Positions 1 through 64,000 of a DNA stretch of 64,000 bases are shown here, one piece after another. The notes under the pieces were generated by a model. It saw nothing but the letters and a program-made list of their open reading frames with translations, was not told the origin of the DNA and did no database searches. This DNA comes from an uncultured Bryobacterales bacterium (GTDB taxonomy: Bacteria; Acidobacteriota; Terriglobia; Bryobacterales; UBA6623): positions 2,828,062-2,892,061 of the forward strand of contig OX638379.1 in NCBI GenBank assembly GCA_951813605.1, in the 5' to 3' direction. How positions within the stretch are numbered: the first letter of the stretch is position 1; every line of letters starts with the position of its first letter. The position numbers and the translations under genes were made by a program.

Positions 1-579
1 GTCCATCCCGTCGCGCTCGTAGGGGCCGACGATGCCGTAATTCACGACCAGTTGCTTCGCTCGGTTGCTGGCGTCGAACTCGACAGGCAGCGTCACGAGC
101 TGGAAAAGCACCGTTGCGGAAAACAGCAGGATCCCGAGGTACACCAATCCCGACAGGGAAAGAAACATGCCGATCATGATTGCCACGAAGCCGAAGTTGG
201 AGCCGATGCTCGCTGTCGGCACGAGAGCCGAGCGCAGCTGCAAGGGAGCGTAGGCGTTGGCATGCTGGATGGCATGTCCCGCTTCGTGGCACGCGACACC
301 GACGGCGGCAATCGAAGGCCGGTCGTGCACGTCCGGCGAAAGCGCCAGGCTGCGAGTCGCGGGGTTGTAATGATCAGACAGGAAGCCGTGGGCCCGTCCG
401 ACCTTGACGTGTTGCAGGCCCGCTTGGTCCAGCATCGTGCGAGCGGCTTGCGCTCCAGTCATCCGCGCGCGCACCTTTCCGTATTTCTTGAAGGCTCGCT
501 TGGTCCGGGAGCTCGCCCAAAGAGACAGTACGAGGCCCGGAATCATGAAGAGCAAGTAGACCGGATCGAAGAACAGCAT
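1..579 (-). CDS. Zinc metallopeptidase, YugP family (C-terminus cut by window edge)
   Basis: This is a membrane-bound neutral zinc metallopeptidase of the YugP type. The start at 579 gives MLFFDPVYLLFMIPGLVLSL, an N-terminal membrane segment. The zinc motif HEAGH lies at residues 98-102 (H98, E99, H102), followed by at least two hydrophobic segments. About 193 residues are visible and the family is usually 220-230, so only the last 30 or so are missing. A GAGGAGGT Shine-Dalgarno lies 13 nt upstream of the ATG, rather far, but there is no other in-frame start between them. The physiological substrate of this family is not settled. The assignment rests on the HEAGH motif together with the membrane topology. 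Confidence 0.88.
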   Translation of the reverse strand, partial: MLFFDPVYLLFMIPGLVLSLWASSRTKRAFKKYGKVRARMTGAQAARTMLDQAGLQHVKVGRAHGFLSDHYNPATRSLALSPDVHDRPSIAAVGVACHEAGHAIQHANAYAPLQLRSALVPTASIGSNFGFVAIMIGMFLSLSGLVYLGILLFSATVLFQLVTLPVEFDASNRAKQLVVNYGIVGPYERDGMD

Positions 580-593
580 CTGAGCGTTTTTTA

Positions 594-600
594 CCTCCTC
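594..600 (-). promoter_or_regulatory. Shine-Dalgarno of the YugP-type protease
   Basis: On the minus strand this reads GAGGAGG, followed by T, and a 13-nt spacer leads to the ATG at 579. The spacing is longer than usual, but no nearer in-frame start exists. Confidence 0.55.
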
Positions 601-668
601 GCAGAAAATTGCGACGAACTGCCTTTTAGTCTAGGCCAAGCCGGACCCGTGCCCGGCGCCCGGCTCGG

Positions 669-1090
669 TCAACCCAGGCGTGCCTCGGCCAAGGCGTCGC
701 TGACCGCAGCAACCAACTTCTCGAGCCGCCTCACCAACACGCCGCCATCTGCAAGTTCCGCCTCCTCGCTGATCCTCTCGCAGCGGAACCGCTCGGCACG
801 GGGGCTCGGCCGGGCAAGGCCTGGGAATCGGTCCGCGTGAGGCTGACGGTTTCGGCCGACATCGATGAGAATCTCCTAATCATGCATCAGAGGGAACGCG
901 GCGCTAAGGCGGCGGCCCCGGCCGAGGAGAGGCTTCCCGGAGCTTGTTGCGCATGGAAACCGACTATTGCTGCCGCAACCGCTGTCCCCCTCACTATGCG
1001 GAGCGCATGCACGCCCATCTCGGCGAACGGGACCAGCATCGCGGCCCACTCAGGGTCGCTCGTATAGGACCCTTCCCTCTCGCCGCGCAC
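669..1090 (-). pseudogene. Decayed HEPN-domain gene (toxin-like half of an MNT/HEPN pair)
   Basis: Read on the minus strand from the ATG at 1090, the first frame carries the HEPN-type signature GFHAQQA and stops at 887. A different frame then continues with AFPLMHD, matching the family's 'fP..HDL' block. An in-frame TAG stands where Leu is expected after HD. The frame then stays open to a TGA at 669, ending RLEKLVAAVSDALAEARLG. Length without the damage would be about 140 residues, normal for HEPN. At least one frameshift and one internal stop therefore separate the conserved blocks, so the gene is broken. The upstream MNT frame overlaps its start by 41 bp, which is the usual order for this toxin-antitoxin type. 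The family assignment is by motif only. Confidence 0.68.
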
Positions 1091-1391
1091 GTGCCAAGAC
1101 GCGATTCAGCGAGTCCCGCCAGCATGCAATCTCCGCTGCTGTGTAGGCGGTTGCGGCGCTGGGCACCTTGCGACCGGCCAGCGCCTGGCACGCCTGGACG
1201 CATTCGCGACGGAGGCTTCGAGTCTCACCGAATGGCTCGCACCGGAATTCCGCAAGATCCGAATCGGAGTCCGGGCGATGGTCGCCTATCGTCCGCGAGC
1301 CGAAGAGAATGATCGGCTCGGGACCGATGTTGTCGACGATGGCGCGAACCACGCTTTGCAACTCGGCACCTGTTCCCGAGCAGCGATGCAT
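1050..1391 (-). CDS. MNT-type nucleotidyltransferase domain protein, probably decaying
   Basis: The 113-residue frame holds the minimal nucleotidyltransferase motif LFGSRTIGDHRPDSDSDL (GSRxxGxxxxxSDxD), and it ends REGRVLYERP, a typical C-terminus for small MNT proteins. In HEPN/MNT modules this protein acts as the antitoxin by nucleotidylating or AMPylating the HEPN partner; that is family knowledge. The strand after SDxDL is AEFRC instead of a hydrophobic strand. The block where a third catalytic Asp is expected reads VPSAATAYTAAEI with no Asp. With its HEPN partner broken, the pair looks non-functional. The ATG at 1391 is the first start before the motif. A short but still active protein cannot be excluded. 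Confidence 0.55.
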   Translation of the reverse strand: MHRCSGTGAELQSVVRAIVDNIGPEPIILFGSRTIGDHRPDSDSDLAEFRCEPFGETRSLRRECVQACQALAGRKVPSAATAYTAAEIACWRDSLNRVLARARREGRVLYERP

Positions 1392-1642
1392 GTCACTGAC
1401 TGGACGACTGCGAGGATAGAGAGCAGTTCCACCACAGTGCCCGTCCGCACCTATGGCGACACCGCCGCTCGAAGTGGAGCGAGAATCGTCGCTGGCCGCC
1501 TCCCGGCTCGCTCGATGGCCGCACTTCCACGGAGTATCTTCTCCCCGTCGATTCGCTCCGGCGGGAGGCAACCCGGCCTCCGGACGGCTCGTCCGCAGGC
1601 GGTTGAGAAACGGCAGGAAACTTCGATTGAGCATTGCCGCAG

Positions 1643-2455
1643 CTAGGCAGCCGGCAACGCGCCCGAGGCGATTTTGCGGTACGCCGCCTGGACTGCTCTC
1701 ACTCGCGGCCCGCGATTCGCCGCGAAAGGCAGGAAGCCATGCGGGTCCGGCGGCTGCCGCACCCCTGTCGCCAAGATCCAGTCGCGTGTCCTGGGGATCG
1801 CGACGCCAGCGCTGACGGGAGAGAACAGCCATTTCACGGCCGGTCCGTACGCCGCAAGCTTCTCCATGATCGGCTGGATCTCGCCGTCAGGGAGCGAGCC
1901 GAACACCCGGAACCAAGCCTCGGGCGCGGCTTCGGCAATGGCTTGAATCAGGGGCGCCGAATCTACGTAGGCCAAGCTGTCGGCGCTGACAACCAAGTCC
2001 GCGATCACGAAGTCGTATGTCGCGCTCGAATGCGCCAGGTAGTCCTCGGCCTCGGCGACTTGAAGCCGGAGTCGCCCTTGGCGCTCGTAGTGGGCCACGA
2101 GAGGATGGAATTCTCGGGCCATCGTTGCCATGGCCGGATCCGCCTCCACGGCGGCCAAGGCGATCCCGGGAAACTGATGAAGCAGGCCGACGGCCCCGCA
2201 GCCTCCGCCGAACCCGAGCATCAACCCCTGCCCGTTCGGGTGACGCTGGCCCGCTAGCAGCCAAGCCAGCTGATAGCGGGTCTCGATCACCGGTCCCGGG
2301 CCCTGACCGATCGAGGAATCCACCGCGCTTGCGGGAGGCACGAGCAGCGAAGCGCCTTGCAGCACGCCGCCGATCGTGAACCGTCGCGAGTCTGCCGTGT
2401 CGACAACCCCTACAGGGCCGAACAGTCCTTCTCGCTCGAGCCTGACGGTGGGCAT
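1643..2455 (-). CDS. Spermidine-synthase-like (SAM-fold) protein, function unknown
   Basis: This 270-residue protein has a Rossmann methyltransferase-like core: GLMLGFGGGCGAVGLLHQFP resembles the SAM/dcSAM-binding loop and AAVEADPAM the following acidic strand end. The layout resembles polyamine aminopropyltransferases. The family's usual catalytic Asp pattern in the GGGDG loop is absent (GGGCG), so aminopropyl transfer is doubtful and a methyltransferase-type role is as likely. It starts 7 bp after the lptB stop and is probably co-transcribed with the LPS transport genes. Such proteins are often annotated only as 'spermidine synthase-like', so the substrate is unknown. Confidence 0.6.
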   Translation of the reverse strand: MPTVRLEREGLFGPVGVVDTADSRRFTIGGVLQGASLLVPPASAVDSSIGQGPGPVIETRYQLAWLLAGQRHPNGQGLMLGFGGGCGAVGLLHQFPGIALAAVEADPAMATMAREFHPLVAHYERQGRLRLQVAEAEDYLAHSSATYDFVIADLVVSADSLAYVDSAPLIQAIAEAAPEAWFRVFGSLPDGEIQPIMEKLAAYGPAVKWLFSPVSAGVAIPRTRDWILATGVRQPPDPHGFLPFAANRGPRVRAVQAAYRKIASGALPAA

Positions 2456-2462
2456 GTCCCTC

Positions 2463-3212
2463 TCAGCTCCCGTTCCGCGACGGCGAGGGCAGGTCGAAAT
2501 GCTCGCCTAGGTAGACGCGGCGCACCTCCGGATCGACCTCGAGCTCGGACGGCCTTCCCGACCGGAAAATGGCGCCGTTGTGAATGATGGAGGCGCGGTC
2601 GGTCACGCTCAGCGTTTCCCGCACGTTGTGGTCCGTGATGACGATTCCGATCCCCTCCCCGCGGAGCCGCGAGAGGATTCCCTGCAATTCGATCACCTGC
2701 TTCGGATCGATCCCGGAAAACGGCTCGTCCAGCAGCAGGAAGCTCGGCGACAGGACCAGCGAGCGCGCGATCTCCACGCGCCTGCGCTCGCCGCCCGAAA
2801 GCTGGTATCCACGATTGTGGCGCACCGTGTCGAGCCCGAATTGTGCGATCAGGTCGTCGAGGCGCTCCCGTCGCTCCGCACGGACCAAGGGAAGGGTCTG
2901 CAGGATGGCCAGAATATTCTCGTCGACCGTTAGCCTGCGGAAGACGGAAGCTTCCTGTGGAAGATAGCTGATTCCGAGCCTTGCACGCTGGTACATCGGC
3001 ATTTCGGTGATATCGGTGTCGTCGATGAAGACCCTGCCGTCATCCGGGCTGACCAGCCCCACGATCATGTTGAACGAGGTTGTCTTGCCCGCGCCATTGG
3101 GCCCGAGCAATCCGATGATCTCCCCCTTGCGGACGGCCAGGGTGAAATCGCGGACTACCTGCCGTCCCCTGTAGCTCTTCGAAAGCCGCTCTGCGCGCAA
3201 AGATTCCATCAC
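2463..3212 (-). CDS. lptB: LPS export ABC transporter ATPase LptB
   Basis: This is the cytoplasmic ATPase that powers extraction of lipopolysaccharide from the inner membrane by LptFG for transfer along LptC-LptA-LptD. All ABC motifs are present: Walker [10 protein letters not shown] at 37-45, the Q-loop in [15 protein letters not shown], signature [15 protein letters not shown], Walker [14 protein letters not shown] and the H-loop in [10 protein letters not shown]. The length of 249 residues fits LptB (about 240). The frame opens GTG-ATG, so the start may be 3212 or 3209. It lies 30 bp after the fused lptC-lptA gene, the conserved neighbourhood of this family. LptF and LptG are not in the window. 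Confidence 0.95.
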
Positions 3213-3242
3213 GCGGGCTAGGCCGGGAATCGGCGGCCGGTC

Positions 3243-5465
3243 CTATCGGGACGCGGGGCGATAGCTGTATGCGCGTTCCCCGCCATGGCCCAAGACTTGC
3301 AGACTATCACCGGCGACGCGATAGGTCAAACTGCCGCCCTCGGACCGGGTCCCGTCCGGCGCTTCAATGCGCGCTGGCCCGCCCGTCAGCACGATCTCCG
3401 AATCGGCCAGTCCGAACTCGGCCCGGTCACCGAATCCCCTGAGTCCAGTTCCGTCCGCCTGCTGGGCAATTCGCACCGAACCGGCTGCCACGGCACGCCG
3501 CGCTCCCCCGGCGCTGTCGGCCCCCATGCGGGTCTGCAGGGTGTCCGACAAAACGCGCATTCCCGCTCTCCGGAAATCCACCGCCCCGTCGAATCGAGCG
3601 ATACCCGCCTCTTCCTGGTAATGCATTTCCTCGGATCGGACGCTAGCGACCGGACTCTGGCCGGATTCGTCGCCGTCGCCGTCGACCCACATGGCGGAGA
3701 CACTGCCGCTGGCGGCGAGGCGCCGGTCCGCATGGTGGACCGTGATCAGGTCGGCGTCGATGCGGTTGGGACCTTGCCATAGGCGCGCTGCTTTCCGGTA
3801 CTCAATAGTCTGCCGTTCGGGGTCTGATATCAGAGTGCCCGCGGCGAGGTAGACAGGCTGCTGGCTGGCAAACAGCCCGGCAGGCATTGCCTCGCTGGCG
3901 TCCCCTCCCTCCGGGACCAGGGACCCTGCAACCTCGCCCACCGCCTCGAGCCTTCCGCTCACGCGATCCAAGACGATTCGCTTGGCGGCCACTGCGCTGC
4001 CGGCCCCCGCAACCGAGGCATCGCCATCCAGCTCCAGGATCCCTCCATCGGGGTCAAAGCGCGCCGCCGCGGCCCGCCCGCTCCTCTGCTCTTCCTCGAA
4101 GCGGAAGGCTCCTGCCTGGCGAAGCCCGGCGATTTCGGAAGTCTCCGGATCGAATTCAGCTTCCAGTTCCGCGCTCCAGGTGCGTAGCTCGGTCGAGCCG
4201 GGGTCTCCGGCAACCTGTACTAATCTGGTGCCGCCGGATGCGGACAAGCGCTCGATCCTGCTGCCACCGCTGTAGTCCAAGCGGATGCGACCCGCCTCCA
4301 GCATTCGCGAAGGACCTGCCCCGGCAGTCGCCGACTGTCGCAAGGTGCCGCGATCCAGAGTTTCGACTTGCTCGATTCCGGACGATTCCCGCCCCATCCG
4401 GAGCACGAGCGCTTCGGATTCGATGGAGTTTTGCCAGCCGCCCGCGCTGAGATCCATCTGGGCTCGAGCCGCCCCGCGCGCCTCGACATGGCGCAGGAAG
4501 CTCTTGCCCGGTTGCGGGCCCGCCTGGTAGCGCAGCGCGACAGTCTTGCCCCGGATATCAAGCTGCTGCTCCTTGCCAACCGACTCGAACAGAGCTCCGC
4601 CCCGTCCGCGCACTTCCAGCAGCTCGCCTTCGTGTCCGAAGTCCGACTCCAATTCGGGAGCGGAAAAGCGGGATTCGCGGTGCGCGCCGACCTCGCCTCC
4701 GCGGGCGACGGCACATTGGACCTGGCGCATGCGTCGCTGTTGCAAGCCGATCACGGCTTCGTCGCATTCCAGCCATTGAGGTCCCTGCTCGATCCTTGCC
4801 CCGCCTGCCAGCTCGATGCGTGACCCGGCTTCCAGGTAGCGCAGCCCGCCCGCCTGGATCGTCGCAGGCGGCCTGTCCTCGCCGTTGCCGAAGCGTTCCA
4901 TCGAGACGTCGGACAGCATCTGCAGCGTAGCCGAGCCGGCGTCGTAATCCGCTCCCATCGAACTGCCCTCTCCATCGTGGAAGTCGTAGCGGACCATCCG
5001 CTCGGTGCGCGCGCTGTTCTCCGCGGGACGAAAGGTGACGCCCGAGGTAGTGACGACGACCGGCTGACCACTTTCCCCTTGCGCCGGGACCCCCAAGCTG
5101 ATGACTGTCTTGCCATCGCTGTACAAATCGCCACCGGCGAGCATCCGCATCGCTGCGCTGTCGACACGGTCGAATGTTCCGGTGTCGTCGTGGAAAATCT
5201 TCAGGGTCACCCCCCGGAGATCGGTCCCGAGTCCGTCGGAGTCCTGCGCAAAGTCGTCCGCGCTGACTTCAATGTGGGTGGAGTCTCCAGTCGTCTGTGT
5301 CCAGCGCCAGCTTCGCGACTGGGCGGCTATGTCGTCCGGCAGTACCGGCAGGAGGCTCGGCGCGATTGCTGGCCCGGCCTTGGTGGAGCCCAGGTAATCA
5401 CGGACGACAATGGCCACGAGCGCCAAGGCTGCCGCCAGCAAGAGGGATCGCAGCGATTTCCGCAA
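3243..5465 (-). CDS. LptC-LptA (OstA) fusion-type LPS transport protein
   Basis: This is a 740-residue envelope protein with one N-terminal membrane anchor, RSLLLAAALALVAIVVRDYL. Roughly residues 40-200 look like the LptC beta-jellyroll region (WRWTQTTGDSTHIEVSADDF). Repeated OstA/LptA-like beta-strand units follow to the end, with patterns such as ARLWQGPNRIDADLITVHH and ASGSVSAMWVD (the N-x-I-x-A/G, 'tAsG.V' style). Canonical LptC is about 190 residues and LptA about 180, so this gene covers both with extra repeats. It is expected to bridge LPS across the periplasm. It begins 14 bp after the PQQ dehydrogenase stop and is followed by lptB. Domain borders are approximate because beta-jellyroll repeats diverge quickly. 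Confidence 0.82.
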   Translation of the reverse strand: MRKSLRSLLLAAALALVAIVVRDYLGSTKAGPAIAPSLLPVLPDDIAAQSRSWRWTQTTGDSTHIEVSADDFAQDSDGLGTDLRGVTLKIFHDDTGTFDRVDSAAMRMLAGGDLYSDGKTVISLGVPAQGESGQPVVVTTSGVTFRPAENSARTERMVRYDFHDGEGSSMGADYDAGSATLQMLSDVSMERFGNGEDRPPATIQAGGLRYLEAGSRIELAGGARIEQGPQWLECDEAVIGLQQRRMRQVQCAVARGGEVGAHRESRFSAPELESDFGHEGELLEVRGRGGALFESVGKEQQLDIRGKTVALRYQAGPQPGKSFLRHVEARGAARAQMDLSAGGWQNSIESEALVLRMGRESSGIEQVETLDRGTLRQSATAGAGPSRMLEAGRIRLDYSGGSRIERLSASGGTRLVQVAGDPGSTELRTWSAELEAEFDPETSEIAGLRQAGAFRFEEEQRSGRAAAARFDPDGGILELDGDASVAGAGSAVAAKRIVLDRVSGRLEAVGEVAGSLVPEGGDASEAMPAGLFASQQPVYLAAGTLISDPERQTIEYRKAARLWQGPNRIDADLITVHHADRRLAASGSVSAMWVDGDGDESGQSPVASVRSEEMHYQEEAGIARFDGAVDFRRAGMRVLSDTLQTRMGADSAGGARRAVAAGSVRIAQQADGTGLRGFGDRAEFGLADSEIVLTGGPARIEAPDGTRSEGGSLTYRVAGDSLQVLGHGGERAYSYRPASR

Positions 5466-5479
5466 GCGATTCGATGATA

Positions 5480-7612
5480 TCAGGGGCTTTGCGAGGCCGC
5501 ATCGGTCGGCAGGGCGAACGCGACGTAGCTGCTGCCCGACTCGCCGCCGGTCTTCCCGCCGCCAGCGGCAATCACGACGAACTGGCGCCCGTCGGCCTGG
5601 TATACAGCGGGCGTAGCGTTCCCTCCGGCCGGCAGGGTCGTTTCCCAGAGCAGCTCGCCCGTCGCCTTGTCGAAGGCTCGGAACTTCTTATCGCGCGAAG
5701 TCGCCCCGATGAAGAGCAGGCCGCTGGCCGTGACCACCGGACCGCCGTAGTTCTCGGTTCCCGTCACAGGGACCCCTTGAGCAGTCAGTTCCGGAAACTC
5801 GCCCAGCCGCACGGTCCAATCGATCTCCCCGGAGTCGAGATTCACCGCATTGAGGGTGCCCCACGGGGGCAGAATGGCAGGGTATCCGTCGGGATCGAGA
5901 AACCTGTTGTACCCGTCATGGGTGTACGGAACACCCGTGGAGCTCGGGGAAGTCCCCACCTCCACGGTCTCTCCCGCTTCGCCCTGGAGCACGAATCTCG
6001 CAATTGCCCCTGCGGCTGCGTCGCTCAGGTGGGGGAACGCCGGCATCCGCTCGGATCCGCCGCGAACGATCCGCAGGAATTCTCCCCGGCTCAATCCCAG
6101 TCCCTCGAGAGCAGGGAAAGCCGGCGGGGCGCCGCCGAGGTCGTCCAGGTGGCACGCGGCGCAGTTTTGCTGGTACAGCCGCTTGCCGTTGACCATCCCT
6201 CGCAACTCGGCTTGCTCGACCAGCCGGTGAATCCAGGCCATTTCATTGACGTTCACGTAGAGCAGGCCGCTCTCGGGATCGAAGGCCTGGCCGCCCCACT
6301 CGGCCCCTCCGTCGAAACCCGGAAAGACCACGGTCCCTTGCAAGCTCATCGGGGTGAACATCCCGTCGCTTCGCACCTGGCGGAACCGCTTGAGCACCGC
6401 CTCGCGCGCCTCCGGAGTCCGGTTGGTGAGATCGGCTTCGGTCAGGCGCTGCCGTCCTAGGGGCGGCGGCGCGACAGGCACCAGCTGGCTCTCCGCCAAT
6501 TGCTCGCCGGGCACGTCCGACTCCGCTACCTTCATCTCGCGCAGCGGGAAGAGCGATTCGCCGGTCGCGCGATCGAATACGTAGACATAACTCATCTTGG
6601 TCGAGACCGAGACCGCGTCAATGAGGCGCCCGTCCCGCATCGCGGTCACCAGCACCGGCGGCGTGGGAAGGTCCATGTCCCAGACGTCGTGCCGCACCAA
6701 CTGGCGATGCCAGACGAGCTCGCCGGTCTCGGCGCGCAGGCAAAGCAGCGAGTTGGCGTAGAGGTTGTCGCCCGGCCGGTTGCCGCCCCAGAAGTCGAAT
6801 GCCGCCGAGCCCGTGCCGGCGTAGACCAAGCCCCGCTCCATATCGACCGCCATGCCGGCCCAGGAATTTGCCCCGCCGAGTCTTTTCCAGCCGTCTTCCG
6901 GCCAGGTCTCGTACCCGGGCTCGCCCGGGTGCGGGATCGTGTGGAAGGTCCAGCGCAAAGCTCCAGTAGCGGCATCGAAGGCTCGAATGTAGCCCGGGGC
7001 GCTGGGCAAGGACTCGCTGACCACGCTTCCCACGACGAGGAAATCCCTGTAGACGACGCCCGGGGTTCTCAGGCTGACCGAGAGTTCCATGGCCCGTTCC
7101 GGGAGGTTTCTCCGCAAGTCGATCGCTCCGCCGTCTCCAAACTCGGATATCGTCTCTCCAGTCCGTGCGTCCAGCGCGTAGAGCAGGTGCCGAACGGAGG
7201 CGTAGATCCGCGAATCTTGTCCCTTGCGCCAATGCATGAAGCCCCGGTGCGCGGAACGGCTGTTGTACGGCACGCCGTCGATCTCTAGCCTGCGCGTCCA
7301 GACTTCCTCCCCCGACGCTGCGTTTAGCGCGAACACGAGTCCGCTGGGGCTCCAGCCGTAGAGCAATCCGTCAACGACCAATGGATTGCATTGGATCTGC
7401 GAGCCCCGCGACTCGTCCCCGGTCGTGTAGCGCCACGCGGCCTCGAGATCGGACACATTGCCCGGATGGATTTGCGTCAGCCGCGAGTAGCGCAGCTGTT
7501 CGGGCCCTCCGCCGTAGGTCTCCCAGCCTTCGTACCCGCTGGCCGGCTGTCTGCGCACGTCGCCGCAGCCCGCCAATATGAGGCAGGCCGCCGCAAGGAT
7601 TTCCCAACGCAT
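5480..7612 (-). CDS. PQQ-dependent dehydrogenase (quinoprotein) with embedded cytochrome c domain, lipoprotein
   Basis: This is a periplasmic alcohol/sugar-type quinoprotein dehydrogenase. The start at 7612 gives MRWEILAAACLILAGC, a lipoprotein signal with a perfect LAGC lipobox (C16), so longer upstream frames are rejected. The body is a PQQ-type beta-propeller with repeated blades such as ALDARTGETISEF, AFDAATGALRWTF and AFDKATGELLWET. A heme c motif CAACH at residues 484-488 is inserted before the last blades. At 710 residues it has the usual length for the single-heme 'pyrroloquinoline quinone-dependent dehydrogenase' group. Electrons probably pass from PQQ to the heme and on to a membrane chain. 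No pqq biosynthesis genes are visible. The substrate cannot be read from sequence. A TAGAAT box lies 8 nt before the ATG. Confidence 0.9.
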   Translation of the reverse strand: MRWEILAAACLILAGCGDVRRQPASGYEGWETYGGGPEQLRYSRLTQIHPGNVSDLEAAWRYTTGDESRGSQIQCNPLVVDGLLYGWSPSGLVFALNAASGEEVWTRRLEIDGVPYNSRSAHRGFMHWRKGQDSRIYASVRHLLYALDARTGETISEFGDGGAIDLRRNLPERAMELSVSLRTPGVVYRDFLVVGSVVSESLPSAPGYIRAFDAATGALRWTFHTIPHPGEPGYETWPEDGWKRLGGANSWAGMAVDMERGLVYAGTGSAAFDFWGGNRPGDNLYANSLLCLRAETGELVWHRQLVRHDVWDMDLPTPPVLVTAMRDGRLIDAVSVSTKMSYVYVFDRATGESLFPLREMKVAESDVPGEQLAESQLVPVAPPPLGRQRLTEADLTNRTPEAREAVLKRFRQVRSDGMFTPMSLQGTVVFPGFDGGAEWGGQAFDPESGLLYVNVNEMAWIHRLVEQAELRGMVNGKRLYQQNCAACHLDDLGGAPPAFPALEGLGLSRGEFLRIVRGGSERMPAFPHLSDAAAGAIARFVLQGEAGETVEVGTSPSSTGVPYTHDGYNRFLDPDGYPAILPPWGTLNAVNLDSGEIDWTVRLGEFPELTAQGVPVTGTENYGGPVVTASGLLFIGATSRDKKFRAFDKATGELLWETTLPAGGNATPAVYQADGRQFVVIAAGGGKTGGESGSSYVAFALPTDAASQSP

Positions 7613-7991
7613 AGTCGGCCATTCTATCGCCACCGGCCAGGGCCGGGGTTCGACACCAGCCCCCCTGCATGTCCCCGGGGCGGATGGCTGTGGCGGAAGG
7701 GTGAAACCGCACTCTTGGAAGCGTTCTTGGGCGCTAGCGAGACTCGTCCGCTGCTTGAGCGCAGCCTGTTGAGGCATGAGGCGACAGCCGGTGGCGTCCT
7801 TGTCTTGGTCTTCGCCGAAGTGCGCAGCTATTGCCATGCCATCCCAATAAGCTAGCCTCGCCCGGTGCCGGGACAAAATGCCCGAGTTCGTGTCAGGCCG
7901 GCAGTGCGTGTTGCCAAGCGAGCACTGACCCGGCGACGCGCCAGTGCTTCCCCTCGGACAGCTGTCCTGATGCCAGCCAGGAACGGTCAGC
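7613..7991. other. Intergenic region, no gene recognised
   Basis: This is the 379 bp between the PQQ dehydrogenase start and the BON-protein stop. It holds only the putative -10 box at 7621-7626. No conserved reading frame, tRNA or strong terminator was recognised. Confidence 0.5.
7621..7626 (-). promoter_or_regulatory. Putative -10 element of the PQQ dehydrogenase
   Basis: The minus strand reads TAGAAT, with 8 nt between it and the ATG at 7612. No convincing -35 is seen. The spacing implies a transcript starting about 2 nt before the ATG. Confidence 0.45.
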
Positions 7992-8510
7992 CTATTCGCG
8001 ATTCTCCACCTGGAGATTGTTCACCACCGAAAACACGCCAGCCGTGCCGTTCGCCTGCAGGGCTGCCATGTCCCTCTCCACAGGGTCGCGTACCACGCCC
8101 TCGAGGGTCACGTCACCGTTTCTCACAATGATGTGGATCGGAGGCACAGACTGAATCGCGTATCGGCTGAGCACCGGATGGTAGTAGATCGCGCGATAGA
8201 CAGCAGTGCGGATTCGGTCGTCGTTGGACGAGACTGGAAGCACCTCGATCTCGTTGACTACGTCCGCAACGCCTTCGACTCCCTTGACGGCCCGCTCCGC
8301 TCCGCTCCGCAGGGTCGGCCGAGTGACCTGGCCCCCGAGTGTCACCGCTGCTCCATCGATTTTGTACGTGAGGTTGTCGAACACGCTGTAGTAGGGCAGC
8401 ATGACCAGTTCGTGGCGAACTTGCCGTGCGATTCGCTCCGCGTCGGCTGCCCAGACACTTGTGGTCAGCATGGCCGCTAGAGCAAGAAGTTTGACGAGAC
8501 TTGACTGCAT
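7992..8510 (-). CDS. Exported BON-domain protein
   Basis: This is a 172-residue periplasmic protein. The start at 8510 gives a Sec signal peptide, MQSSLVKLLALAAMLTTSVWA, cleaved near AWA-AD, and a GGAGGA Shine-Dalgarno 5-7 nt upstream supports it. Two BON repeats follow, one around AAVTLGGQVTRPTLRSGAER and one around GDVTLEGVVRDPVERDMAAL, each ending in a GV..V.N.I/L pattern (VEGVADVVNEIEVL and TAGVFSVVNNLQVE). BON domains bind phospholipid or envelope surfaces, as in OsmY, DolP and BON-containing porins. The role is probably envelope maintenance. It stands alone, with gene-free stretches on both sides. Confidence 0.85.
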   Translation of the reverse strand: MQSSLVKLLALAAMLTTSVWAADAERIARQVRHELVMLPYYSVFDNLTYKIDGAAVTLGGQVTRPTLRSGAERAVKGVEGVADVVNEIEVLPVSSNDDRIRTAVYRAIYYHPVLSRYAIQSVPPIHIIVRNGDVTLEGVVRDPVERDMAALQANGTAGVFSVVNNLQVENRE

Positions 8511-9032
8511 GATTTCCTCCGTCTTAGTCAGGTGAATTGCTGAATCAGACGATGCACGCCAATCTACGGTTACCATGGCCCGCTCGGAGCCTTGGCGCAG
8601 TGCGAGGTAGCCTGCAGGAGCCGCCGCCACCGACCTCGCATCCTCAAGTGCCCCGGCCGCGGAGCGAATTGAAGGACGCTGTGGGAGGGCTCTTCGAAGC
8701 GGGACTGCGATTTCTGGAAGCGTTCGCCCCGCCGGCGGCAATGCCGTTCTCTGTGCCCGTGGCGCGGCAAGCCCCTGGCGAGCGACGAGAGAACTCCGGG
8801 CAATGCGCGTTTTCCAGCCTGGTGAAAACGGATCCCGAGACCAACAGTCGCGTAGTGGCGATTCCCTTGCCCGAAGGCGTGGGCGCAGCGCGCATCGAGC
8901 AAGCCGTCGGGGGGCTCTTGCGAAAGCTCGCCAGGGAGATCTGAGCAGCGAGCCGAGGCATCCGTCAAGGGCGGCCGCGCGGAGCCTTGACGCCGCTCCG
9001 CGGAGGGAAGCCGGTGGTATCGTAATGCGTTC
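8511..9032. other. Intergenic region with a possible gene remnant
   Basis: About 520 bp separate the BON gene from the dehydratase. A plus-strand frame ending at the TGA at 8944 has a protein-like tail (SRVVAIPLPEGVGAARIEQ) but no recognisable start, ribosome site or family. It may be the end of a decayed gene. TATCGT at 9018-9023, 9 nt before the next ATG, could be a -10 element. Nothing else is supported. Confidence 0.35.
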
Positions 9033-10757
9033 ATGCGGGATCCGAAGACCCTTCGCAGCAACAAGTGGTTCCACGGGGACCAGTACGAGCACCTGGCGCG
9101 ACGCGCGTGGCTGCGGTCGGAAGGCCTGGGAGACGCGGCGTTCGATGGCAGGCCGGTCATCGGGATCTGCAACTCCTGGTCCGAGCTGACCAACTGCAAC
9201 GCCCACTTGCGGCAGGTGGCCGAGGCGGTCAAGCGCGGCGTCTGGGCGGCCGGGGGCGTGCCGCTGGAATTCCCCACCATCTCGCTCGGCGAGATGTTCA
9301 TGAAGCCGACCACGATGCTCTTCCGCAATCTCATGTCGATGGATGTCGAAGAGTCGATCACCGCGAACCCGATCGACGGCGTTGTGCTGCTCTGCGGCTG
9401 CGACAAGACCACTCCTGCCCAGCTGATGGGCGCGGCCTCCGCCAACATTCCATCGATCATGGTCACCGGCGGCCCCATGCTGTCCGGGCGCTGGCACGGC
9501 CGCCCGCTGGGATCCGGCACCGACGGGCGCAAGCTCTTCGAAGACCTGCGTGCCGGGCGGATCGGCGAGGAGCAGTGGGCCGAGGTCGAGGGATGCATCT
9601 CGCGGAGCGCCGGGCACTGCACGGTCATGGGCACCGCGTCGACGATGGCCTCGATGGCCGAGTCGCTCGGCATGACGCTGCCCGGCGGGGCCGCCATTCC
9701 CGCCGTGGACTCCAGGCGATACCAGCTGGCCGAGGCCAGCGGGAGGCGGATCGTCGACATGGTCCACGAGGACCTGAAGCCCTCCCGCATTCTCTCGCGA
9801 GAGGCATTCGAGAACGCCGTTCGCACCGACATGGCGATCGGCGGGTCGACCAACGCGGTCGTGCACCTGCTCGCCATCGCGGGCCGCGCCGGAGTGGAGC
9901 TTTCCCTCGACGATTTCGACCGCATTTCGCGAGACACGCCGTACATCGCGGACATCAAGCCGTCCGGGCAGTACCTGATGGAGGACTTCTTCTACGCGGG
10001 CGGGCTGCCTAGCGTGATGCGGGAGCTACGGCCTCTCATCCACGGCGAAGCGCTGACCGTTACCGGACGAACCATGGCCGAGGAGCTGCAAGGAGTCGAA
10101 GTCCGGAACCGGGAGGTGATCCGCTCGCTCGACGCTCCCCTCAACCCGGAGGGCGGGACCGCCATCCTGTACGGCAGCCTTGCGCCCGACGGCGCCGTCA
10201 TCAAGCAGACAGCGGCCTCGCCGCACCTGCTGCGGCACCGCGGCAAGGCATGCGTGTTCGAGCGGTACGATGCGCTCCGCGCCCGCATCGAGGACGACGA
10301 CCTCGAGGTCGACGAGAACACGGTCCTGGTGCTGCAGAACGCCGGCCCGCTCGGCGGCCCGGGCTTCCCCGAGTGGGGGCACCTGCCCATTCCGGGCAAG
10401 CTGCTCAAGGCGGGCGTCAACGACATCGTGCGGGTTTCGGACGCCCGCATGAGCGGCACCAGCTTCGGCACCGACGTGCTGCACGTCTCGCCCGAGGCCG
10501 CCGTCGGCGGCCCTCTTGGAGCGGTGCGAACCGGGGACGAGATCGAGCTGGACGTGCCCGCGCGCAGGATCGAACTGCGCGTCGAGGAGAGCGAAATCCG
10601 ACGGCGCCTCGCAGAGCGCCCCCCGCAGCGTCCGCACTATCGGCGCGGCTACGGCAAGCTTTTCCTGGACCAGGTCACCCAGGCGCACTTGGGGTGCGAT
10701 TTCCGCTTCCTCGCCCGCGAGCCCGAGGAGAACGGCGGTCGCGCGTCCGTCAGTTGA
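9033..10757 (+). CDS. IlvD/Edd-family dehydratase, sugar-acid (arabinonate/xylonate-like) type
   Basis: This is a [2Fe-2S] enzyme that dehydrates 2,3-dihydroxy acids to 2-keto-3-deoxy acids. The 574 residues contain Cys55, Cys123 and Cys196, spaced exactly like the three cluster ligands of Rhizobium L-arabinonate dehydratase (C59, C127, C200). Lys125 in GCDKTTP matches the carbamylated lysine, and the catalytic-serine block SDARMSGTSFG is present. Features such as GEMFMKPTTMLFRNLMSMD and the C-terminal GCDFRFL favour the sugar-acid subgroup over branched-chain IlvD. The gene ends 8 bp inside the convergent DUF3604 gene. No dedicated aldonate pathway genes lie beside it, so the substrate is inferred only. 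Many pipelines would call it ilvD. Confidence 0.88.
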   Translation: MRDPKTLRSNKWFHGDQYEHLARRAWLRSEGLGDAAFDGRPVIGICNSWSELTNCNAHLRQVAEAVKRGVWAAGGVPLEFPTISLGEMFMKPTTMLFRNLMSMDVEESITANPIDGVVLLCGCDKTTPAQLMGAASANIPSIMVTGGPMLSGRWHGRPLGSGTDGRKLFEDLRAGRIGEEQWAEVEGCISRSAGHCTVMGTASTMASMAESLGMTLPGGAAIPAVDSRRYQLAEASGRRIVDMVHEDLKPSRILSREAFENAVRTDMAIGGSTNAVVHLLAIAGRAGVELSLDDFDRISRDTPYIADIKPSGQYLMEDFFYAGGLPSVMRELRPLIHGEALTVTGRTMAEELQGVEVRNREVIRSLDAPLNPEGGTAILYGSLAPDGAVIKQTAASPHLLRHRGKACVFERYDALRARIEDDDLEVDENTVLVLQNAGPLGGPGFPEWGHLPIPGKLLKAGVNDIVRVSDARMSGTSFGTDVLHVSPEAAVGGPLGAVRTGDEIELDVPARRIELRVEESEIRRRLAERPPQRPHYRRGYGKLFLDQVTQAHLGCDFRFLAREPEENGGRASVS

Positions 10758-13128
10758 TCCACACGGGGCTCGCCCAGCCCTTGTTGGTGTCGAGCTGCTC
10801 CATGCGCAGGTAGTAGTAGTCGCCAGGCCGAGGGATCTCGCGATCCTCGTAATCGAATTCCAGATCCATCGACGCTTCCGGGTTCACCAGCTCGCATTCG
10901 AGCTCGAAGAAGGCATCGATTCCCATCATCTTCAGATAGCTGTGCTGGAACGGCTTCTCGCCTTGGGTCCGCCAGCGGTAGTAGCCGTCGCGGCGCAAGT
11001 CCTCGAGCGGAACGGATGCCTCGATCTTTCCCAGATGCGGGTCGTCCAGGGTGAACAAGAGAGAGCCCTCAGCACCGTCGATGCGGACGAGCATGCCGTC
11101 GCGGTCGTTGGAGGTCGCGGCGGTGCTCCAGCGGACGGTCTCGCCGTCCTGACGCATTGATTCGAATTCTTGGTCGCGGTGCAGGAATCGGTCGAGCCGC
11201 AGCGACCCGGATTCCGCTGCCAGGGCCCCCTGTCCCAGACCGACGTTGGCGCGGCGCTGGTAAATGTTGTCGCCCCAGGAGACGCGGGCCATCGAGCCGC
11301 GGCTGCGCGCCGGCTGGATCGCGTGAATGACCTGACCGTTCTTCAGCAGTTCGACACGGGTGAGCGGCTGGGTGCCGGAGACCCGCGCGCGGATGCGGGC
11401 GCGCTCGTGGAGCGCGGAGGACAATTCCCCTCCCATGGGCTCGCCGTTCACACTGAATTCCATGAGGATCCGCTCGTTGCCGGTGACGCCGAAGGTGCGC
11501 CGCTCGTAAAGGCCGTCCCAGATCGCGTCCCTCGTCTTGCCGTAGGCGAACACGCCCGTGAGCGGGTTGGTCATGGTGTAGATCAGGCCTGGATACGAGT
11601 TCCCGAATCCGACGGTGTGATTGTCGCTGGAGGCGGTCGCCGCCAGGCGCAGGCCGGCATCGAGGTGCCTTTGCCAGGACTCCTCGAAGACGCCGTGGAC
11701 CGAGGCTATCTCGAAGCTCCGCTCAATGCGGGGGTCCGTCCGGTGGTTCCAGTTCGGCGGTCCGCCTCCCACGTGCGGTATCACCATAGCCGGCGCTCCC
11801 GAGCGCTCGAGGATCCGCATCATCTCGCCCACATCGGCACGGTGCTGCCGCGGGTCGAGCTGCATCGTCGTGGGGGCATCGTCAGCGTTGTAGATGACGT
11901 TGTGATGCCCGCCGAGCCTGGTGCCCACGCTGTACTCGTACCCGAGAATTGTCACGAAGTCCTTCCAGCCGTTCAGCCGCTTGTTCGCCCGCACCATGTC
12001 AGGCCAGTTGTCCCGCGGATCGGTGAATTTGTCGAAGTGGTAGGCAGGCCCGGTCACACCCAGCGGCATGTGATGGGGGGTTAGCGAGCCGAAGTCCAAG
12101 AGGCCGTTGCGACGCGCGTGCAGGTAGAGCTCCTCGTACGTTCCGCGGCCGTCGTGGAGGTACGTGTGCTGGTGCAGGTCGCCGTAATATACGCGCCTTT
12201 TCGGAAACTTCTCCACCCGGATCGGGTTGCTTGTGCCGCGCAGCGCTCCGTCGCGACTGCGGACATCCAGACGATAGACGCCTTCGTGGCTCGCGACGAC
12301 ATTCGAGGCGACGTAATGCATCAAGGCCGGGTCGTATTCGAACCGTCCTGTCCCCAAGGCCGGGTCGACGAATTCCAGTTCGTGACCTTGATAGTCGCTG
12401 GCCAGCGATCCCCAATCGTCGCTGGCTATCGCTTCCACGCTGAACCGCTCGCCCATGGCAGCATATGCGGGTGCGTAAACGCGCAGCTTGGTGGCGTCGC
12501 CGCCGACCACCTTGAGGAACGCGTCGCCACCGTAATCGCGCGGCCCGAGGTCCGCGCCGGCAATCACAATGCGGAAATTGAACAGGTTCTCGGCATAGTG
12601 CTGCATGCGGACGCCCTTGCCGCCGCCGAGATCGAGGTACACCTTGTCTCCGGGACGCAGCGAGCCGGACTCGAGCGTCGCACCTGCGGTCTTGCGGTAA
12701 GGAAAGACGCTCGGATTGTTGCGCTGGGTCCCATTGGTGAAGATTCGGACTTTCAGCTTCGCCCCCGGGGAGGTCGTCTCGACCGCGAAGTGCGCGGGCG
12801 AGCTCGGATCCTCGACTTGGAATTCCTCGACATCGCTGGTGAAGTGCTTCCAGACCTCGATTGACTCCCCCTGCGCGATGCCTGCTTTCCCGATGGTGTA
12901 CTCGATCCGGATCCGATGCCTCTCGCCGGCTTGGACGACGGGTGCAGTCATGAGCTTGACGCTGCCTTCGAGGGGAAACCCTGGTGGCATGTAGCCGCCA
13001 GGCCGGTACTCAATGCGAAGGCTGGCGGGATCAGCGGCCTCAGACTCGGCAGCAGCGGGACGATCCCGCGCTATGAGAAAGAGCATCGCTGTCGCTAGAA
13101 AGACGGCAAAGATCGCACGGAACTGCAT
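10750..13128 (-). CDS. DUF3604 family exported protein (PHP-like metal site)
   Basis: This is a 792-residue secreted protein. The start at 13128 gives a Sec signal peptide, MQFRAIFAVFLATAMLFLIA. The central region has YYGDLHQHTYLHDGRG with GDLHQHT at 316-322, then LTPHHMPLG, IPHVGGGPPNW and ASSDNHTVGFG. These His/Asp motifs resemble the metal site of PHP-type phosphoesterases, and DUF3604 has no firmly established function. The extreme C-terminus (DNKGWASPVWIN-like) is shared with the second DUF3604 gene at 33990-36449, whose end reads WGSPFWVNY. TACAAT lies 10 nt before the ATG. The N-terminal 300 residues look like beta-sandwich sequence without a named match. Confidence 0.85.
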   Translation of the reverse strand: MQFRAIFAVFLATAMLFLIARDRPAAAESEAADPASLRIEYRPGGYMPPGFPLEGSVKLMTAPVVQAGERHRIRIEYTIGKAGIAQGESIEVWKHFTSDVEEFQVEDPSSPAHFAVETTSPGAKLKVRIFTNGTQRNNPSVFPYRKTAGATLESGSLRPGDKVYLDLGGGKGVRMQHYAENLFNFRIVIAGADLGPRDYGGDAFLKVVGGDATKLRVYAPAYAAMGERFSVEAIASDDWGSLASDYQGHELEFVDPALGTGRFEYDPALMHYVASNVVASHEGVYRLDVRSRDGALRGTSNPIRVEKFPKRRVYYGDLHQHTYLHDGRGTYEELYLHARRNGLLDFGSLTPHHMPLGVTGPAYHFDKFTDPRDNWPDMVRANKRLNGWKDFVTILGYEYSVGTRLGGHHNVIYNADDAPTTMQLDPRQHRADVGEMMRILERSGAPAMVIPHVGGGPPNWNHRTDPRIERSFEIASVHGVFEESWQRHLDAGLRLAATASSDNHTVGFGNSYPGLIYTMTNPLTGVFAYGKTRDAIWDGLYERRTFGVTGNERILMEFSVNGEPMGGELSSALHERARIRARVSGTQPLTRVELLKNGQVIHAIQPARSRGSMARVSWGDNIYQRRANVGLGQGALAAESGSLRLDRFLHRDQEFESMRQDGETVRWSTAATSNDRDGMLVRIDGAEGSLLFTLDDPHLGKIEASVPLEDLRRDGYYRWRTQGEKPFQHSYLKMMGIDAFFELECELVNPEASMDLEFDYEDREIPRPGDYYYLRMEQLDTNKGWASPVWIN

Positions 13129-13438
13129 GGTCCGCCCGATTGTACGAAAGATGCAGGCCCCGGCACCCATACCCGCAGTTTGGGAATTCTCCGGCAGCTG
13201 AGGACAGCGGATGATCCGGAATTGACGGCCGCGGGGCGATCTCTCGCCGTGCATTGGCGTGAACTCAACCCACACGGAAAACGGCGGAAGCAGTGGTTCG
13301 CACGGGGCTAGTCAGAGGGAACCGCTGATGGCGCGGGTTACACCGTAACTCGCGTCCCGGCCGAGCAACCGCCCGTCGGCCGGGTGCCTGCCGCGAGTGC
13401 CAAGCGCCCAGGCGGCCCGCTCGGCTAAGCTTGAGGCA
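13129..13438. other. Divergent intergenic region
   Basis: These 310 bp lie between two outward-facing genes. Apart from the TACAAT box for the minus-strand gene and a TAAGCT seven nt before the plus-strand ATG, no gene or structure was recognised. Confidence 0.45.
13139..13144 (-). promoter_or_regulatory. Putative -10 element of the first DUF3604 gene
   Basis: The minus strand reads TACAAT with 10 nt to the ATG at 13128, so the expected leader is only about 3-4 nt. No -35 consensus is evident. Confidence 0.45.
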
Positions 13439-14881
13439 ATGAAGCACTGGATTCTTCTGGCCTGGCTCGGGTCCGCGCTGCTCCACGCGGCCGATGTCGG
13501 GAGAGCCCCCCTTGTGTTCCGGGAAGATTGGACCGCGACGGCCCCCGCTATCCCGCTGACGCAGCGAGACGTCGCGAATCCCGCACTGAGATTGGCGGTT
13601 CATGGCCAAGGCCCCCCGCTGGTCAAGAAGAGCTTCCACGACGCCCGTGAATGGGACCCCCATTACGTGTGGTCGGGCCTCGCGCAGGATCCCTGGGCCG
13701 TCAGCCTCTCGTTGGCGGACGGCGGGCTCATGGACCTTTCCGGAACCGCGACCGTCCGCTGGCGCACCCGCCAGTCTGGATTTCGCGCCTTGCGCGCCGT
13801 CGTCGAGCTGGAAAGCGGTCAGTGGCTCGTCAGCGAGGAAGCCGACACGGCCTCCGCCCAGTGGCGTGTACGCGAATTCCCGTTCTCCGGTACGCGCTGG
13901 CGCCAGCTCGATATCAAGACCGTCACGGAGGGAGCGTGGGAAACGGCGGCAAGCTTGCGCCGCGTGCGCTCAGTTGGATTCACCGACCTTATGCCCGGCG
14001 GCCGCAGCCGCGCCTGCTCGCGCGTCGACTGGATCGAAGTTTACGGACAGCGCGTGGCGGCCGGGCCGCTCCAAGTCTTCATTCTCTCGGGCCAGTCGAA
14101 CATGGTCGGCTGGGGCAATAGCCTGGAACTCGAAAGCGTGGCGAGATTCGGCCACGACCAACGGCTTCTGATGTTCGAGGACGGGAAGTGGAGGCCCCTC
14201 AAGCCGCACAAGCGGCCCTCCAGGAGCCAGCGCGAGCGGTGGCACATCACAGAATCCACTTTCGGACCGGAGATCGGCTTCGCGCACGCGATGGCCGAAG
14301 CTTGGCCGCGCAGCCGCGTCGGCATCGTCAAGCAGGCCGTGGGAGGCACAGGCATCATGGCCTGGGCACCGGAGTGGAGCGAGCGTGACGCTGGCATCAC
14401 GAACGACGCTCACAAGGGCCCGCTTTACAAAGAACTCCTCGGCAAGGTGCGGGCTGCTGTAGAGGCCAGCGACGCTGAGATCCGCGGGTTCCTGTGGCTC
14501 CAAGGAGCCAAGGACATGCGCGACCGGCGCGCCTCCAGCCGCTACGGCGAAAATCTCGAGACCCTGATTGATTCCCTGCGCCGAGACTTGGGAGTCCCCG
14601 ACTTGCCGTTGCTGGTCGGAAGCTACCGCATGGGCGATCTTCCCGACGAGCTGGCGGATGTCGATCCGTCGGACCACGAATTCGAAGCGGCGCGCCCGGG
14701 GGCCTGGGAGGTGCTGGTCGCGCAGAGCGAAGCGTCCGGACGGATACCGCGCACCGCGACGGTCATCCTTCGCGACCTGCCCCGGCATCCTGGCAACATC
14801 CACGCCAACACCGAGGGCATGCTGATCGCGGGCCGCGAGTACGCCCGTGCGTTCCTCGAGCAATTCGCTGATCGAGAATAG
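13439..14881 (+). CDS. Secreted SGNH hydrolase, sialate O-acetylesterase (SASA/DUF303) family
   Basis: This is a 480-residue exported carbohydrate-esterase-like protein. The start at 13439 gives the signal peptide MKHWILLAWLGSALLHAA. Residues to about 205 form a beta-rich N-terminal region. The catalytic domain begins with VFILSGQSNMVGWG, where GQSNM carries the nucleophile Ser typical of the SASA family. It continues with VGIVKQAVGGTGIMAW and FLWLQGAKDM, and ends near GNIHANTEGMLIAGREYA, which should supply the catalytic His. The family removes acetyl groups from sialic acid or other acetylated glycans. The substrate here is unknown. Confidence 0.85.
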   Translation: MKHWILLAWLGSALLHAADVGRAPLVFREDWTATAPAIPLTQRDVANPALRLAVHGQGPPLVKKSFHDAREWDPHYVWSGLAQDPWAVSLSLADGGLMDLSGTATVRWRTRQSGFRALRAVVELESGQWLVSEEADTASAQWRVREFPFSGTRWRQLDIKTVTEGAWETAASLRRVRSVGFTDLMPGGRSRACSRVDWIEVYGQRVAAGPLQVFILSGQSNMVGWGNSLELESVARFGHDQRLLMFEDGKWRPLKPHKRPSRSQRERWHITESTFGPEIGFAHAMAEAWPRSRVGIVKQAVGGTGIMAWAPEWSERDAGITNDAHKGPLYKELLGKVRAAVEASDAEIRGFLWLQGAKDMRDRRASSRYGENLETLIDSLRRDLGVPDLPLLVGSYRMGDLPDELADVDPSDHEFEAARPGAWEVLVAQSEASGRIPRTATVILRDLPRHPGNIHANTEGMLIAGREYARAFLEQFADRE

Positions 14882-14983
14882 CGCGATCCGATCCGTCAGC
14901 ACCCGTCAGTCCGGCCACATCACTCTAGTACAATCGTGCCGACGGGAGGCAGCCGTGAGGGGCTTTTCCTCCGAAAGCGCGGT

Positions 14984-16168
14984 ATGACAGAGTTGCACGC
15001 ACGCTGGCTGAAGAGCGTCAGTCGCAGGCGCGCTCTCGCGGGATTCTTGGGATTTCTGGTCGGGGCCCCGCGAGCGGGCGGCCAGCTCGACCGGTTTCGC
15101 GACCACAGCCGAGTCGGCGGACTCGCGGAAATGCGGGACGTTTTCGACTTTGAGGCGGCCGCCTACGAGCGCCTCGACCGAGCCACCTACAACTACACCG
15201 CCCGCGGGGGCGGAAGCGAATTCACCACGCGGCGGAATCGAGAGGCGTTCGATTGGGTGGGACTCGTTCCGCGCGCGATCGGCGAGATCGGCACACCGCA
15301 AACCGCGACGGAAATCCTCGGCACGCGGATGCGATTCCCGGTCATGCTCGCGCCGTCAGCGGCGCACGCAGTGCTGCATCCCGACAAGGAGGCAGGAACC
15401 TACGCTGGCTGCAAGAACGCATCGGAAACGCCGATGATCCTTAGCCATGTCGCCAGCATGTCGTTCGCCGAGCTGGCCAAGATCGACGGCGGCCCTCTTT
15501 GGTTTCAGCTGTATCCGCGGAAGGAGCTCGAGCAGAACCGCGAGCCGGTCGAATCCGCTCAGAATGCGGGTGCCGGTGCCATCGTGGTCACGATCGACCA
15601 GCAAGCGTCCGTCTACGACCGGGCGGTCCATGACCGCAATCTGTCGCTCAGGCCCCGGCGTCCTCCGCGCTTGGACGGCAACGACGGCCGCTACCGATTC
15701 TCCTCGGGCCGAATGTGGTACGAGTGGAGCCTCTTCGAGAACCTGCGCACGATGGTCAGGGTGCCGATGCTGGCGAAGGGCATCCTGACGCGAGAGGACG
15801 CGCTGCTCGCCGTCGAGCACGGCCTGGACGGGATCGTGGTGTCCAACCACGGAGGGCGCACGCTGGACTACACGCCGTCCAGCCTGGAAGTCCTGCCCGA
15901 GATCGTCGAGGCAGTGGCAGGCCGCATCCCGGTGCTGATCGACAGCGGATTCCGGCGAGGCAGCGACATTCTCAAGGCCTTGGCCCTGGGCGCCGACGCC
16001 GTGTGCCTTGGACGGGTCCCGCGCTGGGGTCTCGGGTCTTTCGGCGCTCCAGGCGTGACCCGAATTCTCGAGATCGTGCAGCAAGAGCTGCTCGAGGCCA
16101 TGACGCGCTGCGGCGTCGCGTCCCTGGCCTCCGCGGACGGCTCGCTGGCACGGACGGACTTTCCGTGA
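14984..16168 (+). CDS. FMN-dependent alpha-hydroxy-acid dehydrogenase, Tat-exported
   Basis: This is a 394-residue (S)-2-hydroxy-acid oxidase/dehydrogenase (glycolate oxidase/lactate dehydrogenase fold) with an N-terminal twin-arginine-like signal, SRRRALAGFLGFLVGAP. The TIM barrel has the FMN-binding MLAPSAAHAVLHPD, QLYPRKE, VTIDQQASVYDRA, the active-site block VVSNHGGRTLD (catalytic His and substrate Arg) and VLIDSGFRRGSDILKALALGADAV. The second Tyr of the usual QLYVY is replaced. The ATG at 14984 is chosen because it places the Tat motif at the N-terminus; an in-frame GTG at 14936 is possible but directly abuts a TACAAT box. The stop overlaps the GTG of a paralogue (GTGA), so the two are translationally coupled. 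Confidence 0.87.
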   Translation: MTELHARWLKSVSRRRALAGFLGFLVGAPRAGGQLDRFRDHSRVGGLAEMRDVFDFEAAAYERLDRATYNYTARGGGSEFTTRRNREAFDWVGLVPRAIGEIGTPQTATEILGTRMRFPVMLAPSAAHAVLHPDKEAGTYAGCKNASETPMILSHVASMSFAELAKIDGGPLWFQLYPRKELEQNREPVESAQNAGAGAIVVTIDQQASVYDRAVHDRNLSLRPRRPPRLDGNDGRYRFSSGRMWYEWSLFENLRTMVRVPMLAKGILTREDALLAVEHGLDGIVVSNHGGRTLDYTPSSLEVLPEIVEAVAGRIPVLIDSGFRRGSDILKALALGADAVCLGRVPRWGLGSFGAPGVTRILEIVQQELLEAMTRCGVASLASADGSLARTDFP

Positions 16169-17220
16169 GCCGCTCGGCCTTCAACAGGCGCCAGGCGCTG
16201 GCCAGCTTCGCCGGGCTTCTCGCGGCGTCGCCCTGGCTGCGAGCGCAGCGCGCGCCGCGCCTCGCAGGCGAGCCGCCCGGGCGCATGACTCCGCTGGACG
16301 CGTTCGCCAACGTGCCGGAATTCGAGCCGATGGCCGAGCGGGCCTTGAGCGACGAGGCGTTCGCGCGGATCGCAGGCGGCGAGCGCAGCGCGCTCGAGCG
16401 CATCACCTTCCGGGCCCGCATGATGGTCAACACGGAGGGGCTGGACTTGTCGCTCAACTTGTTCGGGCAATCCATGTTCGCGCCGATCCTAGTGGGGCCG
16501 GCGAGCGGGCAGGGGCGCGTACACCCCGAAGGCGAGCGGGCCACAGCCAAGGGGACCGCCGCGGCCAAGGCGACCCTCGTGACAGCCGAGCGGAGCGGCT
16601 CGCCCGTGGAGGAAACCGCTCCGCTGGCTCCGGGGGCGTGGCGGCAAGTCTATCCGCGCAGCGACTTCGAGGCGCTGATCGCCCACGTGGCACGAGCCGC
16701 GCAATCTGAATGCGCGGCAATCTCCCTGACGCTCGGCGACGCCGGCAGGGAGGCCGGCGACGCAGCCGGCTTTGGCTGGGACAAGATCGAGCGCCTGCGG
16801 GACGCAGCCGGACTTCCATTGGTGCTTAAGGGCATCATGCAGCCGGCGGACGCGCGGGCGGCGGCAGACCGCGGGATCGCGGGGATCATCGTTTCCAACC
16901 ACGGCGCGGGACAGGCCGAGGGCACGACCGAGCCGATCAGCGCCCTGCCCGCGGTGAGCGAGGCGGTCGAAGGCCGCATCCCGGTCCTGGTCGACGGGGG
17001 GTTCCGTCGCGGCGGCGATGTGCTGAAGGCGATCGCGCTTGGCGCGACCGCCGCGCTCGTCTGCCGCCCGGCGCTGTGGGGCCTGGCGGCCTATGGCGCG
17101 GCCGGGGTCCAAAAGGTAGTCGAGATGCTGCAGACCGAGCTTGCCCAGGATATGGTGCAGGTCGGAGCCGTCAACCTAGCGGCCATCCGCCGCGACCATG
17201 TGCGGGTGCACAAGCGCTGA
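16165..17220 (+). CDS. Diverged FMN alpha-hydroxy-acid dehydrogenase paralogue, Tat-exported
   Basis: This is a 351-residue relative of the preceding enzyme with its own Tat-like signal, NRRQALASFAGLLAASPWLRA. The start is the GTG at 16165, which shares bases with the upstream stop codon. It keeps the barrel landmarks ILVGPASGQGRVHPEGE, LPLVLKGIMQ, IVSNHG and VLVDGGFRRGGDVLKAIALGA. The catalytic block reads SNHGAGQAEG instead of SNHGGRxLD: the His is kept, but the Arg that binds the substrate carboxylate is gone. The VTIDxxxxGxRxxD region is also altered (ISLTLGDAGREAG). FMN binding is likely; activity on 2-hydroxy acids is doubtful. It may form a hetero-oligomer with its neighbour or act on another substrate. 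Confidence 0.78.
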   Translation: MSRSAFNRRQALASFAGLLAASPWLRAQRAPRLAGEPPGRMTPLDAFANVPEFEPMAERALSDEAFARIAGGERSALERITFRARMMVNTEGLDLSLNLFGQSMFAPILVGPASGQGRVHPEGERATAKGTAAAKATLVTAERSGSPVEETAPLAPGAWRQVYPRSDFEALIAHVARAAQSECAAISLTLGDAGREAGDAAGFGWDKIERLRDAAGLPLVLKGIMQPADARAAADRGIAGIIVSNHGAGQAEGTTEPISALPAVSEAVEGRIPVLVDGGFRRGGDVLKAIALGATAALVCRPALWGLAAYGAAGVQKVVEMLQTELAQDMVQVGAVNLAAIRRDHVRVHKR

Positions 17221-17236
17221 GCCGAGCGGAGAGGCT

Positions 17237-18676
17237 TCACTCCGCGTCGGGGTTGGGAAGCGGCTCCTGCGCGCCCACTTCCGCTCTCCACGCGTCCAGC
17301 TTGCCGAGCAGCTCGGCTGCCTTGTCCGGCATGGCGGCCGCCAAGTCGCGCTCCTCTCCGACATCCGCGGCTAGGTGATACAACTCGGCCCGCCCGTCCT
17401 CGTAGAAGTGCACCAGGCGCCAACCGCCTTCCCGGATTGCAGAATACGGTGTCGCGCCCCCGGCGTGGTAGTGCGGGTAGTGCCAGAAGAGCGTATCGCG
17501 GTCCAAGCTCGAGGCCGGGTCGCGCAGCAGACCGGCCAGGCTCACGCCGTCGACCGACTCGTTATGCGCCGCGTTGCCGGAAACGCCGGCGATTTCCAGC
17601 ACGGTCGGGTAGATATCCACCGTGATCACGGGCACGTCGCTCACCGCTCCCGCCGGTGTCACTCCGGGCCAGTAGTACATCGTGGGTGTCCGCACTCCGC
17701 CTTCGTAGGCCGAGCCCTTGCCCGAGCGGAGGGGCGCATTCTCCGTCGGATTGCCCATCCGCCCGTCGCGGCCCTGGCGGTCCAGCCCTCCGTTGTCGCC
17801 GGTGAAGACAATCACGGTGTCCTCGGCGATGCCCAGCTCGTCGAGCTTGCCCCGCACGCGCCCGACGCTGCGGTCCAAGGCGGCTAGCATGCCGGCGTAG
17901 GCCGGATTGCGGTGCCGTCTCCCTGCATCGACACGGGACTCGAAGCGCGCCAGGTCTTCTGGCTTGGCCTCGATCGGCGTATGGACTGTGTAGTAGGGGA
18001 AGTACAGCAGAAACGGGTCGTCCCTGTACTCCTCGAGAATCTTCAAGGCCTCGTCCGTCAGGCGGTCTGTCAGATAGTCTCCGTCGGCCCCTCCCTCCGG
18101 CAAGGGATACACCCTGCGGTCTCTGCGCTCGTACGGGTGGAAGTAGCTTCCCGGCGCTCCCCATTCGTTGCCCGCGACGTTTCGCTCGAAGCCGTGCCGC
18201 TCCGGAGCGAAATCCATCATCGCCTGCGGGTCGAAGCGCGGCATGAGATGCCATTTCCCGACATGCGCGGTGCGGTAGCCAGCCGCTCCCAGCGCCTCGG
18301 CCAGCGTCGTGTAGCGATGCTCGAGCCGCATCGTCCACTCCGGCGGCTTCAGCTTCGCACCGGGACGCCGCTGGCCGGGGATCCAGTCTGTCACGTTCGT
18401 GCGCCCGGGATACAGGCCCGTCAGCAGGGCCGCCCTGGTCGGCGAGCACACCGTGCAGGCCGCGTAGCCGTGGGTGAAGCGGACACCGTCGTCCGCAAGC
18501 CCGTCGATGTTGGGAGTCTCGTAGAAGTCGCTGCCGTAGCATCCCAGATCCGTCCAGCCGAGATCGTCGACAAGGAAGATGAGGAAATTCGGGCGGCGAT
18601 CGTCGAGGGCCGTGTTCGAAGGGGCGCCGCATTCCGCCAGAAAGGCAACCGCGGCGACGGCTAGCAGAAGACGCAT
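17237..18676 (-). CDS. Type I sulfatase (arylsulfatase family), exported
   Basis: This is a 479-residue formylglycine-dependent sulfatase. The N-terminus is MRLLLAVAAVAFLAECG, a signal peptide or an imperfect lipobox. Metal ligands Asp37 and Asp38 lie in FLVDDLGWTDLGCYG. The maturation motif CSPTR occupies residues 77-81, where Cys77 would become formylglycine. ETPNIDGLADDGVRFTHGYA, HVGKWHL and VIVFTGDNGGLDRQG complete the pattern. No formylglycine-generating enzyme or anaerobic maturase is seen in the window. The length is normal for sulfatases of 450-500 residues, which hydrolyse sulfate esters of polysaccharides or small aryl sulfates. A TAGAAT box lies exactly 6 nt before the ATG, indicating a leaderless mRNA. 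Confidence 0.92.
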   Translation of the reverse strand: MRLLLAVAAVAFLAECGAPSNTALDDRRPNFLIFLVDDLGWTDLGCYGSDFYETPNIDGLADDGVRFTHGYAACTVCSPTRAALLTGLYPGRTNVTDWIPGQRRPGAKLKPPEWTMRLEHRYTTLAEALGAAGYRTAHVGKWHLMPRFDPQAMMDFAPERHGFERNVAGNEWGAPGSYFHPYERRDRRVYPLPEGGADGDYLTDRLTDEALKILEEYRDDPFLLYFPYYTVHTPIEAKPEDLARFESRVDAGRRHRNPAYAGMLAALDRSVGRVRGKLDELGIAEDTVIVFTGDNGGLDRQGRDGRMGNPTENAPLRSGKGSAYEGGVRTPTMYYWPGVTPAGAVSDVPVITVDIYPTVLEIAGVSGNAAHNESVDGVSLAGLLRDPASSLDRDTLFWHYPHYHAGGATPYSAIREGGWRLVHFYEDGRAELYHLAADVGEERDLAAAMPDKAAELLGKLDAWRAEVGAQEPLPNPDAE

Positions 18677-18682
18677 GGCACG

Positions 18683-18688
18683 ATTCTA
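18683..18688 (-). promoter_or_regulatory. Putative leaderless -10 element of the sulfatase
   Basis: The minus strand reads TAGAAT and exactly 6 nt separate it from the ATG at 18676, which would place transcription start at the A of the start codon. No Shine-Dalgarno is present. Confidence 0.55.
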
Positions 18689-18706
18689 CAGCGATTACGG
18701 ATGCAG

Positions 18707-18712
18707 TATGCT
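18707..18712 (+). promoter_or_regulatory. Putative -10 element of the SanA-like gene
   Basis: TATGCT stands 17 nt before the TTG start at 18730 in the short divergent spacer shared with the sulfatase. The expected leader is about 10 nt. No -35 match was found. Confidence 0.35.
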
Positions 18713-18729
18713 ATTGGCGTAAAGCGGAA

Positions 18730-19518
18730 TTGAGGGTGGAATCTGGGACAGCAAGAGAAGGCCGTGTCAAGACTCGCATAGCCGCGCGACATCTGTCCAA
18801 GAGGACTAGCGCGCATAGGATCGCGGCCGCAGCCGGCCTGACGGCAGCCTTGTTGGCAGCGTCTCTCTTGGGAGCGGTCTTGTGCGTCAGCCGACATATC
18901 GACGTCACCGCCAATCCGCATCTGTATGACAACCTGCACGAGCTGCCCCCGCGGAACGTGGGCCTCGTGCTGGGCACGTCGCGTAACAGGAGCGGCGGGC
19001 TGAACGAATTCTATTCCGCCCGCATCGAAGCCGCTGCCGCGCTCTTTCACGGCAGCAAGATAGACCACATTATCGTCAGCGGGTTCAATCCGAGCCGGTA
19101 CTACAACGAACCGGCCGTCATGAAGCGCGATCTGGTCGGAATGAACGTGCCCGCGGAATGCATCACCGAAGACTACGCCGGCTTGAGGACGCTCGATTCG
19201 GTCGTGCGGGCCGACAAGGTGATGGGGCAGCACTCGTTCGTGGTGGTGTCGCAACGGTCCCACGCGGCCCGCGCAGTGTATCTCGGCAGGGAGTTCGGTC
19301 TCGACGTCATCGGCTATTGCGCCAATGACCCGCCGGGCCCGGCCTTGATCTCTGCGCGATTGCGAGAGTACGGTGCTCGATTCAAGGCGATCCTCGACGT
19401 GACGGTGCTGGGCACCCAGCCCATGTACCTCGGCGAGCCAGTCCCAATCGACTTGCACTCCACCAAGAGCGAGATCCCGGCCCTCGCAGACCCGTCGCCG
19501 GGCGATCCGGCCGATTAG
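18730..19518 (+). CDS. SanA/YdcF (DUF218) family envelope protein
   Basis: This 262-residue protein has one N-terminal membrane anchor (AAGLTAALLAASLLGAVLCVS) and a soluble DUF218 domain. SanA landmarks are clear: VGLVLGTSRNRSGGLNEFYSARIEAA, IIVSGFN, NEPAVMKRDLVGMNVP, DYAGLRTLDSVVRADKV and VVVSQRSHAARAVYLG. SanA-type proteins affect envelope barrier function (vancomycin sensitivity in E. coli), but the enzymatic activity is not settled. The assigned start is TTG at 18730; an in-frame GTG two codons later is also possible. It converges with the kinase gene, overlapping its stop by 4 bp. Extra residues after the domain (about 235-262) are of unknown role. Confidence 0.8.
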   Translation: MRVESGTAREGRVKTRIAARHLSKRTSAHRIAAAAGLTAALLAASLLGAVLCVSRHIDVTANPHLYDNLHELPPRNVGLVLGTSRNRSGGLNEFYSARIEAAAALFHGSKIDHIIVSGFNPSRYYNEPAVMKRDLVGMNVPAECITEDYAGLRTLDSVVRADKVMGQHSFVVVSQRSHAARAVYLGREFGLDVIGYCANDPPGPALISARLREYGARFKAILDVTVLGTQPMYLGEPVPIDLHSTKSEIPALADPSPGDPAD

Positions 19519-22289
19519 AGGGTCTGGAACTCGGAAAGCCAGTTCAGCACGATACGGATCGAAGGCGGGCCCGCATTCTGGGCGTGCTCGACAAGAGCAA
19601 ACCGGTTTCCCGGCCCGACATCGTACGTGGCGTGCCGCCGGAAGCCCACCAGGCTGTCCTTCGCGAAGAGCGGCCGAGCTTCCGCGGTACTGAAGCCCCC
19701 GGCTGTCTCGAGCGCAACCGCGAACAGCGTGTCGCCACGGATAAAATACAGCTCATTCCCGTCTTCGCTCCAGCGTGCGAGCCTGCCGCCCTCGGTAGTG
19801 ACCTGCCAGCGCTGCTCGCCGCTCGGAAACGGTTTCACGTACACTTCGAAATTGTCGGACTCGTTGCTCTCGTAGGCGACGAAGCGGCCGTCGGGAGAGA
19901 AGACGGCGTCATCCACGACGAAGCGGCCGGCAGGCAGGAAATCCCGGGGCACCCATGCTCCGTCCGCCCCCTCTCGCTCCAGATAGGCAATTCCTGTGCT
20001 CCCCTGAAAGCCTTGCGCTTTCTTCGGGGCCGCCTGGCCGCCAGGCGGTCTCTGGCCCGGCCAGCTTCGAATCTGCAGCAGGATGTAGCGGCCGTCCCGC
20101 GACCAGTCCAGCGGCTCGATCGGACCGCCCTCGCTGGTGTAGATCGTACGTGCCGGGGTGCCAGCGCCTACAGTCATCAGCATGAGATCCGGCGAGCCGC
20201 GTTGCATGAACGCGACCTGACGGCTGTCGGGTGCCCAGATGGCACCGGTTTCCTCCAGGTCATCGAATGTGAGCCGGCTCAGCACCGGTCGCTGCGCCTC
20301 GTGGACCCATAGGTCGGCATTCCTCCCGCGGCCGCCCGACACCAGCACCCTGTCCCCTGAAGGCGACACACGGGGACCGAGAATCCAAGCCTGCTCCTTG
20401 CCGATTTGCCCGACGGCCTCGCCTCGGGAGTCCACCCAGACAAGGCGCAATTGCCCAGTGAAGGGGTTGTCCAGATAGACGAGCGTGCCATCCGAGGACA
20501 CCGAGGGCTCGCTCCCGTTCTGCGCGACGAGGAACGGCTGGCCTCCTAGTTCCAGAGCGTCGGGCGAGAAGTTCACCGCCCAGAGCGCGGTGTTGTTGAC
20601 CGAGGGCCGGAACAAGATGTGCCCGCTTTGCGAGTAGGCCGGGGAAGCGCCCTCCACCAAGCGCACCGCCTCGCCGAGCTCGCCCTCGGTGGTGAGCCGC
20701 CCCGCCATCACCGCATCTCCTTCAAGCGTATGCTCGGCGTACAGCAGGACCTGCTCTCCGTCCCCGACGCCGACCAGCGACGGGCTGGAAATCACACTCC
20801 GGCGCCGGGGGACGGAGGACTGCAGCGGCCGTGCGACGCCGCCTAGTGCGGAAACCACCATGGTCCGCCCGCCCAGCGAAGTGAATACGATCGACTGCCC
20901 GTCGGCGCTCCATGCCGCGCTGGCGCGCGCGAAATTGACATCCTCGGCCAGCATGGTCACGGTCAACCCCCGCAAGGCAACCTTGCCGACCCCGCGATTG
21001 GTCAAGAAGCCGATGAAATTGCTGTCCGGAGACCAGAAGACGTCCCGAGCGCCCTTCGTGCCCTCGACCTGGATCGGGTCGTGCCGGTCGAGCGGCTGGA
21101 GCCAGAGCGATCCGTCGGAGCCGGACGTGCTGAAGGCAAGGTTCCGCCCGTCCGGCGAGATGGCGAGGTGGCCGATGCGCTGGCTTCCCTGGATCGTCTC
21201 GACCGGGCGGAGGGTGAACCGGCGCGTTGTCGCGGCCGGCTCGTCGTTCCTGCCGGCGAGCGCCAGGCCGACGACGAACGCGAGCCCCAAGGCCCCCAGC
21301 AGGACCGCCAGAGCCACTTTGCTGCGCAGGAGGGCATGCACCGGGGGCCATGGTCCGCCAGCAATTCCCCGGGCATCCCGTCGGATGCCGGAGTCGATGC
21401 CTTCCGAGGGACCGATTTGCTGGAACGTGGTGCGACCGCTGGAAGCCCGGCGCGCGAGCATCTCGAGATCCACCACGAGCTCGCCAGCGTCCTGATATCG
21501 TTCCTCCGGAGCTTTCGCGAGGCACTTCTCGACGATCCATTCCAGTTCCATGGGAACTCGCGACCGCAGCGACGTGAGCGGAGAAGGGGCCTCGTGGAGG
21601 ATCGAGTAAAGAATCGCCTGGTCGTAGTGGCCCTTGAAGGGCAACTCGCCGGTGACCATCTCGTAAATCACGACTCCTAGTGACCACAAGTCGCTGGCCG
21701 GGCCGACCTGCTCGCCGGCGGACTGCTCGGGAGACATGTAGGCGACCGTGCCCATGCGCGTGTCGACCTTGGTCAGCTTCGAGGCGCCGGACACCTGGGC
21801 GAGGCCGAAATCCATGAGCGTGACAACCGGCCGACCCGCGCGGTCCTCGCTGACCATGATGTTGGACGACTTGATGTCACGATGCACGACGCCCGCCGCG
21901 TGGGCCGCTGCCAGCCCTTCCGCTGCCTGCTTGGCGATCTCGCAGACCGAGGCCAGCGGTAGGGGCCCCTGCTGAATCCTCTCGTCCAGCGGGACCCCGT
22001 CCAAGTAAGCCATCGCCAGGAACATCTCGCCGTCCTGCTTGTCGATCTCGTGAATCGTGCAGATGTTCGGATGGTCGAGCGCCGCCGCGGCCTGAGCCTC
22101 TCTCAGAAAGCGTTCCGCATGCTCTCCGGTGCCGGTAACGTCCCTCGACAGGAACTTCAATGCGACTACCCGCTTGAGGCGGGTGTCCTCAGCCTTGTAG
22201 ACGTCTCCCATGCCGCCCTCTCCCAGTGGTTCCAAGATCCGGTAATGGGATACAGTGCGGTCAGTCATGCCGGAGCGGGGCCCACTCAT
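19515..22289 (-). CDS. Membrane Ser/Thr protein kinase with TolB-like beta-propeller sensor domain
   Basis: This is a 924-residue Hanks-type kinase. Residues about 16-280 are the kinase domain: glycine loop LGEGGMGDVY, ATP-binding Lys45, catalytic HRDIKSSN (Asp138), DFG at 160-162 and MSPEQ. All catalytic residues are intact. A transmembrane helix at about 324-346 leads to an extracytoplasmic region of WD40-like PD40 repeats (ISPDGRNLAFSTSGSDGSLW, WSPDSNFIGFL, FSPDGRFVAYESNES). This layout is common in Acidobacteriota. The propeller may sense envelope ligands or serve as a scaffold. Alternative start: the ATG at 22268, closer to the kinase fold. Target proteins are unknown. Confidence 0.92.
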   Translation of the reverse strand: MSGPRSGMTDRTVSHYRILEPLGEGGMGDVYKAEDTRLKRVVALKFLSRDVTGTGEHAERFLREAQAAAALDHPNICTIHEIDKQDGEMFLAMAYLDGVPLDERIQQGPLPLASVCEIAKQAAEGLAAAHAAGVVHRDIKSSNIMVSEDRAGRPVVTLMDFGLAQVSGASKLTKVDTRMGTVAYMSPEQSAGEQVGPASDLWSLGVVIYEMVTGELPFKGHYDQAILYSILHEAPSPLTSLRSRVPMELEWIVEKCLAKAPEERYQDAGELVVDLEMLARRASSGRTTFQQIGPSEGIDSGIRRDARGIAGGPWPPVHALLRSKVALAVLLGALGLAFVVGLALAGRNDEPAATTRRFTLRPVETIQGSQRIGHLAISPDGRNLAFSTSGSDGSLWLQPLDRHDPIQVEGTKGARDVFWSPDSNFIGFLTNRGVGKVALRGLTVTMLAEDVNFARASAAWSADGQSIVFTSLGGRTMVVSALGGVARPLQSSVPRRRSVISSPSLVGVGDGEQVLLYAEHTLEGDAVMAGRLTTEGELGEAVRLVEGASPAYSQSGHILFRPSVNNTALWAVNFSPDALELGGQPFLVAQNGSEPSVSSDGTLVYLDNPFTGQLRLVWVDSRGEAVGQIGKEQAWILGPRVSPSGDRVLVSGGRGRNADLWVHEAQRPVLSRLTFDDLEETGAIWAPDSRQVAFMQRGSPDLMLMTVGAGTPARTIYTSEGGPIEPLDWSRDGRYILLQIRSWPGQRPPGGQAAPKKAQGFQGSTGIAYLEREGADGAWVPRDFLPAGRFVVDDAVFSPDGRFVAYESNESDNFEVYVKPFPSGEQRWQVTTEGGRLARWSEDGNELYFIRGDTLFAVALETAGGFSTAEARPLFAKDSLVGFRRHATYDVGPGNRFALVEHAQNAGPPSIRIVLNWLSEFQTL

Positions 22290-22350
22290 TTTGGCGTGAA
22301 CCGCGGCAACTGAGTTACAAGATCCCGGCAACAGTCTCGACCCGCGGGGC

Positions 22351-22356
22351 GACAAT
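22351..22356 (+). promoter_or_regulatory. Putative leaderless -10 element of the DUF1801 gene
   Basis: GACAAT, a near match to TANNNT, lies exactly 6 nt before the ATG at 22363. No ribosome-binding site is seen. This is weaker than the other boxes because the first base is G. Confidence 0.35.
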
Positions 22357-22362
22357 AAGTCC

Positions 22363-22791
22363 ATGGCCGAACTGAAAACCAAGCCCACTGCCAGCGACGC
22401 GCGTGAGTTCGTCGCCTCGCTCAAGGACATCGGGCGCCGCCGGGACTGCTCGGCACTGCTGGACATGATGGAGGAGATCACGGGCGACCCACCGACGATG
22501 TGGGGGACGAGTATCGTCGGATTCGGCACGTACCGCTACCGTTACGCAAGCGGGCGCACCGGCACCTGGTTCCGCGTCGGATTCGCTTCGCGCAAGAACG
22601 CTTTGACGCTCTACCTGATGCTGGACCTGGACCGGCAAGGGGAGCGTCTCGAGGCCTTGGGCAGGCACAAGCGCGGGAAAGGCTGCCTGTACATCAAGAG
22701 ACTCGCGGACATCGACCAGGACGCCCTGCGGGACCTGGTCCGCGCATCGAGCGGCGTAGGAGACGGCCAGTCATGCGGCAGCTCCCACTAG
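22363..22791 (+). CDS. DUF1801 (YdhG-like) domain protein
   Basis: This is a 142-residue cytoplasmic protein with the DUF1801 pattern: an N-terminal helix KPTASDAREFVASLKD, then MMEEITGDPPTMWGTSIVGFGTYRYRYASGRTGTW, the strand region LTLYLMLDLD and KGCLYIKRLADIDQDALRDLV. DUF1801 proteins are small alpha/beta proteins sometimes linked to iron-chaperone-like or unknown functions; no catalytic residues are established. It is transcribed divergently from the kinase gene, with 73 bp between the starts. It is complete and typical in length, and no partner gene is evident. Confidence 0.82.
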   Translation: MAELKTKPTASDAREFVASLKDIGRRRDCSALLDMMEEITGDPPTMWGTSIVGFGTYRYRYASGRTGTWFRVGFASRKNALTLYLMLDLDRQGERLEALGRHKRGKGCLYIKRLADIDQDALRDLVRASSGVGDGQSCGSSH

Positions 22792-22879
22792 CGGGCGGCC
22801 TCCCAGGATCGAGGGACAAGCGGACGCTTACACTGAACGTTGAGCCGTCGGCCCTCGCGCAACCGGCTCGCGGTCAGCG

Positions 22880-24676
22880 ATGCGCGTAGGTGTCGACAGC
22901 GGCGGGACGTTCACGGACTTCATCGGGTGGGACGGCACGCGCCTGCGCAGCCTGAAAGTGCGGTCCACGCCGCGCAATCCGGCGCACGCGATTCTTGCCG
23001 GCCTGCACCGGTTCGCGGTGACGGAGGTCGTGCACGGTTCGACCGTGGCGACCAACGCTCTGCTGCAACGCAACGGCGCGCGCACCGCCTTCGTGGCCAC
23101 GCGCGGTTTCGAGGACCTGCTCGAGCTGGCCCGCCAGAACAGGGCGGAGCTGTACAACTGGACGCCCCTTCCGCGCCAAGGCTTGGTGCAGGAAGGCAGC
23201 AAGTTCGGGCTCGCCGAACGCGTGCTGCACGACGGGACGGTGCTGCAGCCCCTTTCGGCTCAAGAGGCAGCCCGGCTCGCCGGCCGGATCGAGGGCGTCG
23301 ATTCGGTGGCGGTCTGCCTGCTGCACAGCTACGCGAACCCCGCTCACGAAGAGCTGGTCGGACGCACATTGCGCGAGGCCGGGTACGAGGTGTCGCTGTC
23401 CAGCGAGATCCTGCCCGAGTACCGGGAGTACGAGCGGGCAGCCACCACGGTCGTCAACGCCTATGTCTCGCCCCTCATGCGGACATACATCCGGTCTCTC
23501 GAGGCCAGCCTTCCTCGGGCGAGGCTGCGGGTCTTCCAGTCCAACGGAGGTTCGATCTCCGCCAAGGAAGCCTCCGAGCAGGCTGTGCGGACCGTGCTCT
23601 CCGGGCCGGCGGGAGGACTGGTCGGCGCCGCGGCGGTCGCCCGCCTGCTCGGGATCGATCGCTTCGTCAGCTTCGACATGGGCGGCACTTCCACGGACGT
23701 GTCGCTCTACGACGGAGCCCCTAGGTACACGACGGAGGGCGGGGCGGCCGGACTTCCCATTCGCGTCCCCATGCTGGACATCGAGAGCATCGGCGCAGGG
23801 GGCGGCTCGGTGGCTTATTTTGACGAGGGTTCGGCCTTGCGAGTGGGGCCGCGCTCGGCTGGGGCGTCGCCGGGTCCGGTTTGCTACGGCGCGGGCGAGG
23901 AGCTGACCGTGACAGACGCCAACCTGGTGCTCGGGCGGATCGACGCCGGATCATTTCTGGAGGGCACGATCCGGCTCGACGCGGACCGCGCTCGCGATTT
24001 CGCGGCACGGGAGGCATCTCGCGCTGGCATCGGCATCGAGCAGCTGGCAAGGGCGATTGTCCGGGCCGCAAACTCCAAGATGGAGCGGGCCATCCGGTCG
24101 GTTTCGATCGAAAGGGGCCACAATCCGCGCGACTACGCCATGATCTGCTTCGGCGGGGCCGGGGCCCTGCACGCCTGCGAGCTTGCCGAGAGCCTCGAAA
24201 TCCAGCGTATCGTCGTGCCAGCCCACGCCGGCGTGCTGTCGGCCCTCGGCATGCTCGTCGCCGACTGCGTTCGCGACTATTCGGCCAGCATCCTGAATGA
24301 AGACCCGCGTCCGGCCTTTGCACGGCTCGAGAGTGCGGCACGGAGAGACATGAGGCAGCAGGGATTCGAGGAAGTGGCGCTCGTCCGGAGCCTTGACATG
24401 CGATACGAGGGCCAGTCCTACGAGATCAACGTCCCTCACGACCGGGCGCACGCTTTCGACGAAGCGCACGAGCGGCGCTACGGCTACTGCCACGCGGGCC
24501 GCGCGACCCAGGCTGTCACGGCGCGCGTGCAAGCCATTGGTAGAACGCGGGATGCGGACAGGCCGGACTTGTCCTCCGCCTCGCACCAGCCGCGCTTCGC
24601 CAGCATTTACGTCCCGAACGGATGGCGAAGTCGCGAGGTAGTCGGTTCGAACACGATCCTGGAGCGAGTCCGCTAG
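22880..24676 (+). CDS. Hydantoinase/oxoprolinase family subunit A, solitary and short
   Basis: This is a 598-residue ATP-dependent hydantoinase A/5-oxoprolinase-type protein. The actin-like N-terminal phosphate loop VGVDSGGTFTDFI begins at residue 3. VVHGSTVATNALLQRNGA, FVATRGFEDLLELARQNR, VFQSNGGSISAKEA, TVLSGPAGGLVGAAAVARL, FDMGGTSTDVSLYDG and CFGGAGALHACELA follow. Characterised HyuA proteins are nearer 680-700 residues, so the C-terminal part is shortened, ending VVGSNTILERVR. No HyuB (methyltransferase-like fold) subunit follows; instead the gene converges with an HD-domain gene, overlapping by 4 bp. It may work alone, with a partner elsewhere, or be partly degraded. Confidence 0.85.
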   Translation: MRVGVDSGGTFTDFIGWDGTRLRSLKVRSTPRNPAHAILAGLHRFAVTEVVHGSTVATNALLQRNGARTAFVATRGFEDLLELARQNRAELYNWTPLPRQGLVQEGSKFGLAERVLHDGTVLQPLSAQEAARLAGRIEGVDSVAVCLLHSYANPAHEELVGRTLREAGYEVSLSSEILPEYREYERAATTVVNAYVSPLMRTYIRSLEASLPRARLRVFQSNGGSISAKEASEQAVRTVLSGPAGGLVGAAAVARLLGIDRFVSFDMGGTSTDVSLYDGAPRYTTEGGAAGLPIRVPMLDIESIGAGGGSVAYFDEGSALRVGPRSAGASPGPVCYGAGEELTVTDANLVLGRIDAGSFLEGTIRLDADRARDFAAREASRAGIGIEQLARAIVRAANSKMERAIRSVSIERGHNPRDYAMICFGGAGALHACELAESLEIQRIVVPAHAGVLSALGMLVADCVRDYSASILNEDPRPAFARLESAARRDMRQQGFEEVALVRSLDMRYEGQSYEINVPHDRAHAFDEAHERRYGYCHAGRATQAVTARVQAIGRTRDADRPDLSSASHQPRFASIYVPNGWRSREVVGSNTILERVR

Positions 24677-25245
24677 GACCCGGCCCCGCCGATCGCTAGC
24701 TCCTCCAATTCGCGGACGGCGCGGTCAAGCTCGTCATGGAGCGGACTGCCGCCGGCGCGGGCTATGGAGTCGGTCATGGCCCGGAAGTACCAGAGCGTTC
24801 CCTCGCGACCACCGTGAAATCGCTCCCAGACGCGATCCCCGCGCTCCCGATACGCGGCGGCCAGGGACCGGGCGTTGTGCAGCTTGTCCGCCGAGAGCAC
24901 CAGCAGGGCAGAGGCGTCCGCAGTGGCGACATTGCGAATCGCGCCCGACTTGCGTTCGATCCACGTCCACCCCCAGGCGGGATCCTCCGTGCAAGCGCCT
25001 ACCGTATCCGCCACGCGGTCTCCGAACCGCCGGCGAATCTCGGCGGCCGTCGGGGCGCCCCCCTGGTCCTCCACGGCGTCGTGAAGAAGCGCCGCTATGC
25101 ACTCGTCCTCGCTGCCGCCCGCCTCGATCACCAGCGCCGCGACTGCCAGCGGGTGCGCGATGAACGGGCAGCCGCTGCCTTTCCGTCGCTGGTCGCGATG
25201 CAAGGAATTCGCGTAGGCCACGGCTTTGGAGAAGCGATCCGTCAT
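24673..25245 (-). CDS. HD-domain phosphohydrolase, small alarmone hydrolase (Mesh1/SpoT-HD) type
   Basis: This 190-residue protein is an HD domain only. Conserved residues are His31 (PFIAHPLAVA), the HDAVED motif with His55, Asp56, Glu59 and Asp60, and SADKLHNARSLAAAYRERG, matching the Asp-containing (LxDxxHN) block of the SpoT hydrolase. That combination marks Mn-dependent (p)ppGpp pyrophosphohydrolases of the small alarmone hydrolase type. NADPH phosphatase activity is also known for Mesh1. A full-length Rel is encoded at 36647-38866, so this could be a second ppGpp removal enzyme. The activity is inferred from motifs. It starts 26 bp from the divergent dipeptidase. Confidence 0.8.
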   Translation of the reverse strand: MTDRFSKAVAYANSLHRDQRRKGSGCPFIAHPLAVAALVIEAGGSEDECIAALLHDAVEDQGGAPTAAEIRRRFGDRVADTVGACTEDPAWGWTWIERKSGAIRNVATADASALLVLSADKLHNARSLAAAYRERGDRVWERFHGGREGTLWYFRAMTDSIARAGGSPLHDELDRAVRELEELAIGGAGS

Positions 25246-25259
25246 CGGACACCGACGGG

Positions 25260-25265
25260 TACAAT
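25260..25265 (+). promoter_or_regulatory. Putative leaderless -10 element of the dipeptidase
   Basis: TACAAT stands exactly 6 nt before the ATG at 25272, inside a 26-bp divergent spacer. The position implies that transcription starts at the ATG itself. No -35 consensus or Shine-Dalgarno is visible. Confidence 0.55.
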
Positions 25266-25271
25266 TCCAGT

Positions 25272-26459
25272 ATGGACCTCACTCGCAGGCAGTGGGCGTC
25301 GGGCATGGCGGCCGCGGCCCTGAGTTGCAACGCCGATCCCGACCGAGCGTCCAGTTCCAGCGAGGCGCGACCCGCGAGCGGTGCACGCGCGCGCCATGTC
25401 ATTGATCTGCACTGCGATACGCCGATGCTGCTGCGCCACGGGAATTACGACCTGGGAGCGAGAAACGAGAGCGGGCAAGTTGATATTCCGCGCATGCGGG
25501 CGGGCGGCGTCACTGCCGTCTTTTTCTCCGTGTATACCAGTGCAGTCAGGAATACGGAGCTCGAGGCGGTCCAAGAAGCGCTCGAGATCATCGACGTCAT
25601 CCGTCGCGAGGTCGATCGCTTTCCGGATGACCTGACGATGGCGGCGTCCACCGAGGACATCGAAGCCGCAAAGCGCCACGGAGCCATCGCCATCGTGCTG
25701 GGTGTCGAGGGCGGCCACATGATCAATTCATCCCTCGGGGTCCTAAGGACGCTTTGGCGGCTCGGGACGCGCTACCTGACATTAACTCACAGCAGGAACA
25801 CCCCGTGGGCAGGATCTTCCGGTCAGGAGGGCAATGTCGGGCTCTCGGACTTCGGACGCGAGGTCGTCGCCGAATTGAACCGGCTCGGCATGATGGTGGA
25901 CGTCTCCCATGTTTCGGACCAGACGTTCTGGGACACGCTGAAAGCCTCCCAAGCGCCGGTCATCGCCTCCCACTCGTCCGTCCGAGCAATCTGCCCGCAC
26001 AAGCGCAACATGACAGACGAGATGATCCGCGCGCTGGCCGACAAGGGCGGCGTGGTTCACATCAACTACTACAACTCGTTCCTGGATAGCGACTACGCGA
26101 AGCGCGCCAGCCGATGGGAATCGGAGAACCCGGACGTTGGAAGAAAGGAAGGCGGCGACGCGCGCGCCCGGGCCAAGCTGGCGGCAATCGGCAGGCCTTC
26201 GCTGGACACGCTCCTCGACCACTTCGCGCATGCAGCCCGGGTCGGAGGGATTGACGCTGTAGGGCTGGGCTCGGACTTCGACGGCGTGGACGGAGAGCTG
26301 CCCCAAGGCATGGAGGACATATCGAAGGTCCCGAGCATCGCGGACGGCCTGTCTGGCAGGGGCTTCGGCGCGGCGGATATCGACAAGATTCTCGGGCTGA
26401 ATTCCCTGCGGGCATTTCGCGACGTGGAAAGCGCTGCGGAGGCAGGAAGGCTAGGCTAG
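25272..26459 (+). CDS. Membrane dipeptidase (renal dipeptidase family, M19), Tat-type signal
   Basis: This is a 395-residue zinc dipeptidase of family M19. The N-terminus LTRRQWASGMAAAALSC looks like a twin-arginine signal, possibly with a lipidated Cys19. The first metal ligands are in VIDLHCDTP (His47, Asp49), the bridging Glu in VLGVEGGHM, and further ligands in VDVSHVSD and ASHSSVRAICPHKRNMTD. GLGSDFDGVDG gives the catalytic Asp region. The family cleaves dipeptides, including those with a C-terminal D-residue, and some beta-lactams. The length is normal. Its stop overlaps the convergent fumarylacetoacetase-family gene by 4 bp. Confidence 0.92.
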   Translation: MDLTRRQWASGMAAAALSCNADPDRASSSSEARPASGARARHVIDLHCDTPMLLRHGNYDLGARNESGQVDIPRMRAGGVTAVFFSVYTSAVRNTELEAVQEALEIIDVIRREVDRFPDDLTMAASTEDIEAAKRHGAIAIVLGVEGGHMINSSLGVLRTLWRLGTRYLTLTHSRNTPWAGSSGQEGNVGLSDFGREVVAELNRLGMMVDVSHVSDQTFWDTLKASQAPVIASHSSVRAICPHKRNMTDEMIRALADKGGVVHINYYNSFLDSDYAKRASRWESENPDVGRKEGGDARARAKLAAIGRPSLDTLLDHFAHAARVGGIDAVGLGSDFDGVDGELPQGMEDISKVPSIADGLSGRGFGAADIDKILGLNSLRAFRDVESAAEAGRLG

Positions 26460-27328
26460 ACCAAGGCCGCTGGATTGGATAGCGTTCCAATCTCGGGCAC
26501 GTGGATAGAGCACACGTCGCCCGGCTGCAACGCGGCGTCCTGCTCGACAATGATCCCGGTCCCGGTGAGGATGACCGTCGGGGTGGGGACGATGTTGCTG
26601 CGGCCTACGTAGTCGATCAGTTCTTCGAAGGTCCGCTGCAGCAGCGAGGTCGAGGCGCTCCCCTCGAAGATCGTTTCAGCGCCCCGCCGGATGGTACAAG
26701 TCATTTGCAAGGCATACGGATCGGAAATCTCGTCGGGCGTCACAAACACCGGGCCCAGCGAGCAGCAGGCCTTGTAGACCTTCGATTGCGGCAGGTAGAG
26801 CGGGTTTTCCCTTTCGATATCCCAAGCCGAAACGTCATTGCCCAGCGTGTAGCCCAGGACCCCCAAGCGCGACCCGGTCACGATGCCTAGTTCAGGCTCC
26901 GGCGCGGTAAACGTCGAATCCCGACGGATGCCGATCGGAGCGTTCGGGCCAACGCAGACTCGCGCGGTCCCCTTGAAGAAGGTCTCGGGACGATTCTCGG
27001 GCTTGTGAACGTACGAGTACATGCCGTCCCGGGTGCCAAGCTCGCCGTCGCGGAAGTCCGCGCTCGGAGCGTAGGTGCATCCACAGCCCCAGACCTCCTT
27101 CGGAAGAAAGGGCATTAGCAGGTCGGATGGCACGATCACTGTGCGTCCTTGACCGCTCCGCTCCATTTCGGACAGCCGCTGCTCGACCATGCTCTTCACG
27201 CTCACGCCGTCGGCATCCGCCGCGACCAGCAGGCTCGACACGGTCCAGCCGGGCATCACGCGGCAGCTGCCGTTCTCTCGGATGGCCGCGGTCATTTCGC
27301 CGTTTTCGCAAACTTGCAAGAGCTTCAT
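26456..27328 (-). CDS. Fumarylacetoacetate hydrolase (FAH) family protein
   Basis: This is a 290-residue metal-dependent hydrolase/decarboxylase of the FAH superfamily. The start at 27328 (MKLLQVCENGEM) is chosen because it leaves a normal N-terminus. Key parts are the metal-binding FTAPEPELGIV, which supplies acidic ligands, the downstream LGYTLGNDVSAWDIERENPLYLPQSKVYKACCSLGP, and VILTGTGIIVEQDAALQPGDVCSIHVPEIG. This is the arrangement of 2-keto-3-deoxy sugar-acid or acylpyruvate hydrolases in this superfamily. The IlvD-like sugar-acid dehydratase elsewhere in the window makes a role in keto-sugar-acid breakdown conceivable, but the genes are not linked. The substrate is unassigned. Confidence 0.85.
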   Translation of the reverse strand: MKLLQVCENGEMTAAIRENGSCRVMPGWTVSSLLVAADADGVSVKSMVEQRLSEMERSGQGRTVIVPSDLLMPFLPKEVWGCGCTYAPSADFRDGELGTRDGMYSYVHKPENRPETFFKGTARVCVGPNAPIGIRRDSTFTAPEPELGIVTGSRLGVLGYTLGNDVSAWDIERENPLYLPQSKVYKACCSLGPVFVTPDEISDPYALQMTCTIRRGAETIFEGSASTSLLQRTFEELIDYVGRSNIVPTPTVILTGTGIIVEQDAALQPGDVCSIHVPEIGTLSNPAALV

Positions 27329-28288
27329 TGGATTCACCCTATTCGGGATCATCATGGCACAGGGCAATTGGCTCGTCGTTGATCAGCCTCGGCGGGACCA
27401 CGGCTACGGCTTTCGGCGCATCGCAGCAAGCCGGTAGGCGAGAATCTTCGCCGTGCGAGCGAACCGATCGCAGAATGTTCTCTGCCTTTCGGTCGGGTCA
27501 CTCGCCGCGGCGGCAAGGACCGCGGCTGTCGGTCGTGGAGCAGGATGCGTCCACCGAGTCGAGCTCTGGCGAAGACTGCGGCGTGCCGCCGAAGGGCCTT
27601 AAGGCTCCGCGGAGAAGGGCTGCGACGATCCGTGGTTGCCCGTTCCCGGACGCAGGCGCGGCACTCGCTGCCGCGCCGCCGTGCGTTCGGCCGACCCCGC
27701 CTTGGGACCGGTTCGCTTTCCGCAGGCAATGCGCACTCCTCGTCCGCCGCTTCCTTGACAGCCGGGCCCGGACCAGCGCTCCACCGTTTTCCCTTGATCC
27801 GCAGCCTCCGCCGCTCGTGAAGACGCTTGCCTCGAATCGGTGTCCCCAAGGTCGCTCTCGAAAGCGAGAAAGAAACGGAAGTTGTTGAAAATAAGTTACC
27901 TGTGAGCTCGCACATGTCCAAACGAGGCGAAATTCACGTTTCTGTGGGGCTAGGGCAGCGAACTCGTGCTAAGGAAGTTTCGGTTTCTACCAGGCCTGAC
28001 ATTGAAAAAGCCAGGAGCGAAAGCCCAGTGTTGAATTATGGCTTGCATATACTATGGATTTCATAGCATCGTATAACTATACATTCAATTCAGCCAGCAT
28101 TCTTCGTCGACACGCGGAAGTATGTCCATCGCAGTCAAGGGAATGGCCGACACGCCGTCAGGTGGGGGGGCGCGCGACGCGTCGGTGGCTTGCGCCTTGG
28201 GACGCTGGCGGCCCGGAGCTCGATTCGATAAGCCTCGCCGGGCACCCCCGGCTCGCTAGTCTCGCGCAGCCCGTCTAGCTGGGCAGGA
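27329..28288. other. Gene-poor region with an AT-rich segment
   Basis: These 960 bp have no supportable gene. The first 500 bp are GC-rich without recognisable protein families. About 27,880-28,130 is much richer in A/T than its surroundings and includes a short inverted repeat, CTATG (28052-28056) with CATAG (28062-28066). Open frames present on both strands have no start context or conserved motif. Confidence 0.4.
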
Positions 28289-29608
28289 TCAACGGGTCGC
28301 TCGCAGTGGCTCGCCGGAGGCCGGCACCCCGCCGTATTGCAACGGCTCCGGCACACGCGCGAATTCGTCCACCGCCTTGAAGAGCGGACGGAAATCATGG
28401 GACAGGTTCCCGATCAAGCAGTCCGTCAAGTCGCCTCGCAAATCCGGATGGCTCCGTAGCAGCTTCCCGAAGCTGAACGTTTCCTCGTAGAAGGCGTACA
28501 CCAGCTTGCGCATCGCTTCGACTCCTCGGCAGAGTTCCTCGCCGTACTCCGCGAATCGCGCGGCCCTCACGTCGCCCGCGCCCAGGGCGGCATCCACCGC
28601 ATGAGCACATCGCTCGCCGCTCAGCAGCGCCAGCAGGACGCCCGAAGAGAAGACGGGATCCAAGAATGTGAACGCGTCGCCCGCCAGAACGAGGCCGTCG
28701 CCGGCGCAGTAGCGCGAACGGTACGAGTACTCCGCCGTCACCCGCAAGGGCTCGCAACGCCGTCCCGGCGCCAAGTGCTCTGCGATCCAAGGGTTGACGC
28801 GGATTTCGCGATTCCAAATCGCCTCCAAGTCCTTGCCCTCGCGGTGCAGGTAGCCTCGCTCAGCGACGACGCCGACGCTTACGACGTCGTCCGGTAGCGG
28901 AATGTACCAGAACCAGCCCTTTCCGGGCAGATAGGCCACGGTCGTGGCCCCCTCGTCGTAGCCTTGGTCGCGCTTCGCACCCCGATAGTACGTCCAGATC
29001 GACACCTTGTTGAGATGCGGATCCGGGCGGATCCAGCCCATCTGAGTGCCCGCGAACCCGTGCCGGCCGCCGCAATCAATCGTCACGGGGGCCCGGATCG
29101 GGAATCTCTCGCCGTCCTTCTCCACGACCAATCCCTCGCAGCGCCCGTCCTCCAGCAGCAGACGCTTGGCGGTCGCTCCCATCAGCGCACGCGCGCCTTT
29201 CTCGAGGGCGTTGTCGAGCATCAGTCGGTCGAATTCGCTGCGGACCACCTGCCAAGTCTGCGCGGCATCGTGGTCGAAGTGCTGGAAGAAATAGAAGGGC
29301 GAGGAAACTCGCCCGCTCACCGATGCGAACTGCACGCTGTACTTTTTCACGAAGCTCGACGCGCGCAACTTTTCAATCATTCCGATGCGCTGCAAAGGGA
29401 AATAGCAGTACGGCAGGAGGGATTCACCGACCTTGTAGCGCGGGAAATGCTCGCGCTCGACTACCAGCACGCGACGACCCTTCTCCGCGAGAATCGCGGC
29501 GGCAGTCGAACCCGCCGGACCACCTCCGAGGATCAAGGCGTCCAAGTCACCCGCGGGGAGCCCGTTGCCGCCGAGGGGCCGGGCGACGCCCGTTTCGTTC
29601 TCACGCAT
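28289..29608 (-). CDS. Halogenase-like FAD-dependent oxidoreductase
   Basis: This is a 439-residue flavoprotein of the geranylgeranyl reductase/flavin-dependent halogenase superfamily. The FAD loop LILGGGPAGSTAAAIL has GGGPAG at 28-33. YKVGESLLP (GESLLP 61-66), FVKKYSVQF near residue 88, WFWYIP at 222-227 and GDAFTFLDPVFSSGV at 300-314 follow. WxWxIP is regarded as a hallmark of flavin halogenases that blocks monooxygenase chemistry, and the GDAF.F.DP.FSSG form is typical of the CndH/PltA-like group. Halogenation, hydroxylation or reduction are all open. Its ATG overlaps the end of the radical SAM gene by 8 bp, so both are co-translated. No carrier protein, peptide synthetase or flavin reductase lies nearby. 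Confidence 0.78.
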   Translation of the reverse strand: MRENETGVARPLGGNGLPAGDLDALILGGGPAGSTAAAILAEKGRRVLVVEREHFPRYKVGESLLPYCYFPLQRIGMIEKLRASSFVKKYSVQFASVSGRVSSPFYFFQHFDHDAAQTWQVVRSEFDRLMLDNALEKGARALMGATAKRLLLEDGRCEGLVVEKDGERFPIRAPVTIDCGGRHGFAGTQMGWIRPDPHLNKVSIWTYYRGAKRDQGYDEGATTVAYLPGKGWFWYIPLPDDVVSVGVVAERGYLHREGKDLEAIWNREIRVNPWIAEHLAPGRRCEPLRVTAEYSYRSRYCAGDGLVLAGDAFTFLDPVFSSGVLLALLSGERCAHAVDAALGAGDVRAARFAEYGEELCRGVEAMRKLVYAFYEETFSFGKLLRSHPDLRGDLTDCLIGNLSHDFRPLFKAVDEFARVPEPLQYGGVPASGEPLRATR

Positions 29609-30938
29609 AGCGAATGTTCGTGTGCTCGGGAAGGAAGAAGGCGTGCAGCAGGCGGTCCACTTGCAGGAGTCCCTCGCGTGTCAGGTCGATGCGGTTCTCG
29701 TCGAATGCGAGCAAGCCGTGCTCGCGGAAAAGGACCAGAACATCGTGCCAGCGCTCCGTCACCTCGACGCCAAAGCGATCCAGAAAAGGCCTTGTCTCGA
29801 GGTGACCGAGCTTCATCTTCAGGACGAACTGCCGAATCATCGCTTCCTGCGCGGTGATGGGCAATGCTCGCGAGACCGGTAGCGCACTCGACGCGAGGCT
29901 GTCCAAGTACGGCCGCATATGGGGCTGGTTCTGGTAGTGGACGCCGTCCAAGTATCCGAATGCGGAGACGCCGAGCGCTAGCATGTCCGCGCCGTCCCAG
30001 AGCTCGTCGCGATACACGAACCGGATCCTGGACGAATCCCGCACAGCTGTGTAGGCGCTTCCCACGTGATAGCCGTTGGCCTCCAGCGCGTCAAATGCTT
30101 CGCGCGTCCACCGCCGCTTGGTCGGCCAGTCGGCGACCGGGGCGGCGTCGGCCCCCTCTTCGCGCATTCCCCGGTAGATGGTCGTGTTGAACGGTATCTC
30201 CATCTGATAGACGGTCACCGCGTCGGGAGCCAGCCCGACAGTCTCGCCGACAGTTCGAGCCCACTTCTCATCCGTCTCGCCGATCATCCCGGCAATCAGG
30301 TCGATATTCACCTGTTCGAAGCCGGCCCGTCCAAGCCATTCCCAGGTGCGGTAGATCTCCTTCGACCGATGCGCGCGATTGTTGGCTGCCAATATGGCGT
30401 CGTCGAAGTTCTCCACGCCGAGGCTGAGGCGATTCACGCCGAAACCGCGGATAGCGCGCAGCTTGCGCTCGCTCAGGGTTCCCGGCTCGCACTCGAAAGC
30501 TATTTCGCTCGGCTCGTTCCAAGGCAGGGCAGATCGCAATCCGTCCGTGAGCCGGACGAGCTGCTTGCTTGAAAGATACGAAGGCGTGCCGCCGCCGAAA
30601 TAGATGAAATCAAGAGTGCGATCTTGGACAAATGCCTGGCGGCCGAGGATGGAGGCCTCGTGCAACACTGCACTCAGATACTCTTCGATCTCCGAGTGGT
30701 TCTTGTCCGTGTAAACGCGGAAATAGCAGAAATCACAGCGCTTGCGGCAGAACGGAAGATGCACGTAAAGCCCCAGCGGCTTCTCGCTGTCTCCGTGCCG
30801 GCTCAGACGCTCCAGTGCGCTGCCGGTCTTCCCCTTATGCCATACCGAGAACGGAGGGTAGTTGGATACAAAGTAGTTGCCCGCCTGCGTGGAGTCCTGG
30901 CCGGACAGCACGGTCAGCGGATCAGCGGCCTGTTGCAT
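29601..30938 (-). CDS. HemN/HemW-like radical SAM protein
   Basis: This is a 445-residue radical SAM enzyme. The 4Fe-4S site is CRKRCDFCYF with Cys64, Cys68 and Cys71. FGGGTPSYLS (GGGTPS 115-120), AFECEPGTL, NRLSLGVENFDDAIL and NIDLIAGMIGETDEKW follow the HemN/HemW pattern, with a C-terminal HemN-type helical domain (MKLGHLETRPFLDRFG, LTREGLL). True oxygen-independent coproporphyrinogen oxidase has a fourth Cys (CxxxCxxCxC); here that place is Phe73, as in HemW-like or class C methyltransferase-like members. The immediate coupling to a halogenase-like flavoprotein argues for a biosynthetic or cofactor-modifying role rather than heme synthesis. This is inference; the family call itself is firm. 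Confidence 0.85.
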   Translation of the reverse strand: MQQAADPLTVLSGQDSTQAGNYFVSNYPPFSVWHKGKTGSALERLSRHGDSEKPLGLYVHLPFCRKRCDFCYFRVYTDKNHSEIEEYLSAVLHEASILGRQAFVQDRTLDFIYFGGGTPSYLSSKQLVRLTDGLRSALPWNEPSEIAFECEPGTLSERKLRAIRGFGVNRLSLGVENFDDAILAANNRAHRSKEIYRTWEWLGRAGFEQVNIDLIAGMIGETDEKWARTVGETVGLAPDAVTVYQMEIPFNTTIYRGMREEGADAAPVADWPTKRRWTREAFDALEANGYHVGSAYTAVRDSSRIRFVYRDELWDGADMLALGVSAFGYLDGVHYQNQPHMRPYLDSLASSALPVSRALPITAQEAMIRQFVLKMKLGHLETRPFLDRFGVEVTERWHDVLVLFREHGLLAFDENRIDLTREGLLQVDRLLHAFFLPEHTNIRYA

Positions 30939-31007
30939 GTGCGAAAGGTCCCTACCCCGGTCCCCTATCTATCTTGGCACGATTCGCGTTGGATCGGGAC
31001 AACGGAG

Positions 31008-32765
31008 CTAGTTGCCTGCCGCGGTCGGTCCGTCCGAGCAACCGCCGGGCTCATCAGGCGCCGCTTGGGCGATGTACGCGCCCACCTGCTCTGCCAGCAT
31101 CTCGAGGGGCAAGGGGCCGTTCCTCAAGACCGCATCGTGAAAGTCACGCACATCGAACGACCCGCCGTAGGCTTCGCAGGCGGCCGCTTTCAACTCGAGG
31201 ATCTTCAACTGCCCCATCTTGTAGGCGAGCGCCTGCCCCGGCCAGGCTATGTAGCGGTCGACCTCGCTTGCGTCGCCAAGGTAGTCGATCGCCTGCTGCC
31301 GGGACCAGCCCATGGCATGCAGGCCGGTGTCGACAACGAGGCGACGGGCTCGGAAGCGCTCGCTCTCGAGTGCCCCGAAACGACTCGGTGGATCGTCGTA
31401 GACGCCCAATGCGCCTCCCAGTGTCTCCGCGTACAGCGCCCATCCCTCGATATAGGAGGTCGAGTGGTAGATCTTGCGAAACTCGGGCAGGCCCTCCAGC
31501 TCGAGCTGCATGGCGATCTGCAGGTGGTGCCCGGGATTCGTCTCGTGGAGCACCAAGGCGGGCTTGTCAAATCGCGACTGCTTCTGGGGCATGTAGGCCT
31601 TCAGATTGAACCACCCGGGCCGCGTGCCGTCTTCAGCCGGCGCATTGTAGTTGGATGCCGAAGCGGCCTCCCGGTCGGACGGAATCGCCCGGATCCCGAA
31701 TGGGTGCCGGGGCAGCTTCCTGAACAGCTTGGGAAGTTCCGGCGACACGCGCATGGCCAAGTCGCGGTGATACGCCAGCATCGCTTCCTTGTCGCTGAAC
31801 AGGTACTGCGAATCTGCGAGCAAGTGCCGCTCGTACTCCTCCGCGGTCCCGTCGAACCCGGCCTCGCGAGCGATTTGCTCCATGGCTCCCTGGATGCGCG
31901 CGACCTCGCTCCGCCCGATCTCGTGGATTTCGCTCGCGCTCAGCCGCAGCGTTGTGTGGAACCCGATGAAGAAGCGGTAGATGGACTCGCCGTTCGCCAG
32001 GCCAGTGACCCCGAGGGTTGGGCGCGCCTGCGGCGCGTACTCGTCCGCCAGGAAAGCCCGCAGGCTGCGCCATGCAGGCTGGAACGCTTCCCGGTACGCA
32101 CTCTCGGCCTGGCCGGCGAGCTCGCGGCGACGCGCTTCCGGGATGTGCGAAGGGAATTCACGGAAGGCTGCCAGCAGAGGCGATTCCTGCGCATTGGGAG
32201 ACGCTTGCGCGTCCAACTGCCCGACGATCAAGTCCACGACGAGCCGCGGTTGCACAATCCCTTCGCTGATGGCCTCCCGCAAGGTCTCGACGTTCTGGTC
32301 CACGTAGTCGGGAACGGCCCGAAGGCGCGCCAGGATGTTCTCGTAGTCGGCCGCGGATCGAGCGGGCATTTCTCGGAGAGTCAGCAGCACCCTTGTGTGG
32401 AGCCCGAACAGCTGGTTCAGCCGCACGAGGTATGCATCGTACGGAAAGCCTTCGCGTTGCGTCTCGAGGTCCCGCCGAAGCAGCCGCCAGCTGATGCGAT
32501 CCTGGGGGTTCAGGTCGCCCGGCTTGAAGCCGCCAAGATCGCGGAGATAGCGCTCAGCCGTGGCGGCCCACGATTCTCGGGCGGAGCGCGACCAATCGCG
32601 CCAGCGATGGTTGTACTCGGTGCGGCCCAGAGATGTCGCTGCCTCGGGGTTCTCTCGAAGGTAGTCCTCGAAATAGCGGTCGAAGAGGCGATGGAGCTCT
32701 TCGTTCCGCGGCTGCCCGCATGTCGGAAGGCACGCAAGCAGAAGAATAGCGAGGGTTCCACGCAT
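31008..32765 (-). CDS. DUF885 family lipoprotein, probable metallopeptidase-like
   Basis: This is a 585-residue exported protein. The N-terminus MRGTLAILLLACLPTCG has a usable lipobox at LLAC. The DUF885 helical fold carries the zinc-like motif LHETNPGHHLQ (HExxxGHH), with a downstream Glu in SYIEGWALYAE. The C-terminal part LAYKMGQLKILELK is also typical. DUF885 resembles gluzincin-type peptidases, but substrates are known for few members. At 585 residues it is full length. It sits upstream of the radical SAM unit on the same strand with 69 bp between them, so co-transcription is possible but not required. Confidence 0.85.
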   Translation of the reverse strand: MRGTLAILLLACLPTCGQPRNEELHRLFDRYFEDYLRENPEAATSLGRTEYNHRWRDWSRSARESWAATAERYLRDLGGFKPGDLNPQDRISWRLLRRDLETQREGFPYDAYLVRLNQLFGLHTRVLLTLREMPARSAADYENILARLRAVPDYVDQNVETLREAISEGIVQPRLVVDLIVGQLDAQASPNAQESPLLAAFREFPSHIPEARRRELAGQAESAYREAFQPAWRSLRAFLADEYAPQARPTLGVTGLANGESIYRFFIGFHTTLRLSASEIHEIGRSEVARIQGAMEQIAREAGFDGTAEEYERHLLADSQYLFSDKEAMLAYHRDLAMRVSPELPKLFRKLPRHPFGIRAIPSDREAASASNYNAPAEDGTRPGWFNLKAYMPQKQSRFDKPALVLHETNPGHHLQIAMQLELEGLPEFRKIYHSTSYIEGWALYAETLGGALGVYDDPPSRFGALESERFRARRLVVDTGLHAMGWSRQQAIDYLGDASEVDRYIAWPGQALAYKMGQLKILELKAAACEAYGGSFDVRDFHDAVLRNGPLPLEMLAEQVGAYIAQAAPDEPGGCSDGPTAAGN

Positions 32766-33162
32766 GACTCATTTCATCTTAGGACGCTCGGGTCTCGGGA
32801 GATCCCTGCTGCCGCCAGCGACAAGGCCGCCGGACCGCCCGCCCTCACCTGCACGCACGTTTTGAAAGAATGCGGCACACGATGGCGGCTAGTCAGCCGC
32901 ATACGCATCGGAAAGACCTAGGTCTCAAGCTTCGGCAACGACCGAGACTGCCGCTCGCAAAACCGGAAGCCTACGACAGCGGGCGGGCTCCCCCGGGAGT
33001 GTGCGGTACCATGCGATGGCAGGCTGGAAGGGGTTGTGAGACGGTCGGCCGATCGTTCATGGGGCCGTCCGGTCCCGTCGCGTGGATAAGGCGTCGCGAA
33101 CCGGCCGCTGCCACAGGGTTCGGCGTGACTGATACGTGGACCTAGGCTTGGCTCGGTATTGG
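32766..33162. other. Divergent intergenic region, no gene recognised
   Basis: This is about 400 bp between the DUF885 gene (minus) and the SDR gene (plus). TAAGAT, read on the minus strand 10 nt before the DUF885 ATG, may be a -10 box. No conserved open frame or RNA structure was recognised in the rest. Confidence 0.4.
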
Positions 33163-33930
33163 ATGACAATGGGCAGGCTAGCCGGCAAGGTCGCGATCGT
33201 GACGGGCGGAGCCAGGGGACTCGGTGCAGCCTACAGCAAGGCCCTGGCGTCCGAGGGAGCGAGCGTGGTCATCGCGGACATAGCGGATGCGAGTTCGGTC
33301 GTAGCTGAAGTCCGAGGCGGCGGCGGCAGCGCTTGCGACGTCCCCACGGAAGTGAGCGACGAAGCCGCGGTTGCCGAGCTCGTGCAAGCGGTTCATTCCA
33401 AGCACGGTCGGATCGACATCCTCGTGAACAACGCTGCCCTGTACGCTTCGCTTGCGCCCGTAGCCTTTCAAGAGATCGATTCCGCGCTTTGGGATCGTGT
33501 CATGGCAGTCAACGTGCGCGGCAGCTTCCTGATGGCGAAGCACGCTGCCCCGCGGATGATCGAACGCCGCGAGGGCAAAATCATTAATATTTCGTCTGGC
33601 ACCGCCTACAAGGGCCAGCCGACCCGCATGGCCCACTACATCACCTCCAAGGGTGCCATCATCGCGTTGACCAGAGCGCTTTCGCGCGAGCTCGGCGAGC
33701 ACGGCATTTGCGTGAACACGCTGGCACCTGGCTTGGTCCTCAGCGACAGCATCCTGGAGAACCAGGCGCACCTCGAGATCGCAGCAGAAAAAGTGCTCGC
33801 GAGCCGCGCCCTGAAGCGCCACGGCTATCCCAGAGACCTGCTAGGCGCCCTGCTCTTTCTCGCTTCGTCGGACAGCGACTTCGTGACCGGCCAGACGATC
33901 GCCGTGGACGGCGGATCGATTAACACCTAG
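33163..33930 (+). CDS. Short-chain dehydrogenase/reductase (SDR)
   Basis: This is a 255-residue classical SDR, an NAD(P)-dependent oxidoreductase. The nucleotide loop TGGARGLG, the NNAALY block, catalytic Ser in NISSGTAYKG and the YxxxK pair in HYITSKG are all present, followed by VNTLAPGLV and the C-terminal TGQTIAVDGGSINT. The acidic residue after the second strand (VVIADIAD) suggests NAD(H) preference. The start is the ATG at 33163; an ATG two codons later at 33169 is an alternative. The substrate cannot be inferred, and no pathway genes flank it. Confidence 0.9.
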   Translation: MTMGRLAGKVAIVTGGARGLGAAYSKALASEGASVVIADIADASSVVAEVRGGGGSACDVPTEVSDEAAVAELVQAVHSKHGRIDILVNNAALYASLAPVAFQEIDSALWDRVMAVNVRGSFLMAKHAAPRMIERREGKIINISSGTAYKGQPTRMAHYITSKGAIIALTRALSRELGEHGICVNTLAPGLVLSDSILENQAHLEIAAEKVLASRALKRHGYPRDLLGALLFLASSDSDFVTGQTIAVDGGSINT

Positions 33931-33939
33931 CGATCTGCA

Positions 33940-33954
33940 GCCCGCAGGGCGGGC
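33940..33954. terminator. Possible bidirectional hairpin between convergent genes
   Basis: GCCCGC-AGG-GCGGGC forms a perfect 6-bp GC stem just after the SDR stop and before the convergent DUF3604 stop. There is no T-tract on either side, so intrinsic termination is uncertain. Confidence 0.35.
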
Positions 33955-33989
33955 CGAGGCCGGCGCGAAACGCCCGGCGCGGGCCGCAA

Positions 33990-36449
33990 TCAGTAGTTCA
34001 CCCAAAACGGACTGCCCCACGCCACGTTTCCGTCCGACTGCTCGACTCGCACGTAGTAATATTGCGTGCCCATGCCTTTCGTAGCGTCTTGGTCCAGGTA
34101 TTCGAACTCGGCTTCCTGCGTGCCCGGCTCGTGGACATAGACAACCTGGTCGCCCCGGAAGACGTTGATCCGCGCGATACCGGTCGTGCCGCGCACCTTG
34201 ACGGAAATCGGGACCGGCTCGTCCGCATGGAATTCGTCGCCCATGAAATGGTTTCCCATGTGCACGTCCAGAAGGATGTTGTCGGTAGCGCCATACGTGT
34301 GGCGACGGCGGATCGCATCCAGGATGCCCGCCCGAGTCAGGCGGTCGGTGTAGACCATCGTGTAGGAGTAGTGTGTCGAGCCATGGTCCGAGCTGACCGT
34401 AATCCCTAGCCGGTAACCCTTGTTCCAAGCATTGCGCACCATCCCGATGGGAAAGTAGCCGCCCGGAGCGTCGGCAGCTTCCCCGCTCTTGGCTGACAGC
34501 GGCGCGCCAACGTACTCGTAGTTCGTCCTAGCACCCTGCATGATCTCGACCACCGGCTCGATCTCCGGGTCGTTGTCGCGCCAGTCGGTGCCCATCCGAG
34601 TTCCCGAGGTGTGCGAGATTGCGATGCCTCCCATGCGCCGCACCTCGTCGTAGAGGTGCTTCGTGTCGTCCCTCACGACGTTGGCCGTGCCGACGGCCGG
34701 CATGTCCCCGATCGGGTTCCTGCCCAAAGCATAGGCGGGAGTGTTTCGCATGAAGAACGGCGTGACCTCGCCAGTGCGGTCGGCGTAGAAGACGTTGCGG
34801 TGCCCGTTCGGCTGCGTGACGCTACGCTCGTAGCCGAAGATGCTCGTGTAAGCCCCGGGCAGGTGATGCATGTCGGTCATCTTCTGCGAGTACCACCACC
34901 AGTAGTCGTAGGAACCTCCCTGGTGATCCGTGGAAGCTCCGAAGTCCATTGCGGCCGCATCGATCATGTAGCGATAGAATTCCTGCAGGTTCCCGTCGTT
35001 TCCTCCCCCGCCATCCCAGCTCAATTCGGTGTGCCGGTGGAAATCGCCTCGCACGATCTGCACGGGACGTCCGTGGACCGTCGTGCGATATCCGCGCATG
35101 GCGTCCAGATCGGCGCCCTCGTTCGGATGCCAAGCCTTGACCTGCACTTCCTCCAGGGCGAGCGGCTCCAAGCTGGGCTGCGGCGCGGCGCCCGTGGGAG
35201 CGAGCTTGCCCACCCATGCCTCGCCGCGAATGGGCCGGTGAGCGTATGCCGTCGTGCGATTGTCGGTCGGCCACGCCAGCCACAAACTGCCGTCTGCAGC
35301 ATTGGCGGCGCTCAGCCTAGTGCTAGACCGCCCGAAGCTGTGCGGAATGGACACGGCGGTCGTCCACGAATCCCCTTCGTAGCGGGTCATCCAGTACTCC
35401 CAGTATCCACGCGTGCCCGTGCGCTCCCCTCGATGGCGAGTCAAGCGCTTGGCCACTACGCGGACATTTCCCTGGGAGTCCGCGAGCACGTGCGGCTGGT
35501 ACATCCATTTCGGATTGCCGGGCACGGCGGAGAATGTCGGCTGGAGAGCTTGTGCCGGAGCTTGCAGGCGGCCGCCGGCGTACGTAGCAATGCGCACCTC
35601 GCGGTCGGCGCCAATCACGACTCCGGGTTGGCGGGGGCGAATGTTGAACCCCGTGTCCTTGCCCCAATTGGCGCCGCCCTTCTCCCATGCCACCCACACG
35701 CGGTCGTCACGATCGACGGCGACCGTTGCTTTCGCCTCGTAGCTCCCGGTGGCAGCGACGGCCATTTCGGGCACGGCGATCGCCCCGTCCCGGATGCCTG
35801 TCAGGAACACGTCGTAGTTGCCGTTGGCATAGCTGTCGTAAGCAACCCAGACTGTACCGATCGAGTCGAATGCCAGCGCCGGCTCCCAATCGTTGGCAGG
35901 CCGGCCCGTGACCTGGATATCGTCCGACCACCCGCTCTCCCGGGAGTAGGTCTTGACAAATATGTTGGAATGCCTGCCCCGGAAACCCTGCCACGCCAGC
36001 GCCAGCGCGCCGCTGCCGTCGGAGGCCAAGCGAGGATTCATGTCCGGCAACGGATGGTCCGTGAGTCGGGTGAGCGGCCCCCAAGCCTCCTCGCCCGGAT
36101 CGAACACGCGAGCGTACATGTCCCAATTGCCGTCGAGCATCTGGGACCACACAACCCAAAGCCGGCCGGACGAGTCGACGCCCGCCTGAGGCAGCCAGAC
36201 ATCGCCGCTGGTATTCGGCACGTAGCGCATGTTTCCCCATTGCCCGCCAGCCCACCTGCGCACTGCGATCTCGTCACGACGGTCCGAGTAGGCCAGCCAA
36301 ACCAGCCAGAGCGACTCGTCCCCGGACGCAGCAATCGAGGGGATATCGTCTTCCCTGGTTTCGGTGCCCGCCATCGTGACGTCGGAAATCTCCTGCGAAA
36401 CGGCAGTGCCAGCCAATAGAGTTCCCGCAATCGGAAGGGCGATAAGCAT
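33990..36449 (-). CDS. DUF3604 family exported protein with N-terminal beta-propeller-like region
   Basis: This is an 819-residue secreted protein. The start at 36449 gives the signal peptide MLIALPIAGTLLAGTAVSQ. Residues about 30-400 hold repeated sialidase/BNR-like units (SIAASGDESLWLVWLA, AGVDSSGRLWVVWSQ, LASDGSGALALAWQG, ALAFDSIGTVWVAYD), absent from the other DUF3604 gene. The DUF3604 core has IVRGDFHRHTELSWDG with GDFHRHT at 468-474, FGASTDHQGG, AISHTSGTRMG and VSSDHGSTHYSY, and ends WGSPFWVNY. His/Asp patterning suggests a PHP-like metal centre; activity is unknown. It is complete and lies after rel on the same strand. Confidence 0.85.
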   Translation of the reverse strand: MLIALPIAGTLLAGTAVSQEISDVTMAGTETREDDIPSIAASGDESLWLVWLAYSDRRDEIAVRRWAGGQWGNMRYVPNTSGDVWLPQAGVDSSGRLWVVWSQMLDGNWDMYARVFDPGEEAWGPLTRLTDHPLPDMNPRLASDGSGALALAWQGFRGRHSNIFVKTYSRESGWSDDIQVTGRPANDWEPALAFDSIGTVWVAYDSYANGNYDVFLTGIRDGAIAVPEMAVAATGSYEAKATVAVDRDDRVWVAWEKGGANWGKDTGFNIRPRQPGVVIGADREVRIATYAGGRLQAPAQALQPTFSAVPGNPKWMYQPHVLADSQGNVRVVAKRLTRHRGERTGTRGYWEYWMTRYEGDSWTTAVSIPHSFGRSSTRLSAANAADGSLWLAWPTDNRTTAYAHRPIRGEAWVGKLAPTGAAPQPSLEPLALEEVQVKAWHPNEGADLDAMRGYRTTVHGRPVQIVRGDFHRHTELSWDGGGGNDGNLQEFYRYMIDAAAMDFGASTDHQGGSYDYWWWYSQKMTDMHHLPGAYTSIFGYERSVTQPNGHRNVFYADRTGEVTPFFMRNTPAYALGRNPIGDMPAVGTANVVRDDTKHLYDEVRRMGGIAISHTSGTRMGTDWRDNDPEIEPVVEIMQGARTNYEYVGAPLSAKSGEAADAPGGYFPIGMVRNAWNKGYRLGITVSSDHGSTHYSYTMVYTDRLTRAGILDAIRRRHTYGATDNILLDVHMGNHFMGDEFHADEPVPISVKVRGTTGIARINVFRGDQVVYVHEPGTQEAEFEYLDQDATKGMGTQYYYVRVEQSDGNVAWGSPFWVNY

Positions 36450-36646
36450 GTGGCGCACTAGTAGTGTTCCCTGACTTCGGACGGACGCAAGCCGCCCGCT
36501 CACCAAGAATGATAGGCCATTCCGAATCTCTTGTCGGCGAGCGTGACCTGGCAGCGGCAAAGGCCTCGACTGACGGAATCGGCCCGCTGCCGGCATGCCC
36601 GGCTGTTGGGACACGCTCATCGCGCCGCGCCTCCGATGCTAGCGAG

Positions 36647-38866
36647 CTAGAGCCGCGCGCTGCGGTACACCTCGCGCACTGCGTCCATCTGCCCCAAAGC
36701 GGCGGCGACTCGCTCCAACTGGCGCTTGTCGGCGACCTCGACCACGAAACTCACCCGGGCCGTGTCGACGGTTCGGCTCGACCGCGACTTGACTTTGACA
36801 ATGTTGAGGCCCTCGTTGGTAATCACGCTGGTCAGGTCCCGCAGAACCCCGCGGCTGTCGTTAACGTCGACAGTCAGCCTTGCCTGGTACTGCAAGCCCT
36901 CTTTCGGGGCCCATCGAACGTCGATGCGCCGCTCGGACTCGAACATCAGGTTCTGCACGTTCCGGCAGTTCGTCGAATGAACGGCAACCCCCTTGCCGCG
37001 TGTCACGTAGCCGACGATCTGCTCGCCGAGGATTGGATTGCAGCAGCGGGCCCGGTAGATCAAGATGTCGTCCATGCCGCTCACCGCGAGCGTCGCGTCG
37101 GCATCAGCCGCCGGCCTGGAGCCCGCGGAGTCGATGACCGGAGGCCTTGACCGCAATTGAGCCGGGTCCGGCACGGTCCCTTCCGGAAAGAGCTTGCGGA
37201 GCACTTGCCGGGCCGAAAAGCGACCGAACCCGAGCCGCGCGTAGAGGTCTTCCGGCGTCGAGCACCCGTACTCCCGGCACACTTCGGCGAGCCGCTCCGC
37301 GTGGACCTGCCGCAATGGGACCTTGACCGCCCGCGCCTCCTTCTCGAGCAGCCGCTGGCCGATCTCGATTGCCCGGCCCCTGCGCTCCGCGTTCAGCCAC
37401 TGCTTGATCTTGTTGCGCGCCCGCGAGGTCTTCACGAACGAAAGCCAGTCCTGGCTCGGGCGGCCGCCGGTCTGCGTGATGACCTCCACAATCTCGCCGT
37501 TGCGCAGCGGGCGCTTGAGCGGCGTGATCTGGCCATCGACCTTCGCTCCGGAGCAGGCGTGACCCACCTCGGTGTGAATCGCGTAAGCGAAGTCCACTGG
37601 CGTGGCCCCCCGCGGCAGCGTGATTACCTTGCCCCGGGGGGTGAAGACGTAGACTTCCTCGGGGTAAAGCTCGACCTTGAGCGTCGAGAGGAAGTCCGTG
37701 GAATCCTCCACCTCGCGCTGCCACTCGACAAGCCGCCGAAGCCAGGCCATCTGGTGCTCGCTGACATCCGCGCCCTGAATGCCTTCCTTGTATTTCCAGT
37801 GCGCGCAAATGCCCTCCTCTGCCTTCCGATGCATTTTCTCGGTGCGAATCTGCACCTCGAAGCGCTGCCCCTCGCGGGTCACCACCGAGGTGTGCAGCGA
37901 CTGATACTCGTTCGGCCGCTTCATCGACACGAAGTCTCTGATGCGACCGGGAACGTAATGCCACTGGCCGTGAATCACGCCCATGGCCGCGTAGCAATTC
38001 TGCTTGGTGTCGGTGATCACGCGCAACGCCAGCAAGTCGTAAACCATGTCGAGGGTCACTTTCTGGCGATGCAGCTTCTGGTAAATCGAATACGGTCGCT
38101 TGATGCGGCCCTGGAGCCGCGTGGGAATCCCGGCCTGGGCGAGCTTGCCTGCCAGCTCGCGCTGGATCTCGGCTAGGAACTCCTCTGTCGCTTCGCGCCG
38201 CTGCTCGATTTGACGCACAATCTCGCGGTAGGCGTGCGGCTCGAGATACGAGAACGCAAGATCCTCCAGCTCGCTGCGCACCTTGCCCATGCCCAGGCGC
38301 AGGGCCAGGGGAGCGTAAATCTCGCGTGTCTCGAGCGCGATGCGCTTCTGACGATCCGGATCCAGGGCGCGCAGCGTCCGCATGTTGTGCAGGCGGTCCG
38401 CGAGCTTGACAACGATCACCCGGATGTCCTTGACCATCGCCAGCAGCATCTTGCGGAACGTGCCCGCCTGCCGCGCCTCCATGGACTGGAAGCGCAGCCG
38501 CCCGATCTTGGTGACGCCGTCCACGCAACGCGCGATATCGGGCCCGAATTCCCGCCGGATCAGGGCGACTGTGGCGGACGTGTCCTCGACGGTGTCGTGA
38601 AGCAAGCCCGCTACGAGCGTCCGCTCGTCCAAGCGCAGATCCGCCAGAATGTGCGCCACCTCAAGCGGGTGGCTCAAGTACGGCTCCCCGGACTTTCGCT
38701 TCTGGTGAGCGTGGCGCTCGGCCGCGAAGTCGAAAGCGCGCCTGACCAGCTGCGTATTCTCGGCGCGGCGGTACTTACGCAGCTTGCGCTCGAGCTCCGC
38801 GAAGCGTGCGGCCTCCCCTCTGGCGACCTGGACTTGCTGAGTGTTCGTCGACGTATTGCCAGCCAT
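36647..38866 (-). CDS. Bifunctional (p)ppGpp synthetase/hydrolase Rel
   Basis: This 739-residue stringent-response enzyme starts at 38866. The HD hydrolase domain has His66 (YLSHPLE), HDTVED at 90-95 and VVKLADRLHNMRTL, so hydrolysis should be active. The synthetase domain follows with RIKRPYSIYQKLHRQ, FVSMKRPNEYQSLHTSVV and FEVQIRTEKMHRKAEEG. TGS (VYVFTPRGKVITLPRGATPVDFAYAIHTEVG), a zinc-finger-like CRARCCNPILGEQIVGYVTRGKGV region and a C-terminal ACT domain complete the family layout. NEYQSLHT replaces the commoner NGYQSLHT. It lies downstream of a strong terminator after the TPR gene, so it probably has its own promoter. It could be named rel or spoT. Confidence 0.94.
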   Translation of the reverse strand: MAGNTSTNTQQVQVARGEAARFAELERKLRKYRRAENTQLVRRAFDFAAERHAHQKRKSGEPYLSHPLEVAHILADLRLDERTLVAGLLHDTVEDTSATVALIRREFGPDIARCVDGVTKIGRLRFQSMEARQAGTFRKMLLAMVKDIRVIVVKLADRLHNMRTLRALDPDRQKRIALETREIYAPLALRLGMGKVRSELEDLAFSYLEPHAYREIVRQIEQRREATEEFLAEIQRELAGKLAQAGIPTRLQGRIKRPYSIYQKLHRQKVTLDMVYDLLALRVITDTKQNCYAAMGVIHGQWHYVPGRIRDFVSMKRPNEYQSLHTSVVTREGQRFEVQIRTEKMHRKAEEGICAHWKYKEGIQGADVSEHQMAWLRRLVEWQREVEDSTDFLSTLKVELYPEEVYVFTPRGKVITLPRGATPVDFAYAIHTEVGHACSGAKVDGQITPLKRPLRNGEIVEVITQTGGRPSQDWLSFVKTSRARNKIKQWLNAERRGRAIEIGQRLLEKEARAVKVPLRQVHAERLAEVCREYGCSTPEDLYARLGFGRFSARQVLRKLFPEGTVPDPAQLRSRPPVIDSAGSRPAADADATLAVSGMDDILIYRARCCNPILGEQIVGYVTRGKGVAVHSTNCRNVQNLMFESERRIDVRWAPKEGLQYQARLTVDVNDSRGVLRDLTSVITNEGLNIVKVKSRSSRTVDTARVSFVVEVADKRQLERVAAALGQMDAVREVYRSARL

Positions 38867-38909
38867 GACTCGTCGGTTCGCGCTCGGAAATGGCGGCCTT
38901 GATCCAAGA

Positions 38910-38945
38910 TAGAGAAAGGCCTGGAGCTTCGAGAAGCCCCAGGCC
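38910..38945 (-). terminator. Rho-independent terminator after the TPR gene
   Basis: On the minus strand a 7-bp stem GGCCTGG/CCAGGCC (38918-38924 with 38939-38945) encloses an inner stem, GCTT-CGAG-AAGC on the plus strand, and is followed by TTTCTCT. It lies 28 nt after the TPR stop and separates the Ton/Sec run from rel. Confidence 0.75.
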
Positions 38946-38973
38946 GAATTATAAGGGTAAGCGCAGCCGCGAT

Positions 38974-39849
38974 CTACTCGTCGACCGTGAAGGTCTCGAT
39001 CGTGCTTTCCTCTGCCTTGCGCTTGCGCGTGTCCAGAGCCCTCTGGACCCATTCGTCCGCTTGGGCCAGCAAGTCGTCGTAGTCGGAGTTATTTTCGGCG
39101 AAGTCCGCCTTCTCGCGATACAGCAGGTTGACGTACGCCATTGCGTCGTCGTAGTCCGGATCGATCTCGATTGCCTTCTCCAGGGACTCGAGTCCCTGGT
39201 CGATGAGCGGAACGACTTCGCCCGCCACTTCGGTCAGCGCCTCCCGCTGGTTCCGATTCAGGCGCCCCCTGGTCCGAATGGGCCCCGGATCCTCCTGCTG
39301 CATGCCGAGTTCCGCGCGGAACTCAAGCCGCGGCTCGTAGGACTGCGTCCAGCAAATCACGCCGATCGTGTAGTAGGACTCCTTGTTTTCCGGCAAGACG
39401 TCGAGCACTTTCTGGTGCCAATCCTTCGCATCCTCCATCTTCTTCATCTGGAAATAGAGCGAGGCAATGCTCTGCAGCGCGGTAGAGTTGGCCGGATCGA
39501 CCTTGAGGACATCCTTGAATCCGTCGAGCGCCTTCTCCGCGATGGCGACATTCTCCGGATAGTCGAATCCCGGCTGATACTGCATCATCGTGGAGTACGC
39601 CAGGTAGACGCGGGCGTCGGAAAGCTCCGGGTCGAGGGTCGACGCCTCCTCGAAGTGCCGGGCGGCGATCTGGTAGTTCGCCGCCGAGAAGGCTGTCACG
39701 CCCCTGTTCAGAGCCATGCGCGCCTTGAGCGAGTCAACGTTCTTCACGCCCAGCGCGTTGAGGGCCAGCTTGCCCCCGATCAGCACGATCAGCAGCGCGC
39801 CGACCACGATCCCGCCGATCACGTAGACTTTCTTGTCGATCTTCATCAT
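38974..39849 (-). CDS. Membrane-anchored TPR protein of the Ton/Exb cluster
   Basis: This 291-residue protein has one N-terminal membrane helix (YVIGGIVVGALLIVLIGGKLAL) and then TPR repeats: NRGVTAFSAANYQIAARHFEEASTLDP, IASLYFQMKKMEDAKDWHQKVLDVLP and GLESLEKAIEIDPDYDDAMAYVN. The C-terminus is charged (TRKRKAEESTIETFTVDE). It is the last gene of the tonB-exbB-exbD-exbD run, 60 bp after the second exbD, and is followed by a terminator. It probably acts as a periplasmic scaffold for the energy-transduction complex. The family as a whole has no assigned activity. Confidence 0.85.
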   Translation of the reverse strand: MMKIDKKVYVIGGIVVGALLIVLIGGKLALNALGVKNVDSLKARMALNRGVTAFSAANYQIAARHFEEASTLDPELSDARVYLAYSTMMQYQPGFDYPENVAIAEKALDGFKDVLKVDPANSTALQSIASLYFQMKKMEDAKDWHQKVLDVLPENKESYYTIGVICWTQSYEPRLEFRAELGMQQEDPGPIRTRGRLNRNQREALTEVAGEVVPLIDQGLESLEKAIEIDPDYDDAMAYVNLLYREKADFAENNSDYDDLLAQADEWVQRALDTRKRKAEESTIETFTVDE

Positions 39850-39909
39850 TCTGCTCCGTTGTCAGGAAGAACCTTGGCCGCGAAATCGCAAAGCCCGCGG
39901 CCCTGGCAT

Positions 39910-40332
39910 TTACTGGATCTGCTCAGTGAGCAGCCCGATCTTGTCCACGCCGGCTCCCTTGCCGATGTCGATCACAACTGCCACGTCCCGGTAGTCCAGC
40001 GTCGGCGCGCCCCGGACGAACATCACGCGCTCGGCCCGCGTCTTGAAGATCTCGCGAAGGTTTTCACCCAGGATTTCCAGATTCGACGGATCGCGGTTGA
40101 TCGAGATGGCGCGGGTCTCGTCGACCGACACGACCACGGTCCGCGCGTTGACCTGATTCTGCTGCTGCTCGTCCTCGTTGGGCTGCGGCACTAGCGCCTC
40201 CAGGCCCTTGGGAGTGATCGGTGTGATGACCATGAAGATGATCAGCAGCACCAGCAGCACGTCGATCAGTGGCGTCATGTTGATGTAGGGAACGGTCTTG
40301 CTGCCGCCTTCCCCACCTACTGTCATGCCCAT
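39910..40332 (-). CDS. exbD: ExbD/TolR family biopolymer transport protein (second copy)
   Basis: This is a 140-residue inner-membrane subunit of the proton-driven Ton/Tol motor. The single helix MTPLIDVLLVLLIIFMVITP contains the conserved membrane Asp needed for proton use. The periplasmic part ends YRDVAVVIDIGKGAGVDKIGLLT, as in ExbD/TolR. It follows the first exbD by 45 bp. Two exbD genes after one exbB are frequent in this phylum and may form a mixed dimer in the ExbB pentamer pore. Confidence 0.92.
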   Translation of the reverse strand: MGMTVGGEGGSKTVPYINMTPLIDVLLVLLIIFMVITPITPKGLEALVPQPNEDEQQQNQVNARTVVVSVDETRAISINRDPSNLEILGENLREIFKTRAERVMFVRGAPTLDYRDVAVVIDIGKGAGVDKIGLLTEQIQ

Positions 40333-40377
40333 GAGAATTGCTCCTTGCTCAGTTGATTTCCTGGAGACACAACGGCC

Positions 40378-40869
<492 letters not shown>

Positions 40870-40970
40870 GCTCGTTTCCTCGTTCCCGGGTGGTCGCCGC
40901 CGTCGCGCAATTGCTCGGGCTCCGGCGACGGACCACTACACGATACTACAGCCAGCCTGCCCGCCGGCCC

Positions 40971-41681
40971 TTAGGCGTTCCTCTTGATGAAGTAGTCGAT
41001 CAGTTCGGAACTGGCGTTCTCCATCTCGACGTCGAAACCCTCGACCTTCGAGTTGAAGTAGTTGAACATCCACACCGCGGGGAGCGCGACAAACAGACCG
41101 ATCGCGGTTGCGACGAGCGCTTCGGAAATGCCGCCGGCCACCGCGCCGAGACCCGTGGACCGCTCCTGGGAGATCCCCTGGAACGCGTTGATGATGCCGA
41201 CCACGGTTCCGAACAGCCCGACGAACGGTGCCGTCGAGCCGATGGTCGCGAGGCCGCTGAGACCGCGGTTCAGCTCGGCATGGGTGATCGCCTGCGCGCG
41301 CTCCAGCGCCCGCTTGGAGGCGTCAATCGTGCGTCCAGGAACATCACTTCCCACGTCATGCGACTTGAACTCCCCCAGGCCCGCCGTGACGACCTTGGCC
41401 AAGTGGCTCTTCTTGTAGCGGTCGGAAAGCTTGATAGCCTCATCCAGCTTGCCGCCGCGTAGGGCGCCTGCGATGGCCGGGGCGAAGGCCCGCGACTGCT
41501 TCTTGGCTCCGTAATAAGCCAAGCCGCGGTCGATCATGACCCCGATGGACCACGCTGACATCAGAAACATGACGATGACGACGGCCTTGGCCGCGAAACC
41601 CATCTGGTTCCACATCGAGATCATGTCGAATCCGACTTCCTGCTGTAGCAGAAAAGCCGTGGTTACGAATTGCGAAAGCAT
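40971..41681 (-). CDS. exbB: ExbB/TolQ/MotA family proton channel protein
   Basis: This 236-residue protein has three membrane segments: residues about 25-50, then STAPFVGLFGTVVGIINAFQGIS and ISEALVATAIGLFVALPAVWMFNYF. The conserved FVGLFGTVVGI and SEALVATA(I/G)LF(V)ALPA motifs identify the ExbB/TolQ pentamer. A GGAGGA Shine-Dalgarno lies 9 nt upstream of the start. With tonB upstream and two exbD genes downstream it forms a complete Ton motor. Confidence 0.94.
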   Translation of the reverse strand: MLSQFVTTAFLLQQEVGFDMISMWNQMGFAAKAVVIVMFLMSAWSIGVMIDRGLAYYGAKKQSRAFAPAIAGALRGGKLDEAIKLSDRYKKSHLAKVVTAGLGEFKSHDVGSDVPGRTIDASKRALERAQAITHAELNRGLSGLATIGSTAPFVGLFGTVVGIINAFQGISQERSTGLGAVAGGISEALVATAIGLFVALPAVWMFNYFNSKVEGFDVEMENASSELIDYFIKRNA

Positions 41682-41811
41682 CTGCTTGTATTCCTCCTAA
41701 ACTGCCAACGGATTGCGTTAGCCAACTGTTGTTCGTTCCGGGAACGCCTGTGCCGACGGTTCGACAGCCAAAAGCGCCCGTCTCCCATCGGGAAGATCGT
41801 AGACGCGTGTC

Positions 41812-42552
41812 TCACCCGCTGAGGGTGAAGTTCACGTCGATATTCGTTAACACCTCAACCGCCTCCCCGTTCAGCAGGGTCGGCCTGTAGCGCCACTGCT
41901 TCACGGCAGCGAGCGCGGAAGGCACCAAGAGCGGATGGCCGGACATGACCTCCAGCTTCTGGATCGAACCGTTCTTTGAAATGACGGCCGAGAGCTTCAC
42001 CGTGCCCTGGATGCGGGCCTGGCGAGCCAGCGGCGGATATTGCGGGCGCACCTGGCGGATCAGCCGCGCCTTGGCGACGTTGCCGCCTACGCGGATGCGC
42101 TTCGGGGGCGCCTTCTTCTTCACCGGCGGCGGGGGCGGCGGGGGCGGCGCCACTGTCGGGGCGCTCGAGATGATGCTGCCGAGGACGCCACCAACCGCTC
42201 CGCCGAGGCTCCCGCCGGGGACTCCGCCGACGACTCCTGAGATGCCAGCGCTGGGCGCCGCGACATCCTCTTCGATGACCGCGACTTGGTCTGGGATGGC
42301 GACCGGCTGCGTCAGGGCGCCGGTGTCAAACTCCTTCGGCACGATTTTCGCCACGTCGACCGGCGGGGGCGGCGGGGGCGGCGGCGGGGGCGGCGCCGTC
42401 AGGAAGCTGACGAATTCGGTCGCCGGAAGTTCGTAGTAGTTGAGCACTGGGATCAGCAGCAGGATTGCGACCACCAAGCATTGCCCGACCGTCGAGATGA
42501 TCACGGCCCACCGCGACGTACCCTTGTCGGTGATGATTGCGTCTTCAAACAT
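41812..42552 (-). CDS. tonB: TonB family energy transducer
   Basis: This 246-residue protein couples the ExbBD motor to outer-membrane TonB-dependent receptors. One membrane anchor (SRWAVIISTVGQCLVVAILLLIPVL) precedes a polyproline spacer with an uninterrupted run of eleven Pro, a glycine-rich stretch, a second run of eight Pro and a Lys-rich block. The TonB C-terminal domain is clear: RQVRPQYPPLARQARIQGTVKLSAVISKNG and ALAAVKQWRYRPTLLNGEAVEVLTNIDVNFTL. It lies between secF and exbB on the same strand. The short Pro/Lys spacer resembles those of other Acidobacteriota. Confidence 0.94.
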   Translation of the reverse strand: MFEDAIITDKGTSRWAVIISTVGQCLVVAILLLIPVLNYYELPATEFVSFLTAPPPPPPPPPPPVDVAKIVPKEFDTGALTQPVAIPDQVAVIEEDVAAPSAGISGVVGGVPGGSLGGAVGGVLGSIISSAPTVAPPPPPPPPVKKKAPPKRIRVGGNVAKARLIRQVRPQYPPLARQARIQGTVKLSAVISKNGSIQKLEVMSGHPLLVPSALAAVKQWRYRPTLLNGEAVEVLTNIDVNFTLSG

Positions 42553-42585
42553 GGTTCCAAACTCCTTCCGGCCATTGTACCGGAT

Positions 42586-43767
42586 TCAGATTCGCCTCCT
42601 CCGCCTGCGGCCCGCGGCTCCGGAGGTCATGCGCTGCTGGCCCCAAAGCAGAACCGGACTGGCGACAAAGATGGAGGAGTAGGTCCCGACGAGGACGCCG
42701 ATAACCAAGGCGAACGAAAAGCCGCGCAGAACCTCTCCACCAAAAATAAACAAGCACGCTACAGCTACCAAAGTCAAGCCCGAAGTCAGCACGGTCCGGC
42801 TCAAAGTCTGGTTGATGCTGCGATTCAACAACTCCGTCAAGCTCGATCTCCGAGATGCTGTGCGGTTCTCCCTGACCCGATCGAAGATCACGATCGTGTC
42901 ATTCATCGAGTAGCCCACCAATGTTAACAAAGCAGCCACCACTGTCAACTCAATCTCGCGCCCGAAGATCGAGAAGAAGCCGATAGTGATGAACACATCG
43001 TGGAAGACCGCGATCACGGCTGCCACGCCGTAGATCCACTCGAAGCGGAACGCAAGGTAGACTAGCATACCCGCCAGGGCGAAGAGCACTGCCTTCAAGG
43101 CTTGCCATTGCAGCTCGCCCCCGATCTTCGGGCCCACTACCTCGACGCCGCTGATATGGAAGGCGCCCATCTCGACCGCCTCCGCCGCGGCGGAAGCCAC
43201 GCTCGGCGGAACGCCCTGCACCCCGGCCAGCTCGGACGAATCGCTGACCAAGCCGAAATACGGGGCTTGGTCGCGCCAGGCGATCAGGGCCGCGGCCGAT
43301 CGTTGCAGGTCCTGGCTGCTGTGACCGGCGGCCCGCAGTGAAGCGTTCGACATGAGCGCCTGCGCCAGGGCCTCGGAGCCGGCGTTGTTAAAGTCCAACT
43401 TGCCTCCGGCGACCGGGTAGATCTCGCGCAGGGTGTCAATCACCTGGGCCTTGCCCGAGGTCTCGACGAAGTCTCCCGCCAGATCCAAGTCGATTTTCAG
43501 CTCGTGGCTGTCGGGGCTGTCCTCGAACGGCTGCAGCGTGGCAACGCTCAGCCCCTTGTCTGTGAGCACGCTCCGGATGCGATTCAAGTCCGGCTCCTCG
43601 GTGAACTTCACATACACCAGCGTCCCGCCCTTGAAGTCGATGCCGAACTTCAAGCCGCCATTCAGCGCGGCGCTGATCGCGCCTGCGGCCAGCAGCGCGG
43701 CCGAAAGGCCTAGAAAGAAGTGGCGGCGACCCAGGAAGTCGATGTTGGTCTGGCCAATCAGTTGCAT
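42586..43767 (-). CDS. secF: Protein translocase subunit SecF
   Basis: This is a membrane subunit that, with SecD, uses the proton gradient to complete Sec-dependent export. The N-terminal helix is FLGLSAALLAAGAISAALNG, followed by the SecF signature FGIDFKGGTLVYV. Later helices include MLVYLAFRFEWIYGVAAVIAVFHDV, VAALLTLVGYSMNDTIVIFDRVREN and the C-terminal FALVIGVLVGTYSSIFVASP. At 393 residues it is longer than the usual 300 or so because of an insertion of roughly 80 residues in the periplasmic domain (about 105-185). SecD lies 66 bp upstream. The ending is basic (AAGRRRRRRI). Confidence 0.95.
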   Translation of the reverse strand: MQLIGQTNIDFLGRRHFFLGLSAALLAAGAISAALNGGLKFGIDFKGGTLVYVKFTEEPDLNRIRSVLTDKGLSVATLQPFEDSPDSHELKIDLDLAGDFVETSGKAQVIDTLREIYPVAGGKLDFNNAGSEALAQALMSNASLRAAGHSSQDLQRSAAALIAWRDQAPYFGLVSDSSELAGVQGVPPSVASAAAEAVEMGAFHISGVEVVGPKIGGELQWQALKAVLFALAGMLVYLAFRFEWIYGVAAVIAVFHDVFITIGFFSIFGREIELTVVAALLTLVGYSMNDTIVIFDRVRENRTASRRSSLTELLNRSINQTLSRTVLTSGLTLVAVACLFIFGGEVLRGFSFALVIGVLVGTYSSIFVASPVLLWGQQRMTSGAAGRRRRRRI

Positions 43768-43833
43768 GTCTGTGAAATTGCGCTGCGACCCGTTCCGGTT
43801 CCCCTAGACACCGAGCGGCCCTGCGAAGTTTCC

Positions 43834-45450
43834 CTAAATACTCAGTTCCCTGACTTGCTGCTTGCGCCGGAGGGTGAGATCGAAGATCAGCCGCGACACA
43901 AACACGGAGGTGAAGAGGTTCGCGATCAGGCCAATGGCCAGCGTGACCGCGAAGCCCCGCACGGGCCCGCGTCCGAAGAGGAAGAGAAACGCGGCCGCGA
44001 CGATCGTCGTGACGTTGGTGTCGATGATGGTCAGGAACGCCTTGCCGAAGCCCGCGTTGAGCGCGGCGACAACCGCCTTGCCCTCGCGGAGTTCCTCGCG
44101 GATGCGCTCGAAGATGAGTACGTTGGCATCCACGGCCATGCCAATCGTAAGGATGATGCCGGCGATGCCTGGCAGCGTCAGCGTGAAGCCGAACGCGCTG
44201 AGAACGGCCAGCAGGATCAGGAGATTGAAGAAAAGCGCAAGATTTGCGTTGATCCCCGCCGCCTTGTAATAGACGAGCATCATCAGCACGATGATGGCGA
44301 CGCCGTAGAGGGAGCTGCGAACCCCCTGGCGGATCGAGTCCGCTCCGAGCGAGGCGCCGACGGTGCGCTCTTCGAGATAGACGACCGAGGCCGGCAGGGC
44401 GCCGGCACGCAGCACCAGCGCCAGATCGAGCGCCTCGGTCTGCGAGTCAATGTTATTAATGACGCCGTCGGCCTCGATGCGCGACTGGATCGTGGCAACG
44501 CTCTGGATGCGGCGGTCCAGGACCACAGAGAGATTCTGGCCGATGTTGGCGGCGGTAAAAATCCCGAACCGCTGCCCGGCTTGCCGCGACAAGGTGAATG
44601 CCACTTGCCAGGCGCCCGGGTTCTGCGTATCGCTCCCGGCTGTTGCGGCGCGCAGGTCGCGTCCGGTCACGATGGGGTTACGCTGCAGCAGGTACCATTC
44701 GCTGCGGCCGCGCTCGGCGTAGTGCGCCAGCTCGCTGTTGGCGGGCAGGATGCCGTTGTTCTGGGAACGGGCCGCCTCGGGCGTCGCGTATGGGCCGCCA
44801 ACCACCAGCTTGATCTCCAGCTGCGCGGACATCTGCAGCAGGTTCATCACCCGGGCCGGATCGCTTACGCCGGGCAGCTGGACCAGAATCTCGTGCTCTG
44901 CCTCGGCTCGGCCGTGCTGCTGGATTACCGGCTCGGTCAGTCCCAATCCGTTGATGCGGTTCTCGATCGTCGACATGGACTGCTGGAGCGTCTCCGCCTT
45001 CAGGCGGAGCAACTCGCTGGGACGGAGAGTCAAGGAGAACGAGCTTCCGCCGGTCGAGCTGGCCAGCCACAGGGGCGCGTCCTCGTCGAGGATAGCCCGC
45101 ACATCGCTGACCCGGTCGGTCGGCGTGCCCTCCAGCTGGATCTCGATGCTGTCCGCCTCCTCGATGGAGCCCGGGTCGTTGCGGCGCAGACCGCTGTACG
45201 TGATCTGCGCCCTCAAGAGGCGCGCCTTGAGGCGCTCGATAGTCAGGTCGGCCTCCGATTTGAGGGAGTCCTGCACCTGCACCTGCAGGATCAGGTGCGT
45301 GCCGCCCTTGAGGTCGAGGCCAAGGGCGATGTTGTCCGCGAGATTCTGCCTGATGCCGTCCAAGCTCGGGGACAAGCCGATGACGCGCCAGAAGCAGGTC
45401 GCGAAAACAGCCAGCACCAAGAGTATCTTCAGTCCGAACCGGCTTCTCAT
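43834..45450 (-). CDS. secD: Protein translocase subunit SecD
   Basis: This is the 538-residue partner of SecF. The N-terminal membrane helix ILLVLAVFATCFWRVIGLSP is followed by GLDLKGGTHLILQV, the P1 periplasmic domain and a C-terminal five-helix block with NLALFFNLLILLAVLSAFGFTLTLPGIAGIILTIGMAVDANVLIFERIREELR, where the D519/R-type proton-path motif VDANVLIFERIREE is intact. YajC precedes it, the standard yajC-secD-secF order. The start is the ATG at 45450. Confidence 0.96.
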   Translation of the reverse strand: MRSRFGLKILLVLAVFATCFWRVIGLSPSLDGIRQNLADNIALGLDLKGGTHLILQVQVQDSLKSEADLTIERLKARLLRAQITYSGLRRNDPGSIEEADSIEIQLEGTPTDRVSDVRAILDEDAPLWLASSTGGSSFSLTLRPSELLRLKAETLQQSMSTIENRINGLGLTEPVIQQHGRAEAEHEILVQLPGVSDPARVMNLLQMSAQLEIKLVVGGPYATPEAARSQNNGILPANSELAHYAERGRSEWYLLQRNPIVTGRDLRAATAGSDTQNPGAWQVAFTLSRQAGQRFGIFTAANIGQNLSVVLDRRIQSVATIQSRIEADGVINNIDSQTEALDLALVLRAGALPASVVYLEERTVGASLGADSIRQGVRSSLYGVAIIVLMMLVYYKAAGINANLALFFNLLILLAVLSAFGFTLTLPGIAGIILTIGMAVDANVLIFERIREELREGKAVVAALNAGFGKAFLTIIDTNVTTIVAAAFLFLFGRGPVRGFAVTLAIGLIANLFTSVFVSRLIFDLTLRRKQQVRELSI

Positions 45451-45475
45451 TTTCGACTATCCGTTGGCCCCGGGG

Positions 45476-45811
45476 CTACTTGCCGGGCTTCTCCGCCATG
45501 CCCACCACCGCGCTGCGGGCGAACTCGAGCTTGACAGCGTCCGGAGCGATCCGCAGAGTGACTCGGCCCTCGGCCAGGCCCACCACCGTGCCAATCAGCC
45601 CGCCGTTGGTCACAACCCGGTCTCCCGACACCAAATTGGCCAGCATTGCGTCGAGCTTCTTCTGCCGCTTGCGGGCGGGCCAGATCACCAGCAGGAAGAA
45701 AATGCCGATCATCAGCAGGATCGGCACGAACGGGCTCCAACCCGCGCCTTGCAGGAGCATGGCCGGCGCGGCCAGCCACGGGTCGGCTTGTTCCAAGGTC
45801 ACAAAGTGCAC
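45476..45811 (-). CDS. yajC: Preprotein translocase subunit YajC
   Basis: This small inner-membrane protein is associated with SecDF. One helix, FVPILLMIGIFFLLVIWPARKRQKK, is followed by the cytoplasmic LVSGDRVVTNGGLIGTVVGL motif typical of YajC. The 111-residue frame begins at a GTG (45811); an internal Met just before the helix could be the actual start. SecD follows after 25 bp, and tgt lies upstream on the same strand. Confidence 0.92.
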   Translation of the reverse strand: MHFVTLEQADPWLAAPAMLLQGAGWSPFVPILLMIGIFFLLVIWPARKRQKKLDAMLANLVSGDRVVTNGGLIGTVVGLAEGRVTLRIAPDAVKLEFARSAVVGMAEKPGK

Positions 45812-45925
45812 GGAAATCGTCGGGATTCAGAGGAAACAGCCGCGGGGAAAGCGCAGGGCCACACCACACTATAGCGAAGTGCGGAATGCCAGAGCCGAAG
45901 GAGGGCCTATGGCCGCGGTGGCCCA

Positions 45926-47056
45926 TCAGCGGCCGCCAGCCACGCTAGCGGCAATCGCGAGCAAGTACTCCGGCAACCTCCCAGCAACAATAGCTTCGCG
46001 AATCCGGCGCATCCTGTCAAGGTAGTGCCATAGGTTGTGCAGCGTGGCGAGCGTGGAGTAGAGCATCTCCCTAGACAGGAAGAGGTGGCGAAGGTAGGAA
46101 CGCGTGAAGTTCCGGCAGCAGTAGCACCCGCAGTCGGGATCGGGAGGAATGCTGGATCGGGCGTGTGCGGCGTTCTTGATCATGACCTTGCCTTCCCCGG
46201 TGAACAGGCAGCCGTTGCGGGCGTTGCGAGTCGGAAGTACGCAATCCATCATGTCGATCCCCAGCGCGACGTACTCGCCGATCTCGTGCGGCATCCCCAC
46301 TCCCATGGCGTAGCGCGGCTTGCGCCGGGGCAGCACTTCCTCGCAGGCGGCGGCCATCTCGTAGCTGAGCGGCCTGGGCTCTCCTACCGACAGACCGCCC
46401 ACGGCGTAGCCCGGGGCGTCGAGATCGACCAGGCGCCGCGCGCACTCGCGGCGCAGGCCGGAATGCATCGATCCCTGCACGATGGCGAAGAGCATCGTGT
46501 CCGGGTTCGGGTCGGCCGCGCGCCAGTGAGCGAACGATCGCGAGGCCCAGCGAAGCGTGAGCTCCATCGACTTGCGGGCTTCGGCCTCGCCCGCGGGGTA
46601 CGGGGTGCAGTCGTCCAGGACCATCATGATGTCGCCGGCGAGCGACCGCTGGATGTCAACTGCCAGCTCCGGGCTCAGGAAGCGGTGCGAGCCGTCGAGA
46701 TGGGACTTGAAGTCCACTCCTTCTTCCCGGACGCGACGAAGCCCGGCAAGGCTGTAAATCTGGTAGCCGCCGGAGTCCGTGAGCAAGCCCCGCGGCCAGC
46801 GCATGAATTGGTGCAGTCCCCCGCACGCGCGGATCGTCTCCTCGCCCGGTCGGAGCCACAAGTGGTACGTGTTGGCGAGAACGATGCGCGCGCCAAGCTC
46901 CTCGCCAAGCTGCTTCGGGGTAAGTCCCTTCACCGTCGCCTGCGTGCCCACCGGCATGAACACCGGCGTTTCGATCGGGCCGTGCGCCGTGTGGAGAATG
47001 CCGGCGCGCGCGCGGGTCTGGGGGCATTCCGCAACAATCTCAAAGCGGGGTTTCAC
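45926..47056 (-). CDS. tgt: tRNA-guanine transglycosylase (queuosine)
   Basis: This 376-residue enzyme exchanges guanine-34 for preQ1 in tRNAs that decode Asp, Asn, His and Tyr. FMPVGTQATVKGLTPKQL, TDSGGYQIYSL, VDFKSHLDGS, VLDDCTPYPAGE, YAVGGLSVGEP and PTRNARNGCLFTGEGKVMIKNA form the catalytic barrel. CGCYCCRNFTRSYLRHLF gives the Cys/His zinc site. The usual GIVQGG loop reads AIVQGS, a conservative variation. The start is a GTG at 47056. The tgt-yajC-secDF linkage is widely conserved, so it likely leads this long run. Confidence 0.95.
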   Translation of the reverse strand: MKPRFEIVAECPQTRARAGILHTAHGPIETPVFMPVGTQATVKGLTPKQLGEELGARIVLANTYHLWLRPGEETIRACGGLHQFMRWPRGLLTDSGGYQIYSLAGLRRVREEGVDFKSHLDGSHRFLSPELAVDIQRSLAGDIMMVLDDCTPYPAGEAEARKSMELTLRWASRSFAHWRAADPNPDTMLFAIVQGSMHSGLRRECARRLVDLDAPGYAVGGLSVGEPRPLSYEMAAACEEVLPRRKPRYAMGVGMPHEIGEYVALGIDMMDCVLPTRNARNGCLFTGEGKVMIKNAAHARSSIPPDPDCGCYCCRNFTRSYLRHLFLSREMLYSTLATLHNLWHYLDRMRRIREAIVAGRLPEYLLAIAASVAGGR

Positions 47057-48097
47057 CGGCAGGCCGCTGTTAACCAGTCTGCCGCACGCCGGCTCGCGCG
47101 GCAGCGAGCCCCTCCGGCGGACTCTGGGTCGAGATTCTCGGTCTCATGCATGCAATCATGCGGCTCGGGCAAAGATGGTTTGAAGTCGTGTTAGGGATTC
47201 GCATCGTGAGGTCCCTAATAGTCAGATCGGCAAGCGAGCATTCGTGACTCGATTTGCGGGACCTGCTTTCCCATGTTGCAACGGAAATCGTATCCAACCA
47301 ATTCATTCTGGAATTCGGCAGGCATCGAGATACTCTATCTTTCCTATAATAGCGTTGGATTTTCCAGGATGCTTCCTCCGATTCATCGATCTGACCGTCG
47401 GTCAATTCAGTTAAAACCGCCAGCTGCAATCAAGCCTTGATCCATGACTTGGCAATGAAGCGAAAATGAGTTACCAATCGAATTCCTCCAACACACTATT
47501 GTTGGCTATACAATCCACGGGAATATCTCTTCGGATGCCTGCACGAGGCCAAGCACTAAGAGGAGGCAGTCCGCAGCAGCTCGCACAAGGCTAGCTATTT
47601 CTCTCGAACGCTAACTAACTCCTCTCCTCAATATGACCGGCAATTGATTTCGATTCCGATTTCGAGTGAAAGTCGGTTGAATACGTGCCCCTGCTGTGCG
47701 ATCAAGTCGGTATCGCGGAAAGCAATTGCGGCTCGTTCATGCCGGCTAGCTGAAAACTGTCGCTGGTTCGGCGAGTTTCCTCGGATCGGGACGGTTGCCA
47801 GCGATTTGCCCTTGATGGACGAAGCCGCCACGGCTGGCATGAGTTGCACGAATGTGCGTTCGCGCCGACCCGTCGGGTCGCTGGATCGCCGGCGACCGGT
47901 CTCGACGACACGGCGCAGTCCGGCACCGCGCTCGCTCGAAGCAGACCGCGCGGCGACCTGCCGCAAGGGATCGCTCGTTCTCGGGGCGTGGGTGCCGAGT
48001 GCGCCGAGTGGTCGAGCATTTCTGGCACGAGACCTAGGTCCGCCGGCCGTCGACAACTTGGTATATTGAGGCTTCGGTTCATCCATCGGACAACTTC
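47057..48097. other. Gene-free region with an AT-rich stretch
   Basis: About 1.04 kb has no supportable gene. Roughly 47,150-47,690 is clearly richer in A/T than the neighbourhood; the rest is GC-rich. TATATT at 48061-48066, about 31 nt before the ferredoxin ATG, is a plausible -10 element. Open frames here have no family match. It may hold promoters or an unrecognised RNA. Confidence 0.4.
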
Positions 48098-48625
48098 ATG
48101 CCAGAAAAGCCCACCCGGTCAACCGGGAATCGACCCGTCAGGCGGCCAAGGCCGGGCAGGCGGACCAAGCTGACCGGTGCTGCTGCCGAGGCGGCGGCGC
48201 GCCGCAAGGCTGCCGCGGCGGAGCGGCGGCGAAAAGCCCAGGAAGAAGCCCTGCGCATCGCGTCACTGACGCCGCTGGAAGCACCGCACGAAAAGGGCTG
48301 GCCGTGGTCGGAAGGCACAATGACGGGAAACCGCAAGAAGAAGCCCGGCCTGCTCGCGATAACGAACGACAACTGTACCGGATGCGCCGGCTCCCCGGTC
48401 TGCATCAACTACTGTCCGGTTGACGAATGCATGTACTGGATCGACGACGAGGACCATCCCCCGTTCGGGCGGATCGAAGTGGACGGGCAGACCTGCATCG
48501 GCTGCAAGCAGTGCATTGCCAAGGGGCCCGACGGCACTTTCCTAGACGGCTGCCCTTGGGACGCCATCGACATGGTGCCGATTGCCGAGGTCGAGGCCGA
48601 GCTCGGCGTCAAGTACGAGTTCTGA
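48098..48625 (+). CDS. Two-cluster [4Fe-4S] ferredoxin with basic Ala-rich N-terminus
   Basis: This is a 175-residue electron carrier. The C-terminal half holds two clusters: Cys93, Cys96, Cys102 and Cys106 (CTGCAGSPVCINYCP), and Cys133, Cys136, Cys139 and Cys152 (CIGCKQC then GCPWDAI), so both sites are complete. Residues 1-50 form an Arg/Lys/Ala-rich tail (AAAEAAARRKAAAAERRRKAQ) that resembles nucleic-acid or membrane-contacting helices and is not part of ordinary ferredoxins. A rhodanese gene follows 32 bp later, so the pair may be co-transcribed. The electron partner is unknown. Confidence 0.87.
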   Translation: MPEKPTRSTGNRPVRRPRPGRRTKLTGAAAEAAARRKAAAAERRRKAQEEALRIASLTPLEAPHEKGWPWSEGTMTGNRKKKPGLLAITNDNCTGCAGSPVCINYCPVDECMYWIDDEDHPPFGRIEVDGQTCIGCKQCIAKGPDGTFLDGCPWDAIDMVPIAEVEAELGVKYEF

Positions 48626-48657
48626 GGCCGCTATCGCCGCGACGGTTCGGTGGCAGG

Positions 48658-49038
48658 ATGAAGCACTCTAGCAGGTTCCTGGCGATCGTGGACGACGCCA
48701 AGTCGCGAATCCGCGAAACGACCGTGGAGGCCGTGCGGGCCGATCGCGCCGCCGGGTTGGATTTCGAACTGATCGACACCCGCGAGGACTCGGAGTGGAA
48801 CCTGGCCCATGCCGCGGGCGCGCGGCATTTGGGCAAGGGCGTGATCGAGCGCGACATAGAGCGCACGATTCCCGATGCAGACACGAAGATCGTGCTCTAT
48901 TGCGCCGGCGGATACCGCTCGGCGCTGGCCGCGGACGCGCTCCAGAAGATGGGCTACGCCAACGTCTACTCGATGGCGGGCGGCTGGCGGGCATGGAATG
49001 CCGCGGCCATGCCGGTCGAGCGCGGGCAGGCGGGCTGA
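48658..49038 (+). CDS. Rhodanese-like sulfurtransferase
   Basis: This is a 126-residue single rhodanese domain: FELIDTREDSEWNLAHAAGARHLGKGVIERDIE, then the active-site loop LYCAGGYRSALAADALQKMGY with the catalytic Cys and the Arg of the CxxxxR loop, and YSMAGGWRAWNAAAMPVE at the end. It probably moves sulfur from thiosulfate or a persulfide donor, though the acceptor is not shown by sequence. It is co-directional with the ferredoxin gene. It converges with the next gene, 10 bp between stops. Confidence 0.92.
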   Translation: MKHSSRFLAIVDDAKSRIRETTVEAVRADRAAGLDFELIDTREDSEWNLAHAAGARHLGKGVIERDIERTIPDADTKIVLYCAGGYRSALAADALQKMGYANVYSMAGGWRAWNAAAMPVERGQAG

Positions 49039-49048
49039 GGCGCGCCCG

Positions 49049-49792
49049 CTACGGGCCAGCGACCGAGCCGCCAAGAAACCGCAGCTCTACCGAGGCCGAA
49101 TCGGGCCGGCACAACAGGCGGGTGCCTGGCGGCAGGCGGATCGGCCGGAGGAACCAGTAGTCCAATTCGAGGACCGGGTTCGGCTCGCGCAGCCAGATCA
49201 TGTGCTCGACCCTGCCATCGGGCAGGTGGGCGGTCAGTTGCAGCCACCCCCCGCCCTGCGGCCGCTCAGGGCTGACCCCGGTTGCCACGACCTCCCTGTC
49301 GAGCAGCACCGAACCGCGGACTGTCCGCCGGCCAGCCTCCGGCGCCTGGCTGTCCCGACCGTGTCCGTGGTCGTGAAACGGCTCCAGGAACAGGGCGTCG
49401 CCCTCGGGTGCGCCGCCCTCAACCCAACTCGATATGACCGCAATCTCGGGCAGCGAGAGGCTGGCGTCGTTGCGAAACGCGCCGAAGCCCTTCACCGCGC
49501 CCCAGGGCGGCATCCGGCGCGTGAGCACCTCGTGCTTGATCGCCTTCGCCCACGGGCGCACCTGCGCGTAAGTGGTCAGTGGCATCGGGGCGGAACCGCC
49601 GTCCCGGTGGCACGCCGCGCAACGGCTGTAGAAGATTCGCGAGACGTTGCGCGTCCACGTCAGCTCGGTAGTGATTGCCTCGTGCGCCGACAAGGACCAA
49701 GCCAGCCATGGCGCGGCAGCCGCTGCCCAGAGGGCAGGAGAGAGGAGCACCGCCGCCCTTGGACGGAATCTGGCTCGCTGCCCGACTCCCAT
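49049..49792 (-). CDS. Cytochrome c-domain protein, exported
   Basis: This is a 247-residue protein with an N-terminal signal/anchor (RPRAAVLLSPALWAAAAAPWLAWSLSA) and a heme c motif CAACH at 58-62 (SRCAACHRDGGSAP). MPLTTYAQVRPWAKAIKHEVLTRRMPPW follows, the same pattern as in the larger upstream neighbour. The remaining region is beta-rich without heme motifs. It lies 14 bp after the copper-monooxygenase-like gene, so the two form one operon. It may be a truncated relative that hands electrons to or from the partner; the function is unknown. Confidence 0.78.
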   Translation of the reverse strand: MGVGQRARFRPRAAVLLSPALWAAAAAPWLAWSLSAHEAITTELTWTRNVSRIFYSRCAACHRDGGSAPMPLTTYAQVRPWAKAIKHEVLTRRMPPWGAVKGFGAFRNDASLSLPEIAVISSWVEGGAPEGDALFLEPFHDHGHGRDSQAPEAGRRTVRGSVLLDREVVATGVSPERPQGGGWLQLTAHLPDGRVEHMIWLREPNPVLELDYWFLRPIRLPPGTRLLCRPDSASVELRFLGGSVAGP

Positions 49793-49806
49793 CGCAGAGC
49801 GAGCGA

Positions 49807-51117
49807 TCAGTCGCCGCCGGTCTCGGCCGCCTTGCGCTGAGTCACGTAGGGACCGACATCCTCCGAGGCGTCGAAGCCGACCTCGAAGAAGCCGATCATC
49901 ATTTCCTCCCAGCTCTGGTCGCCCCAGCGCACTTCCGCCGTCGGGTCCGGGTTGTCAGGGTTGTTGGGCGAGTTGTCGAAGTGGGCCACGCATTCGATCG
50001 CCGTGCCCGCGGAAAGCTTCATCGGCTCCTTCAGGTAGTAGTAGAACTGCCAGTCGAAGTCGTATTTCGGAACGCTCAGCAAGACCTGCTTGCGACCGTC
50101 CGGATAGCGGATGTCGAAACGGAAATCCTTGCCGCGCAAGTGCATGTGCGGCAGGAGGCTGAGCAGTTCGACCTCCCGGTTAAGAACCCACTTGGATTCG
50201 ACGGGATGGTTGGGCGCTCCGGGCGGAATGACGAACTTGCCGTTCGAAGCCAGCATGGTGACGATGCGCTTTGCCGGCGGGCTGTCCCTGAACTTCAAGC
50301 CGATGCGACTGCGGTCGAACGCTTCCTTGCCGTTCGCGGTGTAGTGCAGCTGCAGCACAATGTCCGCGCCGGCGGGCAGCATCTTGGCGTACTCGGTGCC
50401 CACCCACGACGCTTGCTCCTTGCCGGGAGCGTAGCCGGTCAGCACTTCGCGGTACTCGTTGCGCGACTTCTTGCGATCCTTTTTCTTCGTCGCCCGGGGC
50501 ACAAACACCTTGCCTGGAACAGCCCCCTCGAGCCACGAAGACCCCTTGGGGCGCGTAAAGGCGAGAACGTGATGCACAACATCGCGCTGGTCCGGACGCA
50601 CCTCGGCAGCCACCACCCACCTGTCCTCTGTGAAGTTGGTGGGAATGACCAAGTAGTGATAGTCGATCGTGCCTTCGGGCGGAACGCGGAACGCCTCGGG
50701 CAGCTCGAGCACCATGTCAGGCTCGCCGATGTTCCAGCCATCGACGAATTGCAGCGGCTCGGGAGCATCGGAAGGATCGCCGCGCGCTGCACCGGAATCG
50801 ACCCAGTCCATCAGAGTCCTTTTCTCGGCGGGGGTCAGCACGTGGGCGTTGGACCATTCCCCGTAGCGCGGATCGGCGAACCAAGGCGGCATGCGGTCCA
50901 GCGCCACCGCCTCTTGGATCGCCCGTGCCCAAGGGCGCGTCTGCTCGTAGCTCAGGAACGCCATCGGAGCCGCTTCGCCAGGCCGGTGGCACTGTTGGCA
51001 GTGCCTTTGCAGGATCGGTTCGACGTCCGCGTGAAAGGTTGGCTGGCTCGCGAAAAGCAGTGACGTAACGCCTATGACTAAGAGCAACCAGAATGACCTG
51101 ACTATCGAAAGCGCCAT
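49807..51117 (-). CDS. Cytochrome c-fused copper type II monooxygenase-like protein
   Basis: This is a 436-residue exported protein (signal FWLLLVIGVTSLLFA). A heme c motif CQQCH occupies 40-44, followed by RPWARAIQEAVALDRMPPWFAD. The C-terminal two thirds resemble the copper type II, ascorbate-dependent monooxygenase fold (PHM/DBM): QRDVVHHVLAF, IVLQLHYTANGKE and LLPHMHLRGKDFRFDIRYPDG give the paired His and HxH metal ligands. A fused heme would let the copper site take electrons from the respiratory chain instead of ascorbate. The activity is inferred; many related proteins are annotated only as cytochrome c. The ATG at 51117 gives a normal signal peptide. Confidence 0.82.
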   Translation of the reverse strand: MALSIVRSFWLLLVIGVTSLLFASQPTFHADVEPILQRHCQQCHRPGEAAPMAFLSYEQTRPWARAIQEAVALDRMPPWFADPRYGEWSNAHVLTPAEKRTLMDWVDSGAARGDPSDAPEPLQFVDGWNIGEPDMVLELPEAFRVPPEGTIDYHYLVIPTNFTEDRWVVAAEVRPDQRDVVHHVLAFTRPKGSSWLEGAVPGKVFVPRATKKKDRKKSRNEYREVLTGYAPGKEQASWVGTEYAKMLPAGADIVLQLHYTANGKEAFDRSRIGLKFRDSPPAKRIVTMLASNGKFVIPPGAPNHPVESKWVLNREVELLSLLPHMHLRGKDFRFDIRYPDGRKQVLLSVPKYDFDWQFYYYLKEPMKLSAGTAIECVAHFDNSPNNPDNPDPTAEVRWGDQSWEEMMIGFFEVGFDASEDVGPYVTQRKAAETGGD

Positions 51118-51319
51118 CGGTATCTAGCTTAGCAGTCGCTCCCGCGGATTGCTGCGCGTCCGGGGACCGCAGCTAGCTGTGAAGAAAAGCTTTACAATTC
51201 CGCCGATACCTTCGCGCGGGTCGCGCTGGAGGCCCGCGGAGCGCATAGCAGAAGTCGTCGGGCGCCATCTAGCCACCTGCCTTGAAAACCGTTTTGCCAT
51301 TCCCGGCACGTCCGGACGG

Positions 51320-51483
51320 GCGACCTGATGTTCAGGTCTGCAACTCCAGAGACCCGTGACTGCAGATCTCCTCCGCCTGTCGGCGGAACTCGCGATTCAC
51401 CTTCGCCCGTGCCTCAATGTCGTAAAGCGGCAGGAAGTCGTCCGGGCTCTGAAGACGGAGACGCAAATCGGCCTGGCCGGGAT
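51320..51483 (-). pseudogene. Diverged second copy of the dnaE 3' end
   Basis: This 164-bp stretch aligns without gaps to the true dnaE terminus at 52459-52622, with about 19 mismatches (about 88% identity). The stop codon is conserved (TGA here, TAA in dnaE). On the minus strand it encodes a matching tail (YDIEARAKVNREFRRQAEEI against YDIEARVKVNREFRRKAEEI), but similarity ends sharply at 51483, so nothing upstream supplies the rest of a polymerase. It is a fragment left by insertion, replacement or recombination. Confidence 0.85.
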
Positions 51484-51553
51484 CCGAATCGCGTCCTCGC
51501 CGCCGCGCGGCACAGGACCGAGTTGGCGGCGAAGGCGACCATCGCCGCCGTCG

Positions 51554-52111
51554 TCAGGAGGCTGGCGTGCCTGACCCGCGCCACGGCTTCAGACGTGGCC
51601 ACCATCGACCCACGTGCAGGCAATAGGTCTCGTACGACCCTCCGAATCTTCGACGCAGTGTCGGCTCCTCGTAGAACAGCACGTTCAGGTGGAACGCGAC
51701 CAGCATCACCCCTGCGTACGCGAACAGCGGGGCCTGGCCAAAGAGCAGCGCCTGCCCTGAAACGATGATCAGCACGGAGACGTACATCGGGTTTCGCAAG
51801 AACCGATAGAGGCCGGACGCCACCAGCGCTTCGGTCTGCTCCACCGGTGCCGGTGTGCCACGCCCCTCAAGGGCGAAGCGGGCGAAGCAGTCCAGCAGGC
51901 AGGCCAGACCCGCCGCGACCGCCGCGACACCCACTACGCGCTCGCCGGGAAGCCCGAGCAGCGGTCGCTGCATCGTCCAACCGACCAGTGCGAACGGTCC
52001 GACGCCGGCAACGACAGCGGGAGCGACCCAGAAGAAGACGAACGACCCCACGAGCGCACGCGTACGTGTGCCCTTCGCAAACCACGTCATGGGACCCTGG
52101 GAGTCTGGCAC
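51554..52111 (-). CDS. Isoprenylcysteine methyltransferase-like (ICMT/PEMT) membrane protein
   Basis: This 185-residue integral membrane protein has several hydrophobic segments: ALVGSFVFFWVAPAVVAGVG, ERVVGVAAVAAGLACLLDCFARFAL and VSVLIIVSGQALLFGQAPLFAYAGVMLVAFHLNVL. The C-terminal catalytic block LYRFLRNPMYVS and YEEPTLRRRFGGSYETYCLHVGRWWPR matches the SAM-binding RNPMY and EE..L...FG..Y..Y motifs of ICMT/phospholipid methyltransferases. The substrate is unknown, probably a lipid or prenyl compound. It lies inside the segment flanked by the two dnaE 3' ends, so it may be newly acquired. Confidence 0.85.
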   Translation of the reverse strand: MPDSQGPMTWFAKGTRTRALVGSFVFFWVAPAVVAGVGPFALVGWTMQRPLLGLPGERVVGVAAVAAGLACLLDCFARFALEGRGTPAPVEQTEALVASGLYRFLRNPMYVSVLIIVSGQALLFGQAPLFAYAGVMLVAFHLNVLFYEEPTLRRRFGGSYETYCLHVGRWWPRLKPWRGSGTPAS

Positions 52112-52470
52112 GTGATGTCCAGGCGGCTTCGCGCCTGTTGTCGTGCGCCGTCTGTGAGACTTCGCATGCGGTCTCGTTCCCCGTTCAGCATACTGGCACT
52201 CGCACCGATTCTTCGGTCTTCACCGATCTGAGTACAGCGGTTGAGCGGTCATGAAGCGCATCAAGTCTCGACCGGATCGAATCGCGTGGGCGGTGGCCCG
52301 CTTCAGTTTCAGCAGCGGCATCGTTTCATCCCGCATGCCCCGTGCCCGGCGCAGGACCGCCTTGTTGGCGGTGTTGATCGGCCAGATCCTACACACGCTC
52401 GACCTCTCCTGATCGAATGTTCTTGTCGCCGGGGTCGCGCCTCATGACGCCCTCCACGGCGACCTGATGC
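52112..52470. other. Region between dnaE and the methyltransferase gene, no firm gene
   Basis: These 359 bp lie inside the segment bracketed by the dnaE repeats. They contain the short plus-strand frame at 52251-52412 (listed separately). Nothing was recognised as a transposase, and no terminal inverted repeats were seen. Confidence 0.4.
52251..52412 (+). CDS. Possible small protein, 53 aa, unrecognised
   Basis: The frame begins MKRIKSRPDRIAWAVARFSF and ends ALLAVLIGQILHTLDLS, with a basic N-terminus and a hydrophobic C-terminal stretch. No clear ribosome-binding site and no known family are evident. It could be a real small membrane protein or chance in GC-rich DNA. Confidence 0.22.
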   Translation: MKRIKSRPDRIAWAVARFSFSSGIVSSRMPRARRRTALLAVLIGQILHTLDLS

Positions 52471-55400
52471 TTAGCTCTGCAACTCGACAGACCCTCGACC
52501 GCAGATCTCCTCCGCCTTTCGGCGGAACTCGCGATTCACCTTCACCCGCGCCTCAATGTCGTAAAGCAGCAGGAAGTCGCCCGGGCGCTGGAGACGGAGA
52601 CGCACGTCGGTCTCGCCGGGATAAGCTTGCACCAGTTCCCAGAGCCGCTGCGCCCGCGAACCCGCTTCCTTGCCGCCGTTGAGGGCAAGCGTGAGGGAGA
52701 CTTGGCTCGGTTGCGGCAGCCGGGCGTGCTCCAGCGCCGTCATCTCGGCGACCGACACCTTGCGCCCGGCCTCATCGTCCTCTGCTCGCACCGTCCCCTT
52801 CACATAGACGGGGCGGTCGACGACCAACTCGCTCTCCACCTGCTGGAACTGGTTGGCGAACACCAACAGTTCGACGGTGCCCTGCTTGTCCTCCAAGACG
52901 GCCGTGGCCCATGCGCGACCCTCCCGGTTTCTCTTCCGCAGAATGCTGTGGAGGATGCCGCAAAGAGACACCTCATCGTTATTCTGCCGCTCGCTTAGGC
53001 CGGAACTCGGCGTTGCCTCGAATTCCTCGATCACATCGGCATAGGCGTCCAGAGGGTGCCCGGTCACGTAGAACCCGAGCATCTCCTTCTCCTTGGCGAG
53101 CCGGTCAAGCTCGTCCCAATCCTTGATATCGGGCAAGCTGACGGCTCCAGGGACGGATTCGGCGGCCGACCCGCCAAAGAGCCCCTCCTGGCCGGTCTCG
53201 CGATCCCTGGAAGCCCGCTGCCCCGCCTCGACCGCGGCGTCGAGCACCTCGCTCATTTGCGCGCGATTCCCTTCGAGGCAGTCCAGTGCTCCGGCCCTGA
53301 TGGCGCTTTCCAGCATGCGCTTGTTGAGCTTGCTCCAGTCGACGTTCTCGCAGAATTCGAGCAGCGTGCGGAAGCCGTTCTGGCTTTCCTCGCGGGCCTG
53401 GACGATTGCGTCCACCGCTCCCCTCCCAACATTCTTGATGGCACCGAGGCCGAATCGGATCGCTCGATCGCCCGAAGGAGTGAAGTCCCAGAACGAAGTC
53501 CCAATATCCGGGGCGAGAATCTCGATGCCCATATCACGGCACTCATTGAGGTAAAGCCAGACCTTGTCCGCGTTATTCAATTCGGCCGTCAGTAGAGAGG
53601 ACATGAATTCCACGGTGTAATGCGTCTTCAGATAGGCCGTCACGTAAGCGATCAACCCATAGGCCGCCGAATGGGACTTGTTGAAGCCGTAGCCTGCGAA
53701 TTGCTCCATCAGGTCGAACAGCTTGGAGGAGGCCGCTTGCGGAAAGCCCCGGTCCCTGGCACCGCTAAGGAATCGATCCCGCTCCACGGCCATGACCTCG
53801 GGTTTCTTCTTGCCCATCGCGCGGCGGAGCAAGTCGGCGTCTCCCAAGGAGTAACCGGCGACGACGTTCGCGATCTGCATGACTTGCTCCTGGTAGACGA
53901 TCACGCCGTAGGTCTCCTTGAGCAGCGGCTCGATCTCCGGCAGGAGGTACTTCACCGGCTTGCGGCCGTGCTTGCGGTCGATGAATTCAGGGATCATGCC
54001 CCCCTTGATCGGCCCGGGCCGGTACAGAGCGTTGAGTGCGCATAGGTCCTCCAAGCGCTCGGGCTTGTAACGCCGGCAAATGTCCGTCATGCCCTTGGAT
54101 TCGAACTGGAAGACGCCGCTGGTCATGCCCTCCGAGATCAGAGCGTAGGTCTTGGCGTCGTCGAGAGGAATCGTGTCTTGGCTCAACTGCTCGCCCGTGC
54201 GCTTCTTGATCCACCGGAACGTGTCCTCGATGATCGTGAGCGTCGTGAGGCCAAGGAAGTCCATCTTGAGCAGTCCCATTAACTCGAGACTGTTCATGTC
54301 GTACTGGGTGACGATTTCGTCCTTGCTTGTCTTGTAGACCGGAACCAGGTTCTTGAGCGGCTGGGGAGCGATCACGACGCCGGCCGCATGTACGGAGGGG
54401 TTGCGAGCGATGCCCTCTAGGCGCTTGGCGGTCTCCATCATCTTGTCGACGTTCTTGTCTTCCCGCATGGCCCGCCGCAGCCGCGGCTCTTGCTCGATGG
54501 CTTGGTCGAGCGAGATTTTCAGCACATCCGGCACCAGCTTCGTCAGGCGGTCCACCTGGCCGAAGCTCATGTCCATAACCCGGCCGACATCCTTGATCGC
54601 GGCCTTGGTGGCCATGGTGTTGAAGGTGATGATCTGGGAGACCTGCTCGCGCCCGTACCTCTCGGTCACGTACTGGATCACCTCGCCGCGGCGGTTCATG
54701 CAGAAGTCAATGTCGACATCGGGCATGGATTGACGCTCGATGTTCAGAAACCGCTCGAAGAGCAGGCCGTATTGCAGCGGGTCGAGGTCGGTGATCGACA
54801 TGGCGTACGCAACGAGCGATCCCGCTGCGGAACCGCGGCCAGGCCCGACCGGTATGCCCTTCGACCGCGCGTAGCGGATGAAGTCCCAGACGATCAGGAA
54901 ATACCCCGAGTACTGCATCTTCTGGATGACCTTGATCTCGTGATCGAGGCGCTCCTCGTATTCCGGCAGGGGCCTGCGCAAGCGGCCTTGGCGGGCGAGT
55001 GCCTCCAAGCGCACCCGCCTGTGCTCGAAGCCCTGGCGAGCGGCGTATTCGAAGTAGGTTTCAATCGTGTGGTTTTCGGGGACGGCGAATTGAGGGAACG
55101 GGTCTTGGACTGGCTCGAGCTGCAGGTCGCACATCTGGGCGATTTCCCAAGTCCGGTCCACGGGGGCCGCATCTCCGTTGAAGAGGTCCAGCATCTCCTG
55201 GCGGGACTTGAGATAGAACTCCTGTGACCCGAAGCGAAGGCGCTTCTCGTCGCTCAGCATCTTGCCGGTTTGCACGCACAGCAGCGCATCGTGCGCGCCT
55301 GCGTCCTCCTTGGTCAGGTAGTGGGCGTCGTTGGTGGCCACCAGCGGGATGCCTGTCTCTTGTGCGAGGCGCATCTGCAGGGGAATCAGCTGCTTGTCGA

Positions 55401-55941
55401 GCTCTAGCCCGTGGTCCTGGATCTCGAGGTAGAAGTTCTCCTTGCCGAAAATGTCGAGATAGTCGTAGGCGATCTTGCGTCCGTCCTTGTAGCTGCGCTG
55501 CAGCAGCGCCTCCTGCAGGTCGCCGCGCAGGCAGGCCGAGAGGCAGATCAAGCCATCGGAGTATTGGGCAAGCAGGTCCTTGCTGATGCGCGGCTTGTAG
55601 TAGAACCCTTCCAGGTACGCGGTCGAAACCAGGTTGATGAGATTGCGATAGCCCGTCTCGTTCTTGCAGAGCAGAACGAGATGGTGATAGCGCATGTCAG
55701 CGTGATGGCGCTTGTGGTCTCCGTCAACGGTGTATACCTCGCAGCCGACGATCGGGTTGACGCCGATCCTCCTAGCAGCGGTGTAAAAGCTGACTGCCCC
55801 GAACAGGTTTCCGTGATCGGTGATGGCAACCGCGGGCCACTCGCGCTGCTCGGCGATCTTCATCAGCCTCGGGATATGGCACGCGCCGTCGAGCAGCGAG
55901 TAGTCGGTGTGGCAGTGGAGGTGGACGAAGGGCTTGGGCAT
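52471..55941 (-). CDS. dnaE: DNA polymerase III alpha subunit
   Basis: This 1156-residue replicative polymerase starts at 55941 with [20 protein letters not shown], the PHP domain. [51 protein letters not shown] and [17 protein letters not shown] mark the catalytic palm and fingers. HhH and OB regions follow ([39 protein letters not shown]). The palm Asp residues (PDVDIDF) are intact. No intein is present. A TATACT box lies 16 nt upstream of the ATG. Its 3' end is duplicated at 51320-51483. Confidence 0.97.
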   Translation of the reverse strand: [1156 protein letters not shown]

Positions 55942-57107
55942 GCGGAATGAAGATCCAAGTATAGGAAAACTCCAAGACGGCTCGGCCCGGCCCTCATGGG
56001 CTGTTTCCCCCTTCGGCAGCCGGTCATGGACACGGGTCGCGATCCACCCCCTAGCGGCGCGATCCCGGGCAAGTCGAAGCCGGACGCTTGGCGAGGACAT
56101 TGCTAAGCGACCGAAGCTGCGGGGATGGTCGCCGCTGCCGCAGCCCCGGGGGGCCCGCGAAGCGCTTTTCGGCTATTTGCGGGACTGAAGGAAGCGTGGC
56201 GCCAGGCAAGCGCGCGGAACGTCAGAGACGAGGCGCATCACTGCGGCGGGAGTGCCCGCGCTGCGACGAGACAAGGCGCCGTGCCACATGAAGAAGGATT
56301 CTCTGCCAGCGTTCCGGAAGCCGTGCCAAACCGCCGGATTCCACGAATGCCTCGGCGCGAGCACGCGCATCGGAAGCGCTCGAATGCGACAAGGGCCCAA
56401 CCGGCTGGCGGAATTCGCCATGGCCCTCGACTCTTGGATCGATTCGTTTTCCGCGAGGCTCTCTGAATCGTCCTCTGGTCTCGCTGCCCTCCATTTCTCT
56501 CCGTCAGAGGTGCCGAGCACGGCACTTCAAGTGAGATGAACTGCGCGGTCGAGATTGTCACGAAAACTAGCTGCCAAGATTCATTTCATGCACCAGCTTG
56601 AGGCCGGGATTGAAGGTCAATCGAATGCCCGGAAGAACCGTGGAGATAGAATTGGACTCGATTCATGCGCTCCCAGCAACAATTGGCTTGACAGTTTCTT
56701 GAACCAAGCGGCGGGCAAGTCATCGGGTCGCGACTGGCTATATCAACGACGGGCGATCGGCGCCTTGAAGACGCGTGCGCGCATTTCCGCGTCACCGTCC
56801 GCACTGGCATCGGCAAATCCAGGATTCTAGAAGAAATTCTAATTAATAATCCCGTGCTTCCTGTGCCCCATATCGATGCAATAACATTGCCATGTTGCTG
56901 GCACAAATTGCGCAGGATGCTGGCAAGAATGCAGCCACGACAATCACGAGAATCCGCCATCAATTACGTTCCGGCACAGAGAATTCTTCGGAGCTCGGTG
57001 CATTTCAATCCCGTCGCCTGAAGGAGGGGGCCGCCCGAAGGCGGATGTCAGCGCTGCGCGGCGAGCCAGGAACAGGTCGGCCCGGCCCCCCGCTGTTCGA
57101 GAGCCGA
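55942..57107. other. Gene-free region, about 1.17 kb
   Basis: No gene can be supported. The dnaE -10 box is at its left end. About 56,540-57,000 is more A/T-rich than the surroundings, similar to the gene-free stretches at 27.9-28.1 and 47.2-47.7 kb, but no shared sequence is apparent by eye. The rest is GC-rich with chance frames only. Confidence 0.45.
55958..55963 (-). promoter_or_regulatory. Putative -10 element of dnaE
   Basis: The minus strand reads TATACT, with 16 nt to the ATG at 55941, giving an expected leader of about 9-10 nt. No -35 match at the usual distance. Confidence 0.45.
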
Positions 57108-58673
57108 CTAGGGCAGCTCGACGCGTACCGGCATGGGCGCACGTGGCGGCTTTAACCCGCCGAAGACCTTCACCAGATGCGCAGCGGGCGGCCGGTGTCC
57201 TCTTGTCATCCAGCTTACGGCCAGATAGACGGCGAGCGAGACGCAGAACGCCGGGATGATCTCATGCACGTCGCGCAGTCCCGGTACAGTGAATCTCACG
57301 CCGAACCGCCATGCCAGCGTCGCGGCCATGCCGACCAGCATCGACCAGAAGGCACCGTGGCCCGTGCCCCACTTCAGGTACAGGCCGCCGAAGATGGCCG
57401 GGAAGAAGCCGGCGGCGAAGACCGCCCCCGAGAAGCTCGTGAGTTCGACCACGCCCGCAGGCGGGTAGATCGTGAGCAAGAAGACCACTCCGCTGTAGGC
57501 GACGATCGCAACCCGCGTCCACCGCACGGTCGATCGCTGGTCAGCCGGCAGCCAAAGATTCCGGATGTCTCCGACCGCCGCCGTGCCCACGATCAACATC
57601 ACTGAGGCCAGCGACGACATTCCAGCGGCGAAAAGGCCGGTGATGCAGATCGCGCTCACTGCGGGGTTGTCGAATTTCGCCAGCATGAAGCCGACGACTT
57701 CGTCGGTGTTGCGAATCAGGTGCGCCGCCTCCTGGTCGTCGGCCATCCCATGCACCAGCGCGCCCAAGCCCATGACGCACACAAGGGAGACGCCGAGGAA
57801 TATCGGCGTCCAAATCATTGCAAAGCGCATGCCCTTTGCATTGTCAATCGAGTAGAAACGGACCAGGCACCGCGGCTCGGCGATCTGCTTCATGCCGACC
57901 GACAGACCGATGCCGAGAATGTAAGTGACCGATACGAGCGCGCCGAACGTCACTAGGCCGTCACCGATGGGGACTCCGTCGGCGGAAACGTGGGACACCT
58001 CCGATATTCGCTCGAAGAGCGGTCCGATTCCTCCCGCGTACACGAACGGGATCGCTGCCATCACGATGGCCACAGCGAGCATCATCAGGCCCTGGACAGC
58101 GTCGGTCCACAGTACGCTGTACATCCCGCCCATCACGGTGTAAAGGCAGGTGAATCCGAGAATCGCCGCCACGCCCCAGCCGTAGGGCACGCCCAGCACG
58201 GTTTCCAGGAGATGGGCGCAACCCTTGGCGATGCCAGCCATGTACCACAGGGTGGCGAACAGAATCGTCAGCGCGGACAGCACCCGCGTCGGCTTGGATA
58301 GCGGGCTCTTGTAACGGAAGTCGAAATAATCGGGAATCGTGACGGATTTCAGCCCGACCGTCTGGTTGCGAAGCCTAGGGCCCAGCAGCAGCCATGACAC
58401 CATGCAAAAGACAGTCCATAACACGCCCACCCACGCCCAGCTCAATCCGGACGCGAAAGCCTGCCCAGCCTGTCCGATGTAGGTGTTGGTGCTTGCGAAC
58501 GTGGAAAAGAACGCTAGAGAGACGACCCACCCGGGTATGCTCCGCTTGGCAACGTAGAATTCATCGACGCCTCGCGAAGCCCGCCGGCGAAAGTGCCAGC
58601 CGATCCCGATGCACGCCGCCAAGTAGACGAGCAGCGCTAACAGGACCGGCCAGTGCTCGATCAAGGCAGCCAT
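57108..58673 (-). CDS. Sodium:solute symporter family (SSF) protein
   Basis: This 521-residue secondary transporter of the SSF/LeuT-fold type has about 13 membrane segments. The start at 58673 gives MAALIEHWPVLLALLVYLAA. Landmarks are DEFYVAKRSIPGWVVSLAFFSTFAST, FDFRYKSPLSKPTRVLSALTI, YTVMGGMYSVLWTDAVQGLMM, LGIGLSVGMKQIAEPRCLVRFYSIDN and GMSSLASVMLIVGTAAVGDI, covering the sodium-site region. The substrate is not predictable (sugars, amino acids or organic acids). It follows a 35-residue membrane protein by 5 bp. Confidence 0.92.
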   Translation of the reverse strand: MAALIEHWPVLLALLVYLAACIGIGWHFRRRASRGVDEFYVAKRSIPGWVVSLAFFSTFASTNTYIGQAGQAFASGLSWAWVGVLWTVFCMVSWLLLGPRLRNQTVGLKSVTIPDYFDFRYKSPLSKPTRVLSALTILFATLWYMAGIAKGCAHLLETVLGVPYGWGVAAILGFTCLYTVMGGMYSVLWTDAVQGLMMLAVAIVMAAIPFVYAGGIGPLFERISEVSHVSADGVPIGDGLVTFGALVSVTYILGIGLSVGMKQIAEPRCLVRFYSIDNAKGMRFAMIWTPIFLGVSLVCVMGLGALVHGMADDQEAAHLIRNTDEVVGFMLAKFDNPAVSAICITGLFAAGMSSLASVMLIVGTAAVGDIRNLWLPADQRSTVRWTRVAIVAYSGVVFLLTIYPPAGVVELTSFSGAVFAAGFFPAIFGGLYLKWGTGHGAFWSMLVGMAATLAWRFGVRFTVPGLRDVHEIIPAFCVSLAVYLAVSWMTRGHRPPAAHLVKVFGGLKPPRAPMPVRVELP

Positions 58674-58678
58674 CGTCG

Positions 58679-58786
58679 CTATTCGTCGTCTCGACGCACC
58701 TCGACATTGAGACGCGTGACGATCCAAGCGTTAAGGACAACTAAGACGACGATTGCGAGGTAGGCGGCTGCGGTCAAGAAATCCAC
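58679..58786 (-). CDS. Symporter small accessory membrane protein (35 aa)
   Basis: This tiny gene starts with GTG at 58786. An AGAGGA Shine-Dalgarno lies upstream at normal spacing. It stops with TAG at 58679, 5 bp before the symporter ATG. The protein is one membrane helix, AAYLAIVVLVVLNAWIVTRL, with the charged tail EVRRDDE. Such small subunits commonly accompany SSF transporters, and its position, ribosome site and topology all support a real gene. It probably stabilises or regulates the symporter; that part is inference. Confidence 0.75.
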   Translation of the reverse strand: MDFLTAAAYLAIVVLVVLNAWIVTRLNVEVRRDDE

Positions 58787-58898
58787 GGCTTCCTCTATGG
58801 TCTCTCAAGCCGCGGACCGTCCGGGCCGCGAGCGGGGCGCTCCCGCCCACGGTCGAGTACTTAGTGTGGGCGCACCTGCGCTCCGTGGGCAGTCTCTC

Positions 58899-59411
58899 CT
58901 ACTGGACGCGCTTCGCGACAATCGTCACGCCACGACCCTGGCCGCCGCCGCGACGAGCTCCTCCGGGGCCCTGCCCTCTGGCTCCGCCCTGGCCGCCGGC
59001 AGGACGTTGGCCGCCGCCCCGGCCGCCAGGGGGGCGCCCACCGCCTGGTCCGCGCCCACCGCCGGGGGCGCCGGCTGGACGCTGCGCGGTGCGCGTTAAC
59101 TGCATTTCATCGCCCATGACCTTGCCCTGGAACTGGAAGCGGAACTCCATCTCTCCGCGCATTACCGTCTGGACGAACGATACTTCGTCACCCGAGATCC
59201 TGCCGTCTTTGATCTCGAACTGGACCCTGTCGTTCCCGACGGTGCCGGTCAGGGAATCGCCATCCGACTTGAGGTCGAACATCATGACCTGCGTTCCCCT
59301 GGGATTCTCGATCTCGGCCTTCCACTTGCCGTCCACCCCGGCCGCGCGCAACCTGCGAACCGAAACTGCGGCCATGGGCACGACCATGGCAAATGCTCTT
59401 CTGGAAATCAT
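58899..59411 (-). CDS. Exported protein with Gly/Arg/Pro-rich tail, unknown function
   Basis: This 170-residue protein starts at 59411 with a GGAGGG Shine-Dalgarno 9 nt upstream. The N-terminus MISRRAFAMVVPMAAVSV resembles a twin-arginine or Sec signal. Residues about 30-110 form a beta-rich domain, VDGKWKAEIENPRGTQVMMFDLKSDGDSLTGTV, FEIKDGRISGDEVSF and MRGEMEFRFQFQGKVMGDEMQLTR, of the 'extracellular lipocalin-like' look seen in many hypothetical exported proteins. The last 60 residues are a low-complexity GGRGPGGGRPPGGRGGGQ run ending TIVAKRVQ. No function is assigned. Confidence 0.65.
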   Translation of the reverse strand: MISRRAFAMVVPMAAVSVRRLRAAGVDGKWKAEIENPRGTQVMMFDLKSDGDSLTGTVGNDRVQFEIKDGRISGDEVSFVQTVMRGEMEFRFQFQGKVMGDEMQLTRTAQRPAGAPGGGRGPGGGRPPGGRGGGQRPAGGQGGARGQGPGGARRGGGQGRGVTIVAKRVQ

Positions 59412-59464
59412 TCTCTTAAGCCCTCCCGGTGCTTGCATGTTTAGGCGCAGCGGATCACCCGAGG

Positions 59465-60118
59465 TTATGCCGAGGCAGCAAGTCTTAACACTCTCTTGAT
59501 TTCGGCCGCGCCAATCCGCCCTTCCCGCAGGATCCGCGGCTCGGGGGAGGCAAGATCCAAGATGGTCGACGGCACGGGATGCATCACGCGTCCGGAGTCG
59601 AGGATCAAGGGCAAGCGATCTCCCAGTTGCGCTTGGACCTCGTCAGCGGACCGCGCGCCGGCACGACCCGACAGGTTCGCGCTAGTGCCGGTCAAAGGGC
59701 AGCTGGCTTGGCGCGCGATGGCGCGCACCAAGGGCGAGCACGGCAGCCGCAAGGCAACCGTGTCGAGACCGGCAGTGACCATCGCCGGCAGACTCCCCCT
59801 CGCGGGAAGCACCATCGTCAGCGGTCCCGGCCAAAACGCGCTGGCCAGCGTCGCAAAGACGCTCGGAGGACGGCGTGTCACTTGCCGTGCACGGGCCAGG
59901 GAGTCGACCAGCAGCAGGATGGGCTTGTCTGCGGGGCGCCTCTTGACACGGAAGATCGCCCGCAAAGCGCGCTCGCTTCGCGCGTCCGCCAGCAGGCCGT
60001 AGAGCGTGTCGGTCGGTGCCGCGATCACCTGGCCCCGCCGAATCTCCTCGGCCCCGCGCCGGACCGCCTCCAATGCCGGCCGTCGAGGGTTCACTGGCAC
60101 GCGCAAGCACCCGGGCAC
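59465..60118 (-). CDS. Threonylcarbamoyl-AMP synthase (Sua5/YrdC/TsaC)
   Basis: This 217-residue enzyme makes threonylcarbamoyl-AMP for the t6A modification of tRNAs that read ANN codons. AAPTDTLYGLLADA, IFRVKRRPADKPILLLVDS, FWPGPLTMVLPA, VALRLPCSPLVRAIA and LTGTSANLSGRAGARSADEV are the family blocks, and the length matches the YrdC-only form. The start is taken as the GTG at 60118 because a perfect TAATAT box precedes it by 8 nt. GTG codons at 60100 and 60094 are alternatives. It is divergent from the SpoU gene. Confidence 0.9.
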   Translation of the reverse strand: MPGCLRVPVNPRRPALEAVRRGAEEIRRGQVIAAPTDTLYGLLADARSERALRAIFRVKRRPADKPILLLVDSLARARQVTRRPPSVFATLASAFWPGPLTMVLPARGSLPAMVTAGLDTVALRLPCSPLVRAIARQASCPLTGTSANLSGRAGARSADEVQAQLGDRLPLILDSGRVMHPVPSTILDLASPEPRILREGRIGAAEIKRVLRLAASA

Positions 60119-60126
60119 AGTCCACC

Positions 60127-60132
60127 ATATTA
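60127..60132 (-). promoter_or_regulatory. Putative -10 element of the Sua5-type gene
   Basis: The minus strand reads TAATAT, with 8 nt to the GTG at 60118. This favours that GTG as the start and a nearly leaderless mRNA. Confidence 0.5.
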
Positions 60133-60170
60133 CGCTTAAGGTCCGGACACCCTCCGCCGAGGGCAGAGCG

Positions 60171-60959
60171 ATGCCTAGCCGCCAAGAAATCATCACGAGC
60201 CGGAGCAATCCGTTGCTGAAAAAGTTGCGGCAGGCCGTGTCGCGGCGGTCGCTGACCGCGACCGGATTCGCTCTGGCGGAGTCGCCGCACCTGCTTAACG
60301 AGGCTTTGCGCTCCGGAGTCGAGATCGAGCGGGTTTTCGCAAGCGAAAGGACGGCAGCCGCGGTGGCCGGGCGACTTCCTCCGCACCGGCGCATTCCGTT
60401 GCATGTGGTCGCCGACAAGCTCTTTGACCGCGTCGCAACCACATCGCGCAGCCAAGGCGTCCTCTCGCTGGTGAAGCTTCCGGAATCGGAACCCGGCCCC
60501 GTCTTCGCGGGATTGACGCTCGTTCTCGACGGCATACAGGATCCGGGCAACGCCGGCACGATAGCCCGCTCCGCGGAAGCGTTCGGCGCTTCGGGCATTG
60601 TCTTTCTGAAAGGGTCGGCTTTGCCGACCAACCCCAAGGCGTTGCGGGCCGCCGCCGGCTCACTCTTCCGCCTGCCTGTCCTGGTGGGCACCGAAGCCGG
60701 CGCGCTCCCCGGGCTCGCCCGCCAGCACGGCAAGACGATCTTCGCCGCGGAGGCCCGCGGGGGCGTTCCGCTGTTCGACGCCGGTATTTCCCGGGACGCC
60801 GCGGTCGTCATCGGATCCGAGACCCACGGCATCACGCCGGTCATCCTGGAGGCCGCGACCCCTCTCGCAATACCGACGAAGTCGGTCGAGTCCCTGAATG
60901 CAGCCGCGGCTGCGGCGGTCATCATGTACGAGTGCTGGCGGAGCGGACTGCGATCGTGA
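60171..60959 (+). CDS. TrmH/SpoU-family RNA 2'-O-methyltransferase
   Basis: This 262-residue SPOUT-fold methyltransferase acts on tRNA or rRNA. An N-terminal substrate-binding domain (ITSRSNPLLKKLRQAVSRRS, FALAESPHLLNEAL) precedes the knot. Motif 1 is LVLDGIQDPGNAGTIARSAEAFGA, motif 2 VVIGSETHGI and motif 3 IPTKSVESLNAAAAAAVIMYE, all intact. The target nucleotide cannot be read from sequence. The start is the ATG at 60171. Its TGA overlaps the GTG of rarA (GTGA), so they are co-translated. Confidence 0.92.
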   Translation: MPSRQEIITSRSNPLLKKLRQAVSRRSLTATGFALAESPHLLNEALRSGVEIERVFASERTAAAVAGRLPPHRRIPLHVVADKLFDRVATTSRSQGVLSLVKLPESEPGPVFAGLTLVLDGIQDPGNAGTIARSAEAFGASGIVFLKGSALPTNPKALRAAAGSLFRLPVLVGTEAGALPGLARQHGKTIFAAEARGGVPLFDAGISRDAAVVIGSETHGITPVILEAATPLAIPTKSVESLNAAAAAAVIMYECWRSGLRS

Positions 60960-62287
60960 GCCTTTTTCAGCCCGCCACCGACCATTCCGGCACCAGCGGG
61001 AGGCCGCTGCCGGAGCGGATGCGGCCCCGGTCCTTGGCGGAGTTCGTCGGGCAGGAGCACTTGCTGGGCGAGGGCAAGCCGCTCCGCCGCCAGATCGAAG
61101 CCGACGAACTCGGTTCGATGATCTTCTGGGGCCCTCCCGGCGTGGGCAAGACGTCCCTCGCGCGAATCATCGCCAGCGCCACTCGCTGCGAGTTTGTCTC
61201 CTTCAGCGGCGTCATGAGCCGTATCAGGGACGTCAAGGCAGTTCTGGTCGACGCCGAGCGAATGAGGCGTGCGGGGAGGCGGACGATTGTGTTCGTCGAC
61301 GAGATCCACCGCTTCAACAAGGCCCAGCAAGATGCCTTCCTACCCTATGTCGAGAGGGGCGACATCGTCCTGATCGGCGCAACGACCGAGAATCCGTCCT
61401 TTGAGGTGATTTCGGCGCTGCTGTCCCGGGCGAAAGTCTACACCTTGGAGCACTTGACGTCCCCTCAATTGGTCCATCTCCAGAAGTCCGCCCTGCTGGA
61501 TGCCGAGCGCGGCTTGGCGCGCTGCAACGCGAGCATCCCGCCGGAACTGCTGGAGCGCATCGCGGTCTTCGCGGGAGGGGACGCCCGCGCCGCGCTAATG
61601 GCTCTCGAAACTCTCGCCGGGGCCGCCTCGGACGGCGAGGCGTCGGAAGCCTTGCTCGAGGACGTGTTGCAGAAGCGGCTCCCACGCTACGACAAGGCCG
61701 GGGACGAGCACTTGAATCTCATCTCGGCCCTGCATAAGTCGGTCCGCTCAAGCGATCCGGACGCCGCGCTGTACTGGCTCGCCTACATGCTGGAAGGCGG
61801 GGAGGACCGTCTCTACATCGGGAGGCGATTGGTACGCATGGCAGCCGAGGACATCGGTCTCGCGGATCCGCGGGCGGTGCAATTGGCGATGGCTGCGGTC
61901 GACGCCTTCCGCCTCGTGGGCGAGCCGGAGGGCGATCTCTTCCTGGCCGAAGTGGCCGTCTACCTCGCTGTCGCGCCGAAGTCGGATGCGGTCTACACCG
62001 CTCTCGGCGCGGCGCAACGGGACGTGCGCAGGGGCCCGGCTCCGGTCGTGCCTCTGCAACTTCGCAACGCCCCGACGAAGCTGATGCGCGAGCTTGGGTA
62101 TGCCGCAGGCTACGAGCACGCGCACGCGAACGAGGACGCACTGGTCGGCATGCCCTGCCTGCCCGAGGGCATGGAGAGCAAGCGCTATTACTTCCCGACG
62201 CGCCGCGGCATAGAGGAACGCATCTCCCGGCGGCTCGACGAAGTCCGCAAGCGGCGAGCTAGCCTGAGCTCCGAGAAACGGAACTAG
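60956..62287 (+). CDS. rarA: Replication-associated recombination protein A (RarA/MgsA)
   Basis: This 443-residue AAA+ ATPase acts at stalled replication forks. Walker A GPPGVGKTS, Walker B FVDEIHRFNKAQQDAFLPYVERGDIVLIGATTENPSFEV (with the sensor 1 segment) and the C-terminal AYMLEGGEDRLYIGRRLVRMAAEDIGLADPRAVQ region match RarA. The start is the GTG at 60956 overlapping the upstream stop. It converges with cimA with no spacer. Confidence 0.95.
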   Translation: MSLFQPATDHSGTSGRPLPERMRPRSLAEFVGQEHLLGEGKPLRRQIEADELGSMIFWGPPGVGKTSLARIIASATRCEFVSFSGVMSRIRDVKAVLVDAERMRRAGRRTIVFVDEIHRFNKAQQDAFLPYVERGDIVLIGATTENPSFEVISALLSRAKVYTLEHLTSPQLVHLQKSALLDAERGLARCNASIPPELLERIAVFAGGDARAALMALETLAGAASDGEASEALLEDVLQKRLPRYDKAGDEHLNLISALHKSVRSSDPDAALYWLAYMLEGGEDRLYIGRRLVRMAAEDIGLADPRAVQLAMAAVDAFRLVGEPEGDLFLAEVAVYLAVAPKSDAVYTALGAAQRDVRRGPAPVVPLQLRNAPTKLMRELGYAAGYEHAHANEDALVGMPCLPEGMESKRYYFPTRRGIEERISRRLDEVRKRRASLSSEKRN

Positions 62288-63889
62288 CTACTCGGCATTC
62301 CCGCTCACGGCCGCGGCGGGCAGTTCCTGGCGCAGCCGCAGCAGTTCGAGCCGCACCGAGTCGCAAAGGGCGTTCCAGCTGGCCTCCAGAACGTCGTCCG
62401 ACACGCCCACTGTGGTCCAGCTGGACTCGTGATCCGCCCAGTTGATCAAGACCCGCACCTTGGCGGCAGTGCCCTTGCCCGGGTTCAGCACACGCACTTT
62501 GTAGTCGACGAGCCGGATGTCCGCGACAGCTGGGTAGACCGTCGAGAGGCACCGCCGCAAAGCCCCTGCCATGGCGTCGAACGGTCCTTGAGCCGCGACG
62601 TTGGCGCGACGGACCCCGTCCGGAGTCTCCACGCTCATCTCGACCTGGCATTCCGAATGGTCGCGCCCCGACTTGCGGATCGACATTTCCATTGACTGGA
62701 GGCGGAAAAGGTGCTTTTCCTCCGCCAGAGCCTGGCGAATCAGCAGTTCGAAGGATCCGTCGGCGGCTTCCAGTTCGTAGCCTTCGAACTCCATCCGCTT
62801 GACGCGGTCGAGAACCTGCTTGCGAGCATCCGCCCCGAGCCGGTCGTCCAAGCCCTTCTCTCGAAGCTTGAATGTGATGTTGCTGCGCCCGGACAGGTCG
62901 CTGACGAGGACGCGCCGGCTATTGCCCACGGCTTCCGGCTCAACATGCTCGTAGGTGAGGGCGTCGCGCAGAACCGCGCTGACGTGGATGCCGCCCTTGT
63001 GGGCGAAGGCGCTCTTGCCGACGAACGCGGCCCCGTTCGCAAGAGGCAGGTTGGCAGTGTCGGCGATGTAGTTCGCGAAGGAAGTGAGCCTCGCGACATT
63101 CTCGCGTCCGACGAGGCTATGACCCAACTTCAGCTCGAGATTGCAGATCGTCGCGATCAGGTTGCAGTTCCCGCAGCGCTCGCCGTAGCCGTTCATGGTG
63201 CCCTGCACGTGGGTCGCGCCGAGTTCGACTGCGGCAATTGCGTTGGCGACCGCCAGCTCGGAATCGTTGTGCGTGTGGATGCCGATCACGCCGCCGAAGT
63301 TCTGGCGAACGTCCGCGAAGATCTCGGCGAGGCGGTCGGTCAGGGTGCCGCCGTTGGTGTCGCAGAGCACGAGGCAGTCCGCGCCGGCGCCCTGCGCCGC
63401 TTCGAGCGTGCGCAGCGCGAAGTCCCGGCTGGCCAAGTAGCCGTCGAAGAAATGCTCCGCGTCGTAGATCACCTCGCGGCCCAAGCGCTTCAGGTGCGCG
63501 ACCGTAGAGCGGATCATTTCCAGATTCTGCCGCTCGGTCACGCGCAGGGCGCGCTCGGTGTGCAGGTTCCAGCTCTTTCCGAAGATCGTCACCACCGGCG
63601 TGGCCGACTCCACCAGCATCCGCACGTTCGGATCGTCCTCGACCGAGCTGGCGCCGTGGCGGGTCGATCCGAAAGCGACCAGGCGCGCCTGCCCGAGATG
63701 CAAGTCCGTCTTGGCTCGCTCGAAGAATTCCGCATCGCGCGGGTTCGATCCCGGCCACCCGCCCTCGATGTAATGAATGCCCAGTTCGTCCAGCTTGCAC
63801 GCGATGGCAAGCTTGTCGGCGACGGAGAACGCTACGTTCTCGCCCTGGGTGCCGTCGCGAAGAGTCGTATCGTAGACAGAGACTCGCAT
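62288..63889 (-). CDS. cimA: (R)-citramalate synthase
   Basis: This 533-residue enzyme condenses pyruvate with acetyl-CoA to citramalate for isoleucine synthesis without threonine. The DRE-TIM barrel begins VYDTTLRDGTQGENVAFSVADK; IEGGWPGSNPRDAEFFERA is characteristic of CimA-type rather than LeuA-type members. GIHTHNDSELAVANAIAAVE and GTMNGYGERCGNCNLIATI supply metal and substrate residues. The C-terminal LeuA-type regulatory domain is present, so feedback control is expected. The start is the ATG at 63889. Confidence 0.94.
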   Translation of the reverse strand: MRVSVYDTTLRDGTQGENVAFSVADKLAIACKLDELGIHYIEGGWPGSNPRDAEFFERAKTDLHLGQARLVAFGSTRHGASSVEDDPNVRMLVESATPVVTIFGKSWNLHTERALRVTERQNLEMIRSTVAHLKRLGREVIYDAEHFFDGYLASRDFALRTLEAAQGAGADCLVLCDTNGGTLTDRLAEIFADVRQNFGGVIGIHTHNDSELAVANAIAAVELGATHVQGTMNGYGERCGNCNLIATICNLELKLGHSLVGRENVARLTSFANYIADTANLPLANGAAFVGKSAFAHKGGIHVSAVLRDALTYEHVEPEAVGNSRRVLVSDLSGRSNITFKLREKGLDDRLGADARKQVLDRVKRMEFEGYELEAADGSFELLIRQALAEEKHLFRLQSMEMSIRKSGRDHSECQVEMSVETPDGVRRANVAAQGPFDAMAGALRRCLSTVYPAVADIRLVDYKVRVLNPGKGTAAKVRVLINWADHESSWTTVGVSDDVLEASWNALCDSVRLELLRLRQELPAAAVSGNAE

Positions 63890-63908
63890 AGATCCGCACT
63901 CGCTCCGG

Positions 63909-64000
63909 TCAGCCGTTCGCCGAAGGCGCGAGCGGAGTCGAGTCCGGCTTCTCCTTGCGGAGGAAGGGCATCATCGCCCGCAGCTTGCCGCCGACCTGCT
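63909..64000 (-). CDS. C-terminal end of an unidentified protein (window edge)
   Basis: A minus-strand frame enters from beyond the window and stops with TGA at 63909, 19 bp before the cimA start. The visible end reads VGGKLRAMMPFLRKEKPD followed by about ten residues. The family is not recognisable from this piece. The spacing suggests it is co-transcribed with cimA. Confidence 0.4.
   Translation of the reverse strand, partial: QVGGKLRAMMPFLRKEKPDSTPLAPSANG

Follow-up and report, generated by a model that had tools for sequence, protein, structure and literature searches.

Two overlapping genes of an uncultured Bryobacterales bacterium probably encode an obligate heteromer exported by the Tat system, in which the product of the first gene (A) would catalyse and that of the second (B), a degenerate paralogue, would serve as an FMN-holding pseudo-subunit. 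We put the probability of this reading at about 0.78. The genes lie in a stretch of 64,000 nucleotides, here called the window, from a genome that is a single contig of 6.19 Mb. Besides the pair, this genome holds one other full-length match to the family profile PF01070, which carries the usual Arg164 motif, and two short, weak matches.

The initial annotation of the window described two coupled frames at positions 14984-17220, with the stop of the first overlapping the GTG start of the second. We confirmed this arrangement, and both translations match PF01070 (Table 1). The frame of A is open from an ATG at 14984 to a TGA at 16166-16168, and that of B from the GTG at 16165 to a TGA at 17218-17220, the TG of this GTG also beginning the stop codon of A; start codons were picked by hand. 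The match of A covers profile positions 1-347 of 350, and the match of B is split in two stretches. Overlapping start and stop codons of this kind would couple the translation of the two genes.

Table 1 Features of the gene pair and of its surroundings, in positions of the window
Feature	Position	Strand	Basis
PQQ-dependent dehydrogenase with fused cytochrome c domain	5483-7873	-	
DUF3604 protein, function unknown, adjoining the pair repeatedly in the genus loci compared	10753-13275	-	
SASA-type acetylesterase, flanks the pair, recurs in the genus loci compared	13397-14878	+	
Gene A: FMN-dependent alpha-hydroxy-acid dehydrogenase, putative catalytic subunit, 394 aa	14984..16168	+	translation, PF01070 E=2.5e-96, orthologues
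Tat-like signal of A, residues 1-34 (SRRRALAGFLGFLVGA...GGQ), end approximate	14984..15085	+	motif and hydrophobicity rule
Lid of A (GOX T155-K230), 63 residues long (76 in spinach GOX), with Tyr in place of Arg164	15590..15778	+	
SNHGGR of A, with the catalytic His (GOX H254) and the substrate Arg (GOX R257)	15842..15859	+	
GTGA: 4-nt overlap between the start codon of B and the stop codon of A	16165..16168	+	
Gene B: degenerate paralogue (putative pseudo-subunit), 351 aa, has FMN-site residues but has lost catalytic ones	16165..17220	+	translation, PF01070 E=2.8e-75, model matches GOX-type barrels
Tat-like signal of B, residues 1-28 (FNRRQALASFAGLLAASPWLRAQ), end approximate	16165..16248	+	motif rules
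Lid of B, reduced to 34 residues and without the Asp157 and Arg164 positions	16729..16830	+	
SNHGAG of B: His retained, substrate Arg replaced by Gly	16894..16911	+	
Sulfatase with SGSH-type C-terminus, flanks the pair, recurs in the genus loci compared	17240-18676	-	

The pair is not peculiar to this genome. Using 19 pairs as seeds, we searched 257 genomes of the order for B and for A, counting as A-type those loci that reached E≤1e-135. This yielded 54 A-type loci in 52 genomes; the remaining 205 had none at that threshold, so the pair is not essential to the lineage. Conservation of the pair among relatives, a point raised with the initial annotation, was evident at 53 of the 54 A-type loci, where B stands directly beside A or is fused to it: 44 loci have a separate B directly downstream, six more proved to have one on closer reading, and in three (L084, L089, and L107) A and then B form a single in-frame open frame. 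The 4-nt overlap is possible in 38 of the 50 separate pairs. At the one exception (L139), A is followed by an unrelated gene, and the same genome has a second locus with both A and B. B-like loci without A in the stretch read numbered three; two of them (L108 and L111) run off the contig end, and at the third (L088) no A was found within about 2.5 kb. The genome searches scored five to eight first-look candidates per genome, so weak B genes may be missed. The recurrence of the arrangement rules out a chance overlap or an artefact, and the fusions lend support to the predicted binding of B to A.

We also sampled more widely, covering 399 genomes of the class and 396 of the phylum. In the class sample a B match at E≤1e-95 occurred in 37 genomes, every one of them from the same order as the window, and outside the class the phylum sample contained pairs in three genomes of two other families. 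In one of these three genomes the gene order is reversed (locus L134, genome G698), B preceding A, and a protein resembling HpcH/HpaI aldolases, with a signal-like N-terminus, is encoded directly upstream of B (both features judged by eye).

To describe the active sites we used the sequence of spinach glycolate oxidase (GOX) as a ruler; the catalytic, substrate-binding, and FMN-binding roles of the numbered residues are those we take to apply across the family. Window A has Tyr24, Tyr129, Asp157, Lys230, His254, and Arg257, and its active-site motif reads SNHGGRTLD as had been claimed. The lid of A is altered, however, with Tyr in place of Arg164. The same pattern holds in the 47 A proteins counted (44 plus three fusion halves): Tyr129, Asp157, Lys230, His254, and Arg257 are invariant, position 24 is Tyr in 43 and Phe in four, and the Arg164 column, scored by pattern in a gapped loop, contains 39 Tyr, three Phe, one Ser, and four Arg. 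A predicted monomer model of A was poor (pLDDT 45.6) and unusable. The pair shares its fold and FMN site, and A also the catalytic Tyr, Asp, Lys, His, and Arg, with the PF01070 family, which includes glycolate oxidase, lactate oxidase, mandelate dehydrogenase, and flavocytochrome b2.

The corresponding site of B is far more degraded. Its motif reads SNHGAGQAEG, again as initially described, and Tyr129, Lys230, and His254 are kept. The loss of the substrate Arg noted there (Arg257) is real, but the losses are wider: Tyr24, Asp157, and Arg164 are gone too, together with most of the lid, of which 34 residues are left against 76 in spinach GOX (over half gone). We counted residues in 50 B proteins (47 plus three fusion halves) and found Tyr24 retained in none, Asp157 in one, Arg257 in 11, His254 in 19, and Tyr129 in 21. 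As for an intact SNHGGR motif in the B proteins of relatives, the 11 that keep Arg257 do so by alignment and a few read exactly SNHGGR; the near-complete absence of Tyr24 and Asp157, however, means that no B has a complete site.

The FMN side of B presents the opposite picture. Among the same 50 proteins, Ser252, Arg290, and Arg309 are retained in all, Gln127 and Asp285 in 49, Lys230 and Arg289 in 48, and Gly287 in 37. When the columns of B were ranked by entropy, catalytic columns 24, 129, and 257 fell at the 93rd-96th percentile of variability and columns 157 (70th) and 254 (46th) ranked lower, whereas seven of the eight FMN-side columns lay at the 6th-15th percentile and position 287 at the 31st. 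B is also under purifying selection: 36 comparisons within the genus gave dN/dS values of 0.08-0.28, higher in B than in A in 28 of the 36, with many of the pairwise dS values exceeding 1 and thus unreliable. In the subset with dS<0.4 (n=7), dN/dS of B was 0.08-0.13 in five comparisons, 0.16 in L008-L010, and 0.23 in L014-L015. These values rule out a recent pseudogene. A predicted monomer of B (mean pLDDT 68, residues 17-87 mostly below 50) superposes on mandelate and glycolate oxidases with Z of 27.5-29.5, the best match being mandelate oxidase (Z 29.5, rmsd 3.5, 271 aligned). Because constraint is opposite on the two sides of the site and dN/dS is low, B is, as judged from its sequences, a protein whose FMN fold is maintained while its active site evolves largely free of constraint. 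The FMN that it would hold is probably structural.

It is conceivable that B is a decaying duplicate, kept merely through its linkage to A, as the loss of catalytic residues, of the lid, and in many lineages of the export signal might lead one to think. We regard this as very improbable. It is contradicted by the selection acting on B within the genus, and it leaves unexplained why B is found at nearly every A-type locus, why its FMN-site residues are near-invariant, and why three in-frame fusions with A exist.

We then considered export. Signals were scored by simple rules that asked for a twin Arg at the N-terminus and, after it, a hydrophobic stretch free of charged residues, and the N-termini of both window proteins carry this combination (A by the stricter rule, B by the stricter and the looser one). 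The best-known members of the PF01070 family are cytoplasmic, peroxisomal, or mitochondrial, and A and B differ from them in carrying Tat-like signals. By these motif rules, the initial description of both N-termini as twin-arginine-like export signals holds. Such signals are not unusual in this branch, however, contrary to what had been supposed: 17 of 20 single-gene (solo) relatives from the order have RR and a hydrophobic stretch, as seen by eye in the part of the sequence viewed. RR is invariant in 19 of 19 aligned A proteins, and by one rule a Tat-like signal is present in A at 53 of 54 loci (43 of 44, then seven of seven later loci and three of three fusions). The lone exception, L077, has RR but a Glu inside the stretch.

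The signals of B are less uniform. By the looser rule, 30 of the 50 separate B proteins have RR and a hydrophobic stretch, one (L020) has the stretch without RR, and 19 have neither; the stricter rule finds a Tat-like signal in 23 of 47. A is positive in all 19 pairs whose B has no signal, and the three fusions have one signal at the start and, by rule, none between the halves. On the tree described below, at least eight changes of B signal state are required among 35 coded rows, the states having been coded by eye and ambiguous rows omitted. The Tat system exports folded proteins, and hitchhiking would therefore predict pairs with one signal missing. Signal-less B proteins in 19 of 50 pairs suggest co-export with A. 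That B stays in the cytoplasm in these lineages fits poorly with the existence of A-B fusions. Window B has its own signal, so hitchhiking is not needed in the window pair. The pairing at 53 of 54 loci, the three fusions, the 4-nt overlap, and the 19 signal-less B proteins together support what the initial annotation had suggested, a periplasmic heteromer or a repurposed second subunit.

The same observations bear on whether B could be a separate enzyme, one that performs a new FMN-dependent reaction with migrated catalytic residues and shares a pathway with A but not a complex. The retained FMN-site residues and the purifying selection on B are compatible with this idea, as is the match of B to type 2 IPP isomerase (E=3.4e-12), which uses FMN for a different chemistry; among NCBIfam profiles B scores best with that of the mycofactocin enzyme MftD, at 166 bits. 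Yet these matches are far under their cut-offs (46 against 281 bits for IPP isomerase, 166 against 471 for MftD). Moreover, columns 24, 129, and 257 are among the most variable of B, of the five catalytic columns examined, and positions so variable have no shared replacement. Given also that the fusions and the missing B signals favour a complex, we hold a separate enzyme to be quite unlikely.

To place the pair within its family, we built a tree of 96 rows, from which 11 near-duplicate loci, the fusion L089, and 11 of the 20 solo relatives were omitted; the tree and the residue counts both lack the six pairs found later. A forms one clade (SH-aLRT 99), as does B (SH-aLRT 100). The nine solo relatives included are also a clade (96), which joins A (95) and leaves B outside. 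Two histories would fit this topology: B was lost from the solo lineages once the duplication had occurred, or fast evolution draws B outwards. The solo relatives do not come out as direct ancestors of the pair, since the tree groups them with A and places B outside. The Tat-like stretches of 17 of the 20 solo relatives indicate that Tat export probably predates the duplication of A and B. The duplication that gave rise to the pair would then have taken place in a branch of the family already exported through Tat. Afterwards B would have shed its catalytic residues and lid and, in several lineages, its signal as well; A would have changed too, in its lid and at the Arg164 position.

The solo dehydrogenases with Tat-like signals (L083, L085, L087, L092-L106, L109, and L110) have a nearly full catalytic set. 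Tyr129, Asp157, Arg164, Lys230, His254, and Arg257 are kept in 20 of 20, and position 24 is Tyr or, in several, Phe or Asn. We found no description of this exported solo branch of FMN alpha-hydroxy-acid dehydrogenases of the order.

The earliest-branching pairs are L077, L080, and L082, followed by L061. These four are the only ones whose A retains Arg164 (4/47; lost in 43/47), and the B proteins of the earliest pairs still read SNHGGR or SNYGGR, with Tyr24 and Asp157 lost. Going by their residues and position in the tree, the four pairs are intermediates. The lid segments of their B partners are 56 and 72 residues long in two, and 46 and 32 in the others. Distances among A and among B proteins are correlated (r=0.71 across 36 pairs, a value that none of 2000 permutations reached), which adds little because any two linked genes would show such a correlation.

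These early pairs also bear on a further possibility, that both subunits are catalytic, the FMN of B taking electrons from A or relaying them to a carrier, or residues of B completing the pocket of A. If so, the pair would represent a form of the GOX family with two flavins and a division of labour, its export relying on hitchhiking, with a composite pocket in which B offsets the lost Arg164 and shortened lid of A, or with electrons passing from the flavin of B to a periplasmic carrier. The FMN residues of B speak for it, as does the loss of Arg164 from most A proteins, given that the four keepers branch earliest and two of their B partners have long lids. In known four-fold rings, on the other hand, the flavins of neighbouring subunits are far apart, and the FMN of B may serve folding and assembly only. 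For one lactate oxidase, removal of FMN is reported to turn tetramers into monomers, though the authors deem such cofactor-dependent assembly specific to that enzyme (PMC7039449). Overall, we consider shared catalysis unlikely.

The surroundings of the pair say little about substrate or acceptor. At loci of the genus, a DUF3604 protein, a SASA esterase, a sulfatase, a DUF218 protein, and a kinase are found around it; among the neighbours listed, from crude gene calls, none conserved beyond the genus points to a substrate or an acceptor. We rejected the neighbourhood as a functional clue, the neighbours being different in other genera. Several loci, the window and L132 among them, have a PQQ dehydrogenase close to the pair, but the genome has 81 PQQ_2 profile matches, often several per gene, so this nearness means little. 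In another genome (G132, locus L129, positions 2026-2451), a small CxxCH cytochrome-like protein, recognised by eye, is encoded directly upstream of A; it is possibly the electron acceptor in that genus.

Under the favoured reading of a catalytic A with a pseudo-subunit B, the two proteins would fold and acquire FMN in the cytoplasm, assemble, and leave through Tat. A would supply the signal and B would ride along, and since B can travel with A, its own signal would be dispensable. In the periplasm, A would rely on the usual GOX-type chemistry to oxidise an alpha-hydroxy acid or a similar compound. B would be a dead paralogue, its FMN-phosphate barrel kept as a structural or regulatory part that is needed for the assembly, stability, export, or regulation of A. 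Known members of the PF01070 family act as assemblies of active subunits, usually as four-fold rings, and the simplest picture would accordingly be an alternating A-B ring. By contrast with those members, the pair has a second subunit that appears inactive, its lid much reduced and its gene overlapping that of its partner. B may complete or stabilise the ring, as prozymes do for their active paralogues.

Elements of this scheme are known from other systems. Rice GLO1 and GLO4 glycolate oxidases form hetero-oligomers as well as homo-oligomers, both active, and GLO5 is inactive on all substrates tested (PMC5549332). Rice thus resembles our pair in having hetero-oligomers of paralogues from this family and one inactive paralogue; it differs in that the mixed partners GLO1 and GLO4 are both active, GLO5 not being named as a partner in the excerpt of that paper. 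Among the systems compared, the closest mechanistic analogue is provided by the trypanosomatid prozymes of AdoMet decarboxylase and deoxyhypusine synthase, in which, as proposed for B, a dead paralogue belongs to an obligate heteromer and activates its partner (PMC5201418, PMC6221367, PMC3663545). The folds are unrelated, and activation of the partner is reported there, whereas for A and B we infer it. In Escherichia coli PaoABC, subunits are co-exported as a folded complex by a Tat hitchhiker mechanism (PMC4273604), much as we propose for A and B. In comparison with PaoABC as described there, the hitchhiker would here be a paralogue of its carrier, and some lineages have the second signal where others lack it. 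Searches of the open-access PMC literature turned up neither an obligate partner of this family that is catalytically dead nor the Tat-exported pair described here.

The textbook picture of this flavoenzyme family is one of assemblies of active subunits, and the lineage described here would add one with a dedicated dead subunit. B-type genes are likely to be annotated as oxidases, though their products are probably unable to act as such. The apparent intermediate stages are all extant, namely solo proteins, half-degenerate B, fully degenerate B, signal-less B, and fusions. The pair may therefore offer a natural test bed for the passage from a homomer to an obligate heteromer, and for the loss by a passenger subunit of its own Tat signal.
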